Of a DNA stretch of 64,000 bases, positions 1-64,000 are shown piece after piece; positions within the stretch are counted from its first letter, which is position 1; each line of letters starts with the position of its first letter. The DNA is from Truepera radiovictrix DSM 17093. GTDB taxonomy: Bacteria; Deinococcota; Deinococci; Deinococcales; Trueperaceae. The stretch lies in the NCBI RefSeq assembly GCF_000092425.1, contig NC_014221.1, positions 811,001 to 875,000 on the forward strand, given 5' to 3'. Made by a program: the position numbers and the translations under genes. A model generated the notes under the pieces. That model was not told where the DNA came from, did no database searches, and saw only the letters and a program-made list of their open reading frames with translations.

Positions 1-22
1 CGATCAGGCGTCCTTTAGTCAT
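1..22 (-). CDS. 5' end of an unidentified gene, cut by window start
   Basis: Seven codons reading M-T-K-G-R-L-I run off the left edge of the window on the minus strand. The ATG at 22 is preceded by a good Shine-Dalgarno GGAGG (29-33 on the minus strand) at a 6-nt spacing, which is why I call a gene start. Too little is visible to assign a product. Confidence 0.55.
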
Positions 23-1681
<1,659 letters not shown>

Positions 1682-1682
<1 letters not shown>

Positions 1683-2656
1683 TGGCGCAGCTCAACCTGG
1701 TGCAGAGTGTAGCGCGGACGCTCGCGAGCGAGATGGCGCGCGACGAGCGCGTGGTCGTCTTAGGTGAGGACGTGGGTAAACGCGGCGGCGTCTTTCTGGC
1801 GACCGAGGGGCTGTTCGACCGCTTCGGCCCCGACCGCGTCATCGACTCCCCGCTCTCCGAAGCGGCGATTCTAGGGGCGGCCGTCGGGATGGCCGTCCAC
1901 GGCTTGCGCCCTGTGGCCGAGATCCAGTTCGCCGACTACGTCTACCCCGGTTTCGACCAGCTCGTCTCGCAAGCGGCGAAGCTGCGCTACCGCTCGGGCG
2001 GGCAGTTTTATGCCCCGATGGTCGTCCGCATGCCGGCAGGCGGCGGCGTCAAGGGGGGGCACCACCACTCGCAAAACCCCGAGACGCACTTTGTCCACAC
2101 CCCCGGCCTGAAGGTGGTCTACCCGTCGTCACCCAAAGACGCCAAAGGGCTTCTGACGACGGCGATTCGCGACGACGACCCGGTCGTGTTTATGGAGCCC
2201 AAACGCCTCTACCGCGCCTTTAAAGAGGAGGTGCCGGACGACGAGTACCTGGTGCCGCTCGGCAAGGCGCGCGTGCGCCGCGAGGGCGACGACCTGGTGC
2301 TCGTCTCCTACGGCGGTTCGGTCGCCGAAACCCTCAAGGCCGCCGACGCGCTCGCCGAGCAGGGGATCTCGGCGCAGGTGCTCGACCTGCGCTCCTTGCT
2401 GCCGTGGGACAAAGAGGCCGTTTTGGAGGTGGTTGCGCGCGTCGGCCGCGTCGTGCTGGTGAGCGAGGCGCCCAAGACGGCCGGGTTTATCAGCGAGGTC
2501 GCGGCGACCATCTCCGAGGAGGTGTTAGACGCCCTACTCGCACCCCCCGTGCGCGTAGCGGGCTTTGACACGCCCTACCCTTATGCGCAAGACCGCGCGT
2601 ACCTGCCTGGGGTCAACCGCATCCTCAGGGCGGTGCAGGCGGTTCTGGACTACTAG
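1682..2656 (+). CDS. bkdB: 2-oxoisovalerate dehydrogenase E1 beta
   Basis: This is the beta subunit of the branched-chain dehydrogenase E1 and pairs with the gene just upstream in an alpha2beta2 tetramer. The 324 residues show the usual transketolase-like pyrimidine domain ([37 protein letters not shown]) and C-terminal domain ([21 protein letters not shown]). Length is normal for the family. The start codon overlaps the E1 alpha stop. A 14-bp palindrome AGCTCGTACGAGCT (2655-2668) overlaps the stop codon, in the 101-bp gap before the E2 gene. Confidence 0.94.
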
Positions 2657-2757
2657 CTCGTACGAGCTTGTGGCGCGCGGTGTGTGCAGGTACGGGCCGC
2701 GCGCTTTAAAAGACAGCGAAAAGCGAAACGCACACACGGTTTGACCGAGGAGTTTGC

Positions 2758-4194
2758 ATGCCGAGAGAGTTGGTGCTGCCCGAGCTCGCCGAGTCGGTGG
2801 TCGAGGGCGAAATCGTCAAGTGGCTGGTCGCCGAAGGGGAGACGGTCGCGCAAGACCAACCGGTCGTCGAGGTGATGACCGACAAGGTGACCGTCGAGTT
2901 GCCGAGCCCGTTCGCGGGGACGCTCGAGAAACACCTCGTCGCGGAGGGGGCGGTGGTGGCCGTTCACGACCCCATCGCCCTATTCTCCGACGACGCGACC
3001 GGGACGCAGGAGGCGGGCGCGACCGCCGAGGAGGCGCCCAAGCTCGAGGTCGCCGAGGCGCCGACGGCTGACGCGCCCCCCGTGACCCCGACCGGGCGTG
3101 AGCCGAGCGTGCAGGCGCGCGAGGAGCGCTCCATCGTCGAACCGAGCAGCGGTGTGGGCGAAGACGACGGCGACGCCCTCAGCCTCTTTAAAGCCGACAA
3201 AGACGACCCCGGCGCCCCCGTCTATCAGGTGCGGCGGGGCGCGGCGCCCCAAGCGGCGAAGGCGACCGGCCCCTACGGCCGCCCGCTGGCGGTGCCCGCG
3301 GCGCGCAAGCTCGCCCGCGAGCTCGGGCTCGAGCTCACCGCGGTCGCGGGCAGCGGCCCGCACGGGCGCATCCGCGTCGAGGACGTGCGCCGCGCCGCCG
3401 AAGCGAGCGCCCCCGCCGCGGCGGAGCCGCCCTCGGCGCCCGCCCCGACCCCCAAAGCGCCCGCCTACAAGACCCCGGCTGGCTACGAGGGGCTCGAGGA
3501 GCGCGTCCCCGTGCGCGGGTTGCGGCGCGCCATCGCCAACCAGATGGTCGCCTCGCACCTGCAGACGGTCCGCACGCTGCACGTCGACGAGGTCGACGTC
3601 ACCGAACTCGTCGCCCTGCGCGAGCGCCTCAAACCCTTAGCCGAGCGGCGCGGCGTCAAGCTCTCGTACCTGCCCTTCATCATGAAAGCGGCCGTGGCGG
3701 CGCTCAAGCGCTTTCCGGTGCTGAACGCCAGCTTCGACGAGGAGCGGGGCGAAATCGTCCTTAAGCGCTTTTACAACCTCGGGCTCGCGGTCGCGACCGA
3801 CGTCGGCCTGGTGGTGCCGGTAGTCAAGGACGTCGACCGCAAGAGCGTGCTCGAGATCGCCGGCGAGGTGAGCGCGCTCGCGGCGAAGGCGCGCGAGGGC
3901 AAGCTCGCCCCCGAGGACGTGCGCGGCGGCACCTTTAGCATCACCAACATCGGCTCACTGGGCGGGCTCTTCAGCTTCCCCATCATCAACGTGCCCGAGG
4001 CGGCTATCTTGGGCGTGCATTCGATCAAAAAGCGCCCCGTGGTGCTGCCGGACGACACGATCGCCGCGCGGCAGATGCTCTACCTCTCGCTCTCGTTCGA
4101 CCACCGCCTCGTCGACGGGGCGGAGGCGGCGCAGTTTACAAGCTACGTCATCGAGCTCCTGGGGTCGCCGGAGTCGCTGATGCTCGAGGGCTAG
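2758..4194 (+). CDS. Dihydrolipoyl acyltransferase (E2) of branched-chain dehydrogenase
   Basis: This is the E2 core of the dehydrogenase, which transfers the acyl group from lipoamide to CoA. The order is an N-terminal lipoyl domain (residues about 1-80, lipoylation lysine in VMTDKVTVE), a long Ala/Pro/Glu-rich linker, an E1/E3-binding domain (about 178-218, VPAARKLARELG and GPHGRI), a second linker, and the catalytic domain ending in SFDHRLVDGAEAAQF with the catalytic His and Asp-Gly. The start follows GAGGAGTTTGC. With the two upstream E1 genes it forms an E1-E1-E2 operon without E3. The spacing before this gene is larger than between the E1 genes, so it may have extra regulation. Confidence 0.93.
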   Translation: MPRELVLPELAESVVEGEIVKWLVAEGETVAQDQPVVEVMTDKVTVELPSPFAGTLEKHLVAEGAVVAVHDPIALFSDDATGTQEAGATAEEAPKLEVAEAPTADAPPVTPTGREPSVQAREERSIVEPSSGVGEDDGDALSLFKADKDDPGAPVYQVRRGAAPQAAKATGPYGRPLAVPAARKLARELGLELTAVAGSGPHGRIRVEDVRRAAEASAPAAAEPPSAPAPTPKAPAYKTPAGYEGLEERVPVRGLRRAIANQMVASHLQTVRTLHVDEVDVTELVALRERLKPLAERRGVKLSYLPFIMKAAVAALKRFPVLNASFDEERGEIVLKRFYNLGLAVATDVGLVVPVVKDVDRKSVLEIAGEVSALAAKAREGKLAPEDVRGGTFSITNIGSLGGLFSFPIINVPEAAILGVHSIKKRPVVLPDDTIAARQMLYLSLSFDHRLVDGAEAAQFTSYVIELLGSPESLMLEG

Positions 4195-4204
4195 CGGGCG
4201 GGTC

Positions 4205-5851
4205 TTAAAGACCCGCCTCACGAAAGGCCGCCGCGACGATCTCCTGCGCCTCTTGTTGGATGCGCGCGAGGTGCTCTTGGCCCCGAAACGACTCGGCGTA
4301 GATCTTGTAGATGTCCTCGGTGCCCGACGGGCGGGCGGCGAACCATCCCGAGGAGGTGACGACCTTAAGGCCGCCGATGGGGGCGCCGTTGGCGGGGGCG
4401 CGCGTCAGCTTGGCGGTGATGGGGTCGCCCGCTAGCGTGTCGGCTGTGACCTGTTCGGGGGAGAGCGCGCTCAGCGCGGCTTTTTGCTCGGGCGTCGCGG
4501 GGGCGTCCATGCGCTCGTAAAGGGGTGCGCCGAAGCGCGCCTGAAGCTCACGGTAGTGTTCGCCGGGGTCACGACCCGTAATGGCCGTGATCTCGGCCGC
4601 CAAGAGGTCCATGATGAAGCCGTCTTTGTCGGTCGTCCAGACCGTCCCGTCGCGGCGCAAAAAGGACGCTCCCGCCGACTCCTCGCCGCCGAAACCGTAA
4701 GCGCCCCCCAAAAGCCCCTCGACAAACCACTTGAACCCCACTGGCACCTCGGCCAGCGTCCTGCCTAGGCTCTCGGCCACGCGGTCGATCATCGAGCTCG
4801 AGACGAGTGTCTTGCCGACCGCCGCGTCACGCCGCCACCCCGGGCGGTGCTGAAAGAGGTAGTTGACCGCTACCGCGAGGTAGTGGTTGGGGTTTAAAAG
4901 CCCGCTGCTTTTCGTAACGATGCCGTGGCGGTCGAAGTCGGGGTCGTTGCCGAAGGCGATGTCGAAGTCGTCTTTGAGCCCGATGAGGCTCGCCATGGCG
5001 TAGGGCGAGGAGCAGTCCATGCGGATCTTGCCGTCTTTGTCAAGCGTCATAAACGAAAACGCGGGGTCGACGCGGCGATTCACAAGGTGCACGTCGAGGC
5101 CGTAGTGTTCGGCGATGGGCTCCCAGTAGGCGAGGCCGGCGCCCCCCATCGGGTCGACCCCCAGTCTGAGCCCGGCCGCCGCGATGGCCTCCAGGTCGAG
5201 CACCTCCCCGAGATCCTCGACGTAGGGCTTGACAAAATCGTAGGGGCGGGTCGTGTCGGCGCGCAGCGCCCGCGCCAGCGGGAGCCGCTTGACCCCCCTG
5301 AGACCTCCCTCCAGGAGCGCGTTGGCGCGCGCCTCGACCCACTTGGTGACGTCCGTGTCGGCGGGGCCGCCCGAGGGTGGGTTGTACTTAAAGCCGCCGT
5401 CTTCGGGCGGGTTGTGCGACGGGGTGATGACCACGCCGTCGGCGAGCCCCGCATCTTTGCCCCGGTTAAAGGTCAGAATCGCGTGCGACACGGCGGGCGT
5501 CGGGGTGTAGCCGAGCCCCTCTTGGTAGCGCACCTCGACGCCGTTGGCGGCGAAGACCTCGAGCGCCGTGCCGAAAGCCGCCTCGGAAAGGGCGTGCGTG
5601 TCCATACCGATAAAGAGCGGCCCGGTGATGCCCGCCTGGGTGCGGTAGTCGCAGAGCGCTTGGGCGACTGCTAGGATGTGCGCCTCGTTAAAGCTGCCCG
5701 TGAGCGACGAACCGCGGTGCCCGGAGGTGCCGAAGGCGACCCGCTGCGACGCCTTGGTGGGGTCGGGCTGGGTGGTGTAGTAGGCCGCCATGAGGCGCGG
5801 GACGTTGGGTAACGACTCGGGGGGGGCGGGTTTGCCGGCGAGGTCGTGCAT
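4205..5851 (-). CDS. pgm: Phosphoglucomutase, alpha-D-glucose-phosphate specific
   Basis: The enzyme interconverts glucose 1-phosphate and glucose 6-phosphate in the cytoplasm, linking glycogen and sugar-nucleotide synthesis with glycolysis. The 548 residues match the bacterial Pgm family length. Visible marks are TSGHRGSS near the N-terminus, the phosphoserine loop [11 protein letters not shown], the metal-binding [10 protein letters not shown], and the sugar/phosphate loops [10 protein letters not shown] and [22 protein letters not shown]. The ATG at 5851 follows CCGGAGG. It is convergent with the dehydrogenase operon and divergent from the regulator at 6013. Confidence 0.95.
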
Positions 5852-5972
5852 CAGGGCCTCCGGAAGGTAGGGTATGTAGGTGGGTATACCACACGTTGCC
5901 GCACAGCCGACACTGTGGCGCTTGACGCCTGAGCGTCTTTGTGACAGCGGGGCGAAGCTGCACCGCAGCGTT

Positions 5973-6004
5973 GCAACGTTGCGGTAACGTGCGCACGATA
6001 TCGT
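5973..6004. promoter_or_regulatory. Clustered palindromes upstream of regulator gene
   Basis: Two perfect 10-bp palindromes, GCAACGTTGC (5973-5982) and ACGATATCGT (5995-6004), have centres 22 bp apart, about two helical turns. GTGCGCAC (5989-5996) lies between them. They sit immediately before the ATG at 6013. The octamer TAACGTGC at 5985-5992 recurs upstream of the paralogous regulator at 60813-60820. An operator role, possibly autoregulatory, is inference. Confidence 0.35.
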
Positions 6005-6012
6005 TATGTGTT

Positions 6013-6687
6013 ATGCAAAAGCTAACGGATGTCGCCTCCCTTTTGCAGGTACACGGGAGGCTTAATAAGGGCCCACGCGTGAACCCGCTACCGCTCCTTA
6101 AGGCGGCCAATCCGCCTGTCATCAACCTGCACTGCGGTATTTCCCGGCTGAAACGCGAGATGGTTTTAGCGCTCAAGGGAGCAGGTGTGCCCACCGTTTC
6201 AAGCTCCGAGCCTCTCCTCTCGAGGCTTCACCTCATCTTAGACGCACCGCTCGGTTGGGCTCTTTGGCGATCTTTGGAGCTCGAGGGGCAGAGCAAGGTC
6301 GTCGTCAGCGACAACCCTTGCCCTGAATACCGGCTCGACCTACTCGAATCAGAGCCGCTTGCGCTCCTGCACGACGTTTCAGTTACCGACATCGTGCTGA
6401 TGTTGCGGGGTGAGAAGTGTGCCTCTGTTCGGCTGCCGTACACACCCCTTAGCACCACCGAACGCCTGACGTTAAAGCTCATCGCCATGGACTACAGCAA
6501 CGACAGCATAGCCCGTTTACGGGGCGTAGAAACGCAGACCGTTAAGAATGTCGTTCGCAACCTCTACCAGAAGCTCTACCTCAAGACGCGGTTGCAGGCC
6601 GCCCACTACTATTTTGGCAACTGGCATCTGCTTAAAGGCTGGACGCCGCCACCACACGTCGCCCTGCCGGAAGAGATGAGTAGTTGA
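6013..6687 (+). CDS. LuxR/GerE-type HTH regulator with unusual N-terminal domain
   Basis: The protein has 224 residues from the ATG at 6013. The C-terminal 60 residues are a GerE-type helix-turn-helix (LSTTERLTLKLIAM, then RGVETQTVKNVVRNLYQKL). The N-terminal part may be a degenerate receiver-like fold: I see the strand VVVSDNPCPEYRLDLL but no clear phospho-acceptor. It is clearly paralogous to the regulator at 60872: both share ILDAP-G-A, V(S/T)DNPC, P-(A)LL and a terminal YYFG. The start is uncertain. No strong Shine-Dalgarno precedes 6013, and a GTG at 6079 has AATAAGG nearby. Position at the head of the accessory cluster suggests it controls the cluster. Confidence 0.75.
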   Translation: MQKLTDVASLLQVHGRLNKGPRVNPLPLLKAANPPVINLHCGISRLKREMVLALKGAGVPTVSSSEPLLSRLHLILDAPLGWALWRSLELEGQSKVVVSDNPCPEYRLDLLESEPLALLHDVSVTDIVLMLRGEKCASVRLPYTPLSTTERLTLKLIAMDYSNDSIARLRGVETQTVKNVVRNLYQKLYLKTRLQAAHYYFGNWHLLKGWTPPPHVALPEEMSS

Positions 6688-6840
6688 CGGAGCACAGTAC
6701 CAAGGTACAGGTACGAAGGGTGCTTGGACACCTCCCGGAGGTTTAAGTACCCTCAGTTAAGGCGCTAACCAATCTTGTGAACAGCTTGTGGCAGACGCAC
6801 CGGAACGCACTGCGCGTCGACGCAGGAAGGGGTGGGATAG

Positions 6841-7941
6841 GTGATTCCGATCAGGTACGTGAGGCGTCTGCGTGCTCTCTTTGTCTTTGCCTTGATAGCT
6901 GGACCAATAGCTTGGGCACAGGACGCTATGAGCCTTCCGTGGCGGCTCGGGCCGGGGCCGGGTACGGTGGTAACGCTTCCTGAAGTGGAGACCGTACAAG
7001 GTGACGTGATCGCGACTGGCGTTCCCAGTCTCGTCTTTTTCACGATGCTGTCTAACAGTGTTGAATCGGCCTTTGAGCACGCTGCGCTCGCGACCGTCTG
7101 GCAAGAGCGCTACCCGGGAGTGCAGGTCATCTTGGTGGACACCCGCAGTGACGCCGAGGAGGTTCGCCGCTGGGTACAAGCTACCGGCGTCGAGGTCTCT
7201 GTGGTCGCTGACGCGGACGACGCCTTCGAGGAAGCGTTCGATACCAACCGCCTTCCGATCCTCTATTTGTTGGACGAGTCGGGCGTCATTCAGGACAAAA
7301 TTGTGGGGGGGGATCTGGGGCGCCTTACCGAATTCAACCAAGTCTTAGCGTGGGCGGCGTCGAGAGCTTGGGAGAAGGTGGTCGCTCAGCGTTCTGATTG
7401 GCTCGTCGTAGGAAAAGCGCCGTACCGGGAGCTAGCCGACGTTCCTCTTGGCGGCGGTCATCCAACCGTTGTCTATCACACTGATCCCCTTTGTTCTCCG
7501 TGTCAGGAGGTGGCTGAAGGGCTCCAGCGCGAACTCAACGCTTTAACCAAAAGGTATCCAGAGGTATCCATCGTCATCTTGGAGGTGGGTGCGAAGGCGG
7601 GGGATGTAGAGGCGCTACACGAGCTGCTTGAAGGCTATGTCGAACTGTACGGGCGCGAAGCGGCACCTGCTCAGCTGCTGATGATGGTCGAGCGTGGTCG
7701 TCTCGCTGGAGCTGAAACGGTCCAGCTTCCTAGAGAGGGATGGGCACAGAACATCAAGTTGGTTACCTACGAGCCTGGAGACACCAACGATCCAGGTCGC
7801 TGGTGGGGTCAAACACCAGTCCCAGGCCTAATGGTCTTCGACGCTACGGGGGTCTACCGGGGTCCGGCACCGCTTTGGCTAGGGCCATTTCGTGCAGAAG
7901 CGCTCCGAGAAGCCATCACGACGCTGATAGCTGACCTCTAA
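6841..7941 (+). CDS. Exported protein with two thioredoxin-like domains (CSPC in the second)
   Basis: A GTG at 6841 with AGGAAGGGG upstream starts a 366-residue protein. Residues 1-27 are a signal peptide (RRLRALFVFALIAGPIAWAQ), so it should act outside the cytoplasmic membrane. Residues about 50-180 look like a thioredoxin fold without a CXXC pair (VFFTMLSNSVESA at the usual active-site place; cis-Pro-like RLPILYLLDESG). Residues about 195-366 form a second fold with the active-site motif C218-S-P-C221 and a late VPGLMVFDATG strand. Same size and architecture as the protein at 61563. A 15-nt gap separates it from the 8-Cys peptide gene. I infer a dedicated disulfide oxidoreductase or isomerase for that peptide; a reductase for cytochrome or metal proteins is an alternative. 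Confidence 0.8.
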   Translation: MIPIRYVRRLRALFVFALIAGPIAWAQDAMSLPWRLGPGPGTVVTLPEVETVQGDVIATGVPSLVFFTMLSNSVESAFEHAALATVWQERYPGVQVILVDTRSDAEEVRRWVQATGVEVSVVADADDAFEEAFDTNRLPILYLLDESGVIQDKIVGGDLGRLTEFNQVLAWAASRAWEKVVAQRSDWLVVGKAPYRELADVPLGGGHPTVVYHTDPLCSPCQEVAEGLQRELNALTKRYPEVSIVILEVGAKAGDVEALHELLEGYVELYGREAAPAQLLMMVERGRLAGAETVQLPREGWAQNIKLVTYEPGDTNDPGRWWGQTPVPGLMVFDATGVYRGPAPLWLGPFRAEALREAITTLIADL

Positions 7942-7956
7942 AAGGAGGGGAGGCAA

Positions 7957-8226
7957 ATGCGAAGAACTCTGGTGATTGTGGTGTGTTGCCTCAGTCTCTT
8001 GGTGATTGGTAGCAGTTCCTCTGCTCAGTGTTCGAGCACCTGTCAAAACCCACGACGAACCGGTTCGCCGCGGATTATAAGTGCAGGCTGCGACAACTTC
8101 TGTTTCTCCAGAACAAACGGATTATCCGTAAGTTATCAAGAGGTGCGGGAGACATCGTACAGCTGTAGCAATGGGGGAACCTGTGTGGTGCGGGAAACCT
8201 ACACCGCTCCATGTGGCATCTGCTGA
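7957..8226 (+). CDS. Small secreted cysteine-rich peptide precursor
   Basis: An 89-codon gene with the strongest ribosome-binding site in the cluster (AAGGAGGGGAGG). Residues 1-23 are a signal peptide (MRRTLVIVVCCLSLLVIG then SSSSA). Predicted cleavage before Gln-Cys leaves about 66 residues with eight cysteines, the last being the C-terminal residue (APCGIC). The lack of a lipobox argues against a lipoprotein. Hand-counted GC is 141 of 270 (52%), well below the neighbourhood. It lies between the thioredoxin-fold protein and the permease. I do not recognise the family. By context it could be a disulfide-stabilised bacteriocin, signal or surface peptide. Confidence 0.78.
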   Translation: MRRTLVIVVCCLSLLVIGSSSSAQCSSTCQNPRRTGSPRIISAGCDNFCFSRTNGLSVSYQEVRETSYSCSNGGTCVVRETYTAPCGIC

Positions 8227-8237
8227 CTTCAAGTCAC

Positions 8238-8276
8238 GAGGGACGCGGTGGGCGCTAAGCGCCCACCGCGTCCCTC
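8238..8276 (+). terminator. 18-bp perfect hairpin inside the cluster (attenuator-like)
   Basis: An 18-bp perfect inverted repeat (8238-8255 and 8259-8276) has a 3-nt TAA loop. It begins 12 nt after the peptide stop and ends 13 nt before the permease ATG. No U-tract follows, so it may be a partial terminator or an mRNA 3'-end stabiliser that raises peptide output relative to the transporter. Confidence 0.7.
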
Positions 8277-8289
8277 GGCTAGGGTCACC

Positions 8290-10527
8290 ATGGCTCTCTT
8301 TCGTTATGTAAACGTCTTGTCCCTCCTGCTGATCGTCGCCCTTGTGACCGCTGTCTTGGCGCTCAGCGCTCGCTCGGACGCCGAGTGGCAGGCATTGGTG
8401 ACGGGGGTGGGTGGCGAAGATGTCGTCACCTTTCGGTTGCGGCGGGACGCGGTGGACGCACCTTCCTGGACCCCTAGGCATCTAACTGATCTGAGCGCCC
8501 TTACGGGGGTGCGTGAGGTGTTTTGGCGGGGTGGCTACCACTACATCCAGGGCCCCGGTTCGGCTTACGTGCTGCCCGTGACGGTGGCTTCGCCGGGGTT
8601 CTTGAGTGCCCGGCAGGTCACCCTCGTTGCGGGACGCGACCTCTCGGCCGAGGATGCCGGACGCCCCCGCGCGGTGCTCAGTGAGCAGCACGCGCGCGAA
8701 ATCTTCCCCGATTTGAGCCCCGCGGAGGTTCTTGGTCAGAGCATCCGTGTCGACAACGAGCAGCTCGAGATCGTCGGCGTTGCAGGTGATAGCGACGAGG
8801 TTGACGCTGCTTTCCGGACCGCAACTACCCCCCCCTCGAGTTATCCGGGTAGCTATGACCTTCAGACCGTCTACCTACGCCTCGATGATGAAACCAACAT
8901 GGCAGCGGTCGTTGAGCAAGCCACCGCTTATTTGGCGGCTACGGAGGCGCTGGCGATGCTCGAGGCTATTCCCTACCGCGAGTTCGTGCGTCCTGGGGTC
9001 ATCGATGAGCGCCTCGATTACGTGCGCGAGATTACCGTGCTCTTCGACTGGCTGGTGGCGTTTGCACTCCTTCTGGGGGTGATTAACCTGTTTAACCAGG
9101 CGCTGCTCTCGGCTGCAGCCAGGCGCCAGCGCTGGGCACTTCACCGTGTACTCGGCGCAACGAGGGGGCAGCTGGTCGCACGTGAACTCGTAATAGGTGC
9201 TGGGGCGGAATGGGGGGCAGTCATCTTCGGGGTTCTCTTGGGAGGGTTGCTCGGCTCGCTGTTTGGCGGGTTGCTGAGCCTTCGGGTCGTACTCACGGGG
9301 CTACTCATCGGCATACTCAGCTTCTTGCTGGGGAGCTTTCCCCTCGTTAAGGGCACCCTGTCGCTCCATCCGTACGGAGCGCTCAGACAGAGCAAGGGCG
9401 TGGCGCGTCATCCGCTGCTGACTCTGGCAGGGGCGCTGGGTCTTCTTGGAGGTTTAGCGCTGGTGGTCTTGGCGGGTGGGTTTCGCGATCTGGGGCAGCG
9501 GGCGGTCGGTGCTGAGGTGCAGGCGATAGGCGCCGACCTGGTGGCGTTCGTTCCCGATAGGCGGAGCATCCTGCCGGTTGCGCAGCTTACCGAAGAGGAC
9601 GTTGCCGCCTTTAGGGAGGCCTTCCCCAGAGTACCGGTCACGAGGTTCGAGCGCTACCCGGCCTCGGTGCAGCGCGATACGGTCTCCTATGACGTTGAGG
9701 TGATCGCTGCCGACGACGTGTTCTTGGAAGTTAGCGGGACGCGCCTCGAGGCCGGAAGCTGGGAGGGCGCTGGTGTGGTCTTAGGAAGCGCGGTGGCGGC
9801 GGCGCTGTTCCCCGATGGGGGCGCCCTAGGGCAGAGGGTCACGTTGGGTGGTCAGCGGTTAGGAAGCGACCTCGAACTCGAGGTCGAGGCGGTCGCCGCG
9901 CTGCCCGCTACCGAAAGGTTCGAGTCCCCTGCGCTGCGTCCCGGCGCGGTGCTGCTGCCGCGCGCTCTGCTCAACACCTTTTCGCTAACCTCGGAGGTGT
10001 ACGCGCGGGTCGGGGGGCTGACGGAGAGCGAGGTCGAGGCGCTGGGTGCCTTTTTGAGCGCGCGCTACCCGCAAACTGCTCCTACCGTAGCGTTTTACGC
10101 CGCCGACAGCGAGAGGTGGTATCTAGGGCGCCTCCAGGAGGTGGCGCGGCACTTCAACCTCGTCGCCGTGCTGATCTTTGTACTCGCGTCGGTCGGTATG
10201 GCGACGTTGGCGGTGGCGCGGGCCGAGGCTAGACGCTACGTGCGCGGCCTCGAGCGCGCTTTCGGCGCGACGCGCGCCGAGGTGTTTCGTCGTGAACTAC
10301 AGAGCGTCGCCCGTCTTTCACTCCTGATCGGTACGCTTGGGGTGGGGGTGGGACTTTTCACCCTCTGGTGGTGGGCGTCTGGCGCAGGCTACGCCTTTGT
10401 TATCCCCGCGTTCTGGCTTTTTGCGGCGCTGGTGACAACGTCTGGGATCGGGGTTCTCGTTGGTACTGCTGTGGCGCACTGGAGCGCCTTCCGCTCACCT
10501 ATGGCAGTGCTAAGGGGGGAAGGATGA
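8290..10527 (+). CDS. FtsX/MacB-type ABC transporter permease, fused two-half form
   Basis: The 745-residue membrane protein starts at ATG 8290; an upstream in-frame GTG lies inside the hairpin stem and is less likely. Layout: TM1 (about 8-27), a ~220-residue outer domain of MacB_PCD type, three TMs (about 250-370), a fifth TM (about 394-415), a second outer domain (about 415-620), and three C-terminal TMs. Two FtsX-like motifs, R-LGATRGQLVARE and RAFGATRAEVFRRE, face the cytoplasm as coupling helices. It ends in MAVLRGEG, and its TGA overlaps the ATPase ATG (ATGA). No MacA-like adaptor is present. The layout resembles lactococcin-972-group and BceB-like permeases. Role: export of, or resistance to, the Cys-rich peptide (inferred). 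Confidence 0.85.
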   Translation: MALFRYVNVLSLLLIVALVTAVLALSARSDAEWQALVTGVGGEDVVTFRLRRDAVDAPSWTPRHLTDLSALTGVREVFWRGGYHYIQGPGSAYVLPVTVASPGFLSARQVTLVAGRDLSAEDAGRPRAVLSEQHAREIFPDLSPAEVLGQSIRVDNEQLEIVGVAGDSDEVDAAFRTATTPPSSYPGSYDLQTVYLRLDDETNMAAVVEQATAYLAATEALAMLEAIPYREFVRPGVIDERLDYVREITVLFDWLVAFALLLGVINLFNQALLSAAARRQRWALHRVLGATRGQLVARELVIGAGAEWGAVIFGVLLGGLLGSLFGGLLSLRVVLTGLLIGILSFLLGSFPLVKGTLSLHPYGALRQSKGVARHPLLTLAGALGLLGGLALVVLAGGFRDLGQRAVGAEVQAIGADLVAFVPDRRSILPVAQLTEEDVAAFREAFPRVPVTRFERYPASVQRDTVSYDVEVIAADDVFLEVSGTRLEAGSWEGAGVVLGSAVAAALFPDGGALGQRVTLGGQRLGSDLELEVEAVAALPATERFESPALRPGAVLLPRALLNTFSLTSEVYARVGGLTESEVEALGAFLSARYPQTAPTVAFYAADSERWYLGRLQEVARHFNLVAVLIFVLASVGMATLAVARAEARRYVRGLERAFGATRAEVFRRELQSVARLSLLIGTLGVGVGLFTLWWWASGAGYAFVIPAFWLFAALVTTSGIGVLVGTAVAHWSAFRSPMAVLRGEG

Positions 10528-11186
10528 TCGAGCTGCGAGGCGTGACCAAGCGTTACGGGCAGGGGCAGGCGGCGGTGCAGGCGCTTACGGACGTGAGCCT
10601 CGTCGTTCCCGCCGGAAGCTACGTTGCCGTCACGGGACGGAGCGGCTCCGGTAAGTCGACGCTGCTAAGTATCGTCGGTTGCCTCGAACGACCTACCTCG
10701 GGGGAGTATCGGCTTCTGGGGCAGCCTATCACCCGCGCGCCGGACCGTGAGCTGTCACGGCTACGCGCCCAGAGCTTTGGCTTTGTCTTTCAAGCGTTTC
10801 ACCTGCTCCCTGAAAAGAGCGTGCTAGACAACGTCACGCTGCCCCTGCGTTATGGCCGCCTGCCGAAAGCGGCGTGGCGCCGCCGTGCACGAGAGCTGCT
10901 GGGGCAAGTTGGGCTCGCTGAACGTATGGATAGTCGCCCCAGCCAGCTTTCAGGGGGTGAGCAGCAGCGCGTCGCTATCGCCAGGGCGCTGGCGAACGAC
11001 CCTAAAGTTTTACTTGCCGATGAACCGACCGGCAATCTAGACAGTCACACTCGGGACGAGATTATCGCCTTGCTCGAAGCAGAGCATGCGCGGGGGAAAA
11101 CGCTCTTGATCGTCACGCACGATGCGGAGCTAGCAGCTAGGGCGCAGGTGCGTTTAGCGCTGCGCGACGGGTGCGTCGTGTTCTAG
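10524..11186 (+). CDS. ABC transporter ATPase (MacB/LolD type)
   Basis: A 220-residue nucleotide-binding subunit, start ATG 10524 overlapping the permease stop and preceded by AAGGGGGGAAGG. All motifs are intact: Walker [12 protein letters not shown]-loop [18 protein letters not shown], signature LSGGEQQR, Walker [13 protein letters not shown] and the switch His in VTHD. The ADEPTGNLD form is typical of partners of FtsX-like permeases. Together with the upstream permease it forms one transporter. Its stop overlaps the stop of the convergent M50 gene by 4 nt. Confidence 0.92.
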
Positions 11187-11821
11187 GCGAGCACCAGCCG
11201 CAGCAGCGCGAGCGTCACCCCGTTGATGAGCCCGAACACCTGCTCGCGAAACCCCACCAAGAGGATGACGACGAGCAAAAAACCGTAGCGCTCGAGCCCC
11301 CACAGCGCGCGCTGCATCCCGCGCGGTAAAAGCGCCTGCAGCGCCTTCGAGCCGTCTAAGGGGGGGACCGGCAGGAGGTTAAAGGTCGCCAGCACGATGT
11401 TGATCTGCGCCATGAAAAAGAGCCCCGCGCGCAGCGGGTCGCGCGCGAGCGCCTGGGACAGGGTCCCTAGCGTGACGCCGAGCCCGGCGAGGGCGCCCAA
11501 AGCGGCGAGCGCGAGGAGGAGGTTGACGATGACACCGGCGAGCGAGACGACGAGCATCCCTACGCGGTAGTGGCGGAAGTTGCCGGGTTGGATGGGGACC
11601 GGTCTCGCCCAACCGAAACCGACGAGAAAGAGCATGGCGGTGCCCACGGGATCTAGGTGCCGGAGCGGGTTGAGGGTGATGCGGCCCAGGTTGCGGGCGG
11701 TTTTGTCGCCCATCTTGTCGGCGGTCCACGCGTGGGCGAGTTCGTGCAGCGCGAGGCTATAGAGGAGCGCGCCGGCGACCAGGGCGAAGGTCGCCGGCGC
11801 ACTCTGCAGCAGCGAGAGCAC
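11183..11821 (-). CDS. Site-2 protease family (M50) membrane metalloprotease
   Basis: An integral membrane zinc protease of the short M50 (rhomboid-like Rv1735/YdcA-type) group. The first helix carries HELAH (residues 26-30) and the distal helix carries the third ligand in PVPPLDG. The start is the GTG at 11821, which shares its G with the TAG of the upstream gene (TAGTG), giving 212 residues; a longer frame to 11989 would read into that gene. It is paralogous to the gene upstream (shared L-R-LDP-GT--LF--GFGW-RP-P block) but keeps the full zinc site. The substrate is unknown. Confidence 0.85.
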
Positions 11822-12462
11822 TAGAGGCCGGGGATCAAACGGACGAGGCCAAGGATCACTTGCTGAAAAAAGGCCTGCAGCGCGCCCGTGACGTTGAGCG
11901 CGTTGAGCACGAAAAAGACGAGGATAAACCCGAGGATGCCGAACGAGGCGATCTGCTGGATAAAGCGGCGGACGTCCGGGTTGCCCCACGCGAGCGCGGC
12001 CTTGGCGCCGTCGAGGGGGAAGACGGGGAAGAGGTTGATCACCGCGTGCAAGATGGCGACCGACGAGGCGAGGATAAACGCGCGCGCCAAGATGGGGCTG
12101 CCGAGCGCGGCGAAAATGGCGGCGACGAGGGTCGCGACAAAGGCCACCAGGAGGTACGCGAGCGGCCCGCTATACCACACCAGCGCCTCTTGGCGGCCGC
12201 GGCCGCGGTAGTTGCGGCTGTTGGTCGGGATGGGGCGCGGCCAACCGAAGCCCAGGAGAAAGAGGAAAAGCACGCCGATGGGCTCGAGGTGCCGCTGGAA
12301 GTCGAAGCTCAAAAAGCCCGAGAAGCGCGGGTTGGCGTCCCCGTAGCGCGAGGCGACCCACGCCTGCGCGACGTTGTGGAAGACAAGGGCGAAGATCATG
12401 ACGATGCTGACGATGATGAGGTCGGTGGTGTTGTAGCCGCCTTGTAGATAACGGATGAGCAC
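11821..12462 (-). CDS. M50-like membrane protein lacking the zinc motif
   Basis: A 213-residue, multi-TM homologue of the M50 protease encoded immediately downstream. At the place of HEXXH it has HNVAQ (residues 29-33), so the catalytic Glu and second zinc His are lost, while FPLDGAKA is kept. It starts at GTG 12462 behind AGGAGAAAAG and is translationally coupled to the next gene. I infer a pseudo-protease that may partner or regulate the active enzyme; it is unlikely to cleave by itself. Confidence 0.8.
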   Translation of the reverse strand: MLIRYLQGGYNTTDLIIVSIVMIFALVFHNVAQAWVASRYGDANPRFSGFLSFDFQRHLEPIGVLFLFLLGFGWPRPIPTNSRNYRGRGRQEALVWYSGPLAYLLVAFVATLVAAIFAALGSPILARAFILASSVAILHAVINLFPVFPLDGAKAALAWGNPDVRRFIQQIASFGILGFILVFFVLNALNVTGALQAFFQQVILGLVRLIPGL

Positions 12463-12508
12463 CTTTTCTCCTGTAGGGCGCGCCTCGCGGCCTCGCGGCG
12501 AGACGGCG

Positions 12509-13750
12509 TTAGGGTCGTGGCGAAGGGGTTGTCGGTTTGAGGCCCGCGACGAGCCGTTGGGCGAGCCTCCGCTCGTCGTCGAGCGACCTCACCTCACCGG
12601 CGGCGCGGGCGCGCGCGACCGCGCGCAGCACTGCGCCCACGTGCGGGCCTGCTGGCAGCCCCAAGTTTAACACGTCCTCCCCGCTAAGCAGGGGCCGCTC
12701 GAGCTGCGCGGCGAGCTCGGGGCGGGCGGCTTTGAGGGCGAAGTGTTCCGCCTCGCTGCCGCGGTCGAGCGCCTCGCCGCGCAGCGCCGCCAGAAAGCGC
12801 CGGCGCGCGCTCACAAGGCGCTTGGGCCAGCCCATGCGGCGCTGGTGGGCGGCGAGTTCGCTTTCGCTCAGCGCGCCGAGCAGAACGATCAGGTAGCTCT
12901 CGGCGGGGACGGGGTGGCGTGAGCGCAGCGCGTCGAGCTCGCCGACCCACGGCGTGGTGCGCAGGCCGTAGAGCGCCCAGAGCGCCCCCGGCGCCTCACC
13001 TTGGGCCTTGCCCTGCATTGCGAGGTGCTCGAGGGCGGGGGCGACGCGGGGCTCGGCGAGGGTCAAAAGGAGCTCGTGCTTGAGGCGCTCCGGGCTCACC
13101 TGCTCATGGGCGCGCGCGCGCAGCGCCCGCGCCGCCTGCGCCGCCGTGAAGGCGTCGTAGGCGAAGCCGAGCCGCGCGGCCAGCCGTGAACCCCGCACGA
13201 GCCGCGTCGGGTCGTCGCAGAACGAGGCGGGGTGCAGCGTGCGTAGCCGCCGCGCCCGGAGGTCCTCGAGCGCCCCCGGGACGCTCAGCAGCAGCCGCGG
13301 CGCGGGCGCGAGGCGCAGTGCAAAGGTGTTGACCGAAAAGTCGCGGCGCTCAAGGTCGTCCGCTAGAGGGGCCGCCTCCACCGTCGGCAGGGCGCCGGGG
13401 TGGGCGTAGCGCTCGCGGCGGGCGGTGGCGAGGTCGAGCTCGAGCTCCTCTAGGCGCAGCGTGCAGGTCAAAAACGCCTCGTGGCAGCTCAGCACCCCCC
13501 CGAGGTCGCGCTGCAGCGCCCGCCCGAGCGGGGCGGCGTCGCCCCCCTCGACGAGCACGTCGAGGTCGCGCACCGCCGCAAGCTCGCCTAGAAGCGCGTC
13601 GCGCACGGTGCCCCCGACGAGGTAGAGCGCCCGCCCCCGAAAGCGCTCCGACAGAGCGTGCTGGGTCACCGCCGCCAACAGGCGGCGGGCGCGCTCGGGC
13701 AGGGCGGTGTAGAGCCGCTCTAGGATGCCTTCGGGGTCGGGGTGGGGCAC
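12509..13750 (-). CDS. CCA tRNA nucleotidyltransferase / poly(A) polymerase family
   Basis: The 413-residue protein has a class II nucleotidyltransferase head: LVGGTVRDALLG, the metal-binding RDLDVLVEG (Asp-x-Asp), and RRDFSVNTFALRL. An RNA-binding region follows with DDPTRLVRGSRLAARLGF. It adds nucleotides to tRNA 3' ends (CCA, or A only in split systems); which of these cannot be told from this gene. The start is GTG 13750. TAGACT at 13758-13763 on the minus strand lies 7 nt before it, so the mRNA is probably leaderless. Confidence 0.88.
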   Translation of the reverse strand: MPHPDPEGILERLYTALPERARRLLAAVTQHALSERFRGRALYLVGGTVRDALLGELAAVRDLDVLVEGGDAAPLGRALQRDLGGVLSCHEAFLTCTLRLEELELDLATARRERYAHPGALPTVEAAPLADDLERRDFSVNTFALRLAPAPRLLLSVPGALEDLRARRLRTLHPASFCDDPTRLVRGSRLAARLGFAYDAFTAAQAARALRARAHEQVSPERLKHELLLTLAEPRVAPALEHLAMQGKAQGEAPGALWALYGLRTTPWVGELDALRSRHPVPAESYLIVLLGALSESELAAHQRRMGWPKRLVSARRRFLAALRGEALDRGSEAEHFALKAARPELAAQLERPLLSGEDVLNLGLPAGPHVGAVLRAVARARAAGEVRSLDDERRLAQRLVAGLKPTTPSPRP

Positions 13751-13814
13751 GCCTCTTAGTCTACGGGGCCGCGTGCCGCTGCGGGCGCGGCCGGGTTGCA
13801 GCGTAGGATGGGGG

Positions 13815-14288
13815 GTGTTTCACGTCGCGCTCTTTGAACCCGAGATCGCCGGCAATGTCGGCAACATCGCCCGCACCTGCGCGGTGGTCGGCGCCCCCTT
13901 GCACCTCATCCGCCCCTACGGTTTTCGCCTCTCGGACGCGGCCGTGCGCCGCGCCGGGATGGACTACTGGGAGGCGGTGCAGCTCACCCAACACGCCTCG
14001 TTCGCGCAGTTTGAGGCGCACTTCGCGCGCGCCTTCGAGGCGGGGCGGGTGTTCGCCTTTACGACGAAGGCGACCGTGGGCTACAGCGAGGTGCGCTACC
14101 GCCCGGGAGACGTCCTCCTCTTCGGGCCGGAGTCGCGCGGTTTGCCGGAGGCGGTGCGCGCGCTCGCTTCGCCCGTGCGCATCCCCATGCAGGGGGGGGC
14201 GCGCTCGCTCAACCTCGCCGTCAGCGTCGGCGTGGGGCTCTACGAGGCGTGGCGGCAGCTCGGGTTCGCGCCGACGCCGCCACCGTAG
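13815..14288 (+). CDS. trmL: tRNA (cytidine/uridine-34 2'-O)-methyltransferase
   Basis: A SPOUT methyltransferase that modifies the wobble ribose of certain tRNAs. The 157 residues start VFHVALFEPEIAGNVGNIART and contain the SAM-knot motifs LLFGPESRGLP and IPMQGGARSLNLAVSVGVGLYEAWRQ. The start is GTG 13815, chosen because family members begin at this point and because TAGGAT (13804-13809) is only 5 nt upstream, a leaderless promoter. It is divergent from the nucleotidyltransferase gene with 64 bp between starts. Confidence 0.9.
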   Translation: MFHVALFEPEIAGNVGNIARTCAVVGAPLHLIRPYGFRLSDAAVRRAGMDYWEAVQLTQHASFAQFEAHFARAFEAGRVFAFTTKATVGYSEVRYRPGDVLLFGPESRGLPEAVRALASPVRIPMQGGARSLNLAVSVGVGLYEAWRQLGFAPTPPP

Positions 14289-14305
14289 GGTGAGGCGGCG
14301 GCGCG

Positions 14306-15367
14306 TCAGAGCGTGAAGTCGACGCCCCCCCCTAGCCCCTCGAGAAAGGCCACGAGGAGCCGGATGACGTTCTCGACGTCCTCGGGGTCGACCATCTCGA
14401 CGGGCGAATGCATGTAGCGGTTGGGGACGCTCACGACGGCCGTCGGCACGCCGGCGCGGTTTTTGGCGATGTCGTCGGCGTCGGTGTGGGTGCGCGCGGG
14501 GGAGGTGCCGAGGGTGTAGGGGAGGCGCCGCGCCTCGGCCGTTGCGATGAGGCGCTCGAGCACCCCGCGGTGGACGAAGGAGCCGACCGACAGCTCGGCC
14601 CCCGAGCCGAAAGGCCGCTCGCCTTCGCGTTTGACGTCCACGGTGGGGACGTCGGTCGCGTGGGTGACGTCGATGGCGATGGCGACGTCGGGCGTCAGCG
14701 CGTGCGCGGCGATGTAGGCGCCCACCCCGCCGATCTCCTCCTGGACGGTCGCGACGGCGACGACCTCGGCGTTCGCCCCCGCTTCGGCGGCGCGGCGCGC
14801 CGCCTCGAGCGCGATGTAGGCGCCTAGACGGTTGTCGATGGCCTTACTTACCAAGCGGCCGTTGAGAAGCTCGATCACGGGCTGCTCGATCACCGCGAAG
14901 TCGCCCGCGCGCACGTGCGCCTTGGCCTCGTCGCCGCTTTTGGCGCCGATGTCGATCCACAACGATTCGATCTTCGAGACCTTGGTTCGCTCCTCGCTCT
15001 CCATCAGGTGGATCGGTTTTTTGCCGATGACGCCGAGGAGCTCGCCCCGGTAACCGACCACCCGCACGCGCTGCCCGACGAGCTGCTGCGCGTCCCAGCC
15101 GCCGACGCCCTTGAAGTACAAAAACCCCTCTTTGTCGATGTGCGTAATGATCAGACCGATCTCGTCGAGGTGCCCGGCCAGCATTACGCGGGGCACGCCC
15201 TCCTGGCGGGAGGGTCCAAACGACGCAAACGAGTTGCCGTAGGTGTCGCGCGTGAGCGTGGCGCCGTACGCTTCGGCTTGCCGCCGCCAGACGGCGGCGG
15301 GTTTTCCCTCAAAGGCGCTCGTACCGGGCGCTCGGAGGAGGTCATAAAGAAACGCGGCTTGGTGCAT
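14306..15367 (-). CDS. M42 family metallopeptidase (glutamyl/leucyl aminopeptidase type)
   Basis: A cytoplasmic dizinc aminopeptidase of 353 residues. Zinc and catalytic residues are visible in LAGHLDEIGLI, KAIDNRLGAY, TVQEEIGGVGA (catalytic Glu), AIDVTHATDVP and the late SPVEMVDPEDVENV with the preceding ARTHTDADDIAK His. The family usually forms dodecamers that trim peptides. A TACAGT hexamer (15375-15380) lies 7 nt before the ATG, again a leaderless layout. Confidence 0.9.
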   Translation of the reverse strand: MHQAAFLYDLLRAPGTSAFEGKPAAVWRRQAEAYGATLTRDTYGNSFASFGPSRQEGVPRVMLAGHLDEIGLIITHIDKEGFLYFKGVGGWDAQQLVGQRVRVVGYRGELLGVIGKKPIHLMESEERTKVSKIESLWIDIGAKSGDEAKAHVRAGDFAVIEQPVIELLNGRLVSKAIDNRLGAYIALEAARRAAEAGANAEVVAVATVQEEIGGVGAYIAAHALTPDVAIAIDVTHATDVPTVDVKREGERPFGSGAELSVGSFVHRGVLERLIATAEARRLPYTLGTSPARTHTDADDIAKNRAGVPTAVVSVPNRYMHSPVEMVDPEDVENVIRLLVAFLEGLGGGVDFTL

Positions 15368-15484
15368 GGGGCGAACTGTACCACGCGCCTAGCGCTGGCG
15401 CTTTGTGCACGGCGTGCGCTAGTGGGGGTGCTGCGTGCGGCGTGGGCGCTGCCGGTGGGGGCGCCGTACTATGATGGGCGAACG

Positions 15485-16018
15485 ATGGAGATACGAGATG
15501 CGCGCCCCGCCGATGTCCCCGCCATCGCCCGCGTCCACGTCGACAGCTGGCGCCGGACCTACCGCGACCTGTTGCCCCAAAGCTACCTCAATAGCCTCTC
15601 CGCCGACGCCCGCGAGGAGATGTGGGGCGAGGCGTTCGCGCCGGAGAGCACCACGTTTTTGGTCGTCGCCGAGGACTCGGGTAGGATCGTCGGCTTCGCT
15701 GCGGCGGGCCCCGCGCGCCACGAGACCTCCGAAGCCAGGGCCTACAGCGGCGAGCTCTACGCGGTGTACACGCTCGCCGACTACCAGCGGCGCGGTCTCG
15801 GGCGGCGCCTCGTCGTCGCGGCCGCCGAGGCGCTCCTCGCCAAGGGTTACACCGACATGATCACCTGGGTCATCGAGGACGACGCCGCCTGCCGCTTCTA
15901 CGAACGCCTAGGGGGCGAGCGGGTCGGTAGCAAAACCGTCGAGCTCGCCAACATGTCGCTGCGGGCCGTGGCTTATGGCTGGCCCGACATGAGCGTGCTG
16001 CTTAAACCACAGGTGTGA
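15485..16018 (+). CDS. GNAT family N-acetyltransferase
   Basis: The 177-residue protein carries a complete GNAT fold: MEIRDARPADVPAIARVHVDSWRRTY at the N-terminus, then the acetyl-CoA loop YQRRGLGRRLV and the late strand-helix ACRFYERLGGE. The ATG at 15485 is preferred; long upstream in-frame extension is antisense to the M42 gene. TACTAT at 15467-15472 is a likely -10. The substrate cannot be read from the sequence. Confidence 0.85.
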   Translation: MEIRDARPADVPAIARVHVDSWRRTYRDLLPQSYLNSLSADAREEMWGEAFAPESTTFLVVAEDSGRIVGFAAAGPARHETSEARAYSGELYAVYTLADYQRRGLGRRLVVAAAEALLAKGYTDMITWVIEDDAACRFYERLGGERVGSKTVELANMSLRAVAYGWPDMSVLLKPQV

Positions 16019-16067
16019 AGAGCCGCGAGTGCCGAGCGGTGGGTAGACGCCTTTGACGCGTCGCTGG

Positions 16068-17087
16068 TTACACCCCCACGGGTCTTTGCTCGAGCCGCCG
16101 CGCGATGTCCGCCATCGCCGCCGCGGCGTGCAGGAGCCCGTTTTCGATAAACACGTCCGAGGTGCGGGTGCCGAAACCCGCCGAGCCGATGAAGTAGAGC
16201 CCCGGCACGTTGCTCTCAAAAGTCGCGGGGTCGAGCGCGACGGAAAAGTCTTCGGGGTTCGTCTCGACCCCTAGACCCTCTAAAAAGCGCCCCGGCGCCG
16301 CGTAGTAGCCCGTCAGCGCGAAGGTCACGTCGGTCGGGATGCGCAGCTCCTCGCCCGCTTTGAGCGCGACGACCTCAGTCGGGGTGATCGCTTGCACCAC
16401 GGTGCGAAAGTGCGCGGTGATCGACCCCTCTTTAATGCGGTTTTCCAGGTTCGGCCGGATCCAGTACTTGAGCGAGTGGCGAAAGCCCTCGCCGCGGTGG
16501 ACCATCGTCACCTTGGCGCCGGCGCGGAAAAGCTCTAGAGCAGCGTCGGCGGCGCTCGAGCCCGCCCCGATGATGGTCACGTTGCGGCCCCAGTGCGGGT
16601 GCGCCTCGTCGAAGTAGTGCGAGACGCTCGGCAGGTCCTCACCGGGGACGCCGAGCCGTTTGGGGTTGTCGTAGTAGCCGGTCGCCACCACCACGGTGCG
16701 GGCGCGCAGCCGCTCTTCCGGGCGGTGTTCGGGGGAGAGCGTCAACTCAAACCCCTCCGGCGCGCGCCGCACGGCCGTGACGGGGCTGTAGAGGCGCACG
16801 TGCAGGGCTTCGCGTTGGGCGACCTTGCGGTAGTAGTCCAGCGCCTCTTTGCGGGTCGGTTTGTCGGTCGCCGTTACAAACGGGTGCCCGCCGACCTCGA
16901 GGCGTTCGCTGGTGGTGAAAAAGGTCAAAAAGGTCGGCCAGCGGTAGATGGCGTCGACCACGGCGCCCTTGTCGATAAGCAGGTAGCGGAGTCCGGCGCG
17001 CTTGGCGCGGATCGCGGCCTCGATGCCGATGGGGCCTGCGCCGATAATGGCGACGTCTAACGGGGAGGCGGGGGGCGCGTCCAACAT
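16068..17087 (-). CDS. ypdA: YpdA-type FAD/NADPH disulfide reductase (putative bacillithiol disulfide reductase)
   Basis: A 339-residue two-dinucleotide-fold flavoprotein: FAD motif IIGAGPIGIEAAI (residues about 14-26), NADPH motif IIGAGSSAADAALELF (about 175-190), and the ATGYYDNPKRLGVPGEDLP segment typical of YpdA. It lacks the redox CXXC of thioredoxin reductases, as YpdA does. YpdA reduces bacillithiol disulfide in organisms that use bacillithiol, which includes Deinococcus. The TAAGGT at 17094-17099 lies 6 nt upstream of the ATG. Confidence 0.85.
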   Translation of the reverse strand: MLDAPPASPLDVAIIGAGPIGIEAAIRAKRAGLRYLLIDKGAVVDAIYRWPTFLTFFTTSERLEVGGHPFVTATDKPTRKEALDYYRKVAQREALHVRLYSPVTAVRRAPEGFELTLSPEHRPEERLRARTVVVATGYYDNPKRLGVPGEDLPSVSHYFDEAHPHWGRNVTIIGAGSSAADAALELFRAGAKVTMVHRGEGFRHSLKYWIRPNLENRIKEGSITAHFRTVVQAITPTEVVALKAGEELRIPTDVTFALTGYYAAPGRFLEGLGVETNPEDFSVALDPATFESNVPGLYFIGSAGFGTRTSDVFIENGLLHAAAAMADIARRLEQRPVGV

Positions 17088-17167
17088 GACGCCACCTTAG
17101 CAAACGGCGCCCCGAACGCCTGCGGGAGGGGCTACACGCCGCTACCTGCGACCCGTGGCGTGGGCCG

Positions 17168-17812
17168 CTACCGGCGGCGGCTCGGGCAGAGGGGTGCGAG
17201 CGTGCAGACCTCGCAGGCCGGGGCGCGCGCGAAGCACACCCGCCGCCCGTGAAAGATCAGCGCGTTGTGCAGAAAGATCCAGCTCGCGGGCGGAAAGAGC
17301 GCCTCGAGGTCGCGCTGCACGCGGTCGGGATTGGTCGCCGCGCTCAGCCCCAAACGCCGCGCGAGCCGCCCGACGTGGGTGTCGACGGCGATCGCGGGGC
17401 GTCCGAAGGCGTTGGCCAGCACGACCGCGGCCGTTTTGCGCCCGACGCCGGGGAGCGAGAGAACCGCCCCAAAGTCCTCGGGGACCTCCCCACCGAAGCG
17501 CTCGACGAGCGCGCGCGCCGTGGCCACGCAGTTTCTGGCCTTGGCGCGGTAGAGGCCAATGCGCCGGATGTAGGGTTCGACCTCCTCCGGTTCGGCTAGG
17601 GCGAGGGCGTGCGCGTCGGGGTAGCGCTCGAAGAGCGCGGGGGTCGCGGCGTTGACGCTCCTGTCGGTCGCCTGCGCCGATAAGATGGTGGCGATGAGCA
17701 GTTCAAAGGGGTTGTGGTGGTCGAGTTCGGTCGTCGCGTCTGGGTAGCTCTCTTGCAGGGCTCTCAAAATGAGCGGGGCGCGCTCGGTGGGGGGCGCCGC
17801 GGCGTCGGTCAT
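17168..17812 (-). CDS. nth: Endonuclease III, [4Fe-4S] DNA glycosylase/AP lyase
   Basis: Base-excision repair enzyme for oxidised pyrimidines. The 214 residues show the helix-hairpin-helix LPGVGRKTAAVVLANAFG with the catalytic Lys, the catalytic Asp in AVDTHV, and four C-terminal cysteines spaced C-x6-C-x2-C-x5-C for the iron-sulfur cluster. Length is normal. TAGGAT (17819-17824) ends 6 nt before the ATG. It is divergent from the gene at 17863, with 50 bp between starts. Confidence 0.95.
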   Translation of the reverse strand: MTDAAAPPTERAPLILRALQESYPDATTELDHHNPFELLIATILSAQATDRSVNAATPALFERYPDAHALALAEPEEVEPYIRRIGLYRAKARNCVATARALVERFGGEVPEDFGAVLSLPGVGRKTAAVVLANAFGRPAIAVDTHVGRLARRLGLSAATNPDRVQRDLEALFPPASWIFLHNALIFHGRRVCFARAPACEVCTLAPLCPSRRR

Positions 17813-17862
17813 GGCGCCATCCTACCTTTGGGGGAGCCGGCGAGAGGGCGTTAGACTGAGCC

Positions 17863-18468
17863 GTGTCTAGCGCCGCACCCCCCGACCCCCCGACGCCCGG
17901 CCCCGTGCGCGACTGGGTGTGGGGGCGGCTTTTGGCGGCGCGGCAGGTCGCTTATCCGCTCCCCCCGCACGGGCACCACCCCAACTTCAAGGGGGCGGCG
18001 GAAGCGGCCGCGCGCCTGCTAGAACACCTTTTCCAGACGGCGCGGCTCCGCCCCGGGGACACCGTGCTCGCCTACCCCGACTACGTGCTGAGACCCTTGC
18101 GCCAGCGCCTCTTGGAGGCCGGGGTCAGCGTCGTGGTCCCCGCGCAGCACGGCCCCCACTACCGACGCCTCGAGAGCGGGGTGGTCGACGCGCGCGCGGC
18201 CTCGAGTATCGCCGGGGCGGAGCGTCAAGGGGAGCTCCTCACGGCGCTACCGGACCCCGCGCTGCTACGCCTGAGCTTGGTGGCCTGCGTCGCGGTGAGC
18301 GTGCGCGGCGAGGTGCTGAGCAAGGGTTACGGCTTTTCGCTGCCGCCTGAGACCCATCACCTGAGCGCAGCGACGATCGTGCACCCCCTGCAGGTGCTCG
18401 GCGCGCTCCAGGGAGACCGTCCGGGGGTAGCGCTCTACGCTACGCCGGAGGCGGTTCGCGAGGTGTAG
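17863..18468 (+). CDS. 5-formyltetrahydrofolate cyclo-ligase family protein
   Basis: The 201 residues include HPNFKGAAEAAARLLEH, PDYVLRPLRQRLLEAG, LVACVAVSVRGEVLSKGYGFS, which fit the 5-FTHF cyclo-ligase/MTHFSD fold that converts 5-formyl-THF to 5,10-methenyl-THF with ATP. The N-terminal nucleotide loop is less conserved than in YgfA, so a divergent family member is possible. The GTG start at 17863 is supported by TAGACT (17852-17857) 5 nt upstream. Confidence 0.7.
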   Translation: MSSAAPPDPPTPGPVRDWVWGRLLAARQVAYPLPPHGHHPNFKGAAEAAARLLEHLFQTARLRPGDTVLAYPDYVLRPLRQRLLEAGVSVVVPAQHGPHYRRLESGVVDARAASSIAGAERQGELLTALPDPALLRLSLVACVAVSVRGEVLSKGYGFSLPPETHHLSAATIVHPLQVLGALQGDRPGVALYATPEAVREV

Positions 18469-18544
18469 CGAGGGGGCGTCGCGGCTCGCCCCCGAAGCGA
18501 AAAATCCGCCACCTCGCTCCCGAGCGCCCCCGTAGACTCTAAAG

Positions 18545-19774
18545 ATGCCGCTCTACGCTTACAAGGCCAGGGACCGCTCCGGTCGCCTCGTGGAGGCGGT
18601 GATGGAGGCCCCCACGCAGCGCGACGTCGCGCTGGCGCTACGCGAAAAGGACCTCCTGCCCACCGAGATCGCCCCCCCGAAGACGGGGTTGCACGCCGAC
18701 GTCAAGCTGCCGGCGTGGCTGAGCGTCGGGGGAAAACCCAACCTGCGCGACGTCACGGTGTTTAGCCGCCAGTTCGCGACGGTGATCAACGCGGGGTTGC
18801 CGGTCGTGCAGTCGCTGGCGATCTTGCAGCGCCAAGCCGAAAAGGACGCCCTCAAAGAGGCGCTCAAAAGGATCCGCGAGGAGGTCGAGACCGGCACGCC
18901 CCTCTCGGAGGCGCTCGCAAAGCACCCCAAGCTCTTCGGTCGGCTCTACGTCTACCTCGTACGGGCGGGGGAGGCGTCGGGCAACCTAGACAGCATCCTA
19001 GAGCGCATCGCGCTCTACCAGGAGAAGCAGGCGGCGCTGCGCGGCAAGTTGCGGAGCGCTCTAACCTACCCCACCGTGGTGCTCCTTATCGCCCTCGGCG
19101 TCACCTACTTTCTGCTGACGGGGATCGTGCCGCAGTTCGCGGGGATCTTGACGCAGCTCGGCGGTGAGCTGCCCCTCATGACGCGCGTGCTGATCGCCAT
19201 CAGCGACTTTTTGCGGGGGCAGTGGTGGCTGCTGCTCCTGCTCGCTGTCGGCGGCGTGGTGGGGTTGGGGGCGTTTTACCGTACCGCTCGGGGGCGCCGC
19301 GCGATCGACGGCGCGCTCCTCAAAGCGCCGGTGCTGGGCAAGCTGGTGCAAAAAACCGCCATCGCGAGCTTTTCGAGCACCTTTGGGCTCCTTCTCAAGA
19401 GCGGCGTCAACATCCTCGAGGCGATCGACATCACCAAGGGCACAGCCGGCAACGCGATCGTCGAGGACGTGCTCGAGGAGGCCAAAGGGGCGGTGCAGCG
19501 CGGCGAGCAGATGAGCCTGACGCTGCTCGCGCGGCCCAAGGTCTTTCCGCCTCTGGTCGCTTCGATGGTCGCCATCGGCGAGGAGACGGGCGCGGTCGAC
19601 GCGATGATGGAAAAAGTCGCGAGCTTTTACGAGCGCGAGGTCAACGAGGCCGTCGAGAGCCTCACGGCGGCGCTGGAGCCCCTGCTGATCGTCTTCTTGG
19701 GCGGCGTCGTCGGGTTTATCGTGGCGGGGATGTTCCTGCCGATGTTCGCGATTATCGGGCAGCTGGGTGGGTAG
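18545..19774 (+). CDS. pilC: Type II secretion/type IV pilus inner-membrane platform protein (GspF/PilC)
   Basis: The 409-residue protein has two GspF cytoplasmic domains (about 75-195 and 280-400) with the motifs FSRQFATVINAGLPVVQSL and SFSSTFGLLLKSGVNILEAI, and three TM helices (about 175-195, 225-247, 378-402). It anchors the pilus or pseudopilus assembly motor. No pilB or pilT lies beside it, so it is a stand-alone locus. The start ATG 18545 has TAGACT (18533-18538) 6 nt before it. Confidence 0.92.
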   Translation: MPLYAYKARDRSGRLVEAVMEAPTQRDVALALREKDLLPTEIAPPKTGLHADVKLPAWLSVGGKPNLRDVTVFSRQFATVINAGLPVVQSLAILQRQAEKDALKEALKRIREEVETGTPLSEALAKHPKLFGRLYVYLVRAGEASGNLDSILERIALYQEKQAALRGKLRSALTYPTVVLLIALGVTYFLLTGIVPQFAGILTQLGGELPLMTRVLIAISDFLRGQWWLLLLLAVGGVVGLGAFYRTARGRRAIDGALLKAPVLGKLVQKTAIASFSSTFGLLLKSGVNILEAIDITKGTAGNAIVEDVLEEAKGAVQRGEQMSLTLLARPKVFPPLVASMVAIGEETGAVDAMMEKVASFYEREVNEAVESLTAALEPLLIVFLGGVVGFIVAGMFLPMFAIIGQLGG

Positions 19775-19894
19775 CGCGGCGATCGGCCAAAAGGCGTACG
19801 CCCAAAGCGCCCCCGGGATCTACGCCGAATGAGCACCCCGGTCCTCGGGCGGGTACGATGTGCCGCCCCCGCGCCGCTCGGTAAAGTGCCCCCT

Positions 19895-20092
19895 ATGACC
19901 GCCGAGCTCAGCGGCCTCGCCCGCCGCCCTTCGCTCACCGACGTCACCGCGGCGGGAGGGCCCTCGCGCGATCCCCTCACGACGTGCCACGCTACGCGGG
20001 GGCCGAGGGCAGCGCGCGTTCCGCCCCCGCGGGCGCTCCGGCGGTCACGTCGCGGTCTAGGCTCGTCCTCTTGGAGGCTGACCCACCTCTAA
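19895..20092 (+). CDS. Candidate leaderless small ORF (doubtful)
   Basis: A 65-codon frame starting MTAELSGLARRPSLTD. The ATG lies 7 nt after TAAAGT (19882-19887), the same spacing seen at many genes here. The first 20 codons have the C/G third-position bias of this genome; the remainder is low-complexity Arg/Pro-rich and looks non-coding. No homology is recognised. Confidence 0.25.
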   Translation: MTAELSGLARRPSLTDVTAAGGPSRDPLTTCHATRGPRAARVPPPRALRRSRRGLGSSSWRLTHL

Positions 20093-20130
20093 CCGTGTGT
20101 CAGCCGGCACCCTGCACCGCTTAGACCACC

Positions 20131-20157
20131 GGCCCCGCGAGCTCGCGGGGCCTTTTT
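20131..20157 (+). terminator. Rho-independent terminator
   Basis: A 22-bp perfect palindrome GGCCCCGCGAG/CTCGCGGGGCC is followed at once by TTTTT. It is the most canonical intrinsic terminator in the window. It lies 357 bp after the pilC stop and faces the convergent GGDEF gene. Confidence 0.9.
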
Positions 20158-20214
20158 GGGGCCCACGCTGGCCGCGTCTGACGGAGGGGCCGCCCCCTGA
20201 CCCCAGCGATGGCG

Positions 20215-22500
20215 TCAGGTCGGCAGCGGGAGATAGACCGCGCCCGCGGCGGGTGCCGCCGTGGTGTAAGGCGCGCCGAAGAGCGGCCCCTGCCCCTCGT
20301 CGCACCCTAGTTCGCGCAGCAGGGCGCGCTGCAAGGGCGTCGCGATCCCCTTGGCGACGACGGCGATCCCGAGGTTGCGCCCCAAAGCCACGACGAGCTG
20401 AATCAGGTTGCGCGCGAGCTGACCGGCGGCGTAGGCGTCAGCGCCCTCCAGCGTGAGGTCGCGGACAAAGGAGCCGTCGAGCTGAACGCTGCGTAAGGGG
20501 AGCTGGCGCAGGAGGTTGAGGGGGATGCCCGGTACCCCCAAACCGGCGAGCGACAGCTGCACCCCGAGCCCGTGGAGGGCGCGCAGGGTGGCAAGGCCCG
20601 TGGGCGACTCGACGGTAGCGAGGTCGCCGATGCCGAGCTCGAGCTGTGCCGGCTCGAGCTGCGTGCGCCTGAGGTGGTGCGCGAGCTGCGGGACGATGCC
20701 AGCGTGCCGCAGGCCGCGCGAGGAGACGGTGAGGCTCAGGCGCTGCGTGCGGCCCTCGCGCTTGTGCTGCGCCGCTTGCTCGCAGGTGAGTGCGATGACC
20801 CGTTCGCCGAGCTGCCCGATGAGCCCCGCTTCTTCGGCGAGCGGCAAGAGGGCGTCGGCCCCTAGCGGGCCGCGTTCGGGGTGCGGCCACACGACCCGCG
20901 CCTCTAGCGCGGTGACCTCGAGGGTCGCGAGGTCGACGCGCGGCTCGAGCGCGAGGGTCAGGGCGCCCGAGGCGAGCGCCTCGCGCAGCTCCGCTCCCTG
21001 CGAGAGCCGCACCTTGAGGCGCCGGTTCATGTCCTCGGTAAAGAAGGCGTAGGTGTGCTTGCCCCCCTCTTTGGCGCGGTAGAGGGCGATGTCGGCGTGC
21101 TTTAAGAGGTCTTCGCTGCTAGCGGCGAGGCCGGGGTAGAGGGCGACGCCGAGGCTCGCTGCGACGCGCACGTCGACCTCGCCGAGCGCGAAGGGCTCGG
21201 CGAGGCACGTCAGGATCTTGCGCGCGACGCGCGACGCGGCCTGTTCGGTCCCGACCCCGGGGAGCAGCAGCACGAACTCGTCGCCGCCCCAGCGGGCGAC
21301 GGTGTCGCCGGCGCGGAGGCACGCCTCCAAGCGGCGGCTCACCTCGCGCAGCAGCGCGTCGCCGGTGTCGTGGCCGAGGGTGTCGTTGACGTCTTTGAAG
21401 TCGTCGAGGTCGAGAAACATCACCGTGAGCGCGCCCGCGCCCCGCTGCGCGAGCGCGTGCTGCAGGCGGTCGTGTAGCAGAGCGCGGTTCGGCAGCCCCG
21501 TCAGCGGGTCGAAAAAGGCGAGGCGCTCGAGCGCGGCGCGCTCTTTGCGGAGCTCGGCCTCGAGCCGAAAGCGCTGCCAGAGCGCGGCGACCTGGTGAGC
21601 GAAGATGCGCCCCATCTCGATCGCCTCCTCGCCGAAAGCGTTCGGGTCGTCGAAGTTGTCGAGGTTAAAGTAGGCGATCGCGCGCCCCCCCATCTCGACG
21701 GGGATCGACATGCTGACCTTGATGCCGCCCGTGTCGCCCGCTTCGTAGAGGGGGGCGCGGCGTTCGGGGTCGATGGCGCTGTTGTCGAAGCCGTAGATGA
21801 GCTGCAACCCCGGCACCTCGGGGTCGCGGAAGAGCTCGTGCTCGTAGAGGTAGGAGCGGGCCAGCACCTCGCGGTCGAAGTTCACCGCCGCGACGAAGAA
21901 AAAGGCGTCGCCCTCGCCGCGCAGCAGCAAACTGCCCGCCTGCGCCCCCGGGATGACCTGCACCGCCCCCTCGAGCAGGCGCTGGTAAAACGCCTCGTCG
22001 AGGCCGTGCTGCAACGAGGCCCCGACGAGCGCGATGAGCGAGCCCCGAAAGGCGCTCTGGCGCTCGAGCTGCGCCCGGGTGCGGCGCTGCTCGGTGATGT
22101 CGGCGAGCGACACGACGGCGGCGTAAGGGCGGCCGTCGCCTCCCCGAAAGAGCGGCTCGGCGTTGGCGCAGAGCCAACGCTCGCCCTCTGGAGTACGCAC
22201 GTGCAGCGCGACGTTGCGCTGCGCGCGGCCGGTGCGTAGCGCCGCTAGACCGGGCAGTTCGCCCCCCTCCTCACGGACGACGCACCACCCCGCCGGGAGC
22301 GGCGCCTGACCACTTAACTGCGCCGCCGAGAGCCCCAAAAGCCGTTCTGCGCTGCGGTTATGCGTGAGAACCCGGCCGTCTGCACCGTAGAGGAGCACCG
22401 CTTCGCTAAGCGCCTCTACCATGAGCCGGTACACGCCGATGTCGATATCGTCTAAGGGCGACCCCCCCCCGCCGAAGTGCCCTGGTGCCCTAGCCGCCAT
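20215..22500 (-). CDS. PAS-GAF-GGDEF-EAL signalling protein; EAL degenerate
   Basis: The 761 residues contain a PAS domain (about 22-130), a GAF domain (about 150-300), a GGDEF diguanylate cyclase (about 325-490) and an EAL-type domain (about 500-755). The cyclase is intact: DPLTGLPNRALL, FLDLDDFKDVND, RWGGDEF, and an I-site RAGD five residues before GGDEF. The EAL domain has lost its catalytic set: EAL reads EAR, the VNLS Asn is Thr, ELEIT reads ELGIG, DDFG reads AGLG, and AEG reads AKG. I infer c-di-GMP synthesis only. Cytoplasmic; no TM is visible. TATCGT (22508-22513) is 7 nt before the ATG. Confidence 0.9.
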   Translation of the reverse strand: MAARAPGHFGGGGSPLDDIDIGVYRLMVEALSEAVLLYGADGRVLTHNRSAERLLGLSAAQLSGQAPLPAGWCVVREEGGELPGLAALRTGRAQRNVALHVRTPEGERWLCANAEPLFRGGDGRPYAAVVSLADITEQRRTRAQLERQSAFRGSLIALVGASLQHGLDEAFYQRLLEGAVQVIPGAQAGSLLLRGEGDAFFFVAAVNFDREVLARSYLYEHELFRDPEVPGLQLIYGFDNSAIDPERRAPLYEAGDTGGIKVSMSIPVEMGGRAIAYFNLDNFDDPNAFGEEAIEMGRIFAHQVAALWQRFRLEAELRKERAALERLAFFDPLTGLPNRALLHDRLQHALAQRGAGALTVMFLDLDDFKDVNDTLGHDTGDALLREVSRRLEACLRAGDTVARWGGDEFVLLLPGVGTEQAASRVARKILTCLAEPFALGEVDVRVAASLGVALYPGLAASSEDLLKHADIALYRAKEGGKHTYAFFTEDMNRRLKVRLSQGAELREALASGALTLALEPRVDLATLEVTALEARVVWPHPERGPLGADALLPLAEEAGLIGQLGERVIALTCEQAAQHKREGRTQRLSLTVSSRGLRHAGIVPQLAHHLRRTQLEPAQLELGIGDLATVESPTGLATLRALHGLGVQLSLAGLGVPGIPLNLLRQLPLRSVQLDGSFVRDLTLEGADAYAAGQLARNLIQLVVALGRNLGIAVVAKGIATPLQRALLRELGCDEGQGPLFGAPYTTAAPAAGAVYLPLPT

Positions 22501-22719
22501 GGTCTTTACGATAACAAACGAGCCTTACACAAATCTGACACGCTCTCTGGCGCGCCCGCAGCTGCTTCTTGCTACAGTAGAGCAGACGTCTGTCAGCGCT
22601 AAGAGCCCCTTAGAACCCGCCGGGGGGGGTGCAGCTGCAGCGCGGCGCCGGCGATGCGGCCTCGTAGACGGTTGGCAGCCACAGGGCCAGCGCACACGTG
22701 ATGTTGGGAGAGGAGAGGG

Positions 22720-24318
22720 ATGAAAGGACTGAGAGACCGACCGACCACCAGAGCCCGCCTCGGCGCCCTTGCGCTCGCCGCGCTGCTGAGTGTGGCGAGC
22801 GCGCAGCCGCAGGGAGCGGCCCCTGCCGCCGCGGCAGGGGGGGCGGAGCTGCAGGAGGCGCTGGCACGCCTTGAAGCGCAGCTCGCCGAGCTGTTGGCCA
22901 TCGACGTGGCGCCGGGGGTCGCCGTCCGCTTGCGGGTCCTGCAAGACGAGGTCGCCAACGTGCGCGCTGCGCTCCCCGAAGAGGCGGCCGACCTAGAGGC
23001 GTTGCAAGCGGAGCTCGAGGCGTTGCGCGAAGAGAACGCCGCGCTGCAAGAGGAGCTCGAGGCGGCGCGGCGCGAGCTCGAGGCGGCTGCCGGTGACGCG
23101 GCGCGCGAAGAGCAAGAGGCGCTAAGCGCCGAGAACGCCGAGTTGCGCGAGGAGCTCGAGGCGGCGCGAGCGGAGCGGCAAGCGCAGGAGCAACAGCTGC
23201 AAGACCTGCGCGAGGAGAACGCCGCGCTGCAAGAGGAGCTCGAGACCGCGCGGCGCGACGCCGAAGCGGCCACCGCCGCCCAGGCGGAGCTCGAGGCGGC
23301 GCAGCGCGAACGCGACGAGGCGCGCGCGCGGGTCGCGGAGCTCAGCGAACAGCTCGAGGCGCTGCGTTCGGAGAGCGCCGAGCTGCAGGCGCAGCTGCAG
23401 GCTGCAGAGGAGGTGCAGGCGCAGCTCGAAACGCTCCAAGCGCAGCGCCAGGAGCAGACCCAGGAGCTGCAGCGGTTGCGCGAGGAGAACGCGTCGCTGC
23501 GTGAAGCGCTCGAGGCGGCGCGGGGTGAGGCCGAGGAGCTGACGGCGGTGCGCGCCGAGCGTGAGGAGCTGCGCGAAGCGCTTGGAGCGCGCGAAGGCGA
23601 GCTGGAGGCGGCGCAGCGCGAACGCGAGGAGGCGCAGACCCTCGTGGCGCTCTTGCGCGAGGAGCTCGAAGCGGTGCGTGCGGAGCAGGCTGAGCTCGAG
23701 GCCTCGCTGGGGGCGGCCGAGAGCGACCGGGCGAGCCTGAGTGAGCAGCTGAGCGCCCTAGAGGGGGAGCGGGAGGACCTCGCGCAGGAGCTGACGGCTG
23801 CGCAGGAGGCCGCCGCGGCGGCGGAGGCGCGCGCCGAAGCGCTGCAGGCGGAGGTCGCGGCGCTACAGCGCCGCGTCGAAGAGGTGAGCGCGCAGCTCGA
23901 GGTGGTGAGCGGCGAGCGCGACGCCCTCGCCGAGCAGCTGGGCAGCGCCGAAGGTCTGCCGACCGAGCAGCTCCTGGCACCTACGGACGAGCAGCTCGAG
24001 GCGGCGCGGGCCCGCGCGGCGGCGCTGACCGACGAGCTGCGCGCCTTTTTGCGCGTCGCGCCCCCCGTGCGCGAACTCAGCGAAGCGCAGCGCGAGCGTT
24101 ACAGCGCGCTGCGGCGCGACCTGCGGGCGGCGCAGAGCGCGGTCGCGCGCCTCATTGGGGCGCAGGACCTGCACGTCGTCCGCACGGGGGATTTTCTCTC
24201 GCGGCTCGCGCAGACCTACTACGGGCGCGGCAGCCGCTGGCCCGAGATCGTCGACGCCAACCCCTTTTTGGAGGACCCCGACCTGCTCTTCGAGGGGATG
24301 GTGCTGGTCATCCCGTAA
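22720..24318 (+). CDS. Secreted coiled-coil protein with C-terminal LysM domain
   Basis: The 532-residue protein starts at ATG 22720 behind GAGAGGAGAGGG. A signal peptide (about 1-29, ALALAALLSVASAQ) is followed by about 400 residues of heptad-rich Glu/Ala/Leu/Arg coiled coil with repeated EELEAARRE and REENAALQEELE units. A helical segment follows, then a single LysM domain in the last 50 residues (HVVRTGDFLSRLAQTYYG to FEGMVLVIP). It probably spans the periplasm or envelope with LysM on peptidoglycan. The repeats are internal duplications. No enzymatic motif is present. Confidence 0.85.
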   Translation: MKGLRDRPTTRARLGALALAALLSVASAQPQGAAPAAAAGGAELQEALARLEAQLAELLAIDVAPGVAVRLRVLQDEVANVRAALPEEAADLEALQAELEALREENAALQEELEAARRELEAAAGDAAREEQEALSAENAELREELEAARAERQAQEQQLQDLREENAALQEELETARRDAEAATAAQAELEAAQRERDEARARVAELSEQLEALRSESAELQAQLQAAEEVQAQLETLQAQRQEQTQELQRLREENASLREALEAARGEAEELTAVRAEREELREALGAREGELEAAQREREEAQTLVALLREELEAVRAEQAELEASLGAAESDRASLSEQLSALEGEREDLAQELTAAQEAAAAAEARAEALQAEVAALQRRVEEVSAQLEVVSGERDALAEQLGSAEGLPTEQLLAPTDEQLEAARARAAALTDELRAFLRVAPPVRELSEAQRERYSALRRDLRAAQSAVARLIGAQDLHVVRTGDFLSRLAQTYYGRGSRWPEIVDANPFLEDPDLLFEGMVLVIP

Positions 24319-24339
24319 GCGCGCCGCAAAGGAGCGCTT

Positions 24340-24373
24340 GTGGGGAGCGTCCGCCACGGCGGACGCTCCCCAC
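24340..24373. terminator. 16-bp hairpin between convergent genes
   Basis: A perfect inverted repeat (24340-24355 with 24358-24373) begins 22 nt after the LysM gene and 39 nt from the end of the kinase gene on the other strand. It has no T-run, and could serve as a bidirectional terminator or transcript end protector. Confidence 0.6.
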
Positions 24374-24411
24374 GTTGTGCAACGCCCCCTTGTTCAACGT
24401 TTTGTAGCGCT

Positions 24412-25344
24412 TTAGCCCCGTTGGGCGAGAAACGCCTCGAGCTCGCCCCGGGTGGGTGGGTTGGCGCCAGCGCGGGTGCAGTTGAGGGCGGCGGCAGCGG
24501 CGGCAAAGCGCAGGGCGTCGCGCCACCTCGGCGCCTCGAGCGCCGCGAAGCCCCCGGTGGCGCCGAGCTCGATCAGCCGCACCATGAGCGCCCCCATAAA
24601 GGTGTCGCCCGCCCCGACGGTGTCGGCGACCTCGACGCGCGGGGTGGCGAGCGTGAGGGTCGGTTGCTCCCGCCGCAGCAGCCGGACACCCTCGGCGCCG
24701 CTCGTGACGATGACCGCTTCGGGCCCTCGGTCGAGCCAGCTTGCGGCGGCCGCCTCGATGGGCACGTCCGGGTAGAGCCAGCGCAGGTCCTGCGCGCTCA
24801 CCTTGACGAGGTGGCTGAGCGACAGTGCGCGCTCCAGTTTGGGGGTGTAAGCGGCGCGGTCGGGGATGAGCGCCGGGCGCACGTTGGGGTCGAAGATCAC
24901 CGCGCAGCGCCCCCTGTGCGCGGCGATGAGCTCATCGATCGCGCTCGCCCCGGGTTCGCGCAGGAGGCTAATCGAGCCGAACTCCAAAAAGGCGACCTCG
25001 GGGGGCAAGGTGGGGCGCGGCTGCGGGTCGTAACGGGTGTCGGCGGCCCCTTCGCCGATAAAGGTAAAGTCGACGTCGCCCCCCGATTCGGCGACGAAGG
25101 CGAGCGTCGAGGGCGCGTCGCTGCGCTCTACAAGGGAGGTGTCGACGCCGTTGGCCTCAAGGTGCGCCACGATCGCCTCGCCGAAGAGGTCGTACGAGAC
25201 GCCGGCGGCGAGCGCCGCCTTCGCCCCGAGCCGCGCCGCGGCGACCGCGACGTTGAGCGGCGAGCCACCGACGAACCCCTGGAAGAGCAGCTCCCCTTGC
25301 GCTTTAAAGTCGATGAGCGCCTCGCCGAAGCAGACGATGTTCAT
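24412..25344 (-). CDS. PfkB-family sugar kinase (fructokinase-like)
   Basis: A ribokinase-fold sugar kinase of 310 residues. It begins MNIVCFGEALIDF, has the sugar-binding GGSPLNVAVAAARLG, and the catalytic signature DTVGAGDTFMGALM with its Asp base. The order and FGEALIDF start resemble fructokinases, but the exact sugar is uncertain. The start at 25344 was chosen over an upstream GTG because the family starts here. A near-consensus -10 TACAAA lies 7 nt upstream. Confidence 0.85.
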   Translation of the reverse strand: MNIVCFGEALIDFKAQGELLFQGFVGGSPLNVAVAAARLGAKAALAAGVSYDLFGEAIVAHLEANGVDTSLVERSDAPSTLAFVAESGGDVDFTFIGEGAADTRYDPQPRPTLPPEVAFLEFGSISLLREPGASAIDELIAAHRGRCAVIFDPNVRPALIPDRAAYTPKLERALSLSHLVKVSAQDLRWLYPDVPIEAAAASWLDRGPEAVIVTSGAEGVRLLRREQPTLTLATPRVEVADTVGAGDTFMGALMVRLIELGATGGFAALEAPRWRDALRFAAAAAALNCTRAGANPPTRGELEAFLAQRG

Positions 25345-25500
25345 AGCGCTCTTTGTACCACGCCCCCCACCTCGTGCCACGCCCCCCACCTCGCCTCCCT
25401 ACCTGGCCGACTCCGGGAGCCGTGGCTGCTCGGGCGCGGTTGGGAGCTGGGGTGGACTAGGGGTGCTTGACAACATTTTTACAGCCCCCTTAGCCTTATA

Positions 25501-25514
25501 TTAGGCATGCCTAA
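25501..25514. promoter_or_regulatory. DtxR/MntR-like operator palindrome
   Basis: TTAGGCATGCCTAA is a perfect 14-bp palindrome resembling the TTAGG/CCTAA half-sites bound by DtxR/IdeR/MntR-type metal repressors. It lies downstream of a TTGACA (25467-25472) and an A/T-rich stretch, just before the metal-transport operon, so it is well placed to block transcription when metal is plentiful. Confidence 0.6.
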
Positions 25515-25542
25515 ATCTCTGGGCCAGAAGATGGGAGTTGCC

Positions 25543-26457
25543 GTGAATCAACGCCGAAGTGCTCGCCTCATCCCCGCGATCGTCCCTATCGTCGCGCTGA
25601 CGCTCGGGGCGGCTGCGTTCGCGCAACCGGCGCCTCAACCGACGATCGTGACGAGTTTTAGCATCCTAGAGGATTTTGCCCGCCAGATCGCCGGCGAGGG
25701 CGCCGACGTACGCGTGCTCGCCCCCGTCGGGGCCGAAGTCCACGAGTGGGAGCTCGTCCCGCAGAACTTTATCGACCTCGAGGAGGCGGACGTCTTGTTC
25801 TACAACGGCTACGACCTCGAGACGTGGCTGCCCCAAGCGGAGGCGACGCTCGCCGAGGGGGCGCTCGCCGTGGCGGTCGCCGAGGAGACGGGGTACGAGA
25901 CCCTGCCCATTACCCTCGGCGAGTTTGAGGGGGCGCCGGACCCGCACCTCTGGATGGACCCGCGCGCCGCGGTGCGCTACGTCGAGGTGATGCGCGACGC
26001 GCTCGTCGCCGCTGACCCCGAAAGCGCCGCGACGTACGAGGCCAACGCGGCGGCCTACCTCGCCGAGTTAGAGGCGCTCTACGAGGAGCTGCGCGAGCAG
26101 CTCGGCGCCATCCCCGCGGCGAACCGGTTGCTTGTCACCAGTGAGGCGGCCCTTTTGTACTACGCCGCCGCCTTCGGCTTCGAGCACGAGGGCATCTGGG
26201 GGAGCAACGCCGAAACAGAGGGGACGCCCGAGCAGATCATCCGGGTCGTGACGCTCGTGCGTGAACGCGAGCCCGCTGCGCTCTTCTGGGAGAGCACCAT
26301 CAGCGACCGCTACGTGCAGAGCGTCGCCGACGAGACGGGCACGCCGGTCGCGGGTCCGCTCTACGTCGACTCGCTCGGCGAAGCGGGCACGGGCGCCGAG
26401 AGCTACCTCGAGCTGCAGCGCGCCAACGCTGCCTTGCTCGTCGAGACGCTGCGCTAG
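25543..26457 (+). CDS. Metal ABC transporter substrate-binding protein, Mn/Fe-type
   Basis: An exported ZnuA/PsaA-family (cluster A-I) binding protein. From GTG 25543 (GGGAG 5 nt upstream) it has 304 residues with a signal peptide ending AAAFA; an in-frame ATG at 25507 lies inside the operator palindrome and is less likely. Predicted ligands are the His of EVHEWE, the His of DPHLWMDP, the Glu of VTSEAALLYY and the Asp of YVDSLG. A Glu rather than His at the third site, and no His-rich loop, point to manganese (or iron) rather than zinc. First gene of a binding protein-ATPase-permease operon. Confidence 0.88.
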   Translation: MNQRRSARLIPAIVPIVALTLGAAAFAQPAPQPTIVTSFSILEDFARQIAGEGADVRVLAPVGAEVHEWELVPQNFIDLEEADVLFYNGYDLETWLPQAEATLAEGALAVAVAEETGYETLPITLGEFEGAPDPHLWMDPRAAVRYVEVMRDALVAADPESAATYEANAAAYLAELEALYEELREQLGAIPAANRLLVTSEAALLYYAAAFGFEHEGIWGSNAETEGTPEQIIRVVTLVREREPAALFWESTISDRYVQSVADETGTPVAGPLYVDSLGEAGTGAESYLELQRANAALLVETLR

Positions 26458-26460
26458 CCG

Positions 26461-27303
26461 ATGGCGGGCAGCTGCGTTCACGTCCGCGCCGCGCCGCCCC
26501 TTCAGGGGGTGGCTGCGGCGCCGCCCGCCGTGTCGTTGCGGGGGGTGTGCGCCCGCTACGACGGGCCCTTGGTGCTCGAGGACGTCACCTTCGAGCTCCC
26601 CAGGGGCGACTTCGTCGCAATCGTCGGGCCCAACGGGGCGGGCAAGTCGACCGTGTTCAAGCTGCTGAGCGGGGTGATGCGGCCCGTTCGGGGGGAGCTG
26701 CAGGTGCTCGGCTCGAGCGTCGCGGCCGAACGCCGCCGCGGCCACATCGCCTACGTCCCGCAGGAGGGGGCGATCGACCGCGACTTCCCTATCAGCGTCT
26801 TCGAGGTGGTCTTGGCGGGGCGTTACAACCGGATCCGCGCCCAAGGGGGGGTGCGCCGCTTCGCCCCCGCGAGCTGGGCGGGGCGGGCGCACCGCGAGGC
26901 GGCGGAGCGGGCGCTCGCGGCGGTCGGCATGCTCGAGCTGTGCCGCCGCCCCATCGGGGCGCTTTCGGGGGGGCAGAAGCAGCGGGTCTTTCTGGCGCGC
27001 GCGCTCGCTCAGGAGGCGCAGCTGCTGCTGCTCGACGAACCGCTCGCGGGCGTTGACAAGCGTTCCCAAGAGCTCATCCTCGAGGTCTTAGCAGGCGTGC
27101 GCGCCGCGGGGCGGACCGTGCTCATGGTGGTGCACGACCTCGGCGTCGCGAGCGCCCACGCCGACCGCGTGGTCCTGTTAAACCGTCGTCTTATCGCCGC
27201 CGGCCCCCCGCAAACTGTGCTGAGCGAGGCGAACCTGAGCGCCGCTTACGGCGGTGCGGGGTTGCGCGTCACGCTGCCCGACGGGGCTCGAGGCGTCGCG
27301 TGA
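26461..27303 (+). CDS. Metal ABC transporter ATPase
   Basis: The 280-residue nucleotide-binding subunit of the cluster A-I metal importer. Motifs: Walker A GPNGAGKST, YVPQEGAIDRDFPISVFEVVLAGRY (Q-loop and family-specific segment), LSGGQKQR, Walker B LLLLDEPLAGVD, VVHD. It starts 3 nt after the binding-protein stop and overlaps the permease start (GTGA). The first 25 residues are not part of the fold and may be a start mis-assignment. Confidence 0.92.
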   Translation: MAGSCVHVRAAPPLQGVAAAPPAVSLRGVCARYDGPLVLEDVTFELPRGDFVAIVGPNGAGKSTVFKLLSGVMRPVRGELQVLGSSVAAERRRGHIAYVPQEGAIDRDFPISVFEVVLAGRYNRIRAQGGVRRFAPASWAGRAHREAAERALAAVGMLELCRRPIGALSGGQKQRVFLARALAQEAQLLLLDEPLAGVDKRSQELILEVLAGVRAAGRTVLMVVHDLGVASAHADRVVLLNRRLIAAGPPQTVLSEANLSAAYGGAGLRVTLPDGARGVA

Positions 27304-28250
27304 GGGAGCTTTACGGGGCGCTCTACGGCGCCGCAGAAGGGGTCGCGGAGGCGCTCATCGCCGCGCTCGTGGTGCTCTTGAACCTTCTGCCGGCGCCGCT
27401 GGCCGAACCCTTTCAGTACGGCTTTATGCAGCGCGCGCTGCTCACCACACTGGTCGTCGGGGCGGTCTGCGGGGTGCTCTCGTGCTTTGTGGTGCTGCGC
27501 CGCTGGGCCCTTTTGGGCGACGCCATCTCGCACGCGGTCTTGCCGGGGGTAGCGGTCGCCTACTTGCTGGCTTGGCCCTACTTCGTCGGGGCCTTTGTAA
27601 CCGGCGCGCTGACGGCGCTCGGCATCGGCTTTATCGAGCGCCACACCCGGATCAAAGAGGACACCGCCATGGGGCTCATGTTTACCGGCGCCTTCGCCCT
27701 CGGGGTGGTGATGATTAGCCGCATCGCCACCGCGACGCACCTCATGCACATCCTTTTCGGCAACGTTCTCGGGGTGCGCATGCCGGTGCTTCTGCTCACC
27801 CTGCTGGCGGGCGCCGCGACGCTGCTCGCCGTGTTTCTTTTCTACAAAGAGCTGTCGCTCTACATCTTCGACCCCACCCAAGCGAGCGCCGTGGGGATCA
27901 ACACCGCCGCCGTCCACTACGGTCTGATGCTGCTCCTGACCCTGACGATCGTCGCGAGCCTCGAGACGGTCGGCGTCATCTTGGTCGTGGCGATGCTGAT
28001 CACGCCGGGGGCGACCGCTTACCTGCTCAGCAACAACCTGCCGCGCATGATGCTCCTGGCCGCCGGGGTCGGTATGGTTTCGGGGGTCGTCGGCCTCTAC
28101 CTGTCGTTTTACCTCAACGTCGCCTCGGGGGGGACGATCGTCCTCGTCGCGAGCGGCCTTTTTGTGCTGGCACTTATCTTCGCGCCACACGGCCTGGTGT
28201 CGCGCTGGCGGCGAGGGCGGCTGGGCGCGTCGCGTTACGGCGACGCCTAG
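27300..28250 (+). CDS. Metal ABC transporter permease (ABC-3 family)
   Basis: The 316-residue integral membrane protein has about eight or nine hydrophobic helices and the family blocks MQRALLTTLVVGAVCGVLSCFVVLRR, LLGDAISHAVLPGVA and TVGVILVVAMLITPGATAYLL. It starts at GTG 27300, overlapping the ATPase stop. With the two upstream genes it should import Mn(II) or a similar ion under control of the palindrome at 25501. Confidence 0.93.
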   Translation: MRELYGALYGAAEGVAEALIAALVVLLNLLPAPLAEPFQYGFMQRALLTTLVVGAVCGVLSCFVVLRRWALLGDAISHAVLPGVAVAYLLAWPYFVGAFVTGALTALGIGFIERHTRIKEDTAMGLMFTGAFALGVVMISRIATATHLMHILFGNVLGVRMPVLLLTLLAGAATLLAVFLFYKELSLYIFDPTQASAVGINTAAVHYGLMLLLTLTIVASLETVGVILVVAMLITPGATAYLLSNNLPRMMLLAAGVGMVSGVVGLYLSFYLNVASGGTIVLVASGLFVLALIFAPHGLVSRWRRGRLGASRYGDA

Positions 28251-29011
28251 CGCCGGCTAGCGCGCGTGCACCTCGCCGCCATAGAGCGAGATGATCTCGC
28301 CGCTTACGTAGCTGCTGTCAGCGGGGCTCGCCAAAAACAAAAAGGCGGGGGCGATCTCCTCGGGTTGCGCCGGTCTACCGAGGGGTACGGGGTCGGTATC
28401 TTTGCCGTAGCCCGCCATCTGCTCGGGTGTGCGCGTGGAGGCGTTGAGGGGGGTCCACACGGGTCCCGGTGCGACGCCGTTGACCCGGATACCGCGGCCG
28501 ATAAGCTGCGCGGCGAGCGTTTTGGTGAACGTGTGGTTGGCCCCTTTCGTCTCGGCGTAGCCGAGCAAATCGGGGTTGCCCTTGAGACCCGCGACGGAGC
28601 CGCAGTTGATGATGCGCCCCCCGCGCCCGAGGTGTTTGAGGGCGGCGCGCGCCATGTAGTAGTAGGCGAAGACGTTCGTGCGAAAGAGCTCGTCGAGCTC
28701 CTCGTCGCTGAGCACCTCGAGCGACGAGCGCTGGTACATGCGCGCGGCGTTGTTGACCAGGATGTCGAGCCGGCCCAATTCGGCGACGGTGCGCTGCACC
28801 GCCTCGTCGCAAAACGCCGAGTCTTTAAGGTCGCCCGCCAGGAGCAAGCAGCGCCGCCCCTCCTGCTCGACGTGCTGCTTGACGTGCTCGGCGTCGCGCT
28901 GCTCTTCGGGTAGGTAGATGATAGCGACGTCCGCCCCCTCGCGGGCGAACAGGATGGCTACCGCCGCCCCGATGCCCGAATCACCGCCGGTAATGAGCGC
29001 CACCTCGCCCG

Positions 29012-29015
29012 CTAG
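29012..29015. repeat. Target-site duplication CTAG (left copy)
   Basis: CTAG flanks the IS on this side, with the matching copy at 29935-29938. CTAG is a known IS5-type target. Because CTAG is its own complement it also extends the terminal inverted repeat, so the exact end could be placed 4 bp further out. Confidence 0.8.
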
Positions 29016-29030
29016 GGTCTGTCTGACTGA

Positions 29031-29519
29031 TTAGAGCCAGAGGATAATGGAGGCGACAAGCACGCCCGCGAGGTAGTTCCGACCCCGCTTGTCATAGCGG
29101 GTTGCTACAGCACGAAAGTCTTTAAGTCGGTTGATGCAGCGCTCAATGACGTTGCGCCCCTTGTACGCCTTGGTATCAAAAGCAGGTGGACGCCCACCTT
29201 TGGAGCCCTTGGCGAGCCGGTGCTTTTTGGCGTCTTCTCGCTCAGGGCTGATACAGCGAATGTTCCGTCGCCTCAACCCTTGGCGCTGCTTCTTAAAGCT
29301 GTAAGCCCGGTCCAAGCGGAGCTGTGAGGGGCGCTTTCGGGGTCGCCCTCTACCTAAACGTGGTACGTGTATCTCGTCGAGCACCCGCTCCAACCAAGCG
29401 GCATCGTTGCGTTGCCCGGCGGTCACGACAAGGGACAGGGGGCGAACCTTCCCATCAGCACAGACATGAACTTTGCTGGTATGCCCGCCACGCGAGTGGC
29501 CTAACCACTCATCTGTCAA
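29031..29519 (-). CDS. IS5-family transposase, second frame (DDE catalytic part)
   Basis: This 162-codon frame has the H-x-H-like [21 protein letters not shown] block, the second catalytic Asp in LRLDRAY, and the Glu in [14 protein letters not shown]. It lacks its own good start (the first usable codon is TTG 29519) and lies in the -1 frame relative to the upstream frame, so it is expected to be made by frameshifting or transcriptional slippage on A6G6 (29521-29532). Confidence 0.9.
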
Positions 29520-29890
29520 GCCCCCCTTTTTTCGCCCTCGGCGGGCCGCTTTCTCGCACCTGCAGCGCTCCGGTGGGCTTTGATGTGACTGCTGTCCAAG
29601 GCCGCTCCGTCCCAGTCAATATCGCCTGTGGCGTCGGCATGCGCTTGAAGGGCTTGTAGGATGCGCTGCCAGTCACCGCTACGTTCCCACCTCGTGAACC
29701 GGTCCCAGCAGGTTTGCCAGGCTCCGTAGCGCTCAGGAACATCTCGCCAAGGTGCTCCAGTCTTGAGCCGCCACAAAATGCCGTTGATAACTCGGCGATG
29801 GTCAACGTAGGCGTGGCCGCGTTGGGGATTCGCAGGTAAATGCGCTTTTAACGCTCGCCACTGTTTCTCGCTTAAGTCCGTCCGTGCCAT
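29516..29890 (-). CDS. IS5-family transposase, first frame (N-terminal part)
   Basis: The 124-residue frame has the DUF4096-type N-terminal region ([44 protein letters not shown]) and the first catalytic Asp in [16 protein letters not shown]. The reading frame stops four bases into the second frame. The A6G6 run just before the stop is a plausible -1 slippage site that would fuse both halves into a full transposase of about 285 residues. Confidence 0.9.
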
Positions 29891-29934
29891 GCCTTTACCC
29901 TAAAACATCAGTCAGCCCTTCTGTCAGACAGACC

Positions 29935-29938
29935 CTAG
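29935..29938. repeat. Target-site duplication CTAG (right copy)
   Basis: This is the second copy of the CTAG duplication. Joining it to 29011 rebuilds the SDR reading frame exactly. Confidence 0.8.
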
Positions 29939-30112
29939 CTTGCCGGTGCCCTTAAGGCGAGGGGCCTCGTGCCTGGGGCGGGGGTCCATCTCGGCGTCGA
30001 GCCCCGGTGGCGTCTGGCTCTGTGGGGGAAAGGGCGGTTTGGGAAGATCGTCCATCGGCCTCTCCTTTCCGCGTGCGTCGTTGGAAAGTTGGCGTTTTGG
30101 GGATCCTTGTCA

Positions 30113-30138
30113 GCACAACCCCCCGCGGGGGGTTGTGC
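30113..30138. terminator. 26-bp perfect palindrome after ABC exporter operon
   Basis: The palindrome runs GCACAACCCCCCG to its exact complement, centred at 30125/30126. It lies 70 bp beyond the end of the leftward exporter operon and 58 bp upstream of the leftward SDR start. No U-tract is present. A terminator for the exporter transcript is the simplest reading. Confidence 0.55.
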
Positions 30139-30207
30139 CAGCCTAACACGCACCCGGGGGAGCGCTTGGGTAAGGCACCCTACGTTCTCCGGGAGCTCAG
30201 GCGGCGG

Positions 30208-32181
30208 TCAGTCGTCGCCCGACACCTTCGGGCGGGCCTCGCTCTGTCTCTGGTACTGCAGCTCGTAAAGCTTGCGGTAGTAGCCGCCCTGCTGCAACAG
30301 CTCGAAGTGGTTGCCCTGCTCTAAAAGCCGCCCTTTGCGCATCACCATGATGCGGTCGACGTTCTGGATGGTCGAGAGACGGTGCGCGATGATGATGCTC
30401 GTGCGGCCCTGCATGAGCTTCTCAAGGGCGTCTTGGATGAGCTCCTCGGTCTCGGTGTCGACGTTGGCGGTCGCTTCGTCTAAAACGAGCAGGATGTCGG
30501 GGTTTTGCACGAGCGCCCGGGCAAAGGCGATCAGCTGCTTTTGCCCCGTCGAGAAGCCCGCGCCGCGCTCTAACACGGGGGTGTCGTAGCCCTGCGGCAA
30601 GCGCTCGATAAAACCGTGCGCGTTGACGAAGCGCGCCGCCTCGACAACGCGCTCTAAGGGGATGCTGTCGTCGTTTAGGGTGATGTTGCTCCGCACCGTA
30701 CCGCTAAAGAGGAAGGGGTCTTGCAAGACGATGCCGACGTGCCGCCGCAGGGTAACCTGATCGTAGTCGCGCACGTCTTTGCCGTCGAGGTAGATCGCCC
30801 CGCGCTGCACGTCGTAAAAGCGCGAGACAAGGCTGATGATGGTCGTTTTGCCCGCGCCGGTGTGCCCGACGAAAGCGACCGACTCGCCCGGGTGGATGGT
30901 GAACGAGAGGTCTTTAAGCACCCACTCCTCGTCCTGGTAGGCGAACCAGACGTTGTCAAAGCGCACCTCCCCCCGAAAACCCTCCTCGAAGCGCGCGGGG
31001 TGCGGTTTGTCGGTGACGCCCTCGGGGGTGTCGAGCAGGCCGAAGATGCGCTCTGAAGAGGCCATCGCCGCCTGCAGGATGTTAAAGCGGTCGCTCAGGT
31101 TCTGGATAGGCCTAAAAAAGTCGCCCGAGTACTGCAAAAAGGCGGCCAGCACCCCGATCGTCACCGCGCCGCCCGTGGCGCCGCCGAGGGTCTCGCCGGT
31201 CAAGAGCACGGCGCCGTAAAAGAGGATGAGCGCGACCGAGACCGCGCCTGCGACCTGCACGATGGGGAAAAAGAGGCTGAACCAGCGGACCTGTTCGACG
31301 TAGGCGTCGAGCAGCTCCAGGTTGATCTGGTCGAAACGCCGCTCGTTACGCGCCTCGCGGTTAAAGAGCTGCACCGTCTTCATCCCGGAGAGGTTTTCGG
31401 ACAGGTAGGCGTTGGACTTCGAGGTCCTGAGCCGCACCGCCCGGAAGGCGTCGCGGATGCGTTTGCGGACGTAGTTGAGCGCGAGGTAAAGGGGTGGCAT
31501 GACGGTGAGCGTGACGAGCGCGAGCCGCCAATCGATCACGAACATGTAGACCATCAACCCGATGAGCAGCCCCATGTCCGCGACGATCCCGACGACGCCG
31601 TCGACGACCGCCTGCTGAATCGCTTCGATGTCGCTCGTGACGCGGGTGATCAGGCGCCCGACCGGGGTGCGGTCGAAAAAGCCCATGTGCAGCCGCTGCA
31701 CCTTGACGAAGATCGCGCGGCGGATGTCGAAGACCACGTACTGCCCGAGCCAGCTCACCAAGTAGGTGTAGCCGTAGCGGAGCCCGAAGTTGAGCAGCCG
31801 CAGGCCCATGTAGATCAGGACGATGAGCACCACGCCCTCGTAACGGGCGCTCTGGGACAGCGACGCGTAGGGTTCGGCGACCGGGTTGATGTAGCGGTCG
31901 ATCGCGAGGGTGATGAGAAAGGGAAACACCGGTACGATGGCGCTGTAGATGAGGAGCAGGGCTACCGACCAGAGCGCCTGTTTGCGGTAGGGGCGCAAGT
32001 AGCCCAAGAGGCGTTTGGCGAGCCGCCAATCGAACTCCCCCTGAACCGCTTCGCCGTCCTCGTCGAAGTGGCCCTCGCGCCGCAGCGAGGCGACCTTGCG
32101 CCGCCGCTGGGCGCGCGCGCGGCGTTTGGCTTCGGCGACCGAGTAGGTGTCGTCGTCGTAGGAGTAAGAACCGTGCGTCAT
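30208..32181 (-). CDS. Heterodimeric ABC exporter subunit with catalytic Walker B, degenerate signature
   Basis: A 657-residue half-transporter: charged N-terminal extension (about 1-55), six-TM type IV exporter domain (about 60-370), nucleotide-binding domain (about 390-640). Walker A is GHTGAGKTT and Walker B LLVLDEATANVD keeps the catalytic Glu, but the signature reads FSTGQ instead of LSGGQ. It is encoded 7 nt after its partner. The pair resembles the Thermus TmrAB exporter, which moves drugs, lipids and peptides. Confidence 0.9.
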   Translation of the reverse strand: MTHGSYSYDDDTYSVAEAKRRARAQRRRKVASLRREGHFDEDGEAVQGEFDWRLAKRLLGYLRPYRKQALWSVALLLIYSAIVPVFPFLITLAIDRYINPVAEPYASLSQSARYEGVVLIVLIYMGLRLLNFGLRYGYTYLVSWLGQYVVFDIRRAIFVKVQRLHMGFFDRTPVGRLITRVTSDIEAIQQAVVDGVVGIVADMGLLIGLMVYMFVIDWRLALVTLTVMPPLYLALNYVRKRIRDAFRAVRLRTSKSNAYLSENLSGMKTVQLFNREARNERRFDQINLELLDAYVEQVRWFSLFFPIVQVAGAVSVALILFYGAVLLTGETLGGATGGAVTIGVLAAFLQYSGDFFRPIQNLSDRFNILQAAMASSERIFGLLDTPEGVTDKPHPARFEEGFRGEVRFDNVWFAYQDEEWVLKDLSFTIHPGESVAFVGHTGAGKTTIISLVSRFYDVQRGAIYLDGKDVRDYDQVTLRRHVGIVLQDPFLFSGTVRSNITLNDDSIPLERVVEAARFVNAHGFIERLPQGYDTPVLERGAGFSTGQKQLIAFARALVQNPDILLVLDEATANVDTETEELIQDALEKLMQGRTSIIIAHRLSTIQNVDRIMVMRKGRLLEQGNHFELLQQGGYYRKLYELQYQRQSEARPKVSGDD

Positions 32182-32188
32182 GGCGCCC

Positions 32189-34030
32189 TCACGCTGCCTC
32201 GAGCGACGCCTCGAGCTGCTGCCGCCGGTTCATCTCGGCGTACCAGCCCCCCCGCGCGACCAGCTCGTCGTGCGAGCCGCGCTCGATGATGCGGCCGTCC
32301 TCTAACACCAAGATCACGTCGGTGCCGGTCAGCGCCGAGATCCGGTGCCCCACGATGATGCTGGTCCGCCCCTGGGTGACCGCGTTGAGGTGGTGCAAGA
32401 TGCGCGCCTCCGTTTGGGTGTCGACCGCCGAGAGGGCGTCGTCAAGGATGAGGATCTTGGGGTCGCGGATGATCGCCCGGGCCATCGCGGTGCGCTGCCG
32501 CTGCCCACCCGAGAGGGTCACGCCGCGCTCGCCGAGGGGGGTGTCGTAACCCTTGGGAAAGTCCGCGACGTCGCCGGCGAGCTGCACGAGCTCAGCGACC
32601 TCGTGCGCGCGCGCCCGCAGCCGCTCGGGGGTGTCTTCGGGGATCCCGTAGGCGATGTTTTCGGCGATCGTGTCGGAGAACAAAAAGGGCTCTTGCGGCA
32701 CCAGCCCGAGGTGCTGCCGCAGCACCCCTAGGGGGTAGCGCTTGAGGTTGACGCCGTCTAAAAGGATCTCCCCCTCGGTGGGGTCGAGGAGGCGGGCGAT
32801 AAGGCTGACCAGCAGCGTTTTGCCCGCTCCCGTATGGCCGGTGATGCCGACGCGCTGCCCCGCGCGAATCTTAAACGAGACGTTTTTCAGGGCGTAGGTG
32901 TCGCCGAAGCGGACGCTCACGTTGCGAAACTCGAGGCTGCCGCGCACCGCCCTCAGGCTCCAGTCGGTGTCTTTGTCGTCGGCGACGCTCGGGCGCTCGT
33001 TAAAGATCTCGCGCAGCCGCCCCCACGAGGTAAACCCGCGCTGCGCCATGCTGGCGATCCAACCGAGCGCTAAGATCGGCCACTGGATCCCCAAAAAGAG
33101 AAACAAAAAGTCGACGAAGCTCGCGATGTCCAAGGTGCCCGCGACGATCGACCGCCCGCCGAAAAGCAGCAGTACGGAGATGGTCAGGCCAAAGAGCAGC
33201 TCCATGAGGGGAAAGAGCGGGCCGTCGGCGCGGGTGAAAGCGAGGTTGCGGCGGATGAACTCGTCGTTGAGCGCCCCGAAGCGCGCCACCTCGCGCGCTT
33301 CGATGCCGAAGCCCTTGACGACGCGGATCCCGCTAAAGTTTTCCTGCGCCATCGCCGAGACCTCTGACAGCTGCTGCTGCACCCGTTCGTAACGCCGGTA
33401 GACGACGCGCAGCAGCACGAAAAAGCTCAGCGTGATAAGCGGCACGATGACGAGCGTGATGGCGGCGAGACCGGCGTCGAGGCGAAACATCCGCCAGAAG
33501 GTAAAAGCGAGGAGGAGCAGGGTGTTGATCCCCTGAAAGATGCCCACCCCGATAAACTGGCGCACCGCGTTGAGGTCGGCGGTCAGGCGCGCCATCAGGT
33601 CGCCGACCCGCGTCCGGTCGTAGTAGTCGGCGCTGAGGCGGGTAAAGTGGTGAAAGAGGTCGCGCCGGATGTCGAACTGGATCTCCCACGAGGCGTTGAG
33701 CATGAGTCGGCGAACGCTGACCATCGCTAGCGCGGCGACGAGCGCGACGCCCAAGACGCCGAAGATGTAGAGCCAGATCGAGCCGACGGGGGGCGCGCGC
33801 AGGTTGGCGAGCAGCGCCTCCCAGGTCGTGACCCCCCGAAAGAGACCCGCGACAAACGCCCAGGGCGTGCTCAGGGTGATCGTGCCCGCTTCAAAAGCGG
33901 CGACGGCGGCGCCGATGATGCGCGGCGTCTGCACGGTCGCGAGGCTAAAGACCACGAGCATCAGGGTGCCTATGAGAAAAGGTCCGGGGTAGCGGCGGAT
34001 GTAACCGAAAAGCTCTCGGATGGTCCTCAC
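32189..34030 (-). CDS. Heterodimeric ABC exporter subunit with canonical signature, degenerate Walker B
   Basis: From GTG 34030 (CAGGAGG upstream) this half-transporter has 613 residues: a six-TM domain (about 15-315) and a nucleotide-binding domain (about 345-585). It has Walker A GHTGAGKT and signature LSGGQRQR, but the Walker B ends ILILDDALSAVD, with Asp in place of the catalytic Glu. Combined with the partner, one composite site is fully canonical and the other degenerate, the hallmark of TmrAB/TM287-288-type exporters. A longer frame to 34636 has no support. Confidence 0.9.
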   Translation of the reverse strand: MRTIRELFGYIRRYPGPFLIGTLMLVVFSLATVQTPRIIGAAVAAFEAGTITLSTPWAFVAGLFRGVTTWEALLANLRAPPVGSIWLYIFGVLGVALVAALAMVSVRRLMLNASWEIQFDIRRDLFHHFTRLSADYYDRTRVGDLMARLTADLNAVRQFIGVGIFQGINTLLLLAFTFWRMFRLDAGLAAITLVIVPLITLSFFVLLRVVYRRYERVQQQLSEVSAMAQENFSGIRVVKGFGIEAREVARFGALNDEFIRRNLAFTRADGPLFPLMELLFGLTISVLLLFGGRSIVAGTLDIASFVDFLFLFLGIQWPILALGWIASMAQRGFTSWGRLREIFNERPSVADDKDTDWSLRAVRGSLEFRNVSVRFGDTYALKNVSFKIRAGQRVGITGHTGAGKTLLVSLIARLLDPTEGEILLDGVNLKRYPLGVLRQHLGLVPQEPFLFSDTIAENIAYGIPEDTPERLRARAHEVAELVQLAGDVADFPKGYDTPLGERGVTLSGGQRQRTAMARAIIRDPKILILDDALSAVDTQTEARILHHLNAVTQGRTSIIVGHRISALTGTDVILVLEDGRIIERGSHDELVARGGWYAEMNRRQQLEASLEAA

Positions 34031-34275
34031 GTCAGCGCCTCCTGAGGGTAAACCCCCCCAACCTATCACGCGCCCCGAAAGCCGCGGGGTCGTTCGCGAC
34101 ACCTGCGCACGCCCCCGCCCACCTCGCCCCAACCACCTCGCATCGGCGCGCGGGTCGATCAGCCGGTCGCCGGGTTCCGTGGACCCCGGCGCTGGCCAAC
34201 CGCTCACGCAGCGTCCGGCAAGCCCCTTGCAAAACGGCGCAAAACGGTCCGCGTGGGAGCCGAGGGAGGTAGACC

Positions 34276-35157
34276 CTAGGGGAGCGCGCTGAAAAAGCGC
34301 ATGATCGCCTCGCCCGTGCCCCGCGGCCACTGATGGGGGTAGTAGCGCCCGCTGCGCGTCGTGTCCTGGGTGTGCGGGCACCACACGAGCGGGTCGGGGG
34401 CGTCTGGGGGGCCGTAGCGTTGGCAGTTCAGGCTGCGCGGCGCTACCGGCACGGGCGCGCCCGTGAGCCCGTTTTGCGCGCGGTACTGCTCCTTCGCGGC
34501 CTCGCCGTAGGCGAAGGCGACGTGCTCGTCGTTGGGGTTGTGCAGGACCATCGCCGCGACCGACCCCTCGCACGCGCCGCCGAGTGGCCCACCACCCAAG
34601 CTGGCGACGGCACGCAACACGCCCGCGCGCTGGCACCCGAGCGCGTTGACAAACGACCCCCCGAGGGAGTGACCGACGGCGTAGATCCGCTCGGGGTCGA
34701 GGCAGTAGCGCTCGCTATGGGCCGCGACGAGGGCGTCGAAGAGCGCAAAGTCGCGGAGCGCCGAAGGCGCTTCGCCCGCCTCCCACCAACCGAAGGTGCC
34801 ATCACCTTGCCGCAGGGCGCGCGGGTAGACGAAGATCGCGTGCTCCAAGGTCGCTGCGACGTGCGGCTCGAGGTCGTAGTAGCCGCGCACCTCCTCGGCG
34901 GGGCTCGTGCGGCCGTGAAAGGCCAGTACGAGCGCGTGCGGCGTGTTGGCGTCGTAGGTGTCGGGGACGACCGCGATAAAGCTGCGCGCCGCGCCGCCGA
35001 CCTCGAGGTGGTCAAAGGGCGCGGGCGGCTTGCCGCAACCCGGCGTGCGGCCGGGGGGGCTCGGCGGCGCGGCGAGCGCCGCGCTTAGCAGGGCCGTGCT
35101 TAGTAGGGCGGCTCCCAAACGGGCCACCTTGGCGAGGAGGGGGCTTAAAGGCGTCAC
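34276..35157 (-). CDS. Secreted esterase, polyhydroxybutyrate-depolymerase/feruloyl-esterase type
   Basis: The 293-residue alpha/beta hydrolase has a signal peptide (about 1-30, ALLSTALLSAALA). The nucleophile elbow is GHSLGGSF, the oxyanion region LVLAFHGRTSPAEE, and the catalytic Asp and His are likely in HNPNDEHV and YYPHQWP. Several Cys (PGCGKP, RYCLDP, LGCQRAG, LNCQRYG, WCPH) may form disulfides. Similar proteins act on short polyesters, feruloyl esters or acylated sugars; the substrate is not determinable here. Confidence 0.82.
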   Translation of the reverse strand: MTPLSPLLAKVARLGAALLSTALLSAALAAPPSPPGRTPGCGKPPAPFDHLEVGGAARSFIAVVPDTYDANTPHALVLAFHGRTSPAEEVRGYYDLEPHVAATLEHAIFVYPRALRQGDGTFGWWEAGEAPSALRDFALFDALVAAHSERYCLDPERIYAVGHSLGGSFVNALGCQRAGVLRAVASLGGGPLGGACEGSVAAMVLHNPNDEHVAFAYGEAAKEQYRAQNGLTGAPVPVAPRSLNCQRYGPPDAPDPLVWCPHTQDTTRSGRYYPHQWPRGTGEAIMRFFSALP

Positions 35158-35249
35158 CCGCTCAGCTTACCGCTCGGCAGCGGCGCTCTAGGTGACGGCG
35201 CGGCTACGGCGTTTACCGACCGGGTGCGCCAAAGCCCGTACAATAAGCC

Positions 35250-35522
35250 ATGTCCAAGTCGAGAAAACAGCGCAAGCTCGCGGCCCGCAGCGCCGCTGAG
35301 GCGCGCCGCCTGACCCCCGGCAAAGTCCTCCGGCTCCTTTTAAAGACGCTCGCCTTTGCGCTGCTCGTCTCTTTGCTCGTGACCCTGCTCGCCTCGCTCG
35401 GGATCCCGGTCTTCGAAAACTTCTGGATGCAGCTCGCGGTCATGCTTATCGTCTACCTGCTCGCCTACCCCTACCTCATGAGCGAGTTTCGGCCCAGGCG
35501 CAACCCGCCCACGGAGCGCTAG
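35250..35522 (+). CDS. Small two-helix membrane protein of unknown function
   Basis: The 90-residue protein has a basic N-terminus (SKSRKQRKLAARS), two hydrophobic helices (about 31-51 and 58-77) and a basic C-terminus. It starts at ATG 35250, 5 nt after TACAAT (35239-35244), a strong leaderless promoter. It lies 3 nt upstream of the histidine kinase gene, suggesting co-transcription. No family is recognised. Confidence 0.75.
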   Translation: MSKSRKQRKLAARSAAEARRLTPGKVLRLLLKTLAFALLVSLLVTLLASLGIPVFENFWMQLAVMLIVYLLAYPYLMSEFRPRRNPPTER

Positions 35523-35525
35523 CGC

Positions 35526-37391
35526 GTGGCGCTCCGTGAGGGGGCGCCCGAAACCCCGCGCACCCGGGCGCGTCCAGGTCAAGAGGCGCCGAGCCCGCTC
35601 GCCGGCAGCCTCTACCAACAGATCAAGCTCGCGCGCATCTGGTTTCCACTGGCGATTATCGGGGTCGTGCTCGTGCATCAGCTGTTTATCGTCCCCCTGG
35701 GCGGGGCGCGGTGGCAGTTCTGGGCGCAGCTTCTCTTTTACAGCCTGTTGGGTCCCGCCGCGACCTTTCTCACCCTCGACTGGATCGCCGCCGAGGTGCG
35801 CCGCCGCGAACGGGCGCAGGCCGAGCTGCGCTCGCTCTACGACGAGTTGCGGCGCAGCCACGCGCTTTTAAGCGCGATTCAGCGCGTGACCGAGCAGTTT
35901 GCCGCAGCGACCGACCTCGACACGGTGCTCTCGGTCGCAGGGGAGGGGATCACGGCGGCGACCGGCGCGCGCGGGACGGCCATCTTGTTGGGTCGCCGCG
36001 GCTTTCGCGTGACGCATACCCACGGTCTGGAGCCGGAGGAGGCGCGCGACGCCGCGCTGCGTAACGACCTCCTGCTCCGGCGTGGGGAGCCTTTGGGGCC
36101 GGAAGCGCAGGGGCGTCCCGAGGCGGTGCTCTCGGCCGCGCTCTACTGGGGGGGGAAGCTCGAGGGGAGCCTGCACAGCTACTTCGACGCGCCGCCGACC
36201 CCCGAGCAGCGCGAAAGCTTCCGCATCCTCGCCTCGGAGTTCTCCGCGGTCGCCGAGGCAGCCCGGAGCCGCACCCGCGACCTCTTGACGCTCTTTGAAG
36301 CCGACCGCAGCATCCGCGCCGAGGGCAACCTCGAGCGCCTTTTGGAGACGCTCCTCACCCAAACGATGCGCCGCGCGGACGCCCGCGCCGGCGGGGTCTA
36401 CCTCGCCGACGAGGACGGACTGCTGCAGCTACGCGCCTCACACGGCGCGCTCGCCCCCGCCCAGCCCGGCGCGCTGCGTCTCGGCGAGGGGTTCGTGGGG
36501 CGGGCGGCGGCGGAGGCGGAGCCGCGCGTCGCGCACCACTTGGGCGCCACGGAGCGCGTCGGCCCCGTGCTCGCGAGGGCGGGGAGCGCGCTCAGCCTCC
36601 CGTTGCGCACCGAGGAGGAGCTTCTGGGCTGCGTCGTGCTCGCGCACCCCGACCCCGAGCACTTCCACGAGGCCAACTTGCCCTTTTTAAACCTGCTCGC
36701 GGGGCAGGTCAGCCTGGCGGTGCGCAACGCCCGCGCCTACTTGCAGTCCGAAGAGCTGGCGATCGCCGAGGAGCGCGCCCGCATCGCCCGCGAGATCCAC
36801 GACGGGGTCGCCCAATCCCTGGCTTTTAGCGCGCTCAAGCTCGACCTCGTCGGCCGCATGCTGGCGCAGCCCGGGGGGGCGGGGCTTGAGAAAGCCGCGG
36901 CGGAGCTCGAGGCCACCAAAAAGACGATCCGCGAAGCCATTCGCGAGGTGCGCCGCTCGATCTTCGCCCTGCGCCCGATTGACCTCGAGCGCCACGGCTT
37001 CGTCGAGACCATCCGCCGCTACGTCGACGACTACGCCCAGCAAAACGACATCCGCGTGCAGCTCACGGTCCAGGGCCTCCCCAAACTCACCGCCAAGTCC
37101 GAGGCGGTGCTCTTTCGCATCTTTCAGGAGGCGATGAACAACGTCGCCAAACACGCCCGCGCGCGGCACGTCGCGGTGACGGTCGGTAAGACCTGCGACG
37201 CGTGCGGGTTTATCGAGGTCACCGACGACGGCCAGGGCTTCGACCCGACCCTGGTCTCAGATCGGGTGACGAGCGCGGGCGGTCTCGGTCTCAAGCAGAT
37301 GCGCGAACGGGTGCAGGCGCGCGGCGGCGCCTTCGAGCTCACCTCGAGCCCCGGCCAGGGGACGCGGGTGTACGCCTCGGTGCCGGAGTAG
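35526..37391 (+). CDS. Sensor histidine kinase, NarL/DesK class, with GAF domains
   Basis: The 621 residues from GTG 35526 show two N-terminal TM helices (about 37-57 and 63-84), a short coiled coil, two GAF-like domains (about 115-255 and 275-405), a HisKA_3 dimerisation domain with the phospho-acceptor His425 in REIHDGVAQSL, and a HATPase with EAMNNVAKHARA and DDGQGFDP. Such kinases normally pair with a LuxR-type response regulator; none is adjacent. Two Cys in KTCDACGF lie inside the ATPase domain. Ligands of the GAF domains are unknown. Confidence 0.9.
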   Translation: MALREGAPETPRTRARPGQEAPSPLAGSLYQQIKLARIWFPLAIIGVVLVHQLFIVPLGGARWQFWAQLLFYSLLGPAATFLTLDWIAAEVRRRERAQAELRSLYDELRRSHALLSAIQRVTEQFAAATDLDTVLSVAGEGITAATGARGTAILLGRRGFRVTHTHGLEPEEARDAALRNDLLLRRGEPLGPEAQGRPEAVLSAALYWGGKLEGSLHSYFDAPPTPEQRESFRILASEFSAVAEAARSRTRDLLTLFEADRSIRAEGNLERLLETLLTQTMRRADARAGGVYLADEDGLLQLRASHGALAPAQPGALRLGEGFVGRAAAEAEPRVAHHLGATERVGPVLARAGSALSLPLRTEEELLGCVVLAHPDPEHFHEANLPFLNLLAGQVSLAVRNARAYLQSEELAIAEERARIAREIHDGVAQSLAFSALKLDLVGRMLAQPGGAGLEKAAAELEATKKTIREAIREVRRSIFALRPIDLERHGFVETIRRYVDDYAQQNDIRVQLTVQGLPKLTAKSEAVLFRIFQEAMNNVAKHARARHVAVTVGKTCDACGFIEVTDDGQGFDPTLVSDRVTSAGGLGLKQMRERVQARGGAFELTSSPGQGTRVYASVPE

Positions 37392-37693
37392 GGGAGCGGG
37401 CGGCCAGGGTCTCAGAGGGCCGGCCCTCGTTCGCGCCCCTTGGAAGCGCTAGGGAGCTCGTGGTCGGCGGCGTCGCGGCTGACCCCGGCTGACCCTGTGG
37501 TACGCCGTGTGGTACGCCGTCACTCAGCTGCTACGGGGATCGTCTCAGGGGGTCGTCTCAAAACGTGCAGGCAGAGCGACCCCTTGTGGATGTGAGAGTG
37601 TAGTACCCCAGCTGCGGGGCAGCGCTGCGACCGCCCCAAAGCAAGTAAAAAGAGCCTCAAGAGAGGCTCTGGGTCTAAATGGTTTGCGCTTCT
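37392..37693. other. 302-bp gene-free region
   Basis: No coding potential seen. It holds two tandem copies of the 12-mer TGTGGTACGCCG (37496-37507, 37508-37519) and the leftward terminator at 37645-37670. Confidence 0.5.
37645..37670 (-). terminator. Intrinsic terminator of the 70-residue gene
   Basis: An 8-bp stem AGAGCCTC/GAGGCTCT with an AAGA loop (37651-37670) is followed on the minus strand by TTTTAC. It lies 24 bp after the stop of the gene at 37694. Confidence 0.85.
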
Positions 37694-37906
37694 CTACGCC
37701 TGGCTCAGCTGCTGGCCGAGGAGCTTTTTGGCCTGCTGGGCGATCTGGTTGTACTGCTGCTGCGTGTTCTGCAAAAACTGCGTGAGCTCCTCGCTGCCCT
37801 GCGCGTCCTGCATATACTGGCCGACCGTCTCGCTGCCCTGAAGGGCGTGATAGAGGACGCTGATCAGGTTGTAGTGCTCGTCTTTAACGCCTGTGGTTTG
37901 CGACAT
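37694..37906 (-). CDS. Small helical protein of unknown function
   Basis: A 70-residue, Gln-rich, soluble, probably helical-hairpin protein (HYNLISVLYHALQGSETVGQYMQDAQG; a Gln-rich second helix). It starts at ATG 37906 with GGGAGG upstream and ends just before a good terminator, so it is a complete single-gene unit. The C-terminal half resembles spore-coat/CotF-like helical segments only loosely. I assign no function. Confidence 0.8.
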   Translation of the reverse strand: MSQTTGVKDEHYNLISVLYHALQGSETVGQYMQDAQGSEELTQFLQNTQQQYNQIAQQAKKLLGQQLSQA

Positions 37907-38010
37907 GTTGCTGACCTCCCCAGCAAGATCGTACGAAGCGCCTAGACGTGCGAAGTGTAGAAAAGGCTACAATCTGCTCCGCTGCTCCGGCAGGGGTCGG
38001 GGAGGGTCAA

Positions 38011-38036
38011 ACGAGAGCGGCTCGAGCCGCTCTCGT
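38011..38036. terminator. 26-bp palindrome after L31 gene
   Basis: A perfect palindrome, ACGAGAGCGGCTC followed by its exact complement, begins 17 bp after the L31 stop on the minus strand. It lacks a T-run and probably marks the 3' end of the L31 transcript. Confidence 0.65.
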
Positions 38037-38052
38037 CGCAGGGTCGCTCGGG

Positions 38053-38271
38053 TTACTTGCGGTTTCTGCGGTAGGACTCGCCGAAGCGCTTCTGGAACTT
38101 TTCGACGCGCCCTTCGGTGTCGATAAAGCGCTGCTGGCCGGTAAAGAAGGGGTGGTTACCCGACCACACGTCGACGCGCATCTCGGGTTTGGTCGAGTAG
38201 GTCTCCATCACGACCTCGCCGTCGCAAAACACCTTGCAGGGGACCATCTTGGGGTGAATGTCTTTTTTCAT
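38053..38271 (-). CDS. rpmE: 50S ribosomal protein L31
   Basis: The 72-residue protein begins MKKDIHPK and has GNHPFFTGQQRF and VEKFQKRFG, diagnostic of L31 on the large-subunit surface. The second zinc Cys pair of the C+ form is absent (WSGNHPFF where CxxCHPFF is usual), although two Cys remain earlier (PCKVFC), so zinc binding is doubtful. The start at 38271 is chosen for homology and the upstream GGAG. Confidence 0.95.
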   Translation of the reverse strand: MKKDIHPKMVPCKVFCDGEVVMETYSTKPEMRVDVWSGNHPFFTGQQRFIDTEGRVEKFQKRFGESYRRNRK

Positions 38272-38344
38272 GTCGCTCCTTCCGCACGCTCTGCCGTGCG
38301 CCAAAAACTCCTGATTCTAGCATCCGCGTGGGCCCTATGCCAAG

Positions 38345-41113
38345 CTAGGCGCGCGGGCCGGTGCCGCCGGCGACGCGCCGCGCGATCCACTTCTCGGCCT
38401 CGACGAGGACGAACACGCCGACGCCCGCGGCGAGCGCCAGCAGCCACAGCTCGAGCCCGATGGCGGCGGTGCCGAAAAGGAGCTGCAGCGGGGGGAGGTA
38501 GGTCAGCGCGAGCTGCAGCAGCACGAGCAGCGCCACGCAGAGGAGCACCGCGCGGTTGCCGACAAAGCCCTGCGGCGGCAACGACGAGCGGAAGAGGAAG
38601 CGGCTGCTAAAGAGGTAGAACACCTGCCCGGCAGCGAGCACGTTGACCGCTAGGGTGCGCGCCGCGGCGAGCGGCAACGCTTCGCGGTAGGCGTCGAAAA
38701 GGAGCAGCGCGGGGGTGGTGATAATCACCGACACGAAGAGCACGCGCCAAACCCCGTAACGCGACAGGATGGGGCTGTTGGGGGCGCGCGGCGGGCGGCG
38801 CATCAGGTCGGGTTCGCTCGGTTCGAAGGCGAGGCTTACAGCGAGCGTGACCGACGTGACCATGTTGATCCACAAAATCTGCAGCGGCGTCACCGGCAGC
38901 TCGCGCAGCGCCAGCAGAAAGGGGACGATGATGACGAGCGCCTGCGCGCCGTTTGTAGGCAGCAAGAAGAGGATAGTCTTTTTGAGGTTGTCGTAGATCG
39001 TCCGCCCCTCTTCGACGGCGTGCTCGATGGTGGTGAAGTTGTCGTCGGCCAAGACCATCTCGGCGGCCTCTTTGGTCGCCTCGGAGCCCTTGATGCCCAT
39101 CGCCACGCCCACGTCGGCGCGCTTGAGGGCGGGCGCGTCGTTGACGCCGTCGCCCGTCATGGCGACCACCTCGCCGCGCGCTTGCAGGGCGCGGACCAAG
39201 CGGATCTTGTGCTCGGGGCTCGAGCGCGCGAAGATGTCGCAGCCCTGCACCGCCGCTTCAAGCTCCGCGTCGCTGAGGCGCTCGAGCTCGCGCCCCGTCA
39301 TCGCCGTTTTCCCGTCGCCGATACCGAGCTGCGCGCCGATGGCGCGGGCCGTCAGGGCGTGGTCGCCGGTAATCATCTTGACCCGAATGCCCGCCTCTTG
39401 GCAGGTTTTGACGGCCTGGATGACCTCGTCGCGCGGCGGGTCGATGATGCCCACGAAGCCGAGCAGCTCGAGCCCCTCTAGGTCGCTCTCCTCGAGGGCG
39501 TCGTGGTTGGGGGGGGCGGTGTGGCGGGCGAGCGCCAGCACCCGGTAGCCCTTGCTCGCCAGCGCGTCGATCTCGCCGTGCCAGCGCGCCTCGTCGATCG
39601 GCTGGCCGCTGGCGTCGCCCTGGCAGCGGCGCATCACCGCCTCGGGCGCCCCTTTCATGTAGACGACGCGCCCGCCGTCGGGGGTTTTGTGCAGCGTCGC
39701 CATAAACCGGTGCTCGGACTCGAAGGGGACGGCGTCGATGCGGGGGTGGGTGCGCTGCAGCTCCTGGCGGGAGAAACCGGCTTTAAGGCCCAAGGTCACG
39801 ACCGCGCCCTCGGTGGGGTCGCCGGAGAGGTGCCAGCTCCCGTCCTCCTGGGTCACCTCGGCGTCGCTGCAGAGCGCCCCCGCGCGGGCGAGCTCGAGGA
39901 GCTCCGGGGGCGGCACGACCTCACCCGCGCCGGGTTGCACAAAAGCGCCTTCGGGACCGTAACCGCCGCCGGTCACCTCGAAACGCGCCTCCGGCAAGAC
40001 GACCTCGCGCACCGTCATCTCGTTTTTGGTGAGCGTACCGGTTTTGTCCGAGCAGATGACCGTCACCGACCCGAGCGTCTCGACCGCCGGCAGCCGGCGG
40101 ACGATGGCGTTGCGCCGCGCCATGCGCTGCACCCCCAGGGCGAGGGTGACGGTCATGATCGCCGGCAGCCCCTCGGGGACGGCCGCGACCGCGAGCGAGA
40201 CGACGATCAAGACGAGTTCGTTGACGGTGTACTCGAGGGCGAAGTAGCCGAAGGCGAAAAGAAGCGCGCTAAAGGCGAGGATAATGAGCGCGAGCGCCTT
40301 GGCAAAGCGGCCGACCGCCCTTAATAGGGGCGTCGTGAGGGTCTGCGTCTCGGAGACGAGCGCGCCGATGCGCCCGATCTCGGTGTCGCCCCCCGTGGCG
40401 GTGACAACCCCCGTGACGCGCCCGCTGGTGATCACCGTGCTCGAGTAGAGCATGCTGCTGCGGTCGCCCAGGGCCGCGTCCTCGCTCACCGGGTCGGGGG
40501 CCTTTTCGGTCGGCACCGACTCGCCCGTTAGGGCCGCCTCCTCGACGCGGGCGTTGCGCGCGGCGATCACGCGCATGTCCGCCGGCACGCGGTCGCCCGA
40601 CTCGAGCTGCACCACGTCGCCCGGTACGAGCGTCTCGGCGTCGACCGTGCGCCGCGTACCACCGCGCACGACGGCGGCCTCGAGCGAGAGCATCTTGCGG
40701 ATCGAGGCCAGCGCCGCCTCCGCCCGCCCCTCCTGAATAAAGCCGATCACGGCGTTGATCAGCACGACCGCCAAGATGACGCCCGTCTCGATCCACTCGC
40801 CCAAAAAGGCCGTCAGCACCGCCGCGGCGAGCAGCACGTAGATCAGGACGTCGTTGAACTGGCGCAAAAAGCGCAGCAGGGGGCCCTCGCGCTTGCCCTC
40901 CGGCAGCCGGTTGGGGCCGTGCGCCTCCAAGCGCCGCTGCGCCTCCTCCTCGCTAAGGCCCTCCGGGGAGGTGCGCAGCGCGCGCAGCACCGCCGCGGCC
41001 TCTAGGCTGTGCCAAGCGCCGCTGTCTGCAACGCTGTCGGGGCCGCTGACGGTGTGCTCGCCGCCCGCTTCGCGGGCGTCCCCCTCGCGGGGAATGACTC
41101 GGACTTGTCTCAT
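38345..41113 (-). CDS. P2-type cation-transporting ATPase (Ca2+-type)
   Basis: The 922-residue pump has an N-terminal cation-ATPase domain (HSLEAAAVLRAL, GPNRLPEGKREG), TM helices, the actuator EAALTGESVPTEK, the phosphorylation site CSDKTGTLTKNEMTV, the nucleotide domain KGAPEAVMRRC, the hinge MTGDGVNDAPALKRADVGVAMG, and C-terminal TMs. The order and TM content fit SERCA/PacL-like pumps; residues VAAVPEGLPA in TM4 support Ca2+ transport. The ATG at 41113 follows GGGAGG. Confidence 0.9.
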   Translation of the reverse strand: MRQVRVIPREGDAREAGGEHTVSGPDSVADSGAWHSLEAAAVLRALRTSPEGLSEEEAQRRLEAHGPNRLPEGKREGPLLRFLRQFNDVLIYVLLAAAVLTAFLGEWIETGVILAVVLINAVIGFIQEGRAEAALASIRKMLSLEAAVVRGGTRRTVDAETLVPGDVVQLESGDRVPADMRVIAARNARVEEAALTGESVPTEKAPDPVSEDAALGDRSSMLYSSTVITSGRVTGVVTATGGDTEIGRIGALVSETQTLTTPLLRAVGRFAKALALIILAFSALLFAFGYFALEYTVNELVLIVVSLAVAAVPEGLPAIMTVTLALGVQRMARRNAIVRRLPAVETLGSVTVICSDKTGTLTKNEMTVREVVLPEARFEVTGGGYGPEGAFVQPGAGEVVPPPELLELARAGALCSDAEVTQEDGSWHLSGDPTEGAVVTLGLKAGFSRQELQRTHPRIDAVPFESEHRFMATLHKTPDGGRVVYMKGAPEAVMRRCQGDASGQPIDEARWHGEIDALASKGYRVLALARHTAPPNHDALEESDLEGLELLGFVGIIDPPRDEVIQAVKTCQEAGIRVKMITGDHALTARAIGAQLGIGDGKTAMTGRELERLSDAELEAAVQGCDIFARSSPEHKIRLVRALQARGEVVAMTGDGVNDAPALKRADVGVAMGIKGSEATKEAAEMVLADDNFTTIEHAVEEGRTIYDNLKKTILFLLPTNGAQALVIIVPFLLALRELPVTPLQILWINMVTSVTLAVSLAFEPSEPDLMRRPPRAPNSPILSRYGVWRVLFVSVIITTPALLLFDAYREALPLAAARTLAVNVLAAGQVFYLFSSRFLFRSSLPPQGFVGNRAVLLCVALLVLLQLALTYLPPLQLLFGTAAIGLELWLLALAAGVGVFVLVEAEKWIARRVAGGTGPRA

Positions 41114-41347
41114 AATCCTCCCGACGCGGGCGTGACTCCCGCGCACTGTTCCAGAGTCTAGCGCTCGCGTAAGGGGGGGTGTGTCGGCTGCTCAGCTTTC
41201 GTGCCCGGTTGCGCCTAGGGTTAGATTGGGCTAGCGCTGCCCCGACGGGGCCGCTACCGGCATCGTGTCGGAACGCGCGTGTGGGGGACGCTCTTTTAGG
41301 CTTCGGGGTGCGTAAGCGGCCGGGTGATGCCCGCTCAAGGAGGCGAC

Positions 41348-42616
41348 ATGGCGCTTATCGGCGTGGTCGGTATGGGGGTTCTTTTGGGTCTCGGGTGGCT
41401 CTTGTCGCTGCACCGGACGCGCGTCCGGTGGCGCCCCGTGTTGGGCGCGCTGGCCATCCAGTTCGCCTTCGGCTTTGTCGTGCTGCGCTGGCCCCCGGGG
41501 CGCCAGGCGCTGCAGGCGCTCGCCTTTGGCGTGCAGAGCGTGATCGACTACGCCGCCGCGGGGATCGATTTTCTCTTCGGGGGCCTTACCGCGCCGGGGG
41601 CGCCCGTCAGCGAGGCCCTGGGGACGGTGTTCGCCTTCCAGGTGCTGCCGGTGATCGTCTTTTTCGCCTCGCTTTTGGCGGTGCTCTACCACCTGGGCGT
41701 GATGCCGTGGGTTGTGCGGATCCTAGGCGGCGGTCTCTCGCGGCTGCTCGGGACGAGCCGCGCGGAGTCGCTCTCGGCGAGCGCGAACATCTTCGTAGGG
41801 CAGACCGAGGCGCCGCTGACGGTCCGCCCGTACATCCCCACGATGACGCAGTCGGAGCTTTTTGCCGTGATGGTCGGCGGGCTCGCGTCGGTGGCGGGGT
41901 CGGTGCTGGCGGGGTACGCGCAGCTCGGGGTGCCGCTCGAGTACCTGATCGCGGCCTCCTTTATGGCCGCGCCCGCGGGGCTGCTGATGGCCAAGCTCGT
42001 CTTGCCGGAGACCGAGGCGCCGCAAGAGGCTGCAGCGGGCGCGGAGCAGCGGGGCGGGGTGCGTGTCGTCAAAGCGCCCGCCGAAGAGGTGCGCGCCGCC
42101 AACGTCATCGACGCGGCGGCGCGCGGCGCTTCCGAGGGGCTCGGTTTGGCGCTCAACGTGGGCGCCATGCTGCTGGCGTTTATCGGACTGATCGCGCTCG
42201 CCAACGGCCTTTTGGGGGGGGTGGGTGGCCTTTTGGGGGTTCCCCAGCTCTCTTTGGAGCTGCTCCTCGGGTACCTCTTCGCCCCCCTCGCCTTTGTCAT
42301 CGGCGTGCCGTGGGCGGACGCGCCGCTCGCGGGTTCGCTCATCGGACAAAAGCTCGTCTTAAACGAGTTCGTCGCCTTCGTCGCCTTTCAGGACGTGTTG
42401 GGCGAAGGGGCCGCGTTGGGCGCGCGCACGGAGGCGATCATCACCTTTGCCTTAACGGGGTTTGCCAACTTCGGCTCGCTCGCCATCCTCTTGGGCGGCC
42501 TGGGCGGGCTCGCCCCCTCGAGGCGCGGCGACATCGCCCGCTTGGGGCTGCGCGCGGTGGCCGCCGCGACGCTCGCCAACCTTATGAGCGCGGCGATCGC
42601 GGGGCTGCTGCTATAG
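41348..42616 (+). CDS. nupC: Concentrative nucleoside transporter (NupC/CNT family)
   Basis: A 422-residue inner-membrane symporter for nucleosides. It has the CNT motifs [36 protein letters not shown] and [10 protein letters not shown], and a final TM block [18 protein letters not shown]. The start at ATG 41348 follows AAGGAGGCGAC. It may work with the nucleoside hydrolase at 52087 in salvage, although they are 10 kb apart. A 537-codon frame overlapping it in another register is a shadow. Confidence 0.92.
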
Positions 42617-42680
42617 GGCCTGTGGCATGTGGCTCGTGGCGCGTGGTGAGGCCAGCGTCTACGAGCCACGGGCCACGGGC

Positions 42681-43115
42681 TTACTCGAGCCCCTGGTGCT
42701 CCCGCACCTGCCGCTTGAGGCGGCTCATGATCGCGCTCATCCCGCGCAGCCTGAGAGGCGAGATGACCTCGCCGAGCTTGAGCGCTTCGTAAAAGTTGTC
42801 GGGGGTCGCGAGGACCTCGTCCGGCGAGAGGCCGTTGAGCCCTTCGGAGAGCACCCCCGCGAAGCCGCGGGTGGTGGGCGCCTCGGGGGGGGCGTCGAAG
42901 TGGAAGACGACGCGCGCCTCGTCCGGGAACTCGGTGGCGATAAAGAAGGGCGTCTGGCACTCGTGGACGCGCTCCATGGCGTCGTGGTGGTCTCTAAAGT
43001 ACTCGGGCAGCGGCGGGACCTTTTTGGAGTACTCGAGCAGCAGCTGTAGCCGGAGCTGCTTGGGGGCACTCTGAAAGCTCTCGACGATGGTCTGGAGTTT
43101 TGCGGGCACGCTCAT
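42681..43115 (-). CDS. sufE: SufE-family Fe-S assembly sulfur acceptor
   Basis: The 144-residue protein accepts persulfide sulfur from a SufS-type cysteine desulfurase. The acceptor Cys is in VHECQTPFF; GFAGVLSEGLNG and the C-terminal LSPLRLRGM-like block (VISPLRLRGMSAIMSRLK) are also present. No suf operon is adjacent. TAGGGT (43122-43127) lies 6 nt before the ATG. Confidence 0.93.
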   Translation of the reverse strand: MSVPAKLQTIVESFQSAPKQLRLQLLLEYSKKVPPLPEYFRDHHDAMERVHECQTPFFIATEFPDEARVVFHFDAPPEAPTTRGFAGVLSEGLNGLSPDEVLATPDNFYEALKLGEVISPLRLRGMSAIMSRLKRQVREHQGLE

Positions 43116-43246
43116 CCCTTTACCCTACCCCCGGCGCCGTGGTAGCGGGGTGGCGTGCGCGTCAAAGGGCTCCGTCAAAGGGATGCGTCAAACGGATGCG
43201 TCGGCGGCCCTTTTCGTGAGCTGCTGCGTGATATCGTCAAAAGCGT

Positions 43247-44533
43247 ATGCCGCTGCCCCCCACCCTCGCCATCCGCCCCCTGAGACGGGTCGACGCCCGC
43301 GTGAGCGTGCCCGGCTCCAAAAGCCTGACCAACCGCGCGCTTATCACCGCCGCCCTCGCCGAAGGTGACTCGACGCTCTCGGGCTGTCTGGTCGCCGAGG
43401 ACTCCGAGGTGATGGTGCGCGCGCTGCGCGCCCTCGGCATCGCGGTCGCCATCTCGGGGACGACCATGACGGTCTCCGGCCAGGGGGGGCGGGTGCCCGC
43501 GGCGCGCGCCGAACTCGACCTCAAGCTGTCGGGGACGTCGATCCGCTTTCTCACGGCGCTCGTCGCGTTGGGGCGGGGGCGCTTCGTCTTAGACGGCAAC
43601 GCCCGGATGCGCGAGCGGCCCATTCAGGACCTTTTGGACGCGCTCACGGCGCTCGGCGTGAAAGCGACCTCGCAGCTGCAGACCGGCTGCCCCCCCGTCG
43701 TCGTCGAGGCGGCGGGGTTGCCCGGCGGCGAAGCGGTGCTCGCGGGGGGCAGCTCGTCGCAGTACCTCTCGGCGCTCCTCATGGCCGCCCCTTACGCGCA
43801 GACCCCCGTCACCCTCACCGTCAGCGGTGAGCTGCCGTCTAAGCCCTTTGTCGACATGACCCTCAAGCTGATGGCCGACTTTGGCGTGGAGGTCGCGCGG
43901 GACGGCTACCGGCGCTTCGAGGTGCCTGTGGGGCGCTACGCGGCGCGCGCTTACGCCGTCGAGGGGGACGCCATGGCCGCCGGGTACCTGTGGGCGGCGG
44001 CGGCCCTGACGGGGGGGCGGGTCGAGGTCACGAACGTCGGCGCGAGCTCCGTGCAGGGCGACAAACGCCTCGCGGAGGTGCTCGCCGAGATGGGCTGCGC
44101 GGTGACCTGGAGCGAGACGAGCTGCACGGTCCGCGGGACCGGCCGGTTGCGGGGTGGCACCTTTGACCTCAACGACATGAGCGACCAGGCGCAGACCCTG
44201 GCCGTCGTGGCGCTTTTTGCGGACGCGCCGGTGACCATCACCAACATCTGGAACCTGCGCATCAAGGAGACCGACCGCTTAAGCGCGCTGCGCGCGGAGC
44301 TCTCCAAGCTGGGCGCGCGCGTCGAGGAGGGGGGGGACTGGATCACGGTGCACCCCCTTACGGCGCCCCCCGAGGGCGCGGTGGAGATCGCCACCTACGG
44401 CGACCACCGCATGGCGATGGCGTTCGCGCTCGCCGGGCTGCGTCTGCCGGGGGTGGTGATCCGCGACCCGGCGTGCGTGGGCAAAACCTTCCCCACGTTT
44501 TTCGAGGTGCTTGCCGCCCTGGAGCCCCGGTGA
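43247..44533 (+). CDS. aroA: 3-phosphoshikimate 1-carboxyvinyltransferase (EPSP synthase)
   Basis: Shikimate-pathway enzyme of 428 residues: PGSKSLTNRALI, the LSGTSIRFLTALVALG and LDGNARMRERP segments, GGSSSQYLSALLMAAP, IKETDRLSALRAEL and YGDHRMAMAFALAGLR. All are in order and the length is normal. First gene of aroA-cmk-nadK. Its TGA overlaps a possible GTG start of cmk. Confidence 0.95.
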   Translation: MPLPPTLAIRPLRRVDARVSVPGSKSLTNRALITAALAEGDSTLSGCLVAEDSEVMVRALRALGIAVAISGTTMTVSGQGGRVPAARAELDLKLSGTSIRFLTALVALGRGRFVLDGNARMRERPIQDLLDALTALGVKATSQLQTGCPPVVVEAAGLPGGEAVLAGGSSSQYLSALLMAAPYAQTPVTLTVSGELPSKPFVDMTLKLMADFGVEVARDGYRRFEVPVGRYAARAYAVEGDAMAAGYLWAAAALTGGRVEVTNVGASSVQGDKRLAEVLAEMGCAVTWSETSCTVRGTGRLRGGTFDLNDMSDQAQTLAVVALFADAPVTITNIWNLRIKETDRLSALRAELSKLGARVEEGGDWITVHPLTAPPEGAVEIATYGDHRMAMAFALAGLRLPGVVIRDPACVGKTFPTFFEVLAALEPR

Positions 44534-44565
44534 CGCTCGAGGGCGCGCGCCTTATGATGGCCTGC

Positions 44566-45258
44566 ATGGGTGAGCGAGAGGTGGGTGCGCAAAGACCCCT
44601 GACGGCGGGGGGCGAGGAGACGTTCGTCATCACCATCGACGGCCCCGCCGCGTCGGGCAAGTCGAGCGTCTCCCGCCTCGTGGCGCAGCGGCTCGGCATC
44701 CCGTACGTTTCAAGCGGCCTGCTCTACCGCGCCGCGACGTACCTCGCGCAAACGAGCGGCGAAGCGCTCGACGACGAGGGGGCGTTGCTGCAGCTCCTAG
44801 ACCGCCACCGCGTGCAGCTCGTGACGGCGGTCGGGGCGCGTAACCGCATCGCGGTCGACGGGCGAACCCTAGACCACGAGCTGCACACCGACCGGGTCGA
44901 CGCGGGCGTGTCGGTGGTCGCTCGGCACCCCGGCGTGCGCGCGTGGGTCGACGCGCGGCTGCGCGAGCTCACGGGGGCGTTTGTCGTCGAGGGGCGCGAC
45001 ATGGGGACGCAGGTCTTCCCGCACGCGGCGGCCAAGTTCTACTTAAGCGCCCCGCCGGAGGTGCGCGCCGCGCGCCGCGTCGGCGAGCGCGCCGGCGACC
45101 TCGAGGCGGTCACCGCGGCGCTGCGCCGCCGCGACCAGCTCGACGCGGTGCAGTCGCGCCCCGCCCCCGAAGCCGTGTACCTCGACACCCGCGACCTGAC
45201 GCTCGACGAGGTCGTCGCGCGGATTCTGGGGGCGCTCCCCGAGCGCCGCCGTGCCTAG
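44566..45258 (+). CDS. cmk: Cytidylate kinase
   Basis: CMP/dCMP kinase of 230 residues. Walker A is DGPAASGKSSVSRLVA; SSGLLYRAATYLA, VEGRDMGTQVFPHAAAKFYLSA and the RRDQLD lid follow. The start is ambiguous: ATG 44566 sits 7 nt after TATGAT (44553-44558), suggesting its own leaderless promoter, while a GTG at 44530 would overlap the aroA stop. I prefer 44566. Confidence 0.92.
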   Translation: MGEREVGAQRPLTAGGEETFVITIDGPAASGKSSVSRLVAQRLGIPYVSSGLLYRAATYLAQTSGEALDDEGALLQLLDRHRVQLVTAVGARNRIAVDGRTLDHELHTDRVDAGVSVVARHPGVRAWVDARLRELTGAFVVEGRDMGTQVFPHAAAKFYLSAPPEVRAARRVGERAGDLEAVTAALRRRDQLDAVQSRPAPEAVYLDTRDLTLDEVVARILGALPERRRA

Positions 45259-45342
45259 AGCGCGGCGCCGCTATCGCGAACGAGCCAACGTGAGGACGGG
45301 CCAACGTGACTTCCCCGGTAACCCCGATCTTGTGATCTCGCT

Positions 45343-46260
45343 ATGAGCGGCTCCTTAAGCGCGCCCTGCGTGGAGACGGCCACCTTCGCCGTCCCCGCCG
45401 CCGCGCTGCGGCAGGTCGTGGTGACGAGCACGCGGCACAAGCCGCAAGCCCACCCGCTCGTGCGGGAGGCGGCGGCGGGCTTTCGCGCGCTCGGCGCCGA
45501 GGTGCTCGAGGACGCTCCCGGTGAGCTGCCGCTCGCGAAGCTGGCGGCGGAAGCCGACCTCGTCGTCGCCATCGGCGGCGACGGCACCCTGCTCTCGACG
45601 GCGCGTCGCCTCGTCGGGACGCACGTCCCGACCTTGGGGGTCAACCTGGGCAAGCTGGGGTTTCTCGCCGAGCATAGCGCCGATGACTTGCGCCGCTACC
45701 TAGCGGGGGACACGCCGACGCGTTGGCGCTTAAGCCCCAAGATGATGCTGCAGGTACACCTAGAGCCGCTCCATGGCGCCGCGCTAGCCCCCGCCTACGC
45801 GCTTAACGACGTGATCGTCTCCCAAGGGGTAATGACGCGGCTTGTGCATATCGATATGGACGTCGACGGGGAGCACGCCTCGCAGTACCGCGCCGACGGC
45901 CTGGTGATCTCGACGCCGGTCGGTTCGACCGCCTACTCCTTGTCGCTCGGCGGGCCGATTTTAGGGCAGGGGCTGCGCGCTTTCGTGGTGACGCCGAGCG
46001 CGCCGCACACGCTGACAAACCGCCCCATCGTGCTCGAGGGAACTGCGCGGGTCGGTTTTCGCGTCTCCGGCCCGGTCGACGAGTTGGCGCTCGTCGTCGA
46101 CGGCCAGGAGCGCCTCGAGCTGCGTGCCGGCGACCGCTTTACGGTCTGTGCCGCCCCGACCGACTTCTGTTTGATCGCCTCGGGGAGGTCGTACTTCGAC
46201 ATCCTGCGCGCCAAGCTGGCGTGGGGGGCGGCGCCGCGCCTTAACGATGCCGCGGGGTGA
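45343..46260 (+). CDS. nadK: NAD kinase
   Basis: Makes NADP from NAD. The 305 residues contain the GGDGT motif (VAIGGDGTLLSTARR), the LGVNLGKLGFLAE loop, ALNDVIVSQGVMTRLVHID, and STPVGSTAYSLSLGGP. Length and order are normal. It lies 84 bp after cmk. Confidence 0.94.
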   Translation: MSGSLSAPCVETATFAVPAAALRQVVVTSTRHKPQAHPLVREAAAGFRALGAEVLEDAPGELPLAKLAAEADLVVAIGGDGTLLSTARRLVGTHVPTLGVNLGKLGFLAEHSADDLRRYLAGDTPTRWRLSPKMMLQVHLEPLHGAALAPAYALNDVIVSQGVMTRLVHIDMDVDGEHASQYRADGLVISTPVGSTAYSLSLGGPILGQGLRAFVVTPSAPHTLTNRPIVLEGTARVGFRVSGPVDELALVVDGQERLELRAGDRFTVCAAPTDFCLIASGRSYFDILRAKLAWGAAPRLNDAAG

Positions 46261-46343
46261 GGGGGAGCGGGTCGGTGGCGCGCGCCGCCCCGCTACTTCT
46301 CGCCCCCCTTGGAAGGTTGAGGTAACCTAGACGCGGAGTTGGC

Positions 46344-47496
46344 ATGGGGCAGCGTCATCTGAGCGCTTTACGTGAGTACCTGTTGCACCGTTATCCCGCG
46401 CAGCCAGCGGCGTACCGCCCGCCGCTGAGCGCCGAGGGGGCTCGAGCGTGGGCTGAGCGCCCGCACGCGGCGCACCTCCTGCCGGTGCTGCTCGGCTTCT
46501 GGCTGTCGTTGGCCGCGGCCTTTTTGCTGCCGCTGAGCGGCTTTTGCGACCGCCTGAGCGGCCCTCTGCTGGCGGTCGCTGGGTTTCACCTGCTGCTGCT
46601 CGTGGGCTGGCGACGCCCTTGGGCGGCGCGGTTACGGCGGCTCTCGCCTTACCTACACGCGGCGACGCTCGGTGGGTTGTGGTGCTACACCCTCTACTGG
46701 GTGTACCCCGACCCGCTCGCCCGCGAGGTCATGCTGCTCTCGTCGTTTGCGCTACCGGTGCTCTACGCGCCCCTTTACGTGCGCCTCCCCGCGCGGCGGG
46801 CGCTGCTGCGCTCGCTCGCCCTGCTCGGCGCCTTCGTGGCCCTTCACCTGCCGCACGCGCTAAGGGGTCTCAGCGGGCCCTTTCCGCTCGACGGGATTGT
46901 TTTCCCCTTCGTGGTGTTTGCCCCGCAAGCGGTGCTGCTGGCCGTGCTCACCACCGCACGCGCAGGGGGCGCAGAGGGCGACCGAGCGCGCGGCGCAGCT
47001 CGAGCGCCAAGCCTTTTTCGACGCGCTCACCGGTGTCGCCAACCGTTGGCGCGCCGAGGCGCTGCTCGCCTCCAGGTTGGCCGACCTGCGCTGCGGCGCC
47101 CCCCCTTTCGGGGTGCTTGTCGTCGACATCGACCACTTCAAGGGGGTCAACGACCGCTACGGCCACGGGGTCGGCGACGCGGTGTTGCGCGAGGTCGCCG
47201 CGCAGCTCAGCCGACACGTGCGCAGCGGTGACACCCTTGCCCGCTGGGGCGGTGAGGAGTTCGTCGTGCTCGCACCCGCTGCGGGTGAAGGCGAGCTTGC
47301 GCGGCTCGGGGAGCGGCTGCGGCAGGCGGTCGCCGCAGCGCCGCTCGCGGGGCACGCCGTGACGGTCTCCGTCGGGGGGGCGTGTGCCACCCGTAAGGAC
47401 GTCGCGGCGACGCTCATAGCGCGCGCCGATAGGGCGCTCTACCGCGCCAAACGCGCGGGGCGCAACCGGACGGTCGTCGAGACCGGTAGCGAGTAG
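46344..47496 (+). pseudogene. Membrane-bound diguanylate cyclase, reading frame broken
   Basis: The first frame (46344 to about 46965) encodes a ~205-residue membrane region with six or so TM helices (LLPVLLGFWLSLAAAFLLPL onward). The GGDEF domain is in the +1 frame (46897-47496): FFDALTGVANRWRAEALL, VVDIDHFKGVNDRYGHGVGD, I-site RSGD and active site RWGGEEF. The switch must fall near the G5 run at 46965-46969 (or GGG 46976-46978), where removing one G would fuse the helix tail to ATERAAQLERQAFFDALTG. A sequencing error, recent mutation or slippage are all possible. The GGDEF half is otherwise intact. Confidence 0.8.
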
Positions 47497-47768
47497 CCCC
47501 CGGTTGGCGACGCCACGCCAGACGGGTCCAGCACGCACCCTTTAGAGAGCTGCCGGTTGGTGATCGGCGTCGGCAAGCTGCTACGAGCCCGCCCCGCGTC
47601 GCTCTGCCGCTGACCGGCTCCTCTGGGGCGTGCAGCTGGGCGCCAGAACCCGCTCCTTTCGGCGACAGTCGGCGGCGGACCTCGCCGCGCGGGGTGGCGA
47701 CCCTGAGGCCCTCATGAAGGTGAGTCAGCTCGCTGAGACGCGCCCCTCAAAGGCGCAGTGTAGGGGGA

Positions 47769-48377
47769 ATGAAAAAGCTCCTCCCCGAATTTTTCCGCCG
47801 CGAAGACGAGCGGCCCGACGCGCTCTTCTACGCGCAGCCGCGGTTTGTCGCGCACCTCGACGAGGCGGCGTCGCGCGCGGCCTATCGCCTCTACGACGAG
47901 CTGCTTCCGGCGGGAGGCCACATCCTCGACCTCATGGCCGGTTACCTCTCGCACCTCCCGGACAAGTTCGCGCGCGTCACGGGGCTCGGCCTAAACCGCG
48001 AAGAACTGCTCCACAACCCCAGCCTCAGTGACTTCGTGATCGTAGACCTCAACCGGCCGGGATTTTTACCCTTTGCCAGCGAGTCGCTCGGCGGCGCTGT
48101 GTGCACCGTGAGCGTGCAGTACATGACGCGCCCCCTAGAGACCTTTAGCGAGGTCGCGCGGAGCCTGCGCCCGGGGGCCCCTTTTATCGTGACCTTCTCC
48201 AACCGCGCGTTCCCCACCAAAGCGGTGCTCGCGTGGCGCGCGACCGACGACGCCGCGCACGTCCGGCTCGTGCGCTCCTACTTTCAGAGCACGCCCCTTT
48301 TCGGGCCGACGTTCAGCCAACACTTCGAACCCGAAACGGGCGACCCGCTCTTCTCGGTCTGGGCCTACCGCCTGTAG
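47769..48377 (+). CDS. SAM-dependent methyltransferase-like protein
   Basis: The 202-residue protein has a class I methyltransferase-like order: LPAGGHILDLMAGYLSHLP for motif I, VTGLGLNREELLHNP for motif II, FASESLGGAVCTVSVQYMTRP for motif IV, and an RSLRPGAPFIVTFSN post-motif. Motif I is atypical (DLMAGYLSHLP rather than D-G-G-G), as in a cyanobacterial-type subgroup. The substrate is unknown. GGGGGA precedes the ATG. Confidence 0.8.
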   Translation: MKKLLPEFFRREDERPDALFYAQPRFVAHLDEAASRAAYRLYDELLPAGGHILDLMAGYLSHLPDKFARVTGLGLNREELLHNPSLSDFVIVDLNRPGFLPFASESLGGAVCTVSVQYMTRPLETFSEVARSLRPGAPFIVTFSNRAFPTKAVLAWRATDDAAHVRLVRSYFQSTPLFGPTFSQHFEPETGDPLFSVWAYRL

Positions 48378-48417
48378 CGGCCCCTCCCGCAGGAGCCGGG
48401 CGCGTTACACTGCGCAC

Positions 48418-49596
48418 GTGCGCGTGACGCTGCTTTCCAACGGCCATGGCGAGGACACGGTCGGCGCAACCCTCGGCGAGGCGCTCCGCTCGCTCGCGCC
48501 CGAGCTGGCGCTGCAAGCGTTTCCGACCGTCGATGCGGGGGAGGCGTACGAGAGGCTCGGCGTACCCATTTTGGGGCCGCGCCGCGTGATGCCGAGCGGT
48601 GGGCTGACGGCGCACACCCTCGCGGCCCTCCTGGCCGACCTCCGCGCGGGGTTCTTGTCGATGACGGCGGCGCAGGTGCGCGCCCTGCGCCGTCTGGAGA
48701 CGGACGCGCTGGTCGTCATCGGCGACCTCTACGCGCTCCTACTAAGCAGCGCCGTGCGCACCCGTTCGCGCTTCTACGTGCAGACGCTCGTCTCGAGCTA
48801 CCACGCCGGCGGGCGCTCGCTAAACCGCTACTTTATGGAGCGCTTTAGCCTCCCCGAACGCGCGCTGATACGCCGTTTGGTGCGCCACACCTACGTTCGG
48901 GACGCGCCGACGGCGGCGCTTTTGGCGCGCTACGGGCTGCCGGCGAGCGCGCTCGGCAACCCCATGCTCGACCCGCTCACCGCGCCGCCCGAGGCCGACC
49001 TAGCGCTCGGCGTCCCCCTGACGCCGCCCGTTGTCGCCCTCTTGCCCGGCACGCGGCGCTACGCGCCGGCGGCTTTGGAGCGTATGTTGGGGGCCCTGGA
49101 ACGTTGGCCCGAAGCCACCGGCCTCGTGGCTTGGGCCAACGGCGCGCTGCCGACCCTTCCGGGGTGGCGCCTCGAGCCGGTTGGCCCGGGGTGGCGCGTC
49201 GTGCGTTCGGCAACCTCCGCCCACCCCCCTCGCGTCTACCTCCTGCAGCACCGCTTTGCCGAGGTGTTGCGCGCGTCGCAGCTCGCGCTCGGCACCTCGG
49301 GTACCGCTCACGAGCAGGCGGCGGCGCTCGGGCTCCCCGTCGTCGCCTTTGCGCTGCCGCCCGACTACACCCCCGCGTTTTTGGCAAACCAAGCGCGCCT
49401 CCTGGGCGCGGCGCTGACGCTCGCCGCAGCGAATCCCGCCGCCCTTGCCGAGGCGCTGCAGCGGCTCTGGGGCGACCCCGAACGCTACCGGCGCGCCTCC
49501 GAGGCGGGGCGCGCGCGCATGGGCGCCCCCGGCGGGGGGGAGGCGATCGCCCGCGACATCCTGCGGCGGCTCGCCGCCACAGAGCCATCTCATTAA
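48418..49596 (+). CDS. Lipid-A-disaccharide synthase-related protein
   Basis: A GT-B fold glycosyltransferase-like protein of 392 residues starting RVTLLSNGHGEDTVGATLGEAL. It has RFYVQTLVSSYHAGG, ALGNPMLDPLTAP, VALLPGTRRYA and the donor-site GTSGTAHEQAAALGLPVVAF. This matches the LpxB-related family found in bacteria without classical lipid A, including Deinococcota and cyanobacteria; the sugar acceptor is not established. TACACT (48406-48411) is 6 nt before the GTG. Confidence 0.85.
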   Translation: MRVTLLSNGHGEDTVGATLGEALRSLAPELALQAFPTVDAGEAYERLGVPILGPRRVMPSGGLTAHTLAALLADLRAGFLSMTAAQVRALRRLETDALVVIGDLYALLLSSAVRTRSRFYVQTLVSSYHAGGRSLNRYFMERFSLPERALIRRLVRHTYVRDAPTAALLARYGLPASALGNPMLDPLTAPPEADLALGVPLTPPVVALLPGTRRYAPAALERMLGALERWPEATGLVAWANGALPTLPGWRLEPVGPGWRVVRSATSAHPPRVYLLQHRFAEVLRASQLALGTSGTAHEQAAALGLPVVAFALPPDYTPAFLANQARLLGAALTLAAANPAALAEALQRLWGDPERYRRASEAGRARMGAPGGGEAIARDILRRLAATEPSH

Positions 49597-49612
49597 GGTT
49601 GCATTAAGCTTG
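49591..49612 (+). promoter_or_regulatory. 11-bp tandem repeat, OmpR/PhoB-type binding site candidate
   Basis: CATTAAGGTTG is followed directly by CATTAAGCTTG: 10 of 11 bases match and the period is exactly 11 bp, as in direct-repeat sites of OmpR-family regulators. It overlaps the stop codon of the LpxB-related gene and lies upstream of an operon containing an OmpR-family regulator. Confidence 0.45.
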
Positions 49613-49739
49613 CTGCGGCAGACTGCCCTTACGCGTGGAGGGGTTCCCTCCGGCGGCGGGTGGTAAGCTAGCGGCGTAGCGGATGCGCCCTTTGCTCGCG
49701 GCTTGACCTCACGACCTCAGCGATGGGTGAAAGGTGGAA

Positions 49740-50933
49740 GTGAAAAAGTTTGTCATCGCCCTTTTAAGCCTCTGTGCGAGCGTCTTTGCTCACGCCTCTC
49801 TCGGCCTTGCCGATCAGACGCAGCTGATGGTGACCGACCCCAGCGGCAACGTCTTGCTCGGTTACGGGGTGGTCGAGGCGGGGGAGCTGCGGCTCGAGTT
49901 AAGTAGCGCAGAGGCGACCGAGGTCGCGCTCGTCTTCGTCACCCCCTCGGCGACGCTGGTGACGCTGACGGGTGTGCTGCAACCCGACGGCAGCGTCCGC
50001 GTCATCAGCGACGCCGGTGAGCTCGCGCTCGAGGAGTGGCTGGCGTTTGAAAACCTCTCGCTCGCCGTCACCGTCGCCGCCGTCGAGGCGCCCCCCGAAG
50101 AGGTCGACGACGACGTGCTCGAGCGCGTCGGGGAGCCCGCGCCGAGCGGCCAACAGCTAGGTGGCAGCGCCGCTTCGCGACCTGCTGTACCCGTCACGCC
50201 CCCCACGGGCGCGCCGGTGCCGCCGGCGGGTGAGGCGGCCGCGGCGGGCGCTACCGGCGGGACGGCGGCGGGTGCCGAGGGTGATCGGGGCGACGATGCG
50301 GGCGGCGTGCAGGATGGGGCCCAGGACGAGCAAGGGCAGGACGACCAGGGAGGCGTGACCGCGCCGAGCGAACCCGACACGGGTGACGACGTGACCGAGC
50401 CCGGCGAGACCGAACCCAACCCGGGTGAACCCGGCACGGGTGGCGCCGAGGGTGAAGAGGGGGGCGAGACCGGTGGGGGCGTACCTACCCCTGAACCCGC
50501 ACCTGCTCCCGAGCCGGCGCCGGAGCCGGCCCCCGAACCCGCGCCCGCCCCGGAGCCGCCTCCCGAACCCGAACCGGCGCCCGAACCCGCGCCGACCCCC
50601 GAACCCGCACCCGCCCCGGAGCCGCCACCTGAACCGGCGCCCGCCCCGGAGCCGCCTCCCGAGCCCGAACCGGCGCCGGCGCCCACACCAGAACCTACGC
50701 CCGAACCCCCACCGGGGGATGACGGGACGCCTCCGGACAACGGTGCCGGAGGCGGTGGTGGCGATGGGGGCAGCGAAGACGAGGCGGGGGGATCGCCTGG
50801 ACCGGAGGACGGTTCGGGCGATAGCGCACCCGGAGAGGGTGAGACGGGGGGCGACGAGGGGGGCTCGGGCGACGAAAACGGCTCGAGCGCGCCGGAGACG
50901 GGACCGGAGGATGGCGACGAGCATGGGGGGTAG
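49740..50933 (+). CDS. Secreted protein with Pro/Glu/Ala-rich repeat tail
   Basis: From GTG 49740 (AAGG 5 nt upstream) the protein has 397 residues. A signal peptide (about 1-20, [16 protein letters not shown]) is followed by a ~110-residue folded domain, a Gly/Asp/Glu-rich acidic stretch, about 95 residues of alternating PEP and PAP units, and another acidic Gly-rich tail. The repeat gives a rigid extended polyproline rod, suggesting an envelope spacer. No enzyme motif. It overlaps the next gene by 11-23 nt. Confidence 0.8.
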
Positions 50934-51369
50934 CCGCTCGCGCTTGGGTGTTTTGTCGCTCGTGCTCGCCCTCCTCGCCTGTCAGGGGGTGTTTTCTTGG
51001 GCCGCACGTGCTCCCGGGGCGCCACGTGAGCTCACCTTTTTTTTCTCGGCCGAAGCGTGGGGGGGGACGCCGTTTTCGGTCGAGGAGAAGCAGCTGGCGA
51101 TGGGGCGGGCGTTGCTCAGGGGCGGTTTCGAGCGCCTCGAGCAGCCCGTCGCGCACCTCGCCGTAAGCCCCGAGACGCCGGAGGCGCGGGTGCGCAGCTT
51201 CGTCGCCATCTTCGAGGTCGATGCGAGCGTGCGCCCGCCGCGTATCCGCACGGGTTACGAGCTCGAGCTGCTCGTCCCCGACGCCCCCGAGCCGCTCGCG
51301 GTCGAGCTCGTCAACGGCGTCACGGGGGTGACCAACATCGTGCAGATCGCGCCCGACGGCGCGCTTTAG
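50923..51369 (+). CDS. Small lipoprotein-like secreted protein
   Basis: The 148-residue protein (ATG 50923; an alternative ATG is at 50911 with GGAGG directly before it) has a signal sequence and a lipobox-like LLAC, so it may be a lipoprotein. The remaining domain ([42 protein letters not shown]) shows no recognised family. It overlaps the 3' end of the Pro/Glu-rich gene and precedes the response regulator, so the three probably form one operon. Confidence 0.72.
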
Positions 51370-51402
51370 GGGGCGTCAGCCGAGCGATAAGGAGGGTGCA
51401 GG

Positions 51403-52074
51403 TTGAACGCAACGATTCTCGTGGTCGAGGATGACTTACGGCTCGCGAAGCTGTTGCAGCAGGAGCTGTCGCACGACGGGCACCGGGTCGAGGTGGTTCA
51501 CAACGGCACCGACGCGCTCGTCCGCGCCGACGAGCGCGCGTTCGACCTCGTCGTGCTCGACCTCAACTTGCCCGACATGGACGGCGTCGAGGTGGCCGAG
51601 CGGCTGCGCAGCGGTGGCGAGTTTGGCGCCAGCATCCTGATGCTGACCGCGCGCGGCGACGTCAAAAGCCGCGTCGAGGGACTCTACGCGGGGGCGAGCG
51701 ACTACATGACCAAACCCTTTAGCGTGCAGGAGCTGCTCGCGCGGGTGCACGTGCGCCTGCGCGAACGCGCGCGGCCCGCCGAGGTCATCCGCCACGGCGA
51801 GCTTGTCCTCGAGCCGGGTACCGGGCACTGCGCCGTCGCGGGGCAGCCGCTCGCGCTGACCTCGCTCGAGTTCCGGCTGCTCGAACTCTTTTTGACGCAT
51901 AAGGGCCGCATCTTCTCGAAAGAGGACGTCGAGGACCGGCTCTACGGCGCCGACCGGCTGCCCGGGTCGAACACCATCGAGGTGTTCGTCTCCAACTTGC
52001 GCAAAAAGCTCGCGGCTGCCGGGATGAACGGCATGATCCAGACGGTGCGCGGAATGGGGTACGTCGTTCGGTAG
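51403..52074 (+). CDS. OmpR/PhoB-family response regulator
   Basis: From TTG 51403 (AAGGAGGG, 6 nt spacing) the protein has 223 residues: a receiver domain (VVEDDLRLAKLLQQE; phospho-Asp in LVVLDLNLPDMDG; Lys in YMTKPF) and a C-terminal winged helix (TSLEFRLLELFLTHKGRIFSKEDV to TVRGMGYVVR). No histidine kinase is adjacent, so it is an orphan here. The repeat at 49591 could be its own site. Confidence 0.92.
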   Translation: MNATILVVEDDLRLAKLLQQELSHDGHRVEVVHNGTDALVRADERAFDLVVLDLNLPDMDGVEVAERLRSGGEFGASILMLTARGDVKSRVEGLYAGASDYMTKPFSVQELLARVHVRLRERARPAEVIRHGELVLEPGTGHCAVAGQPLALTSLEFRLLELFLTHKGRIFSKEDVEDRLYGADRLPGSNTIEVFVSNLRKKLAAAGMNGMIQTVRGMGYVVR

Positions 52075-52086
52075 CGTTCGCGCGGT

Positions 52087-53046
52087 TTAGGCGCCGTAGC
52101 TCGCGAGCGTCTCGCAGAGCACCTCGAGCGCGGCCTCACGCGCGATCTCGTAACCGACCTGGACGTTCGGGGTGAGGTCGCTCCGCACGCCGCGTTCGTC
52201 GACGACCGTCATCCCGCGGGTGTGTTCGCCGCGCAGCTCGATACGCACGTGGCGCGGTTCGGTCCGGATGAGGTGCGGGTGCGTCACGGCGAGCACGGCG
52301 CAGGGGTCGTGTAGCGGCCCCTCGGGGCGGGTGAAAAAGGCCTCCGCGTAGGCCCGCGCGTAAAAGGCGAGCAGGTCGGCGGTAAAGGTGGCGACGGGGT
52401 TGCCGAGCCCGCGGATGCGCGCGACATCGGCCTCGCGGATCATGAACTGATGGGTGAGGTTGAGGCCGCACATGATCAGCGTGGCGCCGCTTGAAAACAC
52501 CACCTCGGCGGCTTCGGGGTCGGCCCAGATGTTGAATTCGGCGGCCATCGTGCGGTTGCCGAACCCCACCCCACCCCCCATGATGGCGATGCCGGCAAGC
52601 CGCTGGGCGAGGTCGGGCGCCTCGCGCAGCGCTAGCGCGACGTTGGTCAGCGGGCCGACGGCGACGAGCCAGAGCGGTGCGGTGGGGTCGCGGTGAGGTT
52701 GCGAGCCGTGCGCGCGCACCGTGTCGACGATAAAGCGCACGGCCTCCTCGCTGGCTGCTCGCCGCGTCAGCTCGGGCAGCTCGGGGCCGCCCAACCCCGA
52801 CGCGCCGTGGATGTCGGGTGCGTGGCGCGCGCGCTCGACGAGCGGGCGCGCGGCCCCCGCGTGTACGGGCACGTCGAGCCCCGCGAGCTGCAGCGTCACG
52901 AGGGCGTTGCGCGTGGTGCGCTCTAGGGGCGCGTTGCCGCTGACGGTGGTCACGCCGAGGAGCTCGCTGTGCCTCGCGGCGAGCAAGATGGCAATAGCGT
53001 CGTCGTGGCCGGGGTCGCAGTCGAGCAGGATGCGAGGGCGCGTCAT
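52087..53046 (-). CDS. Nucleoside hydrolase (inosine-uridine preferring type)
   Basis: The 319-residue enzyme cleaves the N-glycosidic bond of ribonucleosides. The calcium/ribose site DCDPGHDDAIAILLA is at the N-terminus; VAVGPLTNVALAL, MGGGVGFGNRTMAAEFNIWADPEAA and HDPCAVLAVTHP (metal Asp) follow. It supplies bases for salvage and may act with NupC. TATAAT (complement of 53053-53058) is 6 nt before the ATG. Confidence 0.92.
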   Translation of the reverse strand: MTRPRILLDCDPGHDDAIAILLAARHSELLGVTTVSGNAPLERTTRNALVTLQLAGLDVPVHAGAARPLVERARHAPDIHGASGLGGPELPELTRRAASEEAVRFIVDTVRAHGSQPHRDPTAPLWLVAVGPLTNVALALREAPDLAQRLAGIAIMGGGVGFGNRTMAAEFNIWADPEAAEVVFSSGATLIMCGLNLTHQFMIREADVARIRGLGNPVATFTADLLAFYARAYAEAFFTRPEGPLHDPCAVLAVTHPHLIRTEPRHVRIELRGEHTRGMTVVDERGVRSDLTPNVQVGYEIAREAALEVLCETLASYGA

Positions 53047-53063
53047 AGGGGCATTATAGGGGT
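53047..53063. promoter_or_regulatory. 17-bp divergent promoter between two starts
   Basis: Only 17 bp separate the ATG of the nucleoside hydrolase and the ATG of the gene at 53064. On the minus strand TATAAT is 6 nt from the start. On the plus strand TTATAG overlaps it, 4 nt from the start. The two promoters would share one core. Confidence 0.45.
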
Positions 53064-53522
53064 ATGCTCCCCCTCTACCTCGCCGCCTGTGGGCTCGCGT
53101 GCGGGCTCGAGCGCCTGCACGGCCGCCCCTTCGTCGCGTCGCTCATGGGTCACCTCGTCGCTCGAACCTTGGGGGGGCGCCGGCTCGCTGGCGCTGCCGA
53201 GGGCGAGACGCTTTACGAGGTCGCGTGGCTGCCGGCGGTGGGCTTTCGCGCTGCCGCCCAGACCTGGGGTGAGGTCGTACTGGTGACGCCGGAGGCCTAC
53301 CGAGTGACCTCGGGGGAGCGGCGTGTGTCCCCCGACCTCCTGGCCCACGAACGCTGCCACGTCGCGCAGTTTCGCCGCCTGACGAGCTTCGGCTTCTGGG
53401 TCCGTTACGCCGCGGCGTGGGCCTGGGGGCTGCTGCGCTACCGCGACCCGTTTAGGGCCTACTGGGACCTCGCGCTCGAGCGCGAAGCGCGCGCCGCGGC
53501 GGCGCGCCCCGACGACGCGTGA
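53064..53522 (+). CDS. Small HExxH-motif protein (DUF4157-like)
   Basis: The 152-residue protein contains LLAHERCHVAQFRRLTSFGFWVRYAAAW, an H-E-x-x-H zinc motif in a helix followed by HxxQ and a hydrophobic helix. It resembles DUF4157-type putative metallopeptidases. The N-terminal helix (PLYLAACGLACGL) may insert in the membrane. No other catalytic residues can be assigned. Confidence 0.65.
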   Translation: MLPLYLAACGLACGLERLHGRPFVASLMGHLVARTLGGRRLAGAAEGETLYEVAWLPAVGFRAAAQTWGEVVLVTPEAYRVTSGERRVSPDLLAHERCHVAQFRRLTSFGFWVRYAAAWAWGLLRYRDPFRAYWDLALEREARAAAARPDDA

Positions 53523-53605
53523 GCGTGACGGCGGGCGAGCGCAGTGTACGCGAAGTTTCATTCCTCGACCGAACCGCCTCGCTAGCATGGCAAAGGGAGG
53601 CGAGC

Positions 53606-54382
53606 ATGCAAGGAAAAGTTGCGTTTATTACGGGTGGCGGCTCCGGTATCGGGGCGGCTGCGGGGAAGCTGCTAGCCAAGCACGGGGCCAAGGTCGCGCT
53701 CGTCGGGCACACGGAGAGTGAGGTCAACGAGGTCGCTCAAGAGATCAGAGCCTCCGGCGGCGAAGCGTTAGCGCTGGTCGCCGACATCAGCGACGGCGAG
53801 GCCCTAAAGCGCGCCTACCGGGAGACCGTCGAGCGCTTCGGCGGCCTCGACGTGGTGTTCGCTAACGCCGGTATCAACGGCACCTGGGCGCCCCTCGACG
53901 AACTCTCCGAAGACGACTTTCGCCAGACGGTCGAGGTCAACCTGACCGGCACCTTTCTGACGCTCAAGTACGCCCTGCCCCACATGAAAGCGCGGGGTGG
54001 GTCGATGATCGTCACCTCGTCGGTCAACGGGACGCGCATCTTCTCGAACTCGGGGGCGACGGCATACTCGAGCACCAAAGCGGCGCAGGTCGCGATGACG
54101 AAGATGCTCGCGGTTGAGCTCGCGAAGTACCGCATCCGCGTCAACGCCATCTGCCCCGGAGCGATCGAGACGAGCATCGATGAGAACACCGAGCAGGTCA
54201 ACACCGACAAAGCGCGGGTGCCGGTCGAGTTTCCCGAGGGCGAGATCCCCCTTACAGGCGGTGAGCCAGGTTCCTCGGAGCAGGTCGCCGAGCTCGTGCT
54301 CTTTTTGAGTTCGGAGGCGTCGAGCCACATCTCCGGCACCGAAATCTGGATCGACGGCGCGCAGTCGCTGCTGCAGGGGTAA
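53606..54382 (+). CDS. Short-chain dehydrogenase/reductase
   Basis: A classical SDR of 258 residues from ATG 53606 (AAAGGGAGG upstream). Cofactor motif TGGGSGIGAAAG, NAG motif FANAGING, catalytic Ser-Tyr-Lys in TSSVNGTR and YSSTKAAQ, and a late IDGAQSLLQG end. The cofactor preference and substrate are unclear. Different from the SDR at 28257. Confidence 0.9.
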   Translation: MQGKVAFITGGGSGIGAAAGKLLAKHGAKVALVGHTESEVNEVAQEIRASGGEALALVADISDGEALKRAYRETVERFGGLDVVFANAGINGTWAPLDELSEDDFRQTVEVNLTGTFLTLKYALPHMKARGGSMIVTSSVNGTRIFSNSGATAYSSTKAAQVAMTKMLAVELAKYRIRVNAICPGAIETSIDENTEQVNTDKARVPVEFPEGEIPLTGGEPGSSEQVAELVLFLSSEASSHISGTEIWIDGAQSLLQG

Positions 54383-54478
54383 CGCTGATGCCGCGTTACG
54401 CGTGCCTCACCCCCAAAATAGCGCGTTCGCCCGCTATGTTGCGGCGACCGCACCGGTAAGCTACGGGGGGAGGAACGC

Positions 54479-54871
54479 ATGAATACAAGCGGCAGCGAAA
54501 TCGCCCAGAGCTTTATGGACGCGCTAAAGCGCGTTGAAAAGGAGCGGGAGGTGGCCCCGCTGGTCGCGCTCTTCGCCGAGGACGCGACCCTGGAGCGCAT
54601 GACCCACAAGACCTACGAGGGCAAAGGGGACGTCGAGACCTTCTGGACGGAGTATCTCGAGCCCTTTGACGAGGTCTCCACGGAGTTTTACAACGTCACC
54701 GAGGACGACGAGACGGTGGTGCTCGAGTGGCGCTCGAAGGGCAAGCTAAAAGGTGGCAAGGACATCTCGTACCGGGGTGTGTCGTCCTTTGACGTCGAGG
54801 GGGGGAAGGTCAAGAGCTTCCGCACCTACTACGACTCGGCCGCGTTTTTGACCGAGGGGGCGAGCGCGTAG
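54479..54871 (+). CDS. NTF2/SnoaL-like small protein
   Basis: The 130-residue single-domain protein has the cone fold of the SnoaL/NTF2-like group (ALFAEDATLERMTHKTYEGKGDVETFWTEYLEPF, VVLEWRSKGKL, YRGVSSFDVEGGKVKSFRTYYD). GGAGGAACGC precedes the ATG. Function is uncertain; such proteins bind or isomerise small hydrophobic ligands. Confidence 0.85.
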   Translation: MNTSGSEIAQSFMDALKRVEKEREVAPLVALFAEDATLERMTHKTYEGKGDVETFWTEYLEPFDEVSTEFYNVTEDDETVVLEWRSKGKLKGGKDISYRGVSSFDVEGGKVKSFRTYYDSAAFLTEGASA

Positions 54872-54886
54872 CGCCGACGCGCCCCG

Positions 54887-54926
54887 ACGCACGAAGAGCC
54901 CTACACGCGTAGGGCTCTTCGTGCGT
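54887..54926 (+). terminator. 18-bp hairpin after NTF2-like gene
   Basis: Perfect inverted repeat (54887-54904 and 54909-54926) with an ACGC loop, 15 bp after the stop. No T-run follows. Confidence 0.7.
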
Positions 54927-55012
54927 GCACCGCGCCACCCTCTCCAGGGCGCTGCAGCGCGCCGCGTAGCCTCGAGCAGGGCCGTTCTAGCCGCTGCGGG
55001 CGCGCCTAGACG

Positions 55013-55489
55013 CTAGCGCGGGTCGTAGAGCTGCTGCGCGCCCGCCTCGCGCAGGGTGGTGACCGCTTTCTCGACGTCGTTGGTCTCCAACATCAGGAGT
55101 TTGCCGCCGCGCTCGAGGCCCAGACGAAACGGTTCGGCGTCGTCACCGAGGCGGTCGAGGCGACCCGTACGGGCGCCCCGGCCGTCGCCGACGAGGCCGA
55201 CCGGCGCGGGCTGCGAGCCACCGGAGCCGCCAAACGCCCCCGCCACGCCGCCGACGGGGGGGATGCCGAGGGTGCCGCTCGCGTCGCCACCGACGTCGCC
55301 GCCGCCGAGACCGCTACTCATCCCGACGCTCACCCCGCCTTCGAAGTCCTCGCTCGTTTCGGGCGCCGTGTCGGCTTCGCGCCCCTCGTTCACCTCGATG
55401 ATGTCGTCGCCGAGGCCGGCGCTTTGCAGCGCGTTGATCGCGCGCTCGAGCGCCGCCGAGTCGTCGAAAAGAGCTGCTACCGTGGCCAT
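55013..55489 (-). CDS. Stress-protein (YflT/GSP17M-like) with Gly-rich insert
   Basis: 158 residues from ATG 55489 (GGAGGG upstream). The N-terminal part (VAALFDDSAALERAINALQSAGLGDDIIEV) and the C-terminal strand-helix (KLLMLETNDVEKAVTTLREAGA) form a ferredoxin-like fold as in general-stress proteins of the YflT type. The middle is Gly/Asp-rich and low complexity. Role unknown, perhaps stress-related. Confidence 0.65.
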   Translation of the reverse strand: MATVAALFDDSAALERAINALQSAGLGDDIIEVNEGREADTAPETSEDFEGGVSVGMSSGLGGGDVGGDASGTLGIPPVGGVAGAFGGSGGSQPAPVGLVGDGRGARTGRLDRLGDDAEPFRLGLERGGKLLMLETNDVEKAVTTLREAGAQQLYDPR

Positions 55490-55611
55490 GGTCCCTCCTT
55501 GGGTGCGGTCTGGGTGCAAAGAGCACCTCGCGCGTGGTGTTCGGCCGCGCGGCGAGGTGCTGTCAAAGTAAGGCGTAACGCCGTCAAGCTAGCAGGGGGC
55601 GACCCCCGAAG

Positions 55612-56055
55612 CTAGCTCGCGCGCTGCCGCGACTGCAGCTCGTTGTAGGACTGCTGGATGGCCTCGTGCTGCCGCGCGACGAGCTCTTTGAGGTGCGCCG
55701 GGAGGTCGCGTTTGAGCACGTCTTCGTAGTTGTCTAAAGCCGCGCGCTCACCGCGCTGGCTCTCGGCCAGGATGGCCTCGTCGTCTTTGCCGGTGATCGC
55801 GTCGCGCACGTTGATCCAGGCGCGGTGCAGCGCCGCCCCGGCGCTCCCGCGCTCTTTGGGGTCGCCGCCTAGCCGGAGCACCTCCTGCTCGAGCTCGCCG
55901 CGGAAGGTGGCGCGCTGCTGCCCGAGGTGGAGCAGGCGGGTTTTGAGCTCTTGGCTGGTCGCTTCGTCGGCGGCTTCGCGGTAGCCGTTTTCGCCGTCGA
56001 TGCAGGTGCCGATCAGGTAGTTGAGCGCTTTAATGACTTCGCTGTTGTCCGCCAT
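55612..56055 (-). CDS. PA2169/DUF2383-type four-helix bundle protein
   Basis: 147 residues beginning MADNSEVIKALNYLIGTCIDGENGYREAADEA, followed by LKTRLLHLGQQRATFRGELEQEV and ILAESQRGERAALDNYEDVLK. This ferritin-like four-helix pattern matches the DUF2383 family, often found near stress genes. The ATG at 56055 follows GGAGG. Confidence 0.85.
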   Translation of the reverse strand: MADNSEVIKALNYLIGTCIDGENGYREAADEATSQELKTRLLHLGQQRATFRGELEQEVLRLGGDPKERGSAGAALHRAWINVRDAITGKDDEAILAESQRGERAALDNYEDVLKRDLPAHLKELVARQHEAIQQSYNELQSRQRAS

Positions 56056-56184
56056 AAAAGACCTCCAAAGGAATTGAAACAACCTTTACCCTTGTACTAC
56101 GCAGCGTACCGGAAGTTCGTACGCAGCGCTGCTAAGTAGGCCTCTACAACGGTGGGAGGCGGGCGGCACCCCGCTCCCGAGGGC

Positions 56185-56271
56185 TGCTGCGCGAGGGCAG
56201 TGCCCCTGCGAGCACTCAGCCTCACGAGAGGCGTCCCCCGGTGGGGATGCTGCGCGAGGGCAGTGCCCCTG
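56185..56271. repeat. 24-bp direct repeat, two copies
   Basis: TGCTGCGCGAGGGCAGTGCC plus CCTG occurs at 56185-56208 and 56248-56271 (63-bp period). Each copy contains the inverted repeat GGGCA-G-TGCCC. It lies in a 253-bp intergenic gap. Confidence 0.6.
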
Positions 56272-56308
56272 TGAGCTAGGCCCGCGGCTAGAGCCGCCGA
56301 CCGAGGGG

Positions 56309-57109
56309 TTAAGGCCGAGCCTCCGGCGCCTCGCCGAGCTGGCGGACGAGCGCCTCGAGGCGCGCCCGCGAGAGCTCGCCGACGTGCCGGTACACGAGGG
56401 TGCCGTCGGCTGCGAAGAAGAAGGTGTTGGGCAACCCCGCGGCGCGCCACTGCCGCCCGAGCTCGGCGCCCGGGTCGAGCAAGACGTTGGGCAGCGAGAG
56501 ACCCTGCTCGGCCACAAAGCCCGCGACCTGCGCCCCCGACTCCCCCTGCGACACGAGCGCGAAGGTCACCTCGGGAAAACGTTCGGCGGTTTCGGCGAAA
56601 AGGGGCAGCTCGCGGCGGCAGGGCGGGCACCAGGTCGCCCACAGGTTGAGGACGAGGGGCTTCCCAGCGAACGCGCCGAGCGCCACGGGTTCCCCCGCCA
56701 GGTTGGTCAGGGTGAGCGGGGGGAGCGTCGTCTCGGTAGCGCTCGGCGCGGTGAGCGCCGCAGAGAGCCCCCAAGCTGCGAGCCCCGCCGCCGCGACGAG
56801 CGGCGCGGCGCGCTCCCGCACCCTCAGGGTGTAGAGCGCCGCCGCGGCGAGACCCCAGAGGGGGCTAAAGCCGCCCTGCCAGAGGTAGAGGACGCTCAGG
56901 GGTTCTTGCAGGTACGTACCACCATGCTCGAGCACGAAGCCGAGGCGCGCGCTGAGGAGGAGGATCCAGGCGCTCTGCCAGGCCCAGCTGGCCAGGCGCG
57001 GCCGCCGCCGCCCCCAGAGCTCGGCGAGGGCGACGAAGGTCGCTAGCCCGACCCCTGCGCTAAAGCGCGCGGCCGAGAGGACAAAGGGGCCGAGTTGCAG
57101 TTCGTAGAT
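56309..57109 (-). CDS. Membrane-anchored TlpA-like thiol-disulfide protein, apparent ATC start
   Basis: The C-terminal ~135 residues form a TlpA/ResA-type thioredoxin domain with WATWCPPCRRE and the cis-Pro loop GLPNTFFF. Ahead of it is a TM region of about four helices resembling the N-terminal part of Lgt-like proteins (YELQLGPFVLSAARFSAG onward). The first canonical start codon, GTG 56935, lies within this hydrophobic region. Upstream in the same frame a perfect AGGAGGG (57114-57120) stands 4 nt before ATC 57109, so initiation at ATC is likely; CTG 57100 is an alternative. Length would be 266 residues. Likely reduces disulfides outside the cytoplasm. Confidence 0.75.
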   Translation of the reverse strand: MYELQLGPFVLSAARFSAGVGLATFVALAELWGRRRPRLASWAWQSAWILLLSARLGFVLEHGGTYLQEPLSVLYLWQGGFSPLWGLAAAALYTLRVRERAAPLVAAAGLAAWGLSAALTAPSATETTLPPLTLTNLAGEPVALGAFAGKPLVLNLWATWCPPCRRELPLFAETAERFPEVTFALVSQGESGAQVAGFVAEQGLSLPNVLLDPGAELGRQWRAAGLPNTFFFAADGTLVYRHVGELSRARLEALVRQLGEAPEARP

Positions 57110-57118
57110 CGCGCCCTC

Positions 57119-57679
57119 CTACGGGCCGGCGTGGCGTAGGCGGTAGAGCCGCATGTGCTGCAGCTCGAGCCGTTCGACGACCGCTAGGGCGGCGCGCGCA
57201 CTCGCCGCCTCCAGAGCGGCCTCGCTGAGCCGGTGTGCTAAAGGCGGCCCCTGCGCCTCGTCGCGGTAGGGCCACTCGAGCACGGCGACCTCGCGCGCGA
57301 CGCGGGCCGCTTCGGCGAGCATCGCTTCTGGCGCGTCGCTCTCGTGCAGGACGTGCCCCAAAAAGGCGAGGTCGAAGCGCGCCGCCCCAAACGGCAGCGC
57401 CTCACCGGCGGCGCGCACGAAGGTGGCCGCCGGTACGTGCGCCGCGGCGAGCGCCAAAAAGTCGGGGTTGAGGTCGACGCCCGTCACGGACGCCCCCGCA
57501 GCGGCGAAGGCTTCGGCGAAGACCCCCGTGCCGGTCCCGATGTCGAGCACCGACGGCGCGCCGCTCGGAGCGCGTAGCGACCCGAGCAGGTGCGCGCACA
57601 CGCGCGCGGGCTCGAGGAGCGCGAGGCGCTCGGGGCGGCGCAACCGGTCGGCGGCGCCGCGAAAGCGTTTTTCAGACAT
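57119..57679 (-). CDS. SAM-dependent methyltransferase
   Basis: 186-residue class I methyltransferase: VLDIGTGTGVFAEAF (motif I), VTGVDLNPDFL (motif II), RAAGEALPFGAARFDLAFLGHVLHES (motif IV). It is close to the UbiE/COQ5-like methyltransferase_11 group; the substrate is unknown. Its stop sits inside the Shine-Dalgarno of the next gene, so the two are translationally coupled. Confidence 0.9.
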   Translation of the reverse strand: MSEKRFRGAADRLRRPERLALLEPARVCAHLLGSLRAPSGAPSVLDIGTGTGVFAEAFAAAGASVTGVDLNPDFLALAAAHVPAATFVRAAGEALPFGAARFDLAFLGHVLHESDAPEAMLAEAARVAREVAVLEWPYRDEAQGPPLAHRLSEAALEAASARAALAVVERLELQHMRLYRLRHAGP

Positions 57680-57785
57680 CTCGCCCTCTCTTTACACCGC
57701 AGACGAGCCCAGCCGGCTGGTAAGGGCACCCGACGAGCAGGCGCCCCCTCTAAAGCCCGTTGCCGGGGCCGCCCAGGGGTCCGCC

Positions 57786-58082
57786 TCAGCGCCGCGCCAA
57801 GCGGAGCGTGGCGAGGAGCTCTTTGGGGTCGACGGCCTCCCCGGGGTAGCCCTGGGCGCACTTTTCGAGGTAGGTCTCCAAGATGACGTCGCTCGCCGCG
57901 TCGAGCGCGCTGCGCACCCCCGAGAGCTGGGTGAGCACCTCGCGGCAGTCGCGCTCCTCCTCGATCATCCGCTGCAGCCCGCGCACCTGCCCCTCGATGC
58001 GCTTTAAGCGGTTGAGGAGTTTTGCCTGGGTGTCGGTTTTAGAGGGCTTGGGGGCCGCTGCCTCTGTCGTGGTGGGCATCAT
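57786..58082 (-). CDS. CsoR/RcnR-family repressor, CstR-like (persulfide sensor)
   Basis: A 98-residue four-helix DUF156 repressor (LLNRLKRIEGQVRGLQRMIEEERDCREVLTQLSGVRSALDAAS). It keeps the first conserved Cys (RDCRE) and the last (LEKC), but the copper-binding His (HxxxC in CsoR) is Tyr (YLEKC). Two Cys without His is the pattern of CstR, which senses persulfides. It is the last gene of a TGATG-coupled operon with sulfur transport genes, which supports that role. The operator candidate is at 59127. Confidence 0.85.
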   Translation of the reverse strand: MMPTTTEAAAPKPSKTDTQAKLLNRLKRIEGQVRGLQRMIEEERDCREVLTQLSGVRSALDAASDVILETYLEKCAQGYPGEAVDPKELLATLRLARR

Positions 58083-58561
58083 CAGTGGGGGAGCCGTTTC
58101 TGCAAAAGGCCGTAGACGTAGGTGCCCGCGACCGCGCTCAGCAGCACCACGATAAAGACCGTCTGACCGGCGCCGATAAGCGCGGCGATCGGTCCGGGGC
58201 ATGCGCCGGTAAACGCCCAGCCGAGGCCGAAGGCAGTGCCGCCCAAGATGTAGCGGCGGTAGGTCGGGTCTTTGGGCGCGAGCGTGATCGGTTCGCCGCC
58301 GAAGGTGTGCACGTTAAAGCGCTTGATCAACCACACCGAGAGGGCGCCGACCAAGACGGCCGAACCGATGACGCCATACATGTGAAAGGACTGAAAGCGG
58401 AACATCTCCTGGATGCGGTACCAGCTGATGACCTCGGCTCTTACCAGCACGAAGCCGAAGAGCGTTCCGGCGAGCAGGTAGCTGAGGTAGCCCAGAAGCG
58501 GGGTGCTGGGTTGTTGCGTGCGTTTGGCGGGGCGCACCGCGATGCGCTCTGAGGTGTCCAT
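58082..58561 (-). CDS. YeeE/YedE-type sulfur transporter, second half (DUF6691)
   Basis: 159-residue membrane protein with about four TM helices. The conserved Cys loop GWAFTGACPGPIAALIG fits the YeeE/YedE (thiosulfate/sulfur import) family. It is the complementary half to the protein encoded immediately upstream, with no gap (TAGATG). In other bacteria these halves are fused or adjacent. Confidence 0.87.
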   Translation of the reverse strand: MDTSERIAVRPAKRTQQPSTPLLGYLSYLLAGTLFGFVLVRAEVISWYRIQEMFRFQSFHMYGVIGSAVLVGALSVWLIKRFNVHTFGGEPITLAPKDPTYRRYILGGTAFGLGWAFTGACPGPIAALIGAGQTVFIVVLLSAVAGTYVYGLLQKRLPH

Positions 58562-59134
58562 CTAGCCTCCTAAAATGAGCGGGAGCAGGACGTGGGTGGA
58601 GATGAGGCCGCCGATAAAAAAGCCGATGACGGCCACGAGTGACGGCAGCTGCAGGTTCGACAGGCCGCTGATGGCGTGCCCCGAGGTGCAGCCGCCCGCG
58701 TAACGGGCGCCGAAGCCGACCAAAAAGCCGCCCCCGACCATGAGCACAAGGCCCGGCAGCGTGAGGAGGTTTGCCCAACTAAAGAGCCCTCGCGGCACGA
58801 GCGCGCCGTCCGTCTCGACGCCGAGCGCGGCGAGCTCGCGCTGCGTGCTCGCGGCGACCTGCAGCGGTTCGGGGTTGGCGAGCAGCACGCCCCCGACGAA
58901 GCCGCCCAAAAGCACGCCGAGGACGAAGACGAGGTTCCACGCCTCTTTGCGCCAGTCGTAGTTGAACAACCCGATCCGGCTGCTTCCCGGTAGCATGGCG
59001 CAGGCGTGGCGGAGGTTCGACGAGATGCCGAACGCCTTATTTCCTAACAGCAGCAGCAGGGGGACGGTCAGCCCGATGAGGGGCCCGGCGACGTACCAGG
59101 GCCACGGTTGTCTCAAGATCTCTAAAATACCCAT
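58562..59134 (-). CDS. YeeE/YedE-type sulfur transporter, first half
   Basis: 190-residue membrane protein with five or so TM helices and the signature [20 protein letters not shown] plus the Cys-containing [10 protein letters not shown]. This matches the YeeE/YedE thiosulfate transporter family. The start is ATG 59134; the longer frame to 59206 lacks support. It is the first gene of an operon ending in a CstR-like regulator. Confidence 0.87.
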
Positions 59135-59143
59135 ACCGGGTAT
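59127..59143. promoter_or_regulatory. Inverted repeat operator candidate for CstR-like regulator
   Basis: ATACCC-ATACC-GGGTAT is a 6-5-6 inverted repeat overlapping the start codon of the first sulfur-transport gene. A -10 TATACT (complement of 59145-59150) lies just upstream. The half-sites resemble TACCC/GGGTA elements of CsoR-family operators. Confidence 0.55.
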
Positions 59144-59344
59144 CAGTATAGGGGGGAGGGGAGGCGCTGTCAATGGGGGCGCCGACGCGTAGCGATTGCG
59201 GTGCAACGCCGCCAGTAGACCTTTCCGGAGGGTGTCGGCCGACGATGCCGCGATGTTTCGGAAGAGCGTCGCCGACCGGATGGACGAGGGTCACCGGCGC
59301 TCCAGCTTCCGCGGCATGCGCGTGTCGACGGCGCCCAAAGCAAA

Positions 59345-59366
59345 GGCTCGAGCTTTAGCTCGAGCC
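59345..59366 (-). terminator. Hairpin terminator of YvlD-like gene
   Basis: A 10-bp stem GGCTCGAGCT/AGCTCGAGCC followed on the minus strand by CTTTGCTTTG, 31 bp past the stop at 59397. Confidence 0.6.
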
Positions 59367-59396
59367 GCGTGACGCTTAAGGCGCTGCTCGCGTCGG

Positions 59397-59756
59397 CTAC
59401 CAGTCCCGGGGGCGGCGCGTCCCGACGAGCGCGCTCAACACGGTGCTGACGAGAGTCAGCACGAGCGCTGCCAAAACCGCGCCGCCGAACCCGGTCGTCT
59501 CCAGAGGGGTGAGAGCAGCCACGATCAGGAGCGTGAGCGCGTTGACGACGAGCAAAAAGAGCCCCAGCGTGAGGATCGTCAGCGGCAGCGTAAGCACGAT
59601 CATGATGGGGCGCACGACGGCGTTGACGAGCCCGAGCACGAGCGCCGCCAAGAGGACGGGGCCGAGGCCGGGTTCGGTGAAGAAGAGCCCTACGCCGAGT
59701 TCGGCGGTGATCCAGAGGGCGACGGCGTTGAGCAGCCAGCGAACGAGCACGTACAT
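59397..59756 (-). CDS. YvlD/phage-holin-IV-like four-TM membrane protein
   Basis: The 119-residue protein is almost entirely hydrophobic with four TM helices and the conserved NAVVRPIMIVLTLPLTILTLGLFLLVVNALTLL. This is the DUF360/YvlD family; Bacillus members are linked to envelope stress. TAAGCT (59764-59769) is 7 nt before the ATG. Confidence 0.9.
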   Translation of the reverse strand: MYVLVRWLLNAVALWITAELGVGLFFTEPGLGPVLLAALVLGLVNAVVRPIMIVLTLPLTILTLGLFLLVVNALTLLIVAALTPLETTGFGGAVLAALVLTLVSTVLSALVGTRRPRDW

Positions 59757-59825
59757 GGGCTAGAGCTTACCACCGCGCTTGCAGGGTGGCTGTAGGCACG
59801 TTCTGCGCCCGCGAGCACGGGGGAC

Positions 59826-60716
59826 CTAATGCGGCTGTTTGACGTAAGCGGGGTAGGTGCCTCTCACCTCGAAGCCGAGCGATTGGAGGATTTCGATGAG
59901 CTTGGGGTCGCGTTGGGTGATGAGGGTCTGAATGCGCCCGAACGGGCTGCGGGCGGCGAGCTCCTGCATCGAGGAGAGCAGGAGCCGCCGCAGCATCTCC
60001 GAAGACTCGCGGTACTCCGCCGCGACACCCGCTGCTGTCAAGTAGTACTGGCCGTCGACCCCGTCTTGGTAGAGGCCGTAGCAGGCGTAACCGACGGGCT
60101 CCTGGTCGAGCGTCTCAAAGGCCAAAAACCACAAATTGGGGTGAAAGGGGCCGCGCCAACGCTTGAGCCACGCCCAAAAGGTTTCGGAAGGGGAGAAGCC
60201 CTCGGCGCGGCGGAAGGTCTCCTGAAAGAGGTCGTCGCGCTCCTCGCTCCAGGCCTCGAGCACCAAGGGCAGCCCTAGGGGCGGCAGCTCGGCGAGGTCG
60301 AACTCGAGGTCGAACGCTTGGCGCTTTTCAAACCCGAGCGCCTCGAGCGCGGGCGCGACGAGCGCGAGCTTTTCCGGCGAGAAGTTGTAGAGGGGGCAGT
60401 GCACCGCCTCGTGCTCAAAGCGCTCCAAAAGCTTGCCGACAAGCGTCCTTAGGTCCTCGGCGTCGCGCTTAAACCAGAGGTTGCTCAGGTAGAGGTTCTG
60501 GTCGTCCCCGTCTTGCTCCGGCGCGCGCACGTAGGCGCCCGCGAGCGGCACGTCGCCCTCGGAGAACAGGATAAAGCTGCGCTCGGCCTCGGCGCCGGGG
60601 TCGTGCACCGACCGCACCGCGCGCCTCGCGAAAGCGCGCGGGTCGCTGTGGCCCAAAAAATCGTAGGAGGAGGCGATAAACCACTCGAGCTCGTCGGGGG
60701 CGATGGAGCGAATCAC
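59826..60716 (-). CDS. Putative GNAT-superfamily double-domain protein
   Basis: 296 residues. The C-terminal half looks GNAT-like (PVGYACYGLYQDGVDGQYYLTAAGVAAEYRES, TQRDPKLIEILQSLGFEVRG), and the N-terminal half has a similar strand pattern ending in ALGFEKR, suggesting two tandem GNAT folds. No clear acetyl-CoA loop in the first half. Start GTG 60716 with TAGACT (60725-60730) 8 nt upstream. Confidence 0.75.
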   Translation of the reverse strand: MIRSIAPDELEWFIASSYDFLGHSDPRAFARRAVRSVHDPGAEAERSFILFSEGDVPLAGAYVRAPEQDGDDQNLYLSNLWFKRDAEDLRTLVGKLLERFEHEAVHCPLYNFSPEKLALVAPALEALGFEKRQAFDLEFDLAELPPLGLPLVLEAWSEERDDLFQETFRRAEGFSPSETFWAWLKRWRGPFHPNLWFLAFETLDQEPVGYACYGLYQDGVDGQYYLTAAGVAAEYRESSEMLRRLLLSSMQELAARSPFGRIQTLITQRDPKLIEILQSLGFEVRGTYPAYVKQPH

Positions 60717-60871
60717 AACGCGACAGTCTACCGCACTTTTTCAGCGCCCGTTCTCATCGACTTATGTCGCCCCGAGGTGCGTTGCGCGCCGCGGAGGGGT
60801 CTGCTAGCCTGATAACGTGCTTACATACGTGAACATAGCTGCTGTGACGGGCGTGAGCAGCTAACGCGCCC

Positions 60872-61420
60872 ATGCACGGTGCCGACGCGTCGCCGCCGCT
60901 ACGTGTGCTTAGCGGCAACGCGCTGCTCGGGGAGCTGCTGGAGACCTTTCTCACCCAACAAGGCCGAAACGGTTTACGGGTCACGGTGATCCTCGACGCC
61001 CCCTGGGGTTACGCTTACACCGCTTTCGAGGGTGCGCCGCAGGGTCGCTCAACGCTCATCGTCACGGACAACCCCTGCGGTGAAGCTTGGGAGGACCTCT
61101 GGGACCTCGCACCGACGGCCCTCATCGCCCAGCAGCTCTCCCCCGGAGCGTTGCTGCCGACGATAGACCAGACGGTGAGAGGTCAGCGGCTTAGACTCAC
61201 CCCTTTCTACGAGACGCCCTTAACCAAGACCGAGCGCCGCGTGCTGCGGCTCTGCGCCACCCTGGGCGACCTAAGGGCGGTCGGCGACGCGGTGGGGGTC
61301 AGCTCGGGTACCCTTAAAAACCACCTCAGCAGCATCTACGGCAAGCTGGGGCTGCGCGGCCTGACGGACCTGCGCCCCTACTACTTCGGCGGCGTCACCC
61401 CGGCGGACCCACGCCCCTAA
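60872..61420 (+). CDS. LuxR/GerE-type HTH regulator, paralogue of the one at 6013
   Basis: 182 residues. The GerE-type helix-turn-helix is in the C-terminal 60 (LTKTERRVLRLCATLG, then VGVSSGTLKNHLSSIYGKLGLR). The N-terminal domain shares VILDAPWGYAY and LIVTDNPCGEAWEDLWDLAPTALI with the regulator at 6013, and both proteins end near YYFGG/YYFGN. No phospho-receiver Asp can be placed with confidence. The ATG lacks a clear Shine-Dalgarno. It heads the second thioredoxin-permease cluster. Confidence 0.8.
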   Translation: MHGADASPPLRVLSGNALLGELLETFLTQQGRNGLRVTVILDAPWGYAYTAFEGAPQGRSTLIVTDNPCGEAWEDLWDLAPTALIAQQLSPGALLPTIDQTVRGQRLRLTPFYETPLTKTERRVLRLCATLGDLRAVGDAVGVSSGTLKNHLSSIYGKLGLRGLTDLRPYYFGGVTPADPRP

Positions 61421-61562
61421 CATCATGACCCCGGAACCATGACCGAAGTCATGCGCGGGGCATGACCGAGCGCACTTTCGCGGGCCAAAAGGGTGGCGCT
61501 ACACTGCGCGTAGCCGGATGAGAGCAACCTGTAGCCATCGTGGGATAGCTGAGGGGGAAGTG

Positions 61563-62660
61563 GTGAAACGTACGATTTGGGTTTTGGCTGGACTCGTAGG
61601 CGTGTTGTTGCTCGTCGCTGGGTTCTCTCTAAGGGGGTTCTTGACTCCGGGCGCGCGGCTGAGCCCGGAAGAGGCGCGCTTCGTCGAGCAAGAGGTGAAC
61701 CGACACACCGCCGCCTTGGTTGAGAAGTTCGCGTACTCGAGGGCGACCCCCCTCTTTCAAGGGGACAGCTTTCCCGAACTCCCCTTTCCGGTTCTACGCG
61801 GCGACGCACCCAATTGGTCTCGGGCTACCGTCGTCACGGTGGGGGGGACCACCGGGAGCAGCGCCCTGACGCTCCACACGCAGCTAGCGGGCAAAGACAT
61901 CCAAAAGGTCCACGTCATATTCGGCCCGTTCATGCCGCAGGAGCTGGACGCCTTTCCGACCGACGTCGCGCTCCTAGATGGCACGGGGGGTGAAGACGGC
62001 CTCAACGTCAGCCGGGAACTCCACGACCTTCTCGGCATCACCGGCACGTCCGGCTACCTTGTGGGGGACGACCGGACGGTGCTCTTCGCCCAGGTCAACA
62101 AAGGGGACTTTAGGGCCTTGGGTAGCGCCGTCGAGAGCTTTTTGCAGCGCGGCCCCGAGGCCGTCACGCCGAGCACGCAACAGCTCCTCCCCATCGGGGA
62201 GCCCCTACCGCTGGCGGAGGTCCCGACCGAGCTCCAAGCTGACCTGAGCGAAGCGCTCTCCAAACCCGTTACGTTGGTCTTTCTCTCGGACAGAACCTGG
62301 TGCGATACCTGTAAGGATTGGCTAGATCACGCCGACGCCTTTATCGCGTCGTGGCGCGAGCGGGGGTACGGGGTCGTGCTCGTCGAAGGCGGCGGTGAAC
62401 GGTTTTCGTTGGAGCGGCTTGCAAATGGCGTTTTGAAGCTTTCAGCCCCTCACCTTCCGGGCTCTCCTACCGAATCACGGGTGCTCTCGAGCTGGGGCAT
62501 GACGGGAATTCCTGCAACCTATGTGCTTAAAGACGGCGCCTTGCAGGGTCAAGTCTCGTGGCTCGAGCTCGACATCAACGGCACCGCTTACAAAGACCTC
62601 CACTTCCGAGCGTTGGACGAGGTCGTCCAACGTTTGAGTGCTCGAGTAGCCTCACGATGA
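61563..62660 (+). CDS. Exported protein with two thioredoxin-like domains (CDTC), paralogue of the one at 6841
   Basis: The GTG at 61563 has GAGGGGGA upstream and gives 365 residues, nearly the same length as the protein at 6841 (366). The N-terminus is a signal anchor (IWVLAGLVGVLLLVAG). The first domain (about 85-195) has no CXXC (FGPFMPQEL at the place) and the second carries C247-D-T-C250 followed by a cis-Pro loop (TGIPATYVLKDG). Its TGA overlaps the ATG of the permease (ATGA). Redox role inferred; no small Cys-rich gene lies between it and the permease. Confidence 0.8.
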   Translation: MKRTIWVLAGLVGVLLLVAGFSLRGFLTPGARLSPEEARFVEQEVNRHTAALVEKFAYSRATPLFQGDSFPELPFPVLRGDAPNWSRATVVTVGGTTGSSALTLHTQLAGKDIQKVHVIFGPFMPQELDAFPTDVALLDGTGGEDGLNVSRELHDLLGITGTSGYLVGDDRTVLFAQVNKGDFRALGSAVESFLQRGPEAVTPSTQQLLPIGEPLPLAEVPTELQADLSEALSKPVTLVFLSDRTWCDTCKDWLDHADAFIASWRERGYGVVLVEGGGERFSLERLANGVLKLSAPHLPGSPTESRVLSSWGMTGIPATYVLKDGALQGQVSWLELDINGTAYKDLHFRALDEVVQRLSARVASR

Positions 62661-64000
62661 AGCGCCCCGCCCTTTTCAGCAACCTCCTCGTTACCCTCCT
62701 ACTCGCTATCGTCTACGGACTCACGCTCTATCCTCTAGAGCTGCGCAGCGCCGTTGAGCGCGACCCCGACTACCCCCAGGGCGTTTGGGTCCTCTACCCC
62801 GAGGCGTTCGTCGCGCCGCACTCGGCACCCGCCGAGGCGAGAGCGGAGGCGATCCGTGCGCTGGAAGCGGGGCTCGCCGAGGGGAGCTTAGCTCTGGAGA
62901 GCGGGCTTTTCTATCTCGCTGGACGCCTGCCCACGGTCTACATCTCCAGTAGCCTTTTGGAGCTGGGGCTCGTGCGCCTCGTCGAGGGGGACGTGCCTGG
63001 TAGCGGGGCGCTCCTCGCGCAGCGCGGCGGCCCCTACGCGCTCGGCGAAGCGACGCCGGAGGGCGTCGTAACGGGTGTCGCTGAACTTCTCTGGAGCCAG
63101 CTCTACGTCACCGACGCAGCGATGCTGAGAAGCGTCGGCGCACTTGCCGAGCTGCCGGAGCCTGCGTTTCTCCGGTTCTACCTGCGCCCCCGAAGCGACG
63201 CCGAGCGCGCACGGGTGCTGGAGGCGGTGCAAGCGTACACCGGCACCACCTACACGGCCCAGCCCCTTTACGAGTTCCTAGCCCAAGACATCTTCGCGCT
63301 CGAGGCGAGGCAGGCGCGGTTGCAACGGCTCGCCGCCGCCCTTCTTTTAGCCTGCACCTTCCTGACGCTCTACGCCGGCGTCGCCGGGCGCTGGTTTAGG
63401 GAGCGTGAGGTCTACCGCACCGAACGCATTTTGGGGCGGCCACGCAGCTACTTTTTAAGACGCTGGCTCTCTGCGAGCCTCGGGCAGTGGGTCTGGGGCG
63501 CGCTGCTCTGCACCCTGTTCTTTCTGGTGTTAGCCGCCCTCCGCGGTCAAAACGTCGGTGAGGTCGCCGCCAGCCTCCTCCCCTGGGGGCTCAGCCTCGC
63601 GCTCTTCGGGACGCTCTCGGCGCTCCTCTTTGCGCTCGCCTCGAGCCGCTTCGCCCTCGCGCGCAGCACCTTGGACGTGCGGCAGACCTGGTTGAGCCAC
63701 CTCGTCCCCGTCTGCACCGGTTTCGTGGTGGTGTTTGGGGTCACCTACCTTTTCAGCGACACCTTGGTGCAGTACGCCGAGAGCGAGCGTGCGGTGCGGG
63801 CGCTAGGCGCTGATCAGGTGTTGGCCGTCACAACACCTGCCGCGCAAACGACATTTAGAAGCGAGCACTGCGCGCCCTTGGAAGTCGCCGCTTGTGCGGC
63901 TTTTGGCACCTCCCGCATCTACTTGTGGGCATCCGACACGGGGCTTCCAGCGACCGTCATAGAGGATGACGACGCACTAGGAAGTATCTTCCGTTTTGAG
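62657..64000 (+). CDS. FtsX/MacB-like permease, 3' end beyond the window
   Basis: An uninterrupted frame from ATG 62657 to the window end (448 codons). It has TM1 (about 8-26), a ~200-residue outer domain, three TM helices (about 230-350), a fifth TM (about 373-393) and the start of a second outer domain, the same layout as the first half of the permease at 8290, although sequence identity is low. Coupled to the thioredoxin-like gene. I predict the rest of a ~740-residue permease and an ATPase gene beyond 64000. Confidence 0.75.
   Translation, partial: MKRPALFSNLLVTLLLAIVYGLTLYPLELRSAVERDPDYPQGVWVLYPEAFVAPHSAPAEARAEAIRALEAGLAEGSLALESGLFYLAGRLPTVYISSSLLELGLVRLVEGDVPGSGALLAQRGGPYALGEATPEGVVTGVAELLWSQLYVTDAAMLRSVGALAELPEPAFLRFYLRPRSDAERARVLEAVQAYTGTTYTAQPLYEFLAQDIFALEARQARLQRLAAALLLACTFLTLYAGVAGRWFREREVYRTERILGRPRSYFLRRWLSASLGQWVWGALLCTLFFLVLAALRGQNVGEVAASLLPWGLSLALFGTLSALLFALASSRFALARSTLDVRQTWLSHLVPVCTGFVVVFGVTYLFSDTLVQYAESERAVRALGADQVLAVTTPAAQTTFRSEHCAPLEVAACAAFGTSRIYLWASDTGLPATVIEDDDALGSIFRFE

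Follow-up and report, generated by a model that had tools for sequence, protein, structure and literature searches.

Between the gene for a small cysteine-rich peptide and the gene for an ABC permease, the chromosome of Truepera radiovictrix carries a long, perfect hairpin. What might such an element do within an operon? We analysed the 64,000-nucleotide stretch that contains it (the window; positions 811001-875000 of the single 3,260,398-bp contig), which has a G+C content of 68.2%, close to the 68.1% stated for strain RQ-24T in the available part of PMC3072082.

The hairpin and its gene cluster

A preliminary description of the locus reported a perfect 18-bp stem at 8238-8276 with a TAA loop. 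The palindrome proved exact, and we found that one more C-G pair closes its base, making a 19-bp stem (8237-8255 paired with 8259-8277) around the loop at 8256-8258; a printed version with 20 bp and a 1-nt loop was taken as sterically impossible. The same description placed the element exactly between the two genes and without a U-tract, and both points were confirmed. The hairpin starts 10 nt past the peptide stop and ends 12 nt short of the permease ATG at 8290, and any 8-nt window at the end of the stem contains at most two T. It thus has the GC-rich stem of at least 5 bp and the short loop of an intrinsic terminator and lacks the U-tract directly after the stem; a terminator scan did not include it in its list. 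Stable, free of a U-tract and located shortly after a stop codon, it has the features of a U-less 3'-end hairpin.

The 19-bp hairpin is far beyond chance. RNA folding of 8220-8300 gave -55 kcal/mol, whereas shuffled sequences averaged -28.4 (z -9.0; none of 200 as good), and the longest perfect stem in each of 20 first-order random copies of the window was 9-13 bp. At -44.3 kcal/mol the hairpin itself was the most stable among 87 folded from codirectional and convergent gaps (stems of at least 8 bp), and also among 49 folded from any location (stems of at least 11 bp). Its stem is the longest perfect one in a 764-kb sample of the genome. The hairpin is also unusual for sitting in a short operon gap: only four of 126 codirectional gaps of 20-100 nt, this one included, contain perfect stems of at least 10 bp.

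A repeat family of the REP/BIME type was considered and rejected, as only the two arms of the hairpin itself match exactly in the whole genome. With up to three mismatches, a whole-genome pattern search gave 54 sites against 38 for a reversed control; one other site was found at one mismatch to an arm, with no partner arm among the matches listed. Rfam at gathering thresholds recognised no family in the 64-kb window, and no tRNA was found. A promoter scan found no sigma-70-like promoter in the gap between the peptide and permease genes, so by that scan transcription of the permease must cross the hairpin.

The surrounding genes are listed in Table 1. From their sequence, the five genes at 5941-11186 look like an acquired peptide-export-like cluster. 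G+C content was 0.58-0.59 over 6250-8499, compared with 0.67-0.70 at 4000-5499 and 11500-12999, and the codon score per codon was 0.10-0.21 for the four called cluster genes versus 0.32-0.56 for the remaining eight genes called within the first 14 kb. The one congener (G001) gave no match to the permease, the peptide or the thioredoxin-like protein. The start of the LuxR-type gene was set at the first possible GTG, while the gene caller favours 6274.

Table 1. Coordinates of the cluster features in the window and of the counterpart peptide genes at two related loci
Feature	Position	Strand	Basis and remarks
LuxR-type HTH regulator gene	5941..6687	+	PF00196 GerE, E 1.2e-8
Thioredoxin-like protein gene	6841..7941	+	Pfam AhpC/TSA-Redoxin match in first half; start uncertain
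Shine-Dalgarno AAGGAGG of the peptide gene	7942..7948	+	Sequence; anti-SD duplex -12.7 kcal/mol
Cys-rich, probably secreted peptide gene, 89 aa, CGIC end	7957..8226	+	ORF; same-slot counterparts at L037 and L036
Perfect 19-bp hairpin, TAA loop, no U-tract	8237..8277	+	Sequence and folding
Permease Shine-Dalgarno-like AGGG, weak, not part of the hairpin	8281..8284	+	-4.6 kcal/mol
MacB/FtsX-type ABC permease gene, 745 aa	8290..10527	+	PF12704 E 7e-29, PF02687 E 6e-8
ABC transporter ATPase gene (MacB/LolD type), overlapping the permease stop	10524..11186	+	PF00005 E 1e-33
L037 peptide gene	2263-2496		CGxC C-terminus
L036 peptide gene	4966-5196		CGxC C-terminus; odd Cys number

The window peptide looks like a Sec-exported, Cys-rich product, a prediction in which the signal peptide was judged by eye. 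It matched no family above cut-off in the libraries searched, Pfam giving a sub-threshold EGF match (E 0.13), and none of the solved structures searched resembled it (best E 0.85). The thioredoxin-like protein carries a CSPC motif in its second half, with C218 and C221 invariant in all five aligned relatives. In NCBIfam, the ATPase matched MacB, LolD, FtsE and L_ocin_972_ABC, each below its curated cut-off. The claim that the strongest Shine-Dalgarno of the cluster belongs to the peptide gene held narrowly, at -12.7 kcal/mol versus -12.2 for the ATPase, with -11.5 for the thioredoxin-like gene (GTG 6841) and -4.6 for the permease; the LuxR-type gene was left out of this scoring.

We found no name for the five-gene cluster in the libraries searched or in the literature retrieved. 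The literature searches were not aimed at the cluster itself and so are no proof that it is undescribed. This small cluster may be new; the hairpin is an element of an ordinary kind.

U-less hairpins at gene ends in the genome

The Truepera sample comprised 36 stretches, covering 764 kb of 3,260 kb (23%). Genes were called with a simple script based on ORFs and codon score; it missed the window peptide gene, which was added by hand together with the L037 peptide gene. Only perfect stems were counted, and tails were classed as U-poor (at most 3 T of 8) or U-rich (at least 5 T of 8), exactly 4 T of 8 belonging to neither class. Convergent gaps (13.1 kb in all) held 10 perfect stems of at least 10 bp, codirectional gaps (67.1 kb) 24, divergent gaps (23.8 kb) 2 and gene interiors (656 kb) 44. 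These counts correspond to 7.66, 3.58, 0.84 and 0.67 per 10 kb, respectively, so that the density in convergent gaps is about 11-fold that within genes. Perfect stems of this length, whatever their tail, are therefore biased to the 3' ends of genes and not to the 5' ends.

Long and short stems near stops carried different tails. Among stems of at least 12 bp, 12/17 were U-poor and 2/17 U-rich; for stems of 8-9 bp the corresponding figures were 16/37 and 18/37. A stem of at least 7 bp with a U-rich tail was present in 18 of 392 3' regions, compared with 0.3 in shuffles, indicating that the genome also has ordinary intrinsic terminators beside the long U-less hairpins.

We then related U-less hairpins to gap length, in counts that omit stems below 9 bp and spacings above 90 nt and in which one hairpin in a convergent gap may count for both genes. 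Of 308 gene ends facing long gaps, codirectional or convergent, 24 were followed by such a hairpin, against 3 of the 130 that face codirectional gaps of 16-100 nt (Fisher p 0.03). At gaps of up to 15 nt, which leave little room for one, the count was none of 179 gene ends. The U-less hairpins lay from -7 to 86 nt past the stop (search range -8 to 90). The excess in long gaps makes the U-less class look like a transcript-end element. The class is not special to Truepera, since an E. coli sample contained 8 U-less and 10 U-rich hairpins among 118 gene ends, and samples from four other members of the phylum also had U-less hairpins after stops. The gap-length trend was not seen in these five samples, which are too small to show one (p 0.27-1 overall and 0.36-1 for those from the phylum).

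Other hairpins of this kind were noted in passing. At 54887-54926 of the window, a perfect 18-bp U-less hairpin (-35.6 kcal/mol) lies between convergent called genes and is the second longest in the 764-kb sample; another, of 15 bp (16 bp if a 2-nt loop is allowed), lies at 24340-24373, also between convergent called genes. Two hairpins similar to each other, with arms GTTATCCACAG/CTGTGGATAAC, occur in long gaps between called genes elsewhere in the sample (L039 12026-12053 and L050 7358-7387). Their arm holds what we take to be a DnaA-box-like word, and they are possibly a repeated or replication-linked element.

The same slot in related clusters

A search of 111 genomes of the phylum with the thioredoxin-like protein matched five, Truepera included. 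A profile of this protein likewise matched 5/111, all of them its own rows, and the independent evidence is the single-sequence search. Two of the matching loci, L037 (genome G050) and L036 (G064), keep the order GerE-domain gene, thioredoxin-like protein, Cys-rich peptide, large permease-like protein and ABC ATPase, the GerE-domain gene again lying upstream; with Truepera, this gene order is present in 3 of the 111 genomes. The ATPases of the window and L037 are 59% identical. The permeases have diverged strongly, with 23% over 724 aa between the window and L037 (pair E 3e-7) and a best piece at E 2e-5 between the window and L036. The L037 permease had no Pfam match and the L036 permease only a sub-threshold one to MacB_PCD (E 0.004). 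When the L037 permease was searched at E 1e-15, it returned 2/111 genomes (its own and G064) and did not return the window permease. No match for the L037 permease or the L037 thioredoxin-like protein was found among plasmids.

The closest relative of the window permease (42%) is encoded in G033, on a contig (apparently L028/JAAYYF010000109.1) that ends inside the permease, so the hairpin slot is not visible there. A permease match in G020 (27%) was set aside because its listed neighbours, inspected by eye, do not have the gene order of the cluster, and so were the thioredoxin-like homologues of G008 and G025, which by eye have no such permease-ATPase pair among their listed neighbours. Thioredoxin-like homologues with 35% identity and two CxxC motifs were observed at L034 4204-5328 and L035 7247-8347, with no exporter pair adjoining.

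The L037 and L036 peptides were located through gene order, not by sequence search, and are clearly related to each other (pair E 2e-14); they have a common C-x(9)-C spacing past the signal peptide. The window peptide resembles them only weakly (pair E 0.047), a single-sequence search missing both, and it was grouped with them because of its position, Cys pattern and CGxC end. A three-row profile of the peptides matched 17/111 genomes with E values no higher than 0.1. Three of these matches were strong (E <1e-34), but they are the sequences from which the profile was built and so confirm nothing; further members were not found. Of the other 14, the L061 match sits inside another gene and the remaining 13 were treated as chance. 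Three weak matches from the single-sequence search with the peptide (E 0.005-0.009) were also discarded, having internal stops and lying over unrelated frames.

In the L037 cluster, the slot between peptide and permease holds an unrelated perfect 14-bp hairpin at 2507-2538, again with no U-tract; 10 nt separate it from the peptide stop (2496) and 20 nt from the permease ATG (2559). As a control we used 191 kb of the same genome (17 of 41 fetched loci, the 24 omitted being contigs under 1.5 kb), where stems of at least 10 bp were present in 6/32 short codirectional gaps, the hairpin slot included. With such stems in 5/31 of the other gaps, a hairpin in the common slot could be a coincidence at a rate of about 1 in 6, and we regard the L037 hairpin as weak evidence of slot conservation. 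There is no gap in L036: the inferred permease GTG at 5181 falls within the final codons of the peptide gene (stop 5196), and the junction showed no comparable hairpin. The hairpin is therefore not essential to the cluster. In all three clusters the ribosome-binding site of the peptide is stronger than that of the permease, the L037 and L036 energies being -17.7/-3.8 and -11.6/-7.0 kcal/mol (the latter with the inferred permease start), compared with -12.7/-4.6 in the window.

Possible functions and known systems

We hold it to be about an even chance, judging from the sequence, that the hairpin acts as a leaky 3'-end or stability element and so raises peptide mRNA above transporter mRNA. It would be an operon-internal member of the genome's class of U-less hairpins after stop codons, folding in the mRNA 10 nt past the peptide stop and so roughly outside the footprint of the terminating ribosome. 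Once folded, it would block 3'-to-5' exonucleases, and a shorter mRNA that ends at the hairpin, with the peptide gene last, would outlive the full-length mRNA. The transporter part of the mRNA would be lost through Rho or other termination, cleavage or decay, with a step-down in coverage at the hairpin, and some read-through would supply the weakly translated permease and the overlapping ATPase. The outcome would be much secreted peptide, presumably exported by the MacB-type transporter, and little exporter, which the weak permease ribosome site would lower further.

We favour the leaky 3'-end or stability reading because the available part of PMC13289151 describes Rho-dependent, exonuclease-trimmed transcripts with U-less 3'-end hairpins, because Rho (PF07497) and PNPase (TIGR03591) are both encoded in the Truepera genome, and because no RNase III catalytic domain was recognised there. 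The mechanism also draws on the improbable structure, the gene-end bias of perfect stems, the prevalence of U-less tails among long stems near stops, the lack of a predicted promoter in the gap, the unrelated L037 hairpin and the ribosome-site asymmetry; it does not depend on the kinship of the permeases or of the window peptide. In the accessible text of PMC11696848, strong terminators are associated with higher transcript abundance. A rut-like excess of C over G was absent after U-less hairpins, both when 28 of them were compared with 14 U-rich ones (p 0.45) and when they were compared with 254 gene ends (p 0.19). Downstream of the 8237 hairpin, C outnumbered G over the first 100 nt (33 to 26), whereas over 150 nt G was the more frequent (50 to 42). 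The missing rut bias of the class as a whole counts against the favoured mechanism, as do the L036 cluster with no hairpin, the possible coincidence of the L037 slot, the ordinary terminators present in the genome and the U-less hairpins that E. coli has too.

The preliminary description proposed a partial terminator that lowers transporter output, and this proposal survives in part. The 3'-end bias of the class and the weaker permease ribosome site in three of three clusters agree with it, as does the available text of PMC9045158, where stem-loops before ABC-transporter genes set such ratios; the missing intrinsic-terminator U-tract and the one cluster of three without such a hairpin do not. 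With the U-tract missing, partial termination is one reading among others, and the hairpin could equally well act as a barrier to 3' exonucleases. Partial termination, in which the long GC stem would itself release a fraction of RNA polymerases without a U-tract, is the main rival, plausible at a clearly lower level than the favoured mechanism, and would yield the same coverage step. In addition to the position after a stop and the bias of the class to gene ends, it can draw on a clostridial reporter test in which the share of transcripts terminated at internal stem-loops upstream of ABC-transporter genes was 20.7-96.1%, on the occurrence of clostridial stem-loop types with fewer than five U (both in the part of PMC9045158 consulted), and on single hairpins without a poly-U trail, which the available part of PMC8355165 calls I-shape terminators. 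Against this stand the absent U-tract at 8237 and the contrast offered by the U-rich terminator-like hairpins of the same genome. In the same portion of PMC9045158 a longer poly-U gave more termination, and a title cited in PMC8355165 states that the mycobacterial polymerase needs the U-tract.

A hairpin without influence on mRNA ends is unlikely, whether it is inert, shields permease translation from the ribosomes of the peptide gene or is a leftover palindrome. The L036 cluster does without a hairpin, and the predicted fold leaves the weak permease ribosome site outside the stem, both of which suit such a reading; but the longest stem of the 764-kb sample would hardly persist without selection, and the hairpin is single-copy with no repeat family. 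Least probable by far is processing by RNase III, with a cut at the hairpin that would part peptide and transporter messages: 19 bp of perfect pairing come near the substrate length of that enzyme, but its catalytic domain (PF14622) was not found in the Truepera genome (G000), against 8/14 control genomes in which it was, and TIGR02191 gave only a 35-bit C-terminal match below cut-off (G000:C1:2899175-2899384). PF14622 was also silent in the phylum-mate controls Thermus composti and Deinobacterium chartae, so a divergent RNase III could be missed. As a separate observation, the Deinococcota may lack RNase III or have a divergent one.

A broader proposal, which we advance tentatively and think rather doubtful as a whole, has two parts. 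Truepera and relatives in its order would form or protect many mRNA 3' ends by long U-less hairpins soon after stops, and a family of secreted Cys-rich CGxC peptides, unrecognised by the libraries searched and equipped with a thioredoxin-like protein and a MacB-type exporter of its own, would set its peptide-to-exporter ratio by an operon-internal hairpin. The locus offers a compact candidate for an operon whose genes differ in output although no U-tract terminator separates them, in a small peptide-export-like cluster. No 3'-end map for the Deinococcota was found in the literature searched, among the matches listed. Should transcripts in this phylum indeed end at U-less hairpins or be protected by them, terminator prediction for it would need different rules.

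Intercistronic hairpins in malE-malF and puf confer segmental mRNA stability between genes needed in unequal amounts, and the Truepera hairpin has a comparable location; the malE-malF element is a repeated REP element, whereas that of Truepera is single-copy. Clusters of the lactococcin 972 type have a small secreted peptide, a large permease and an ABC ATPase in a row, an order found here too. The assignment to a bacteriocin operon in the preliminary description drew on gene order only and was not substantiated: the peptide is Cys-rich and matches no family above cut-off, the ATPase scores 194.2 bits, below the TIGR03608 (lactococcin 972) cut-off of 254.85, and the thioredoxin-like and LuxR-type genes are extra.

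The U-less 3'-end hairpins in the available part of PMC13289151 are similarly GC-rich, lack a U-tract and occur in an organism with Rho and PNPase. They are transcript ends mapped by RNA sequencing, whereas the Truepera hairpin is operon-internal and known from sequence alone. In ABC-importer operons of cellulolytic Clostridia, internal stem-loops set the first gene above the transporter genes, and their fold energy was linked to the stability of the upstream mRNA (PMC9045158, available part, also for what follows). Those systems are importers with binding proteins, unlike the MacB-type, exporter-like permease of Truepera, and many of their stem-loops have U-rich tails where the Truepera hairpin has no U-tract. 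Folding energies are -38.3 to -10.1 kcal/mol in the Clostridia and -44.3 in Truepera, computed with different programs. In both cases the stem-loop lies right after the gene for a secreted protein and before ABC transporter genes.
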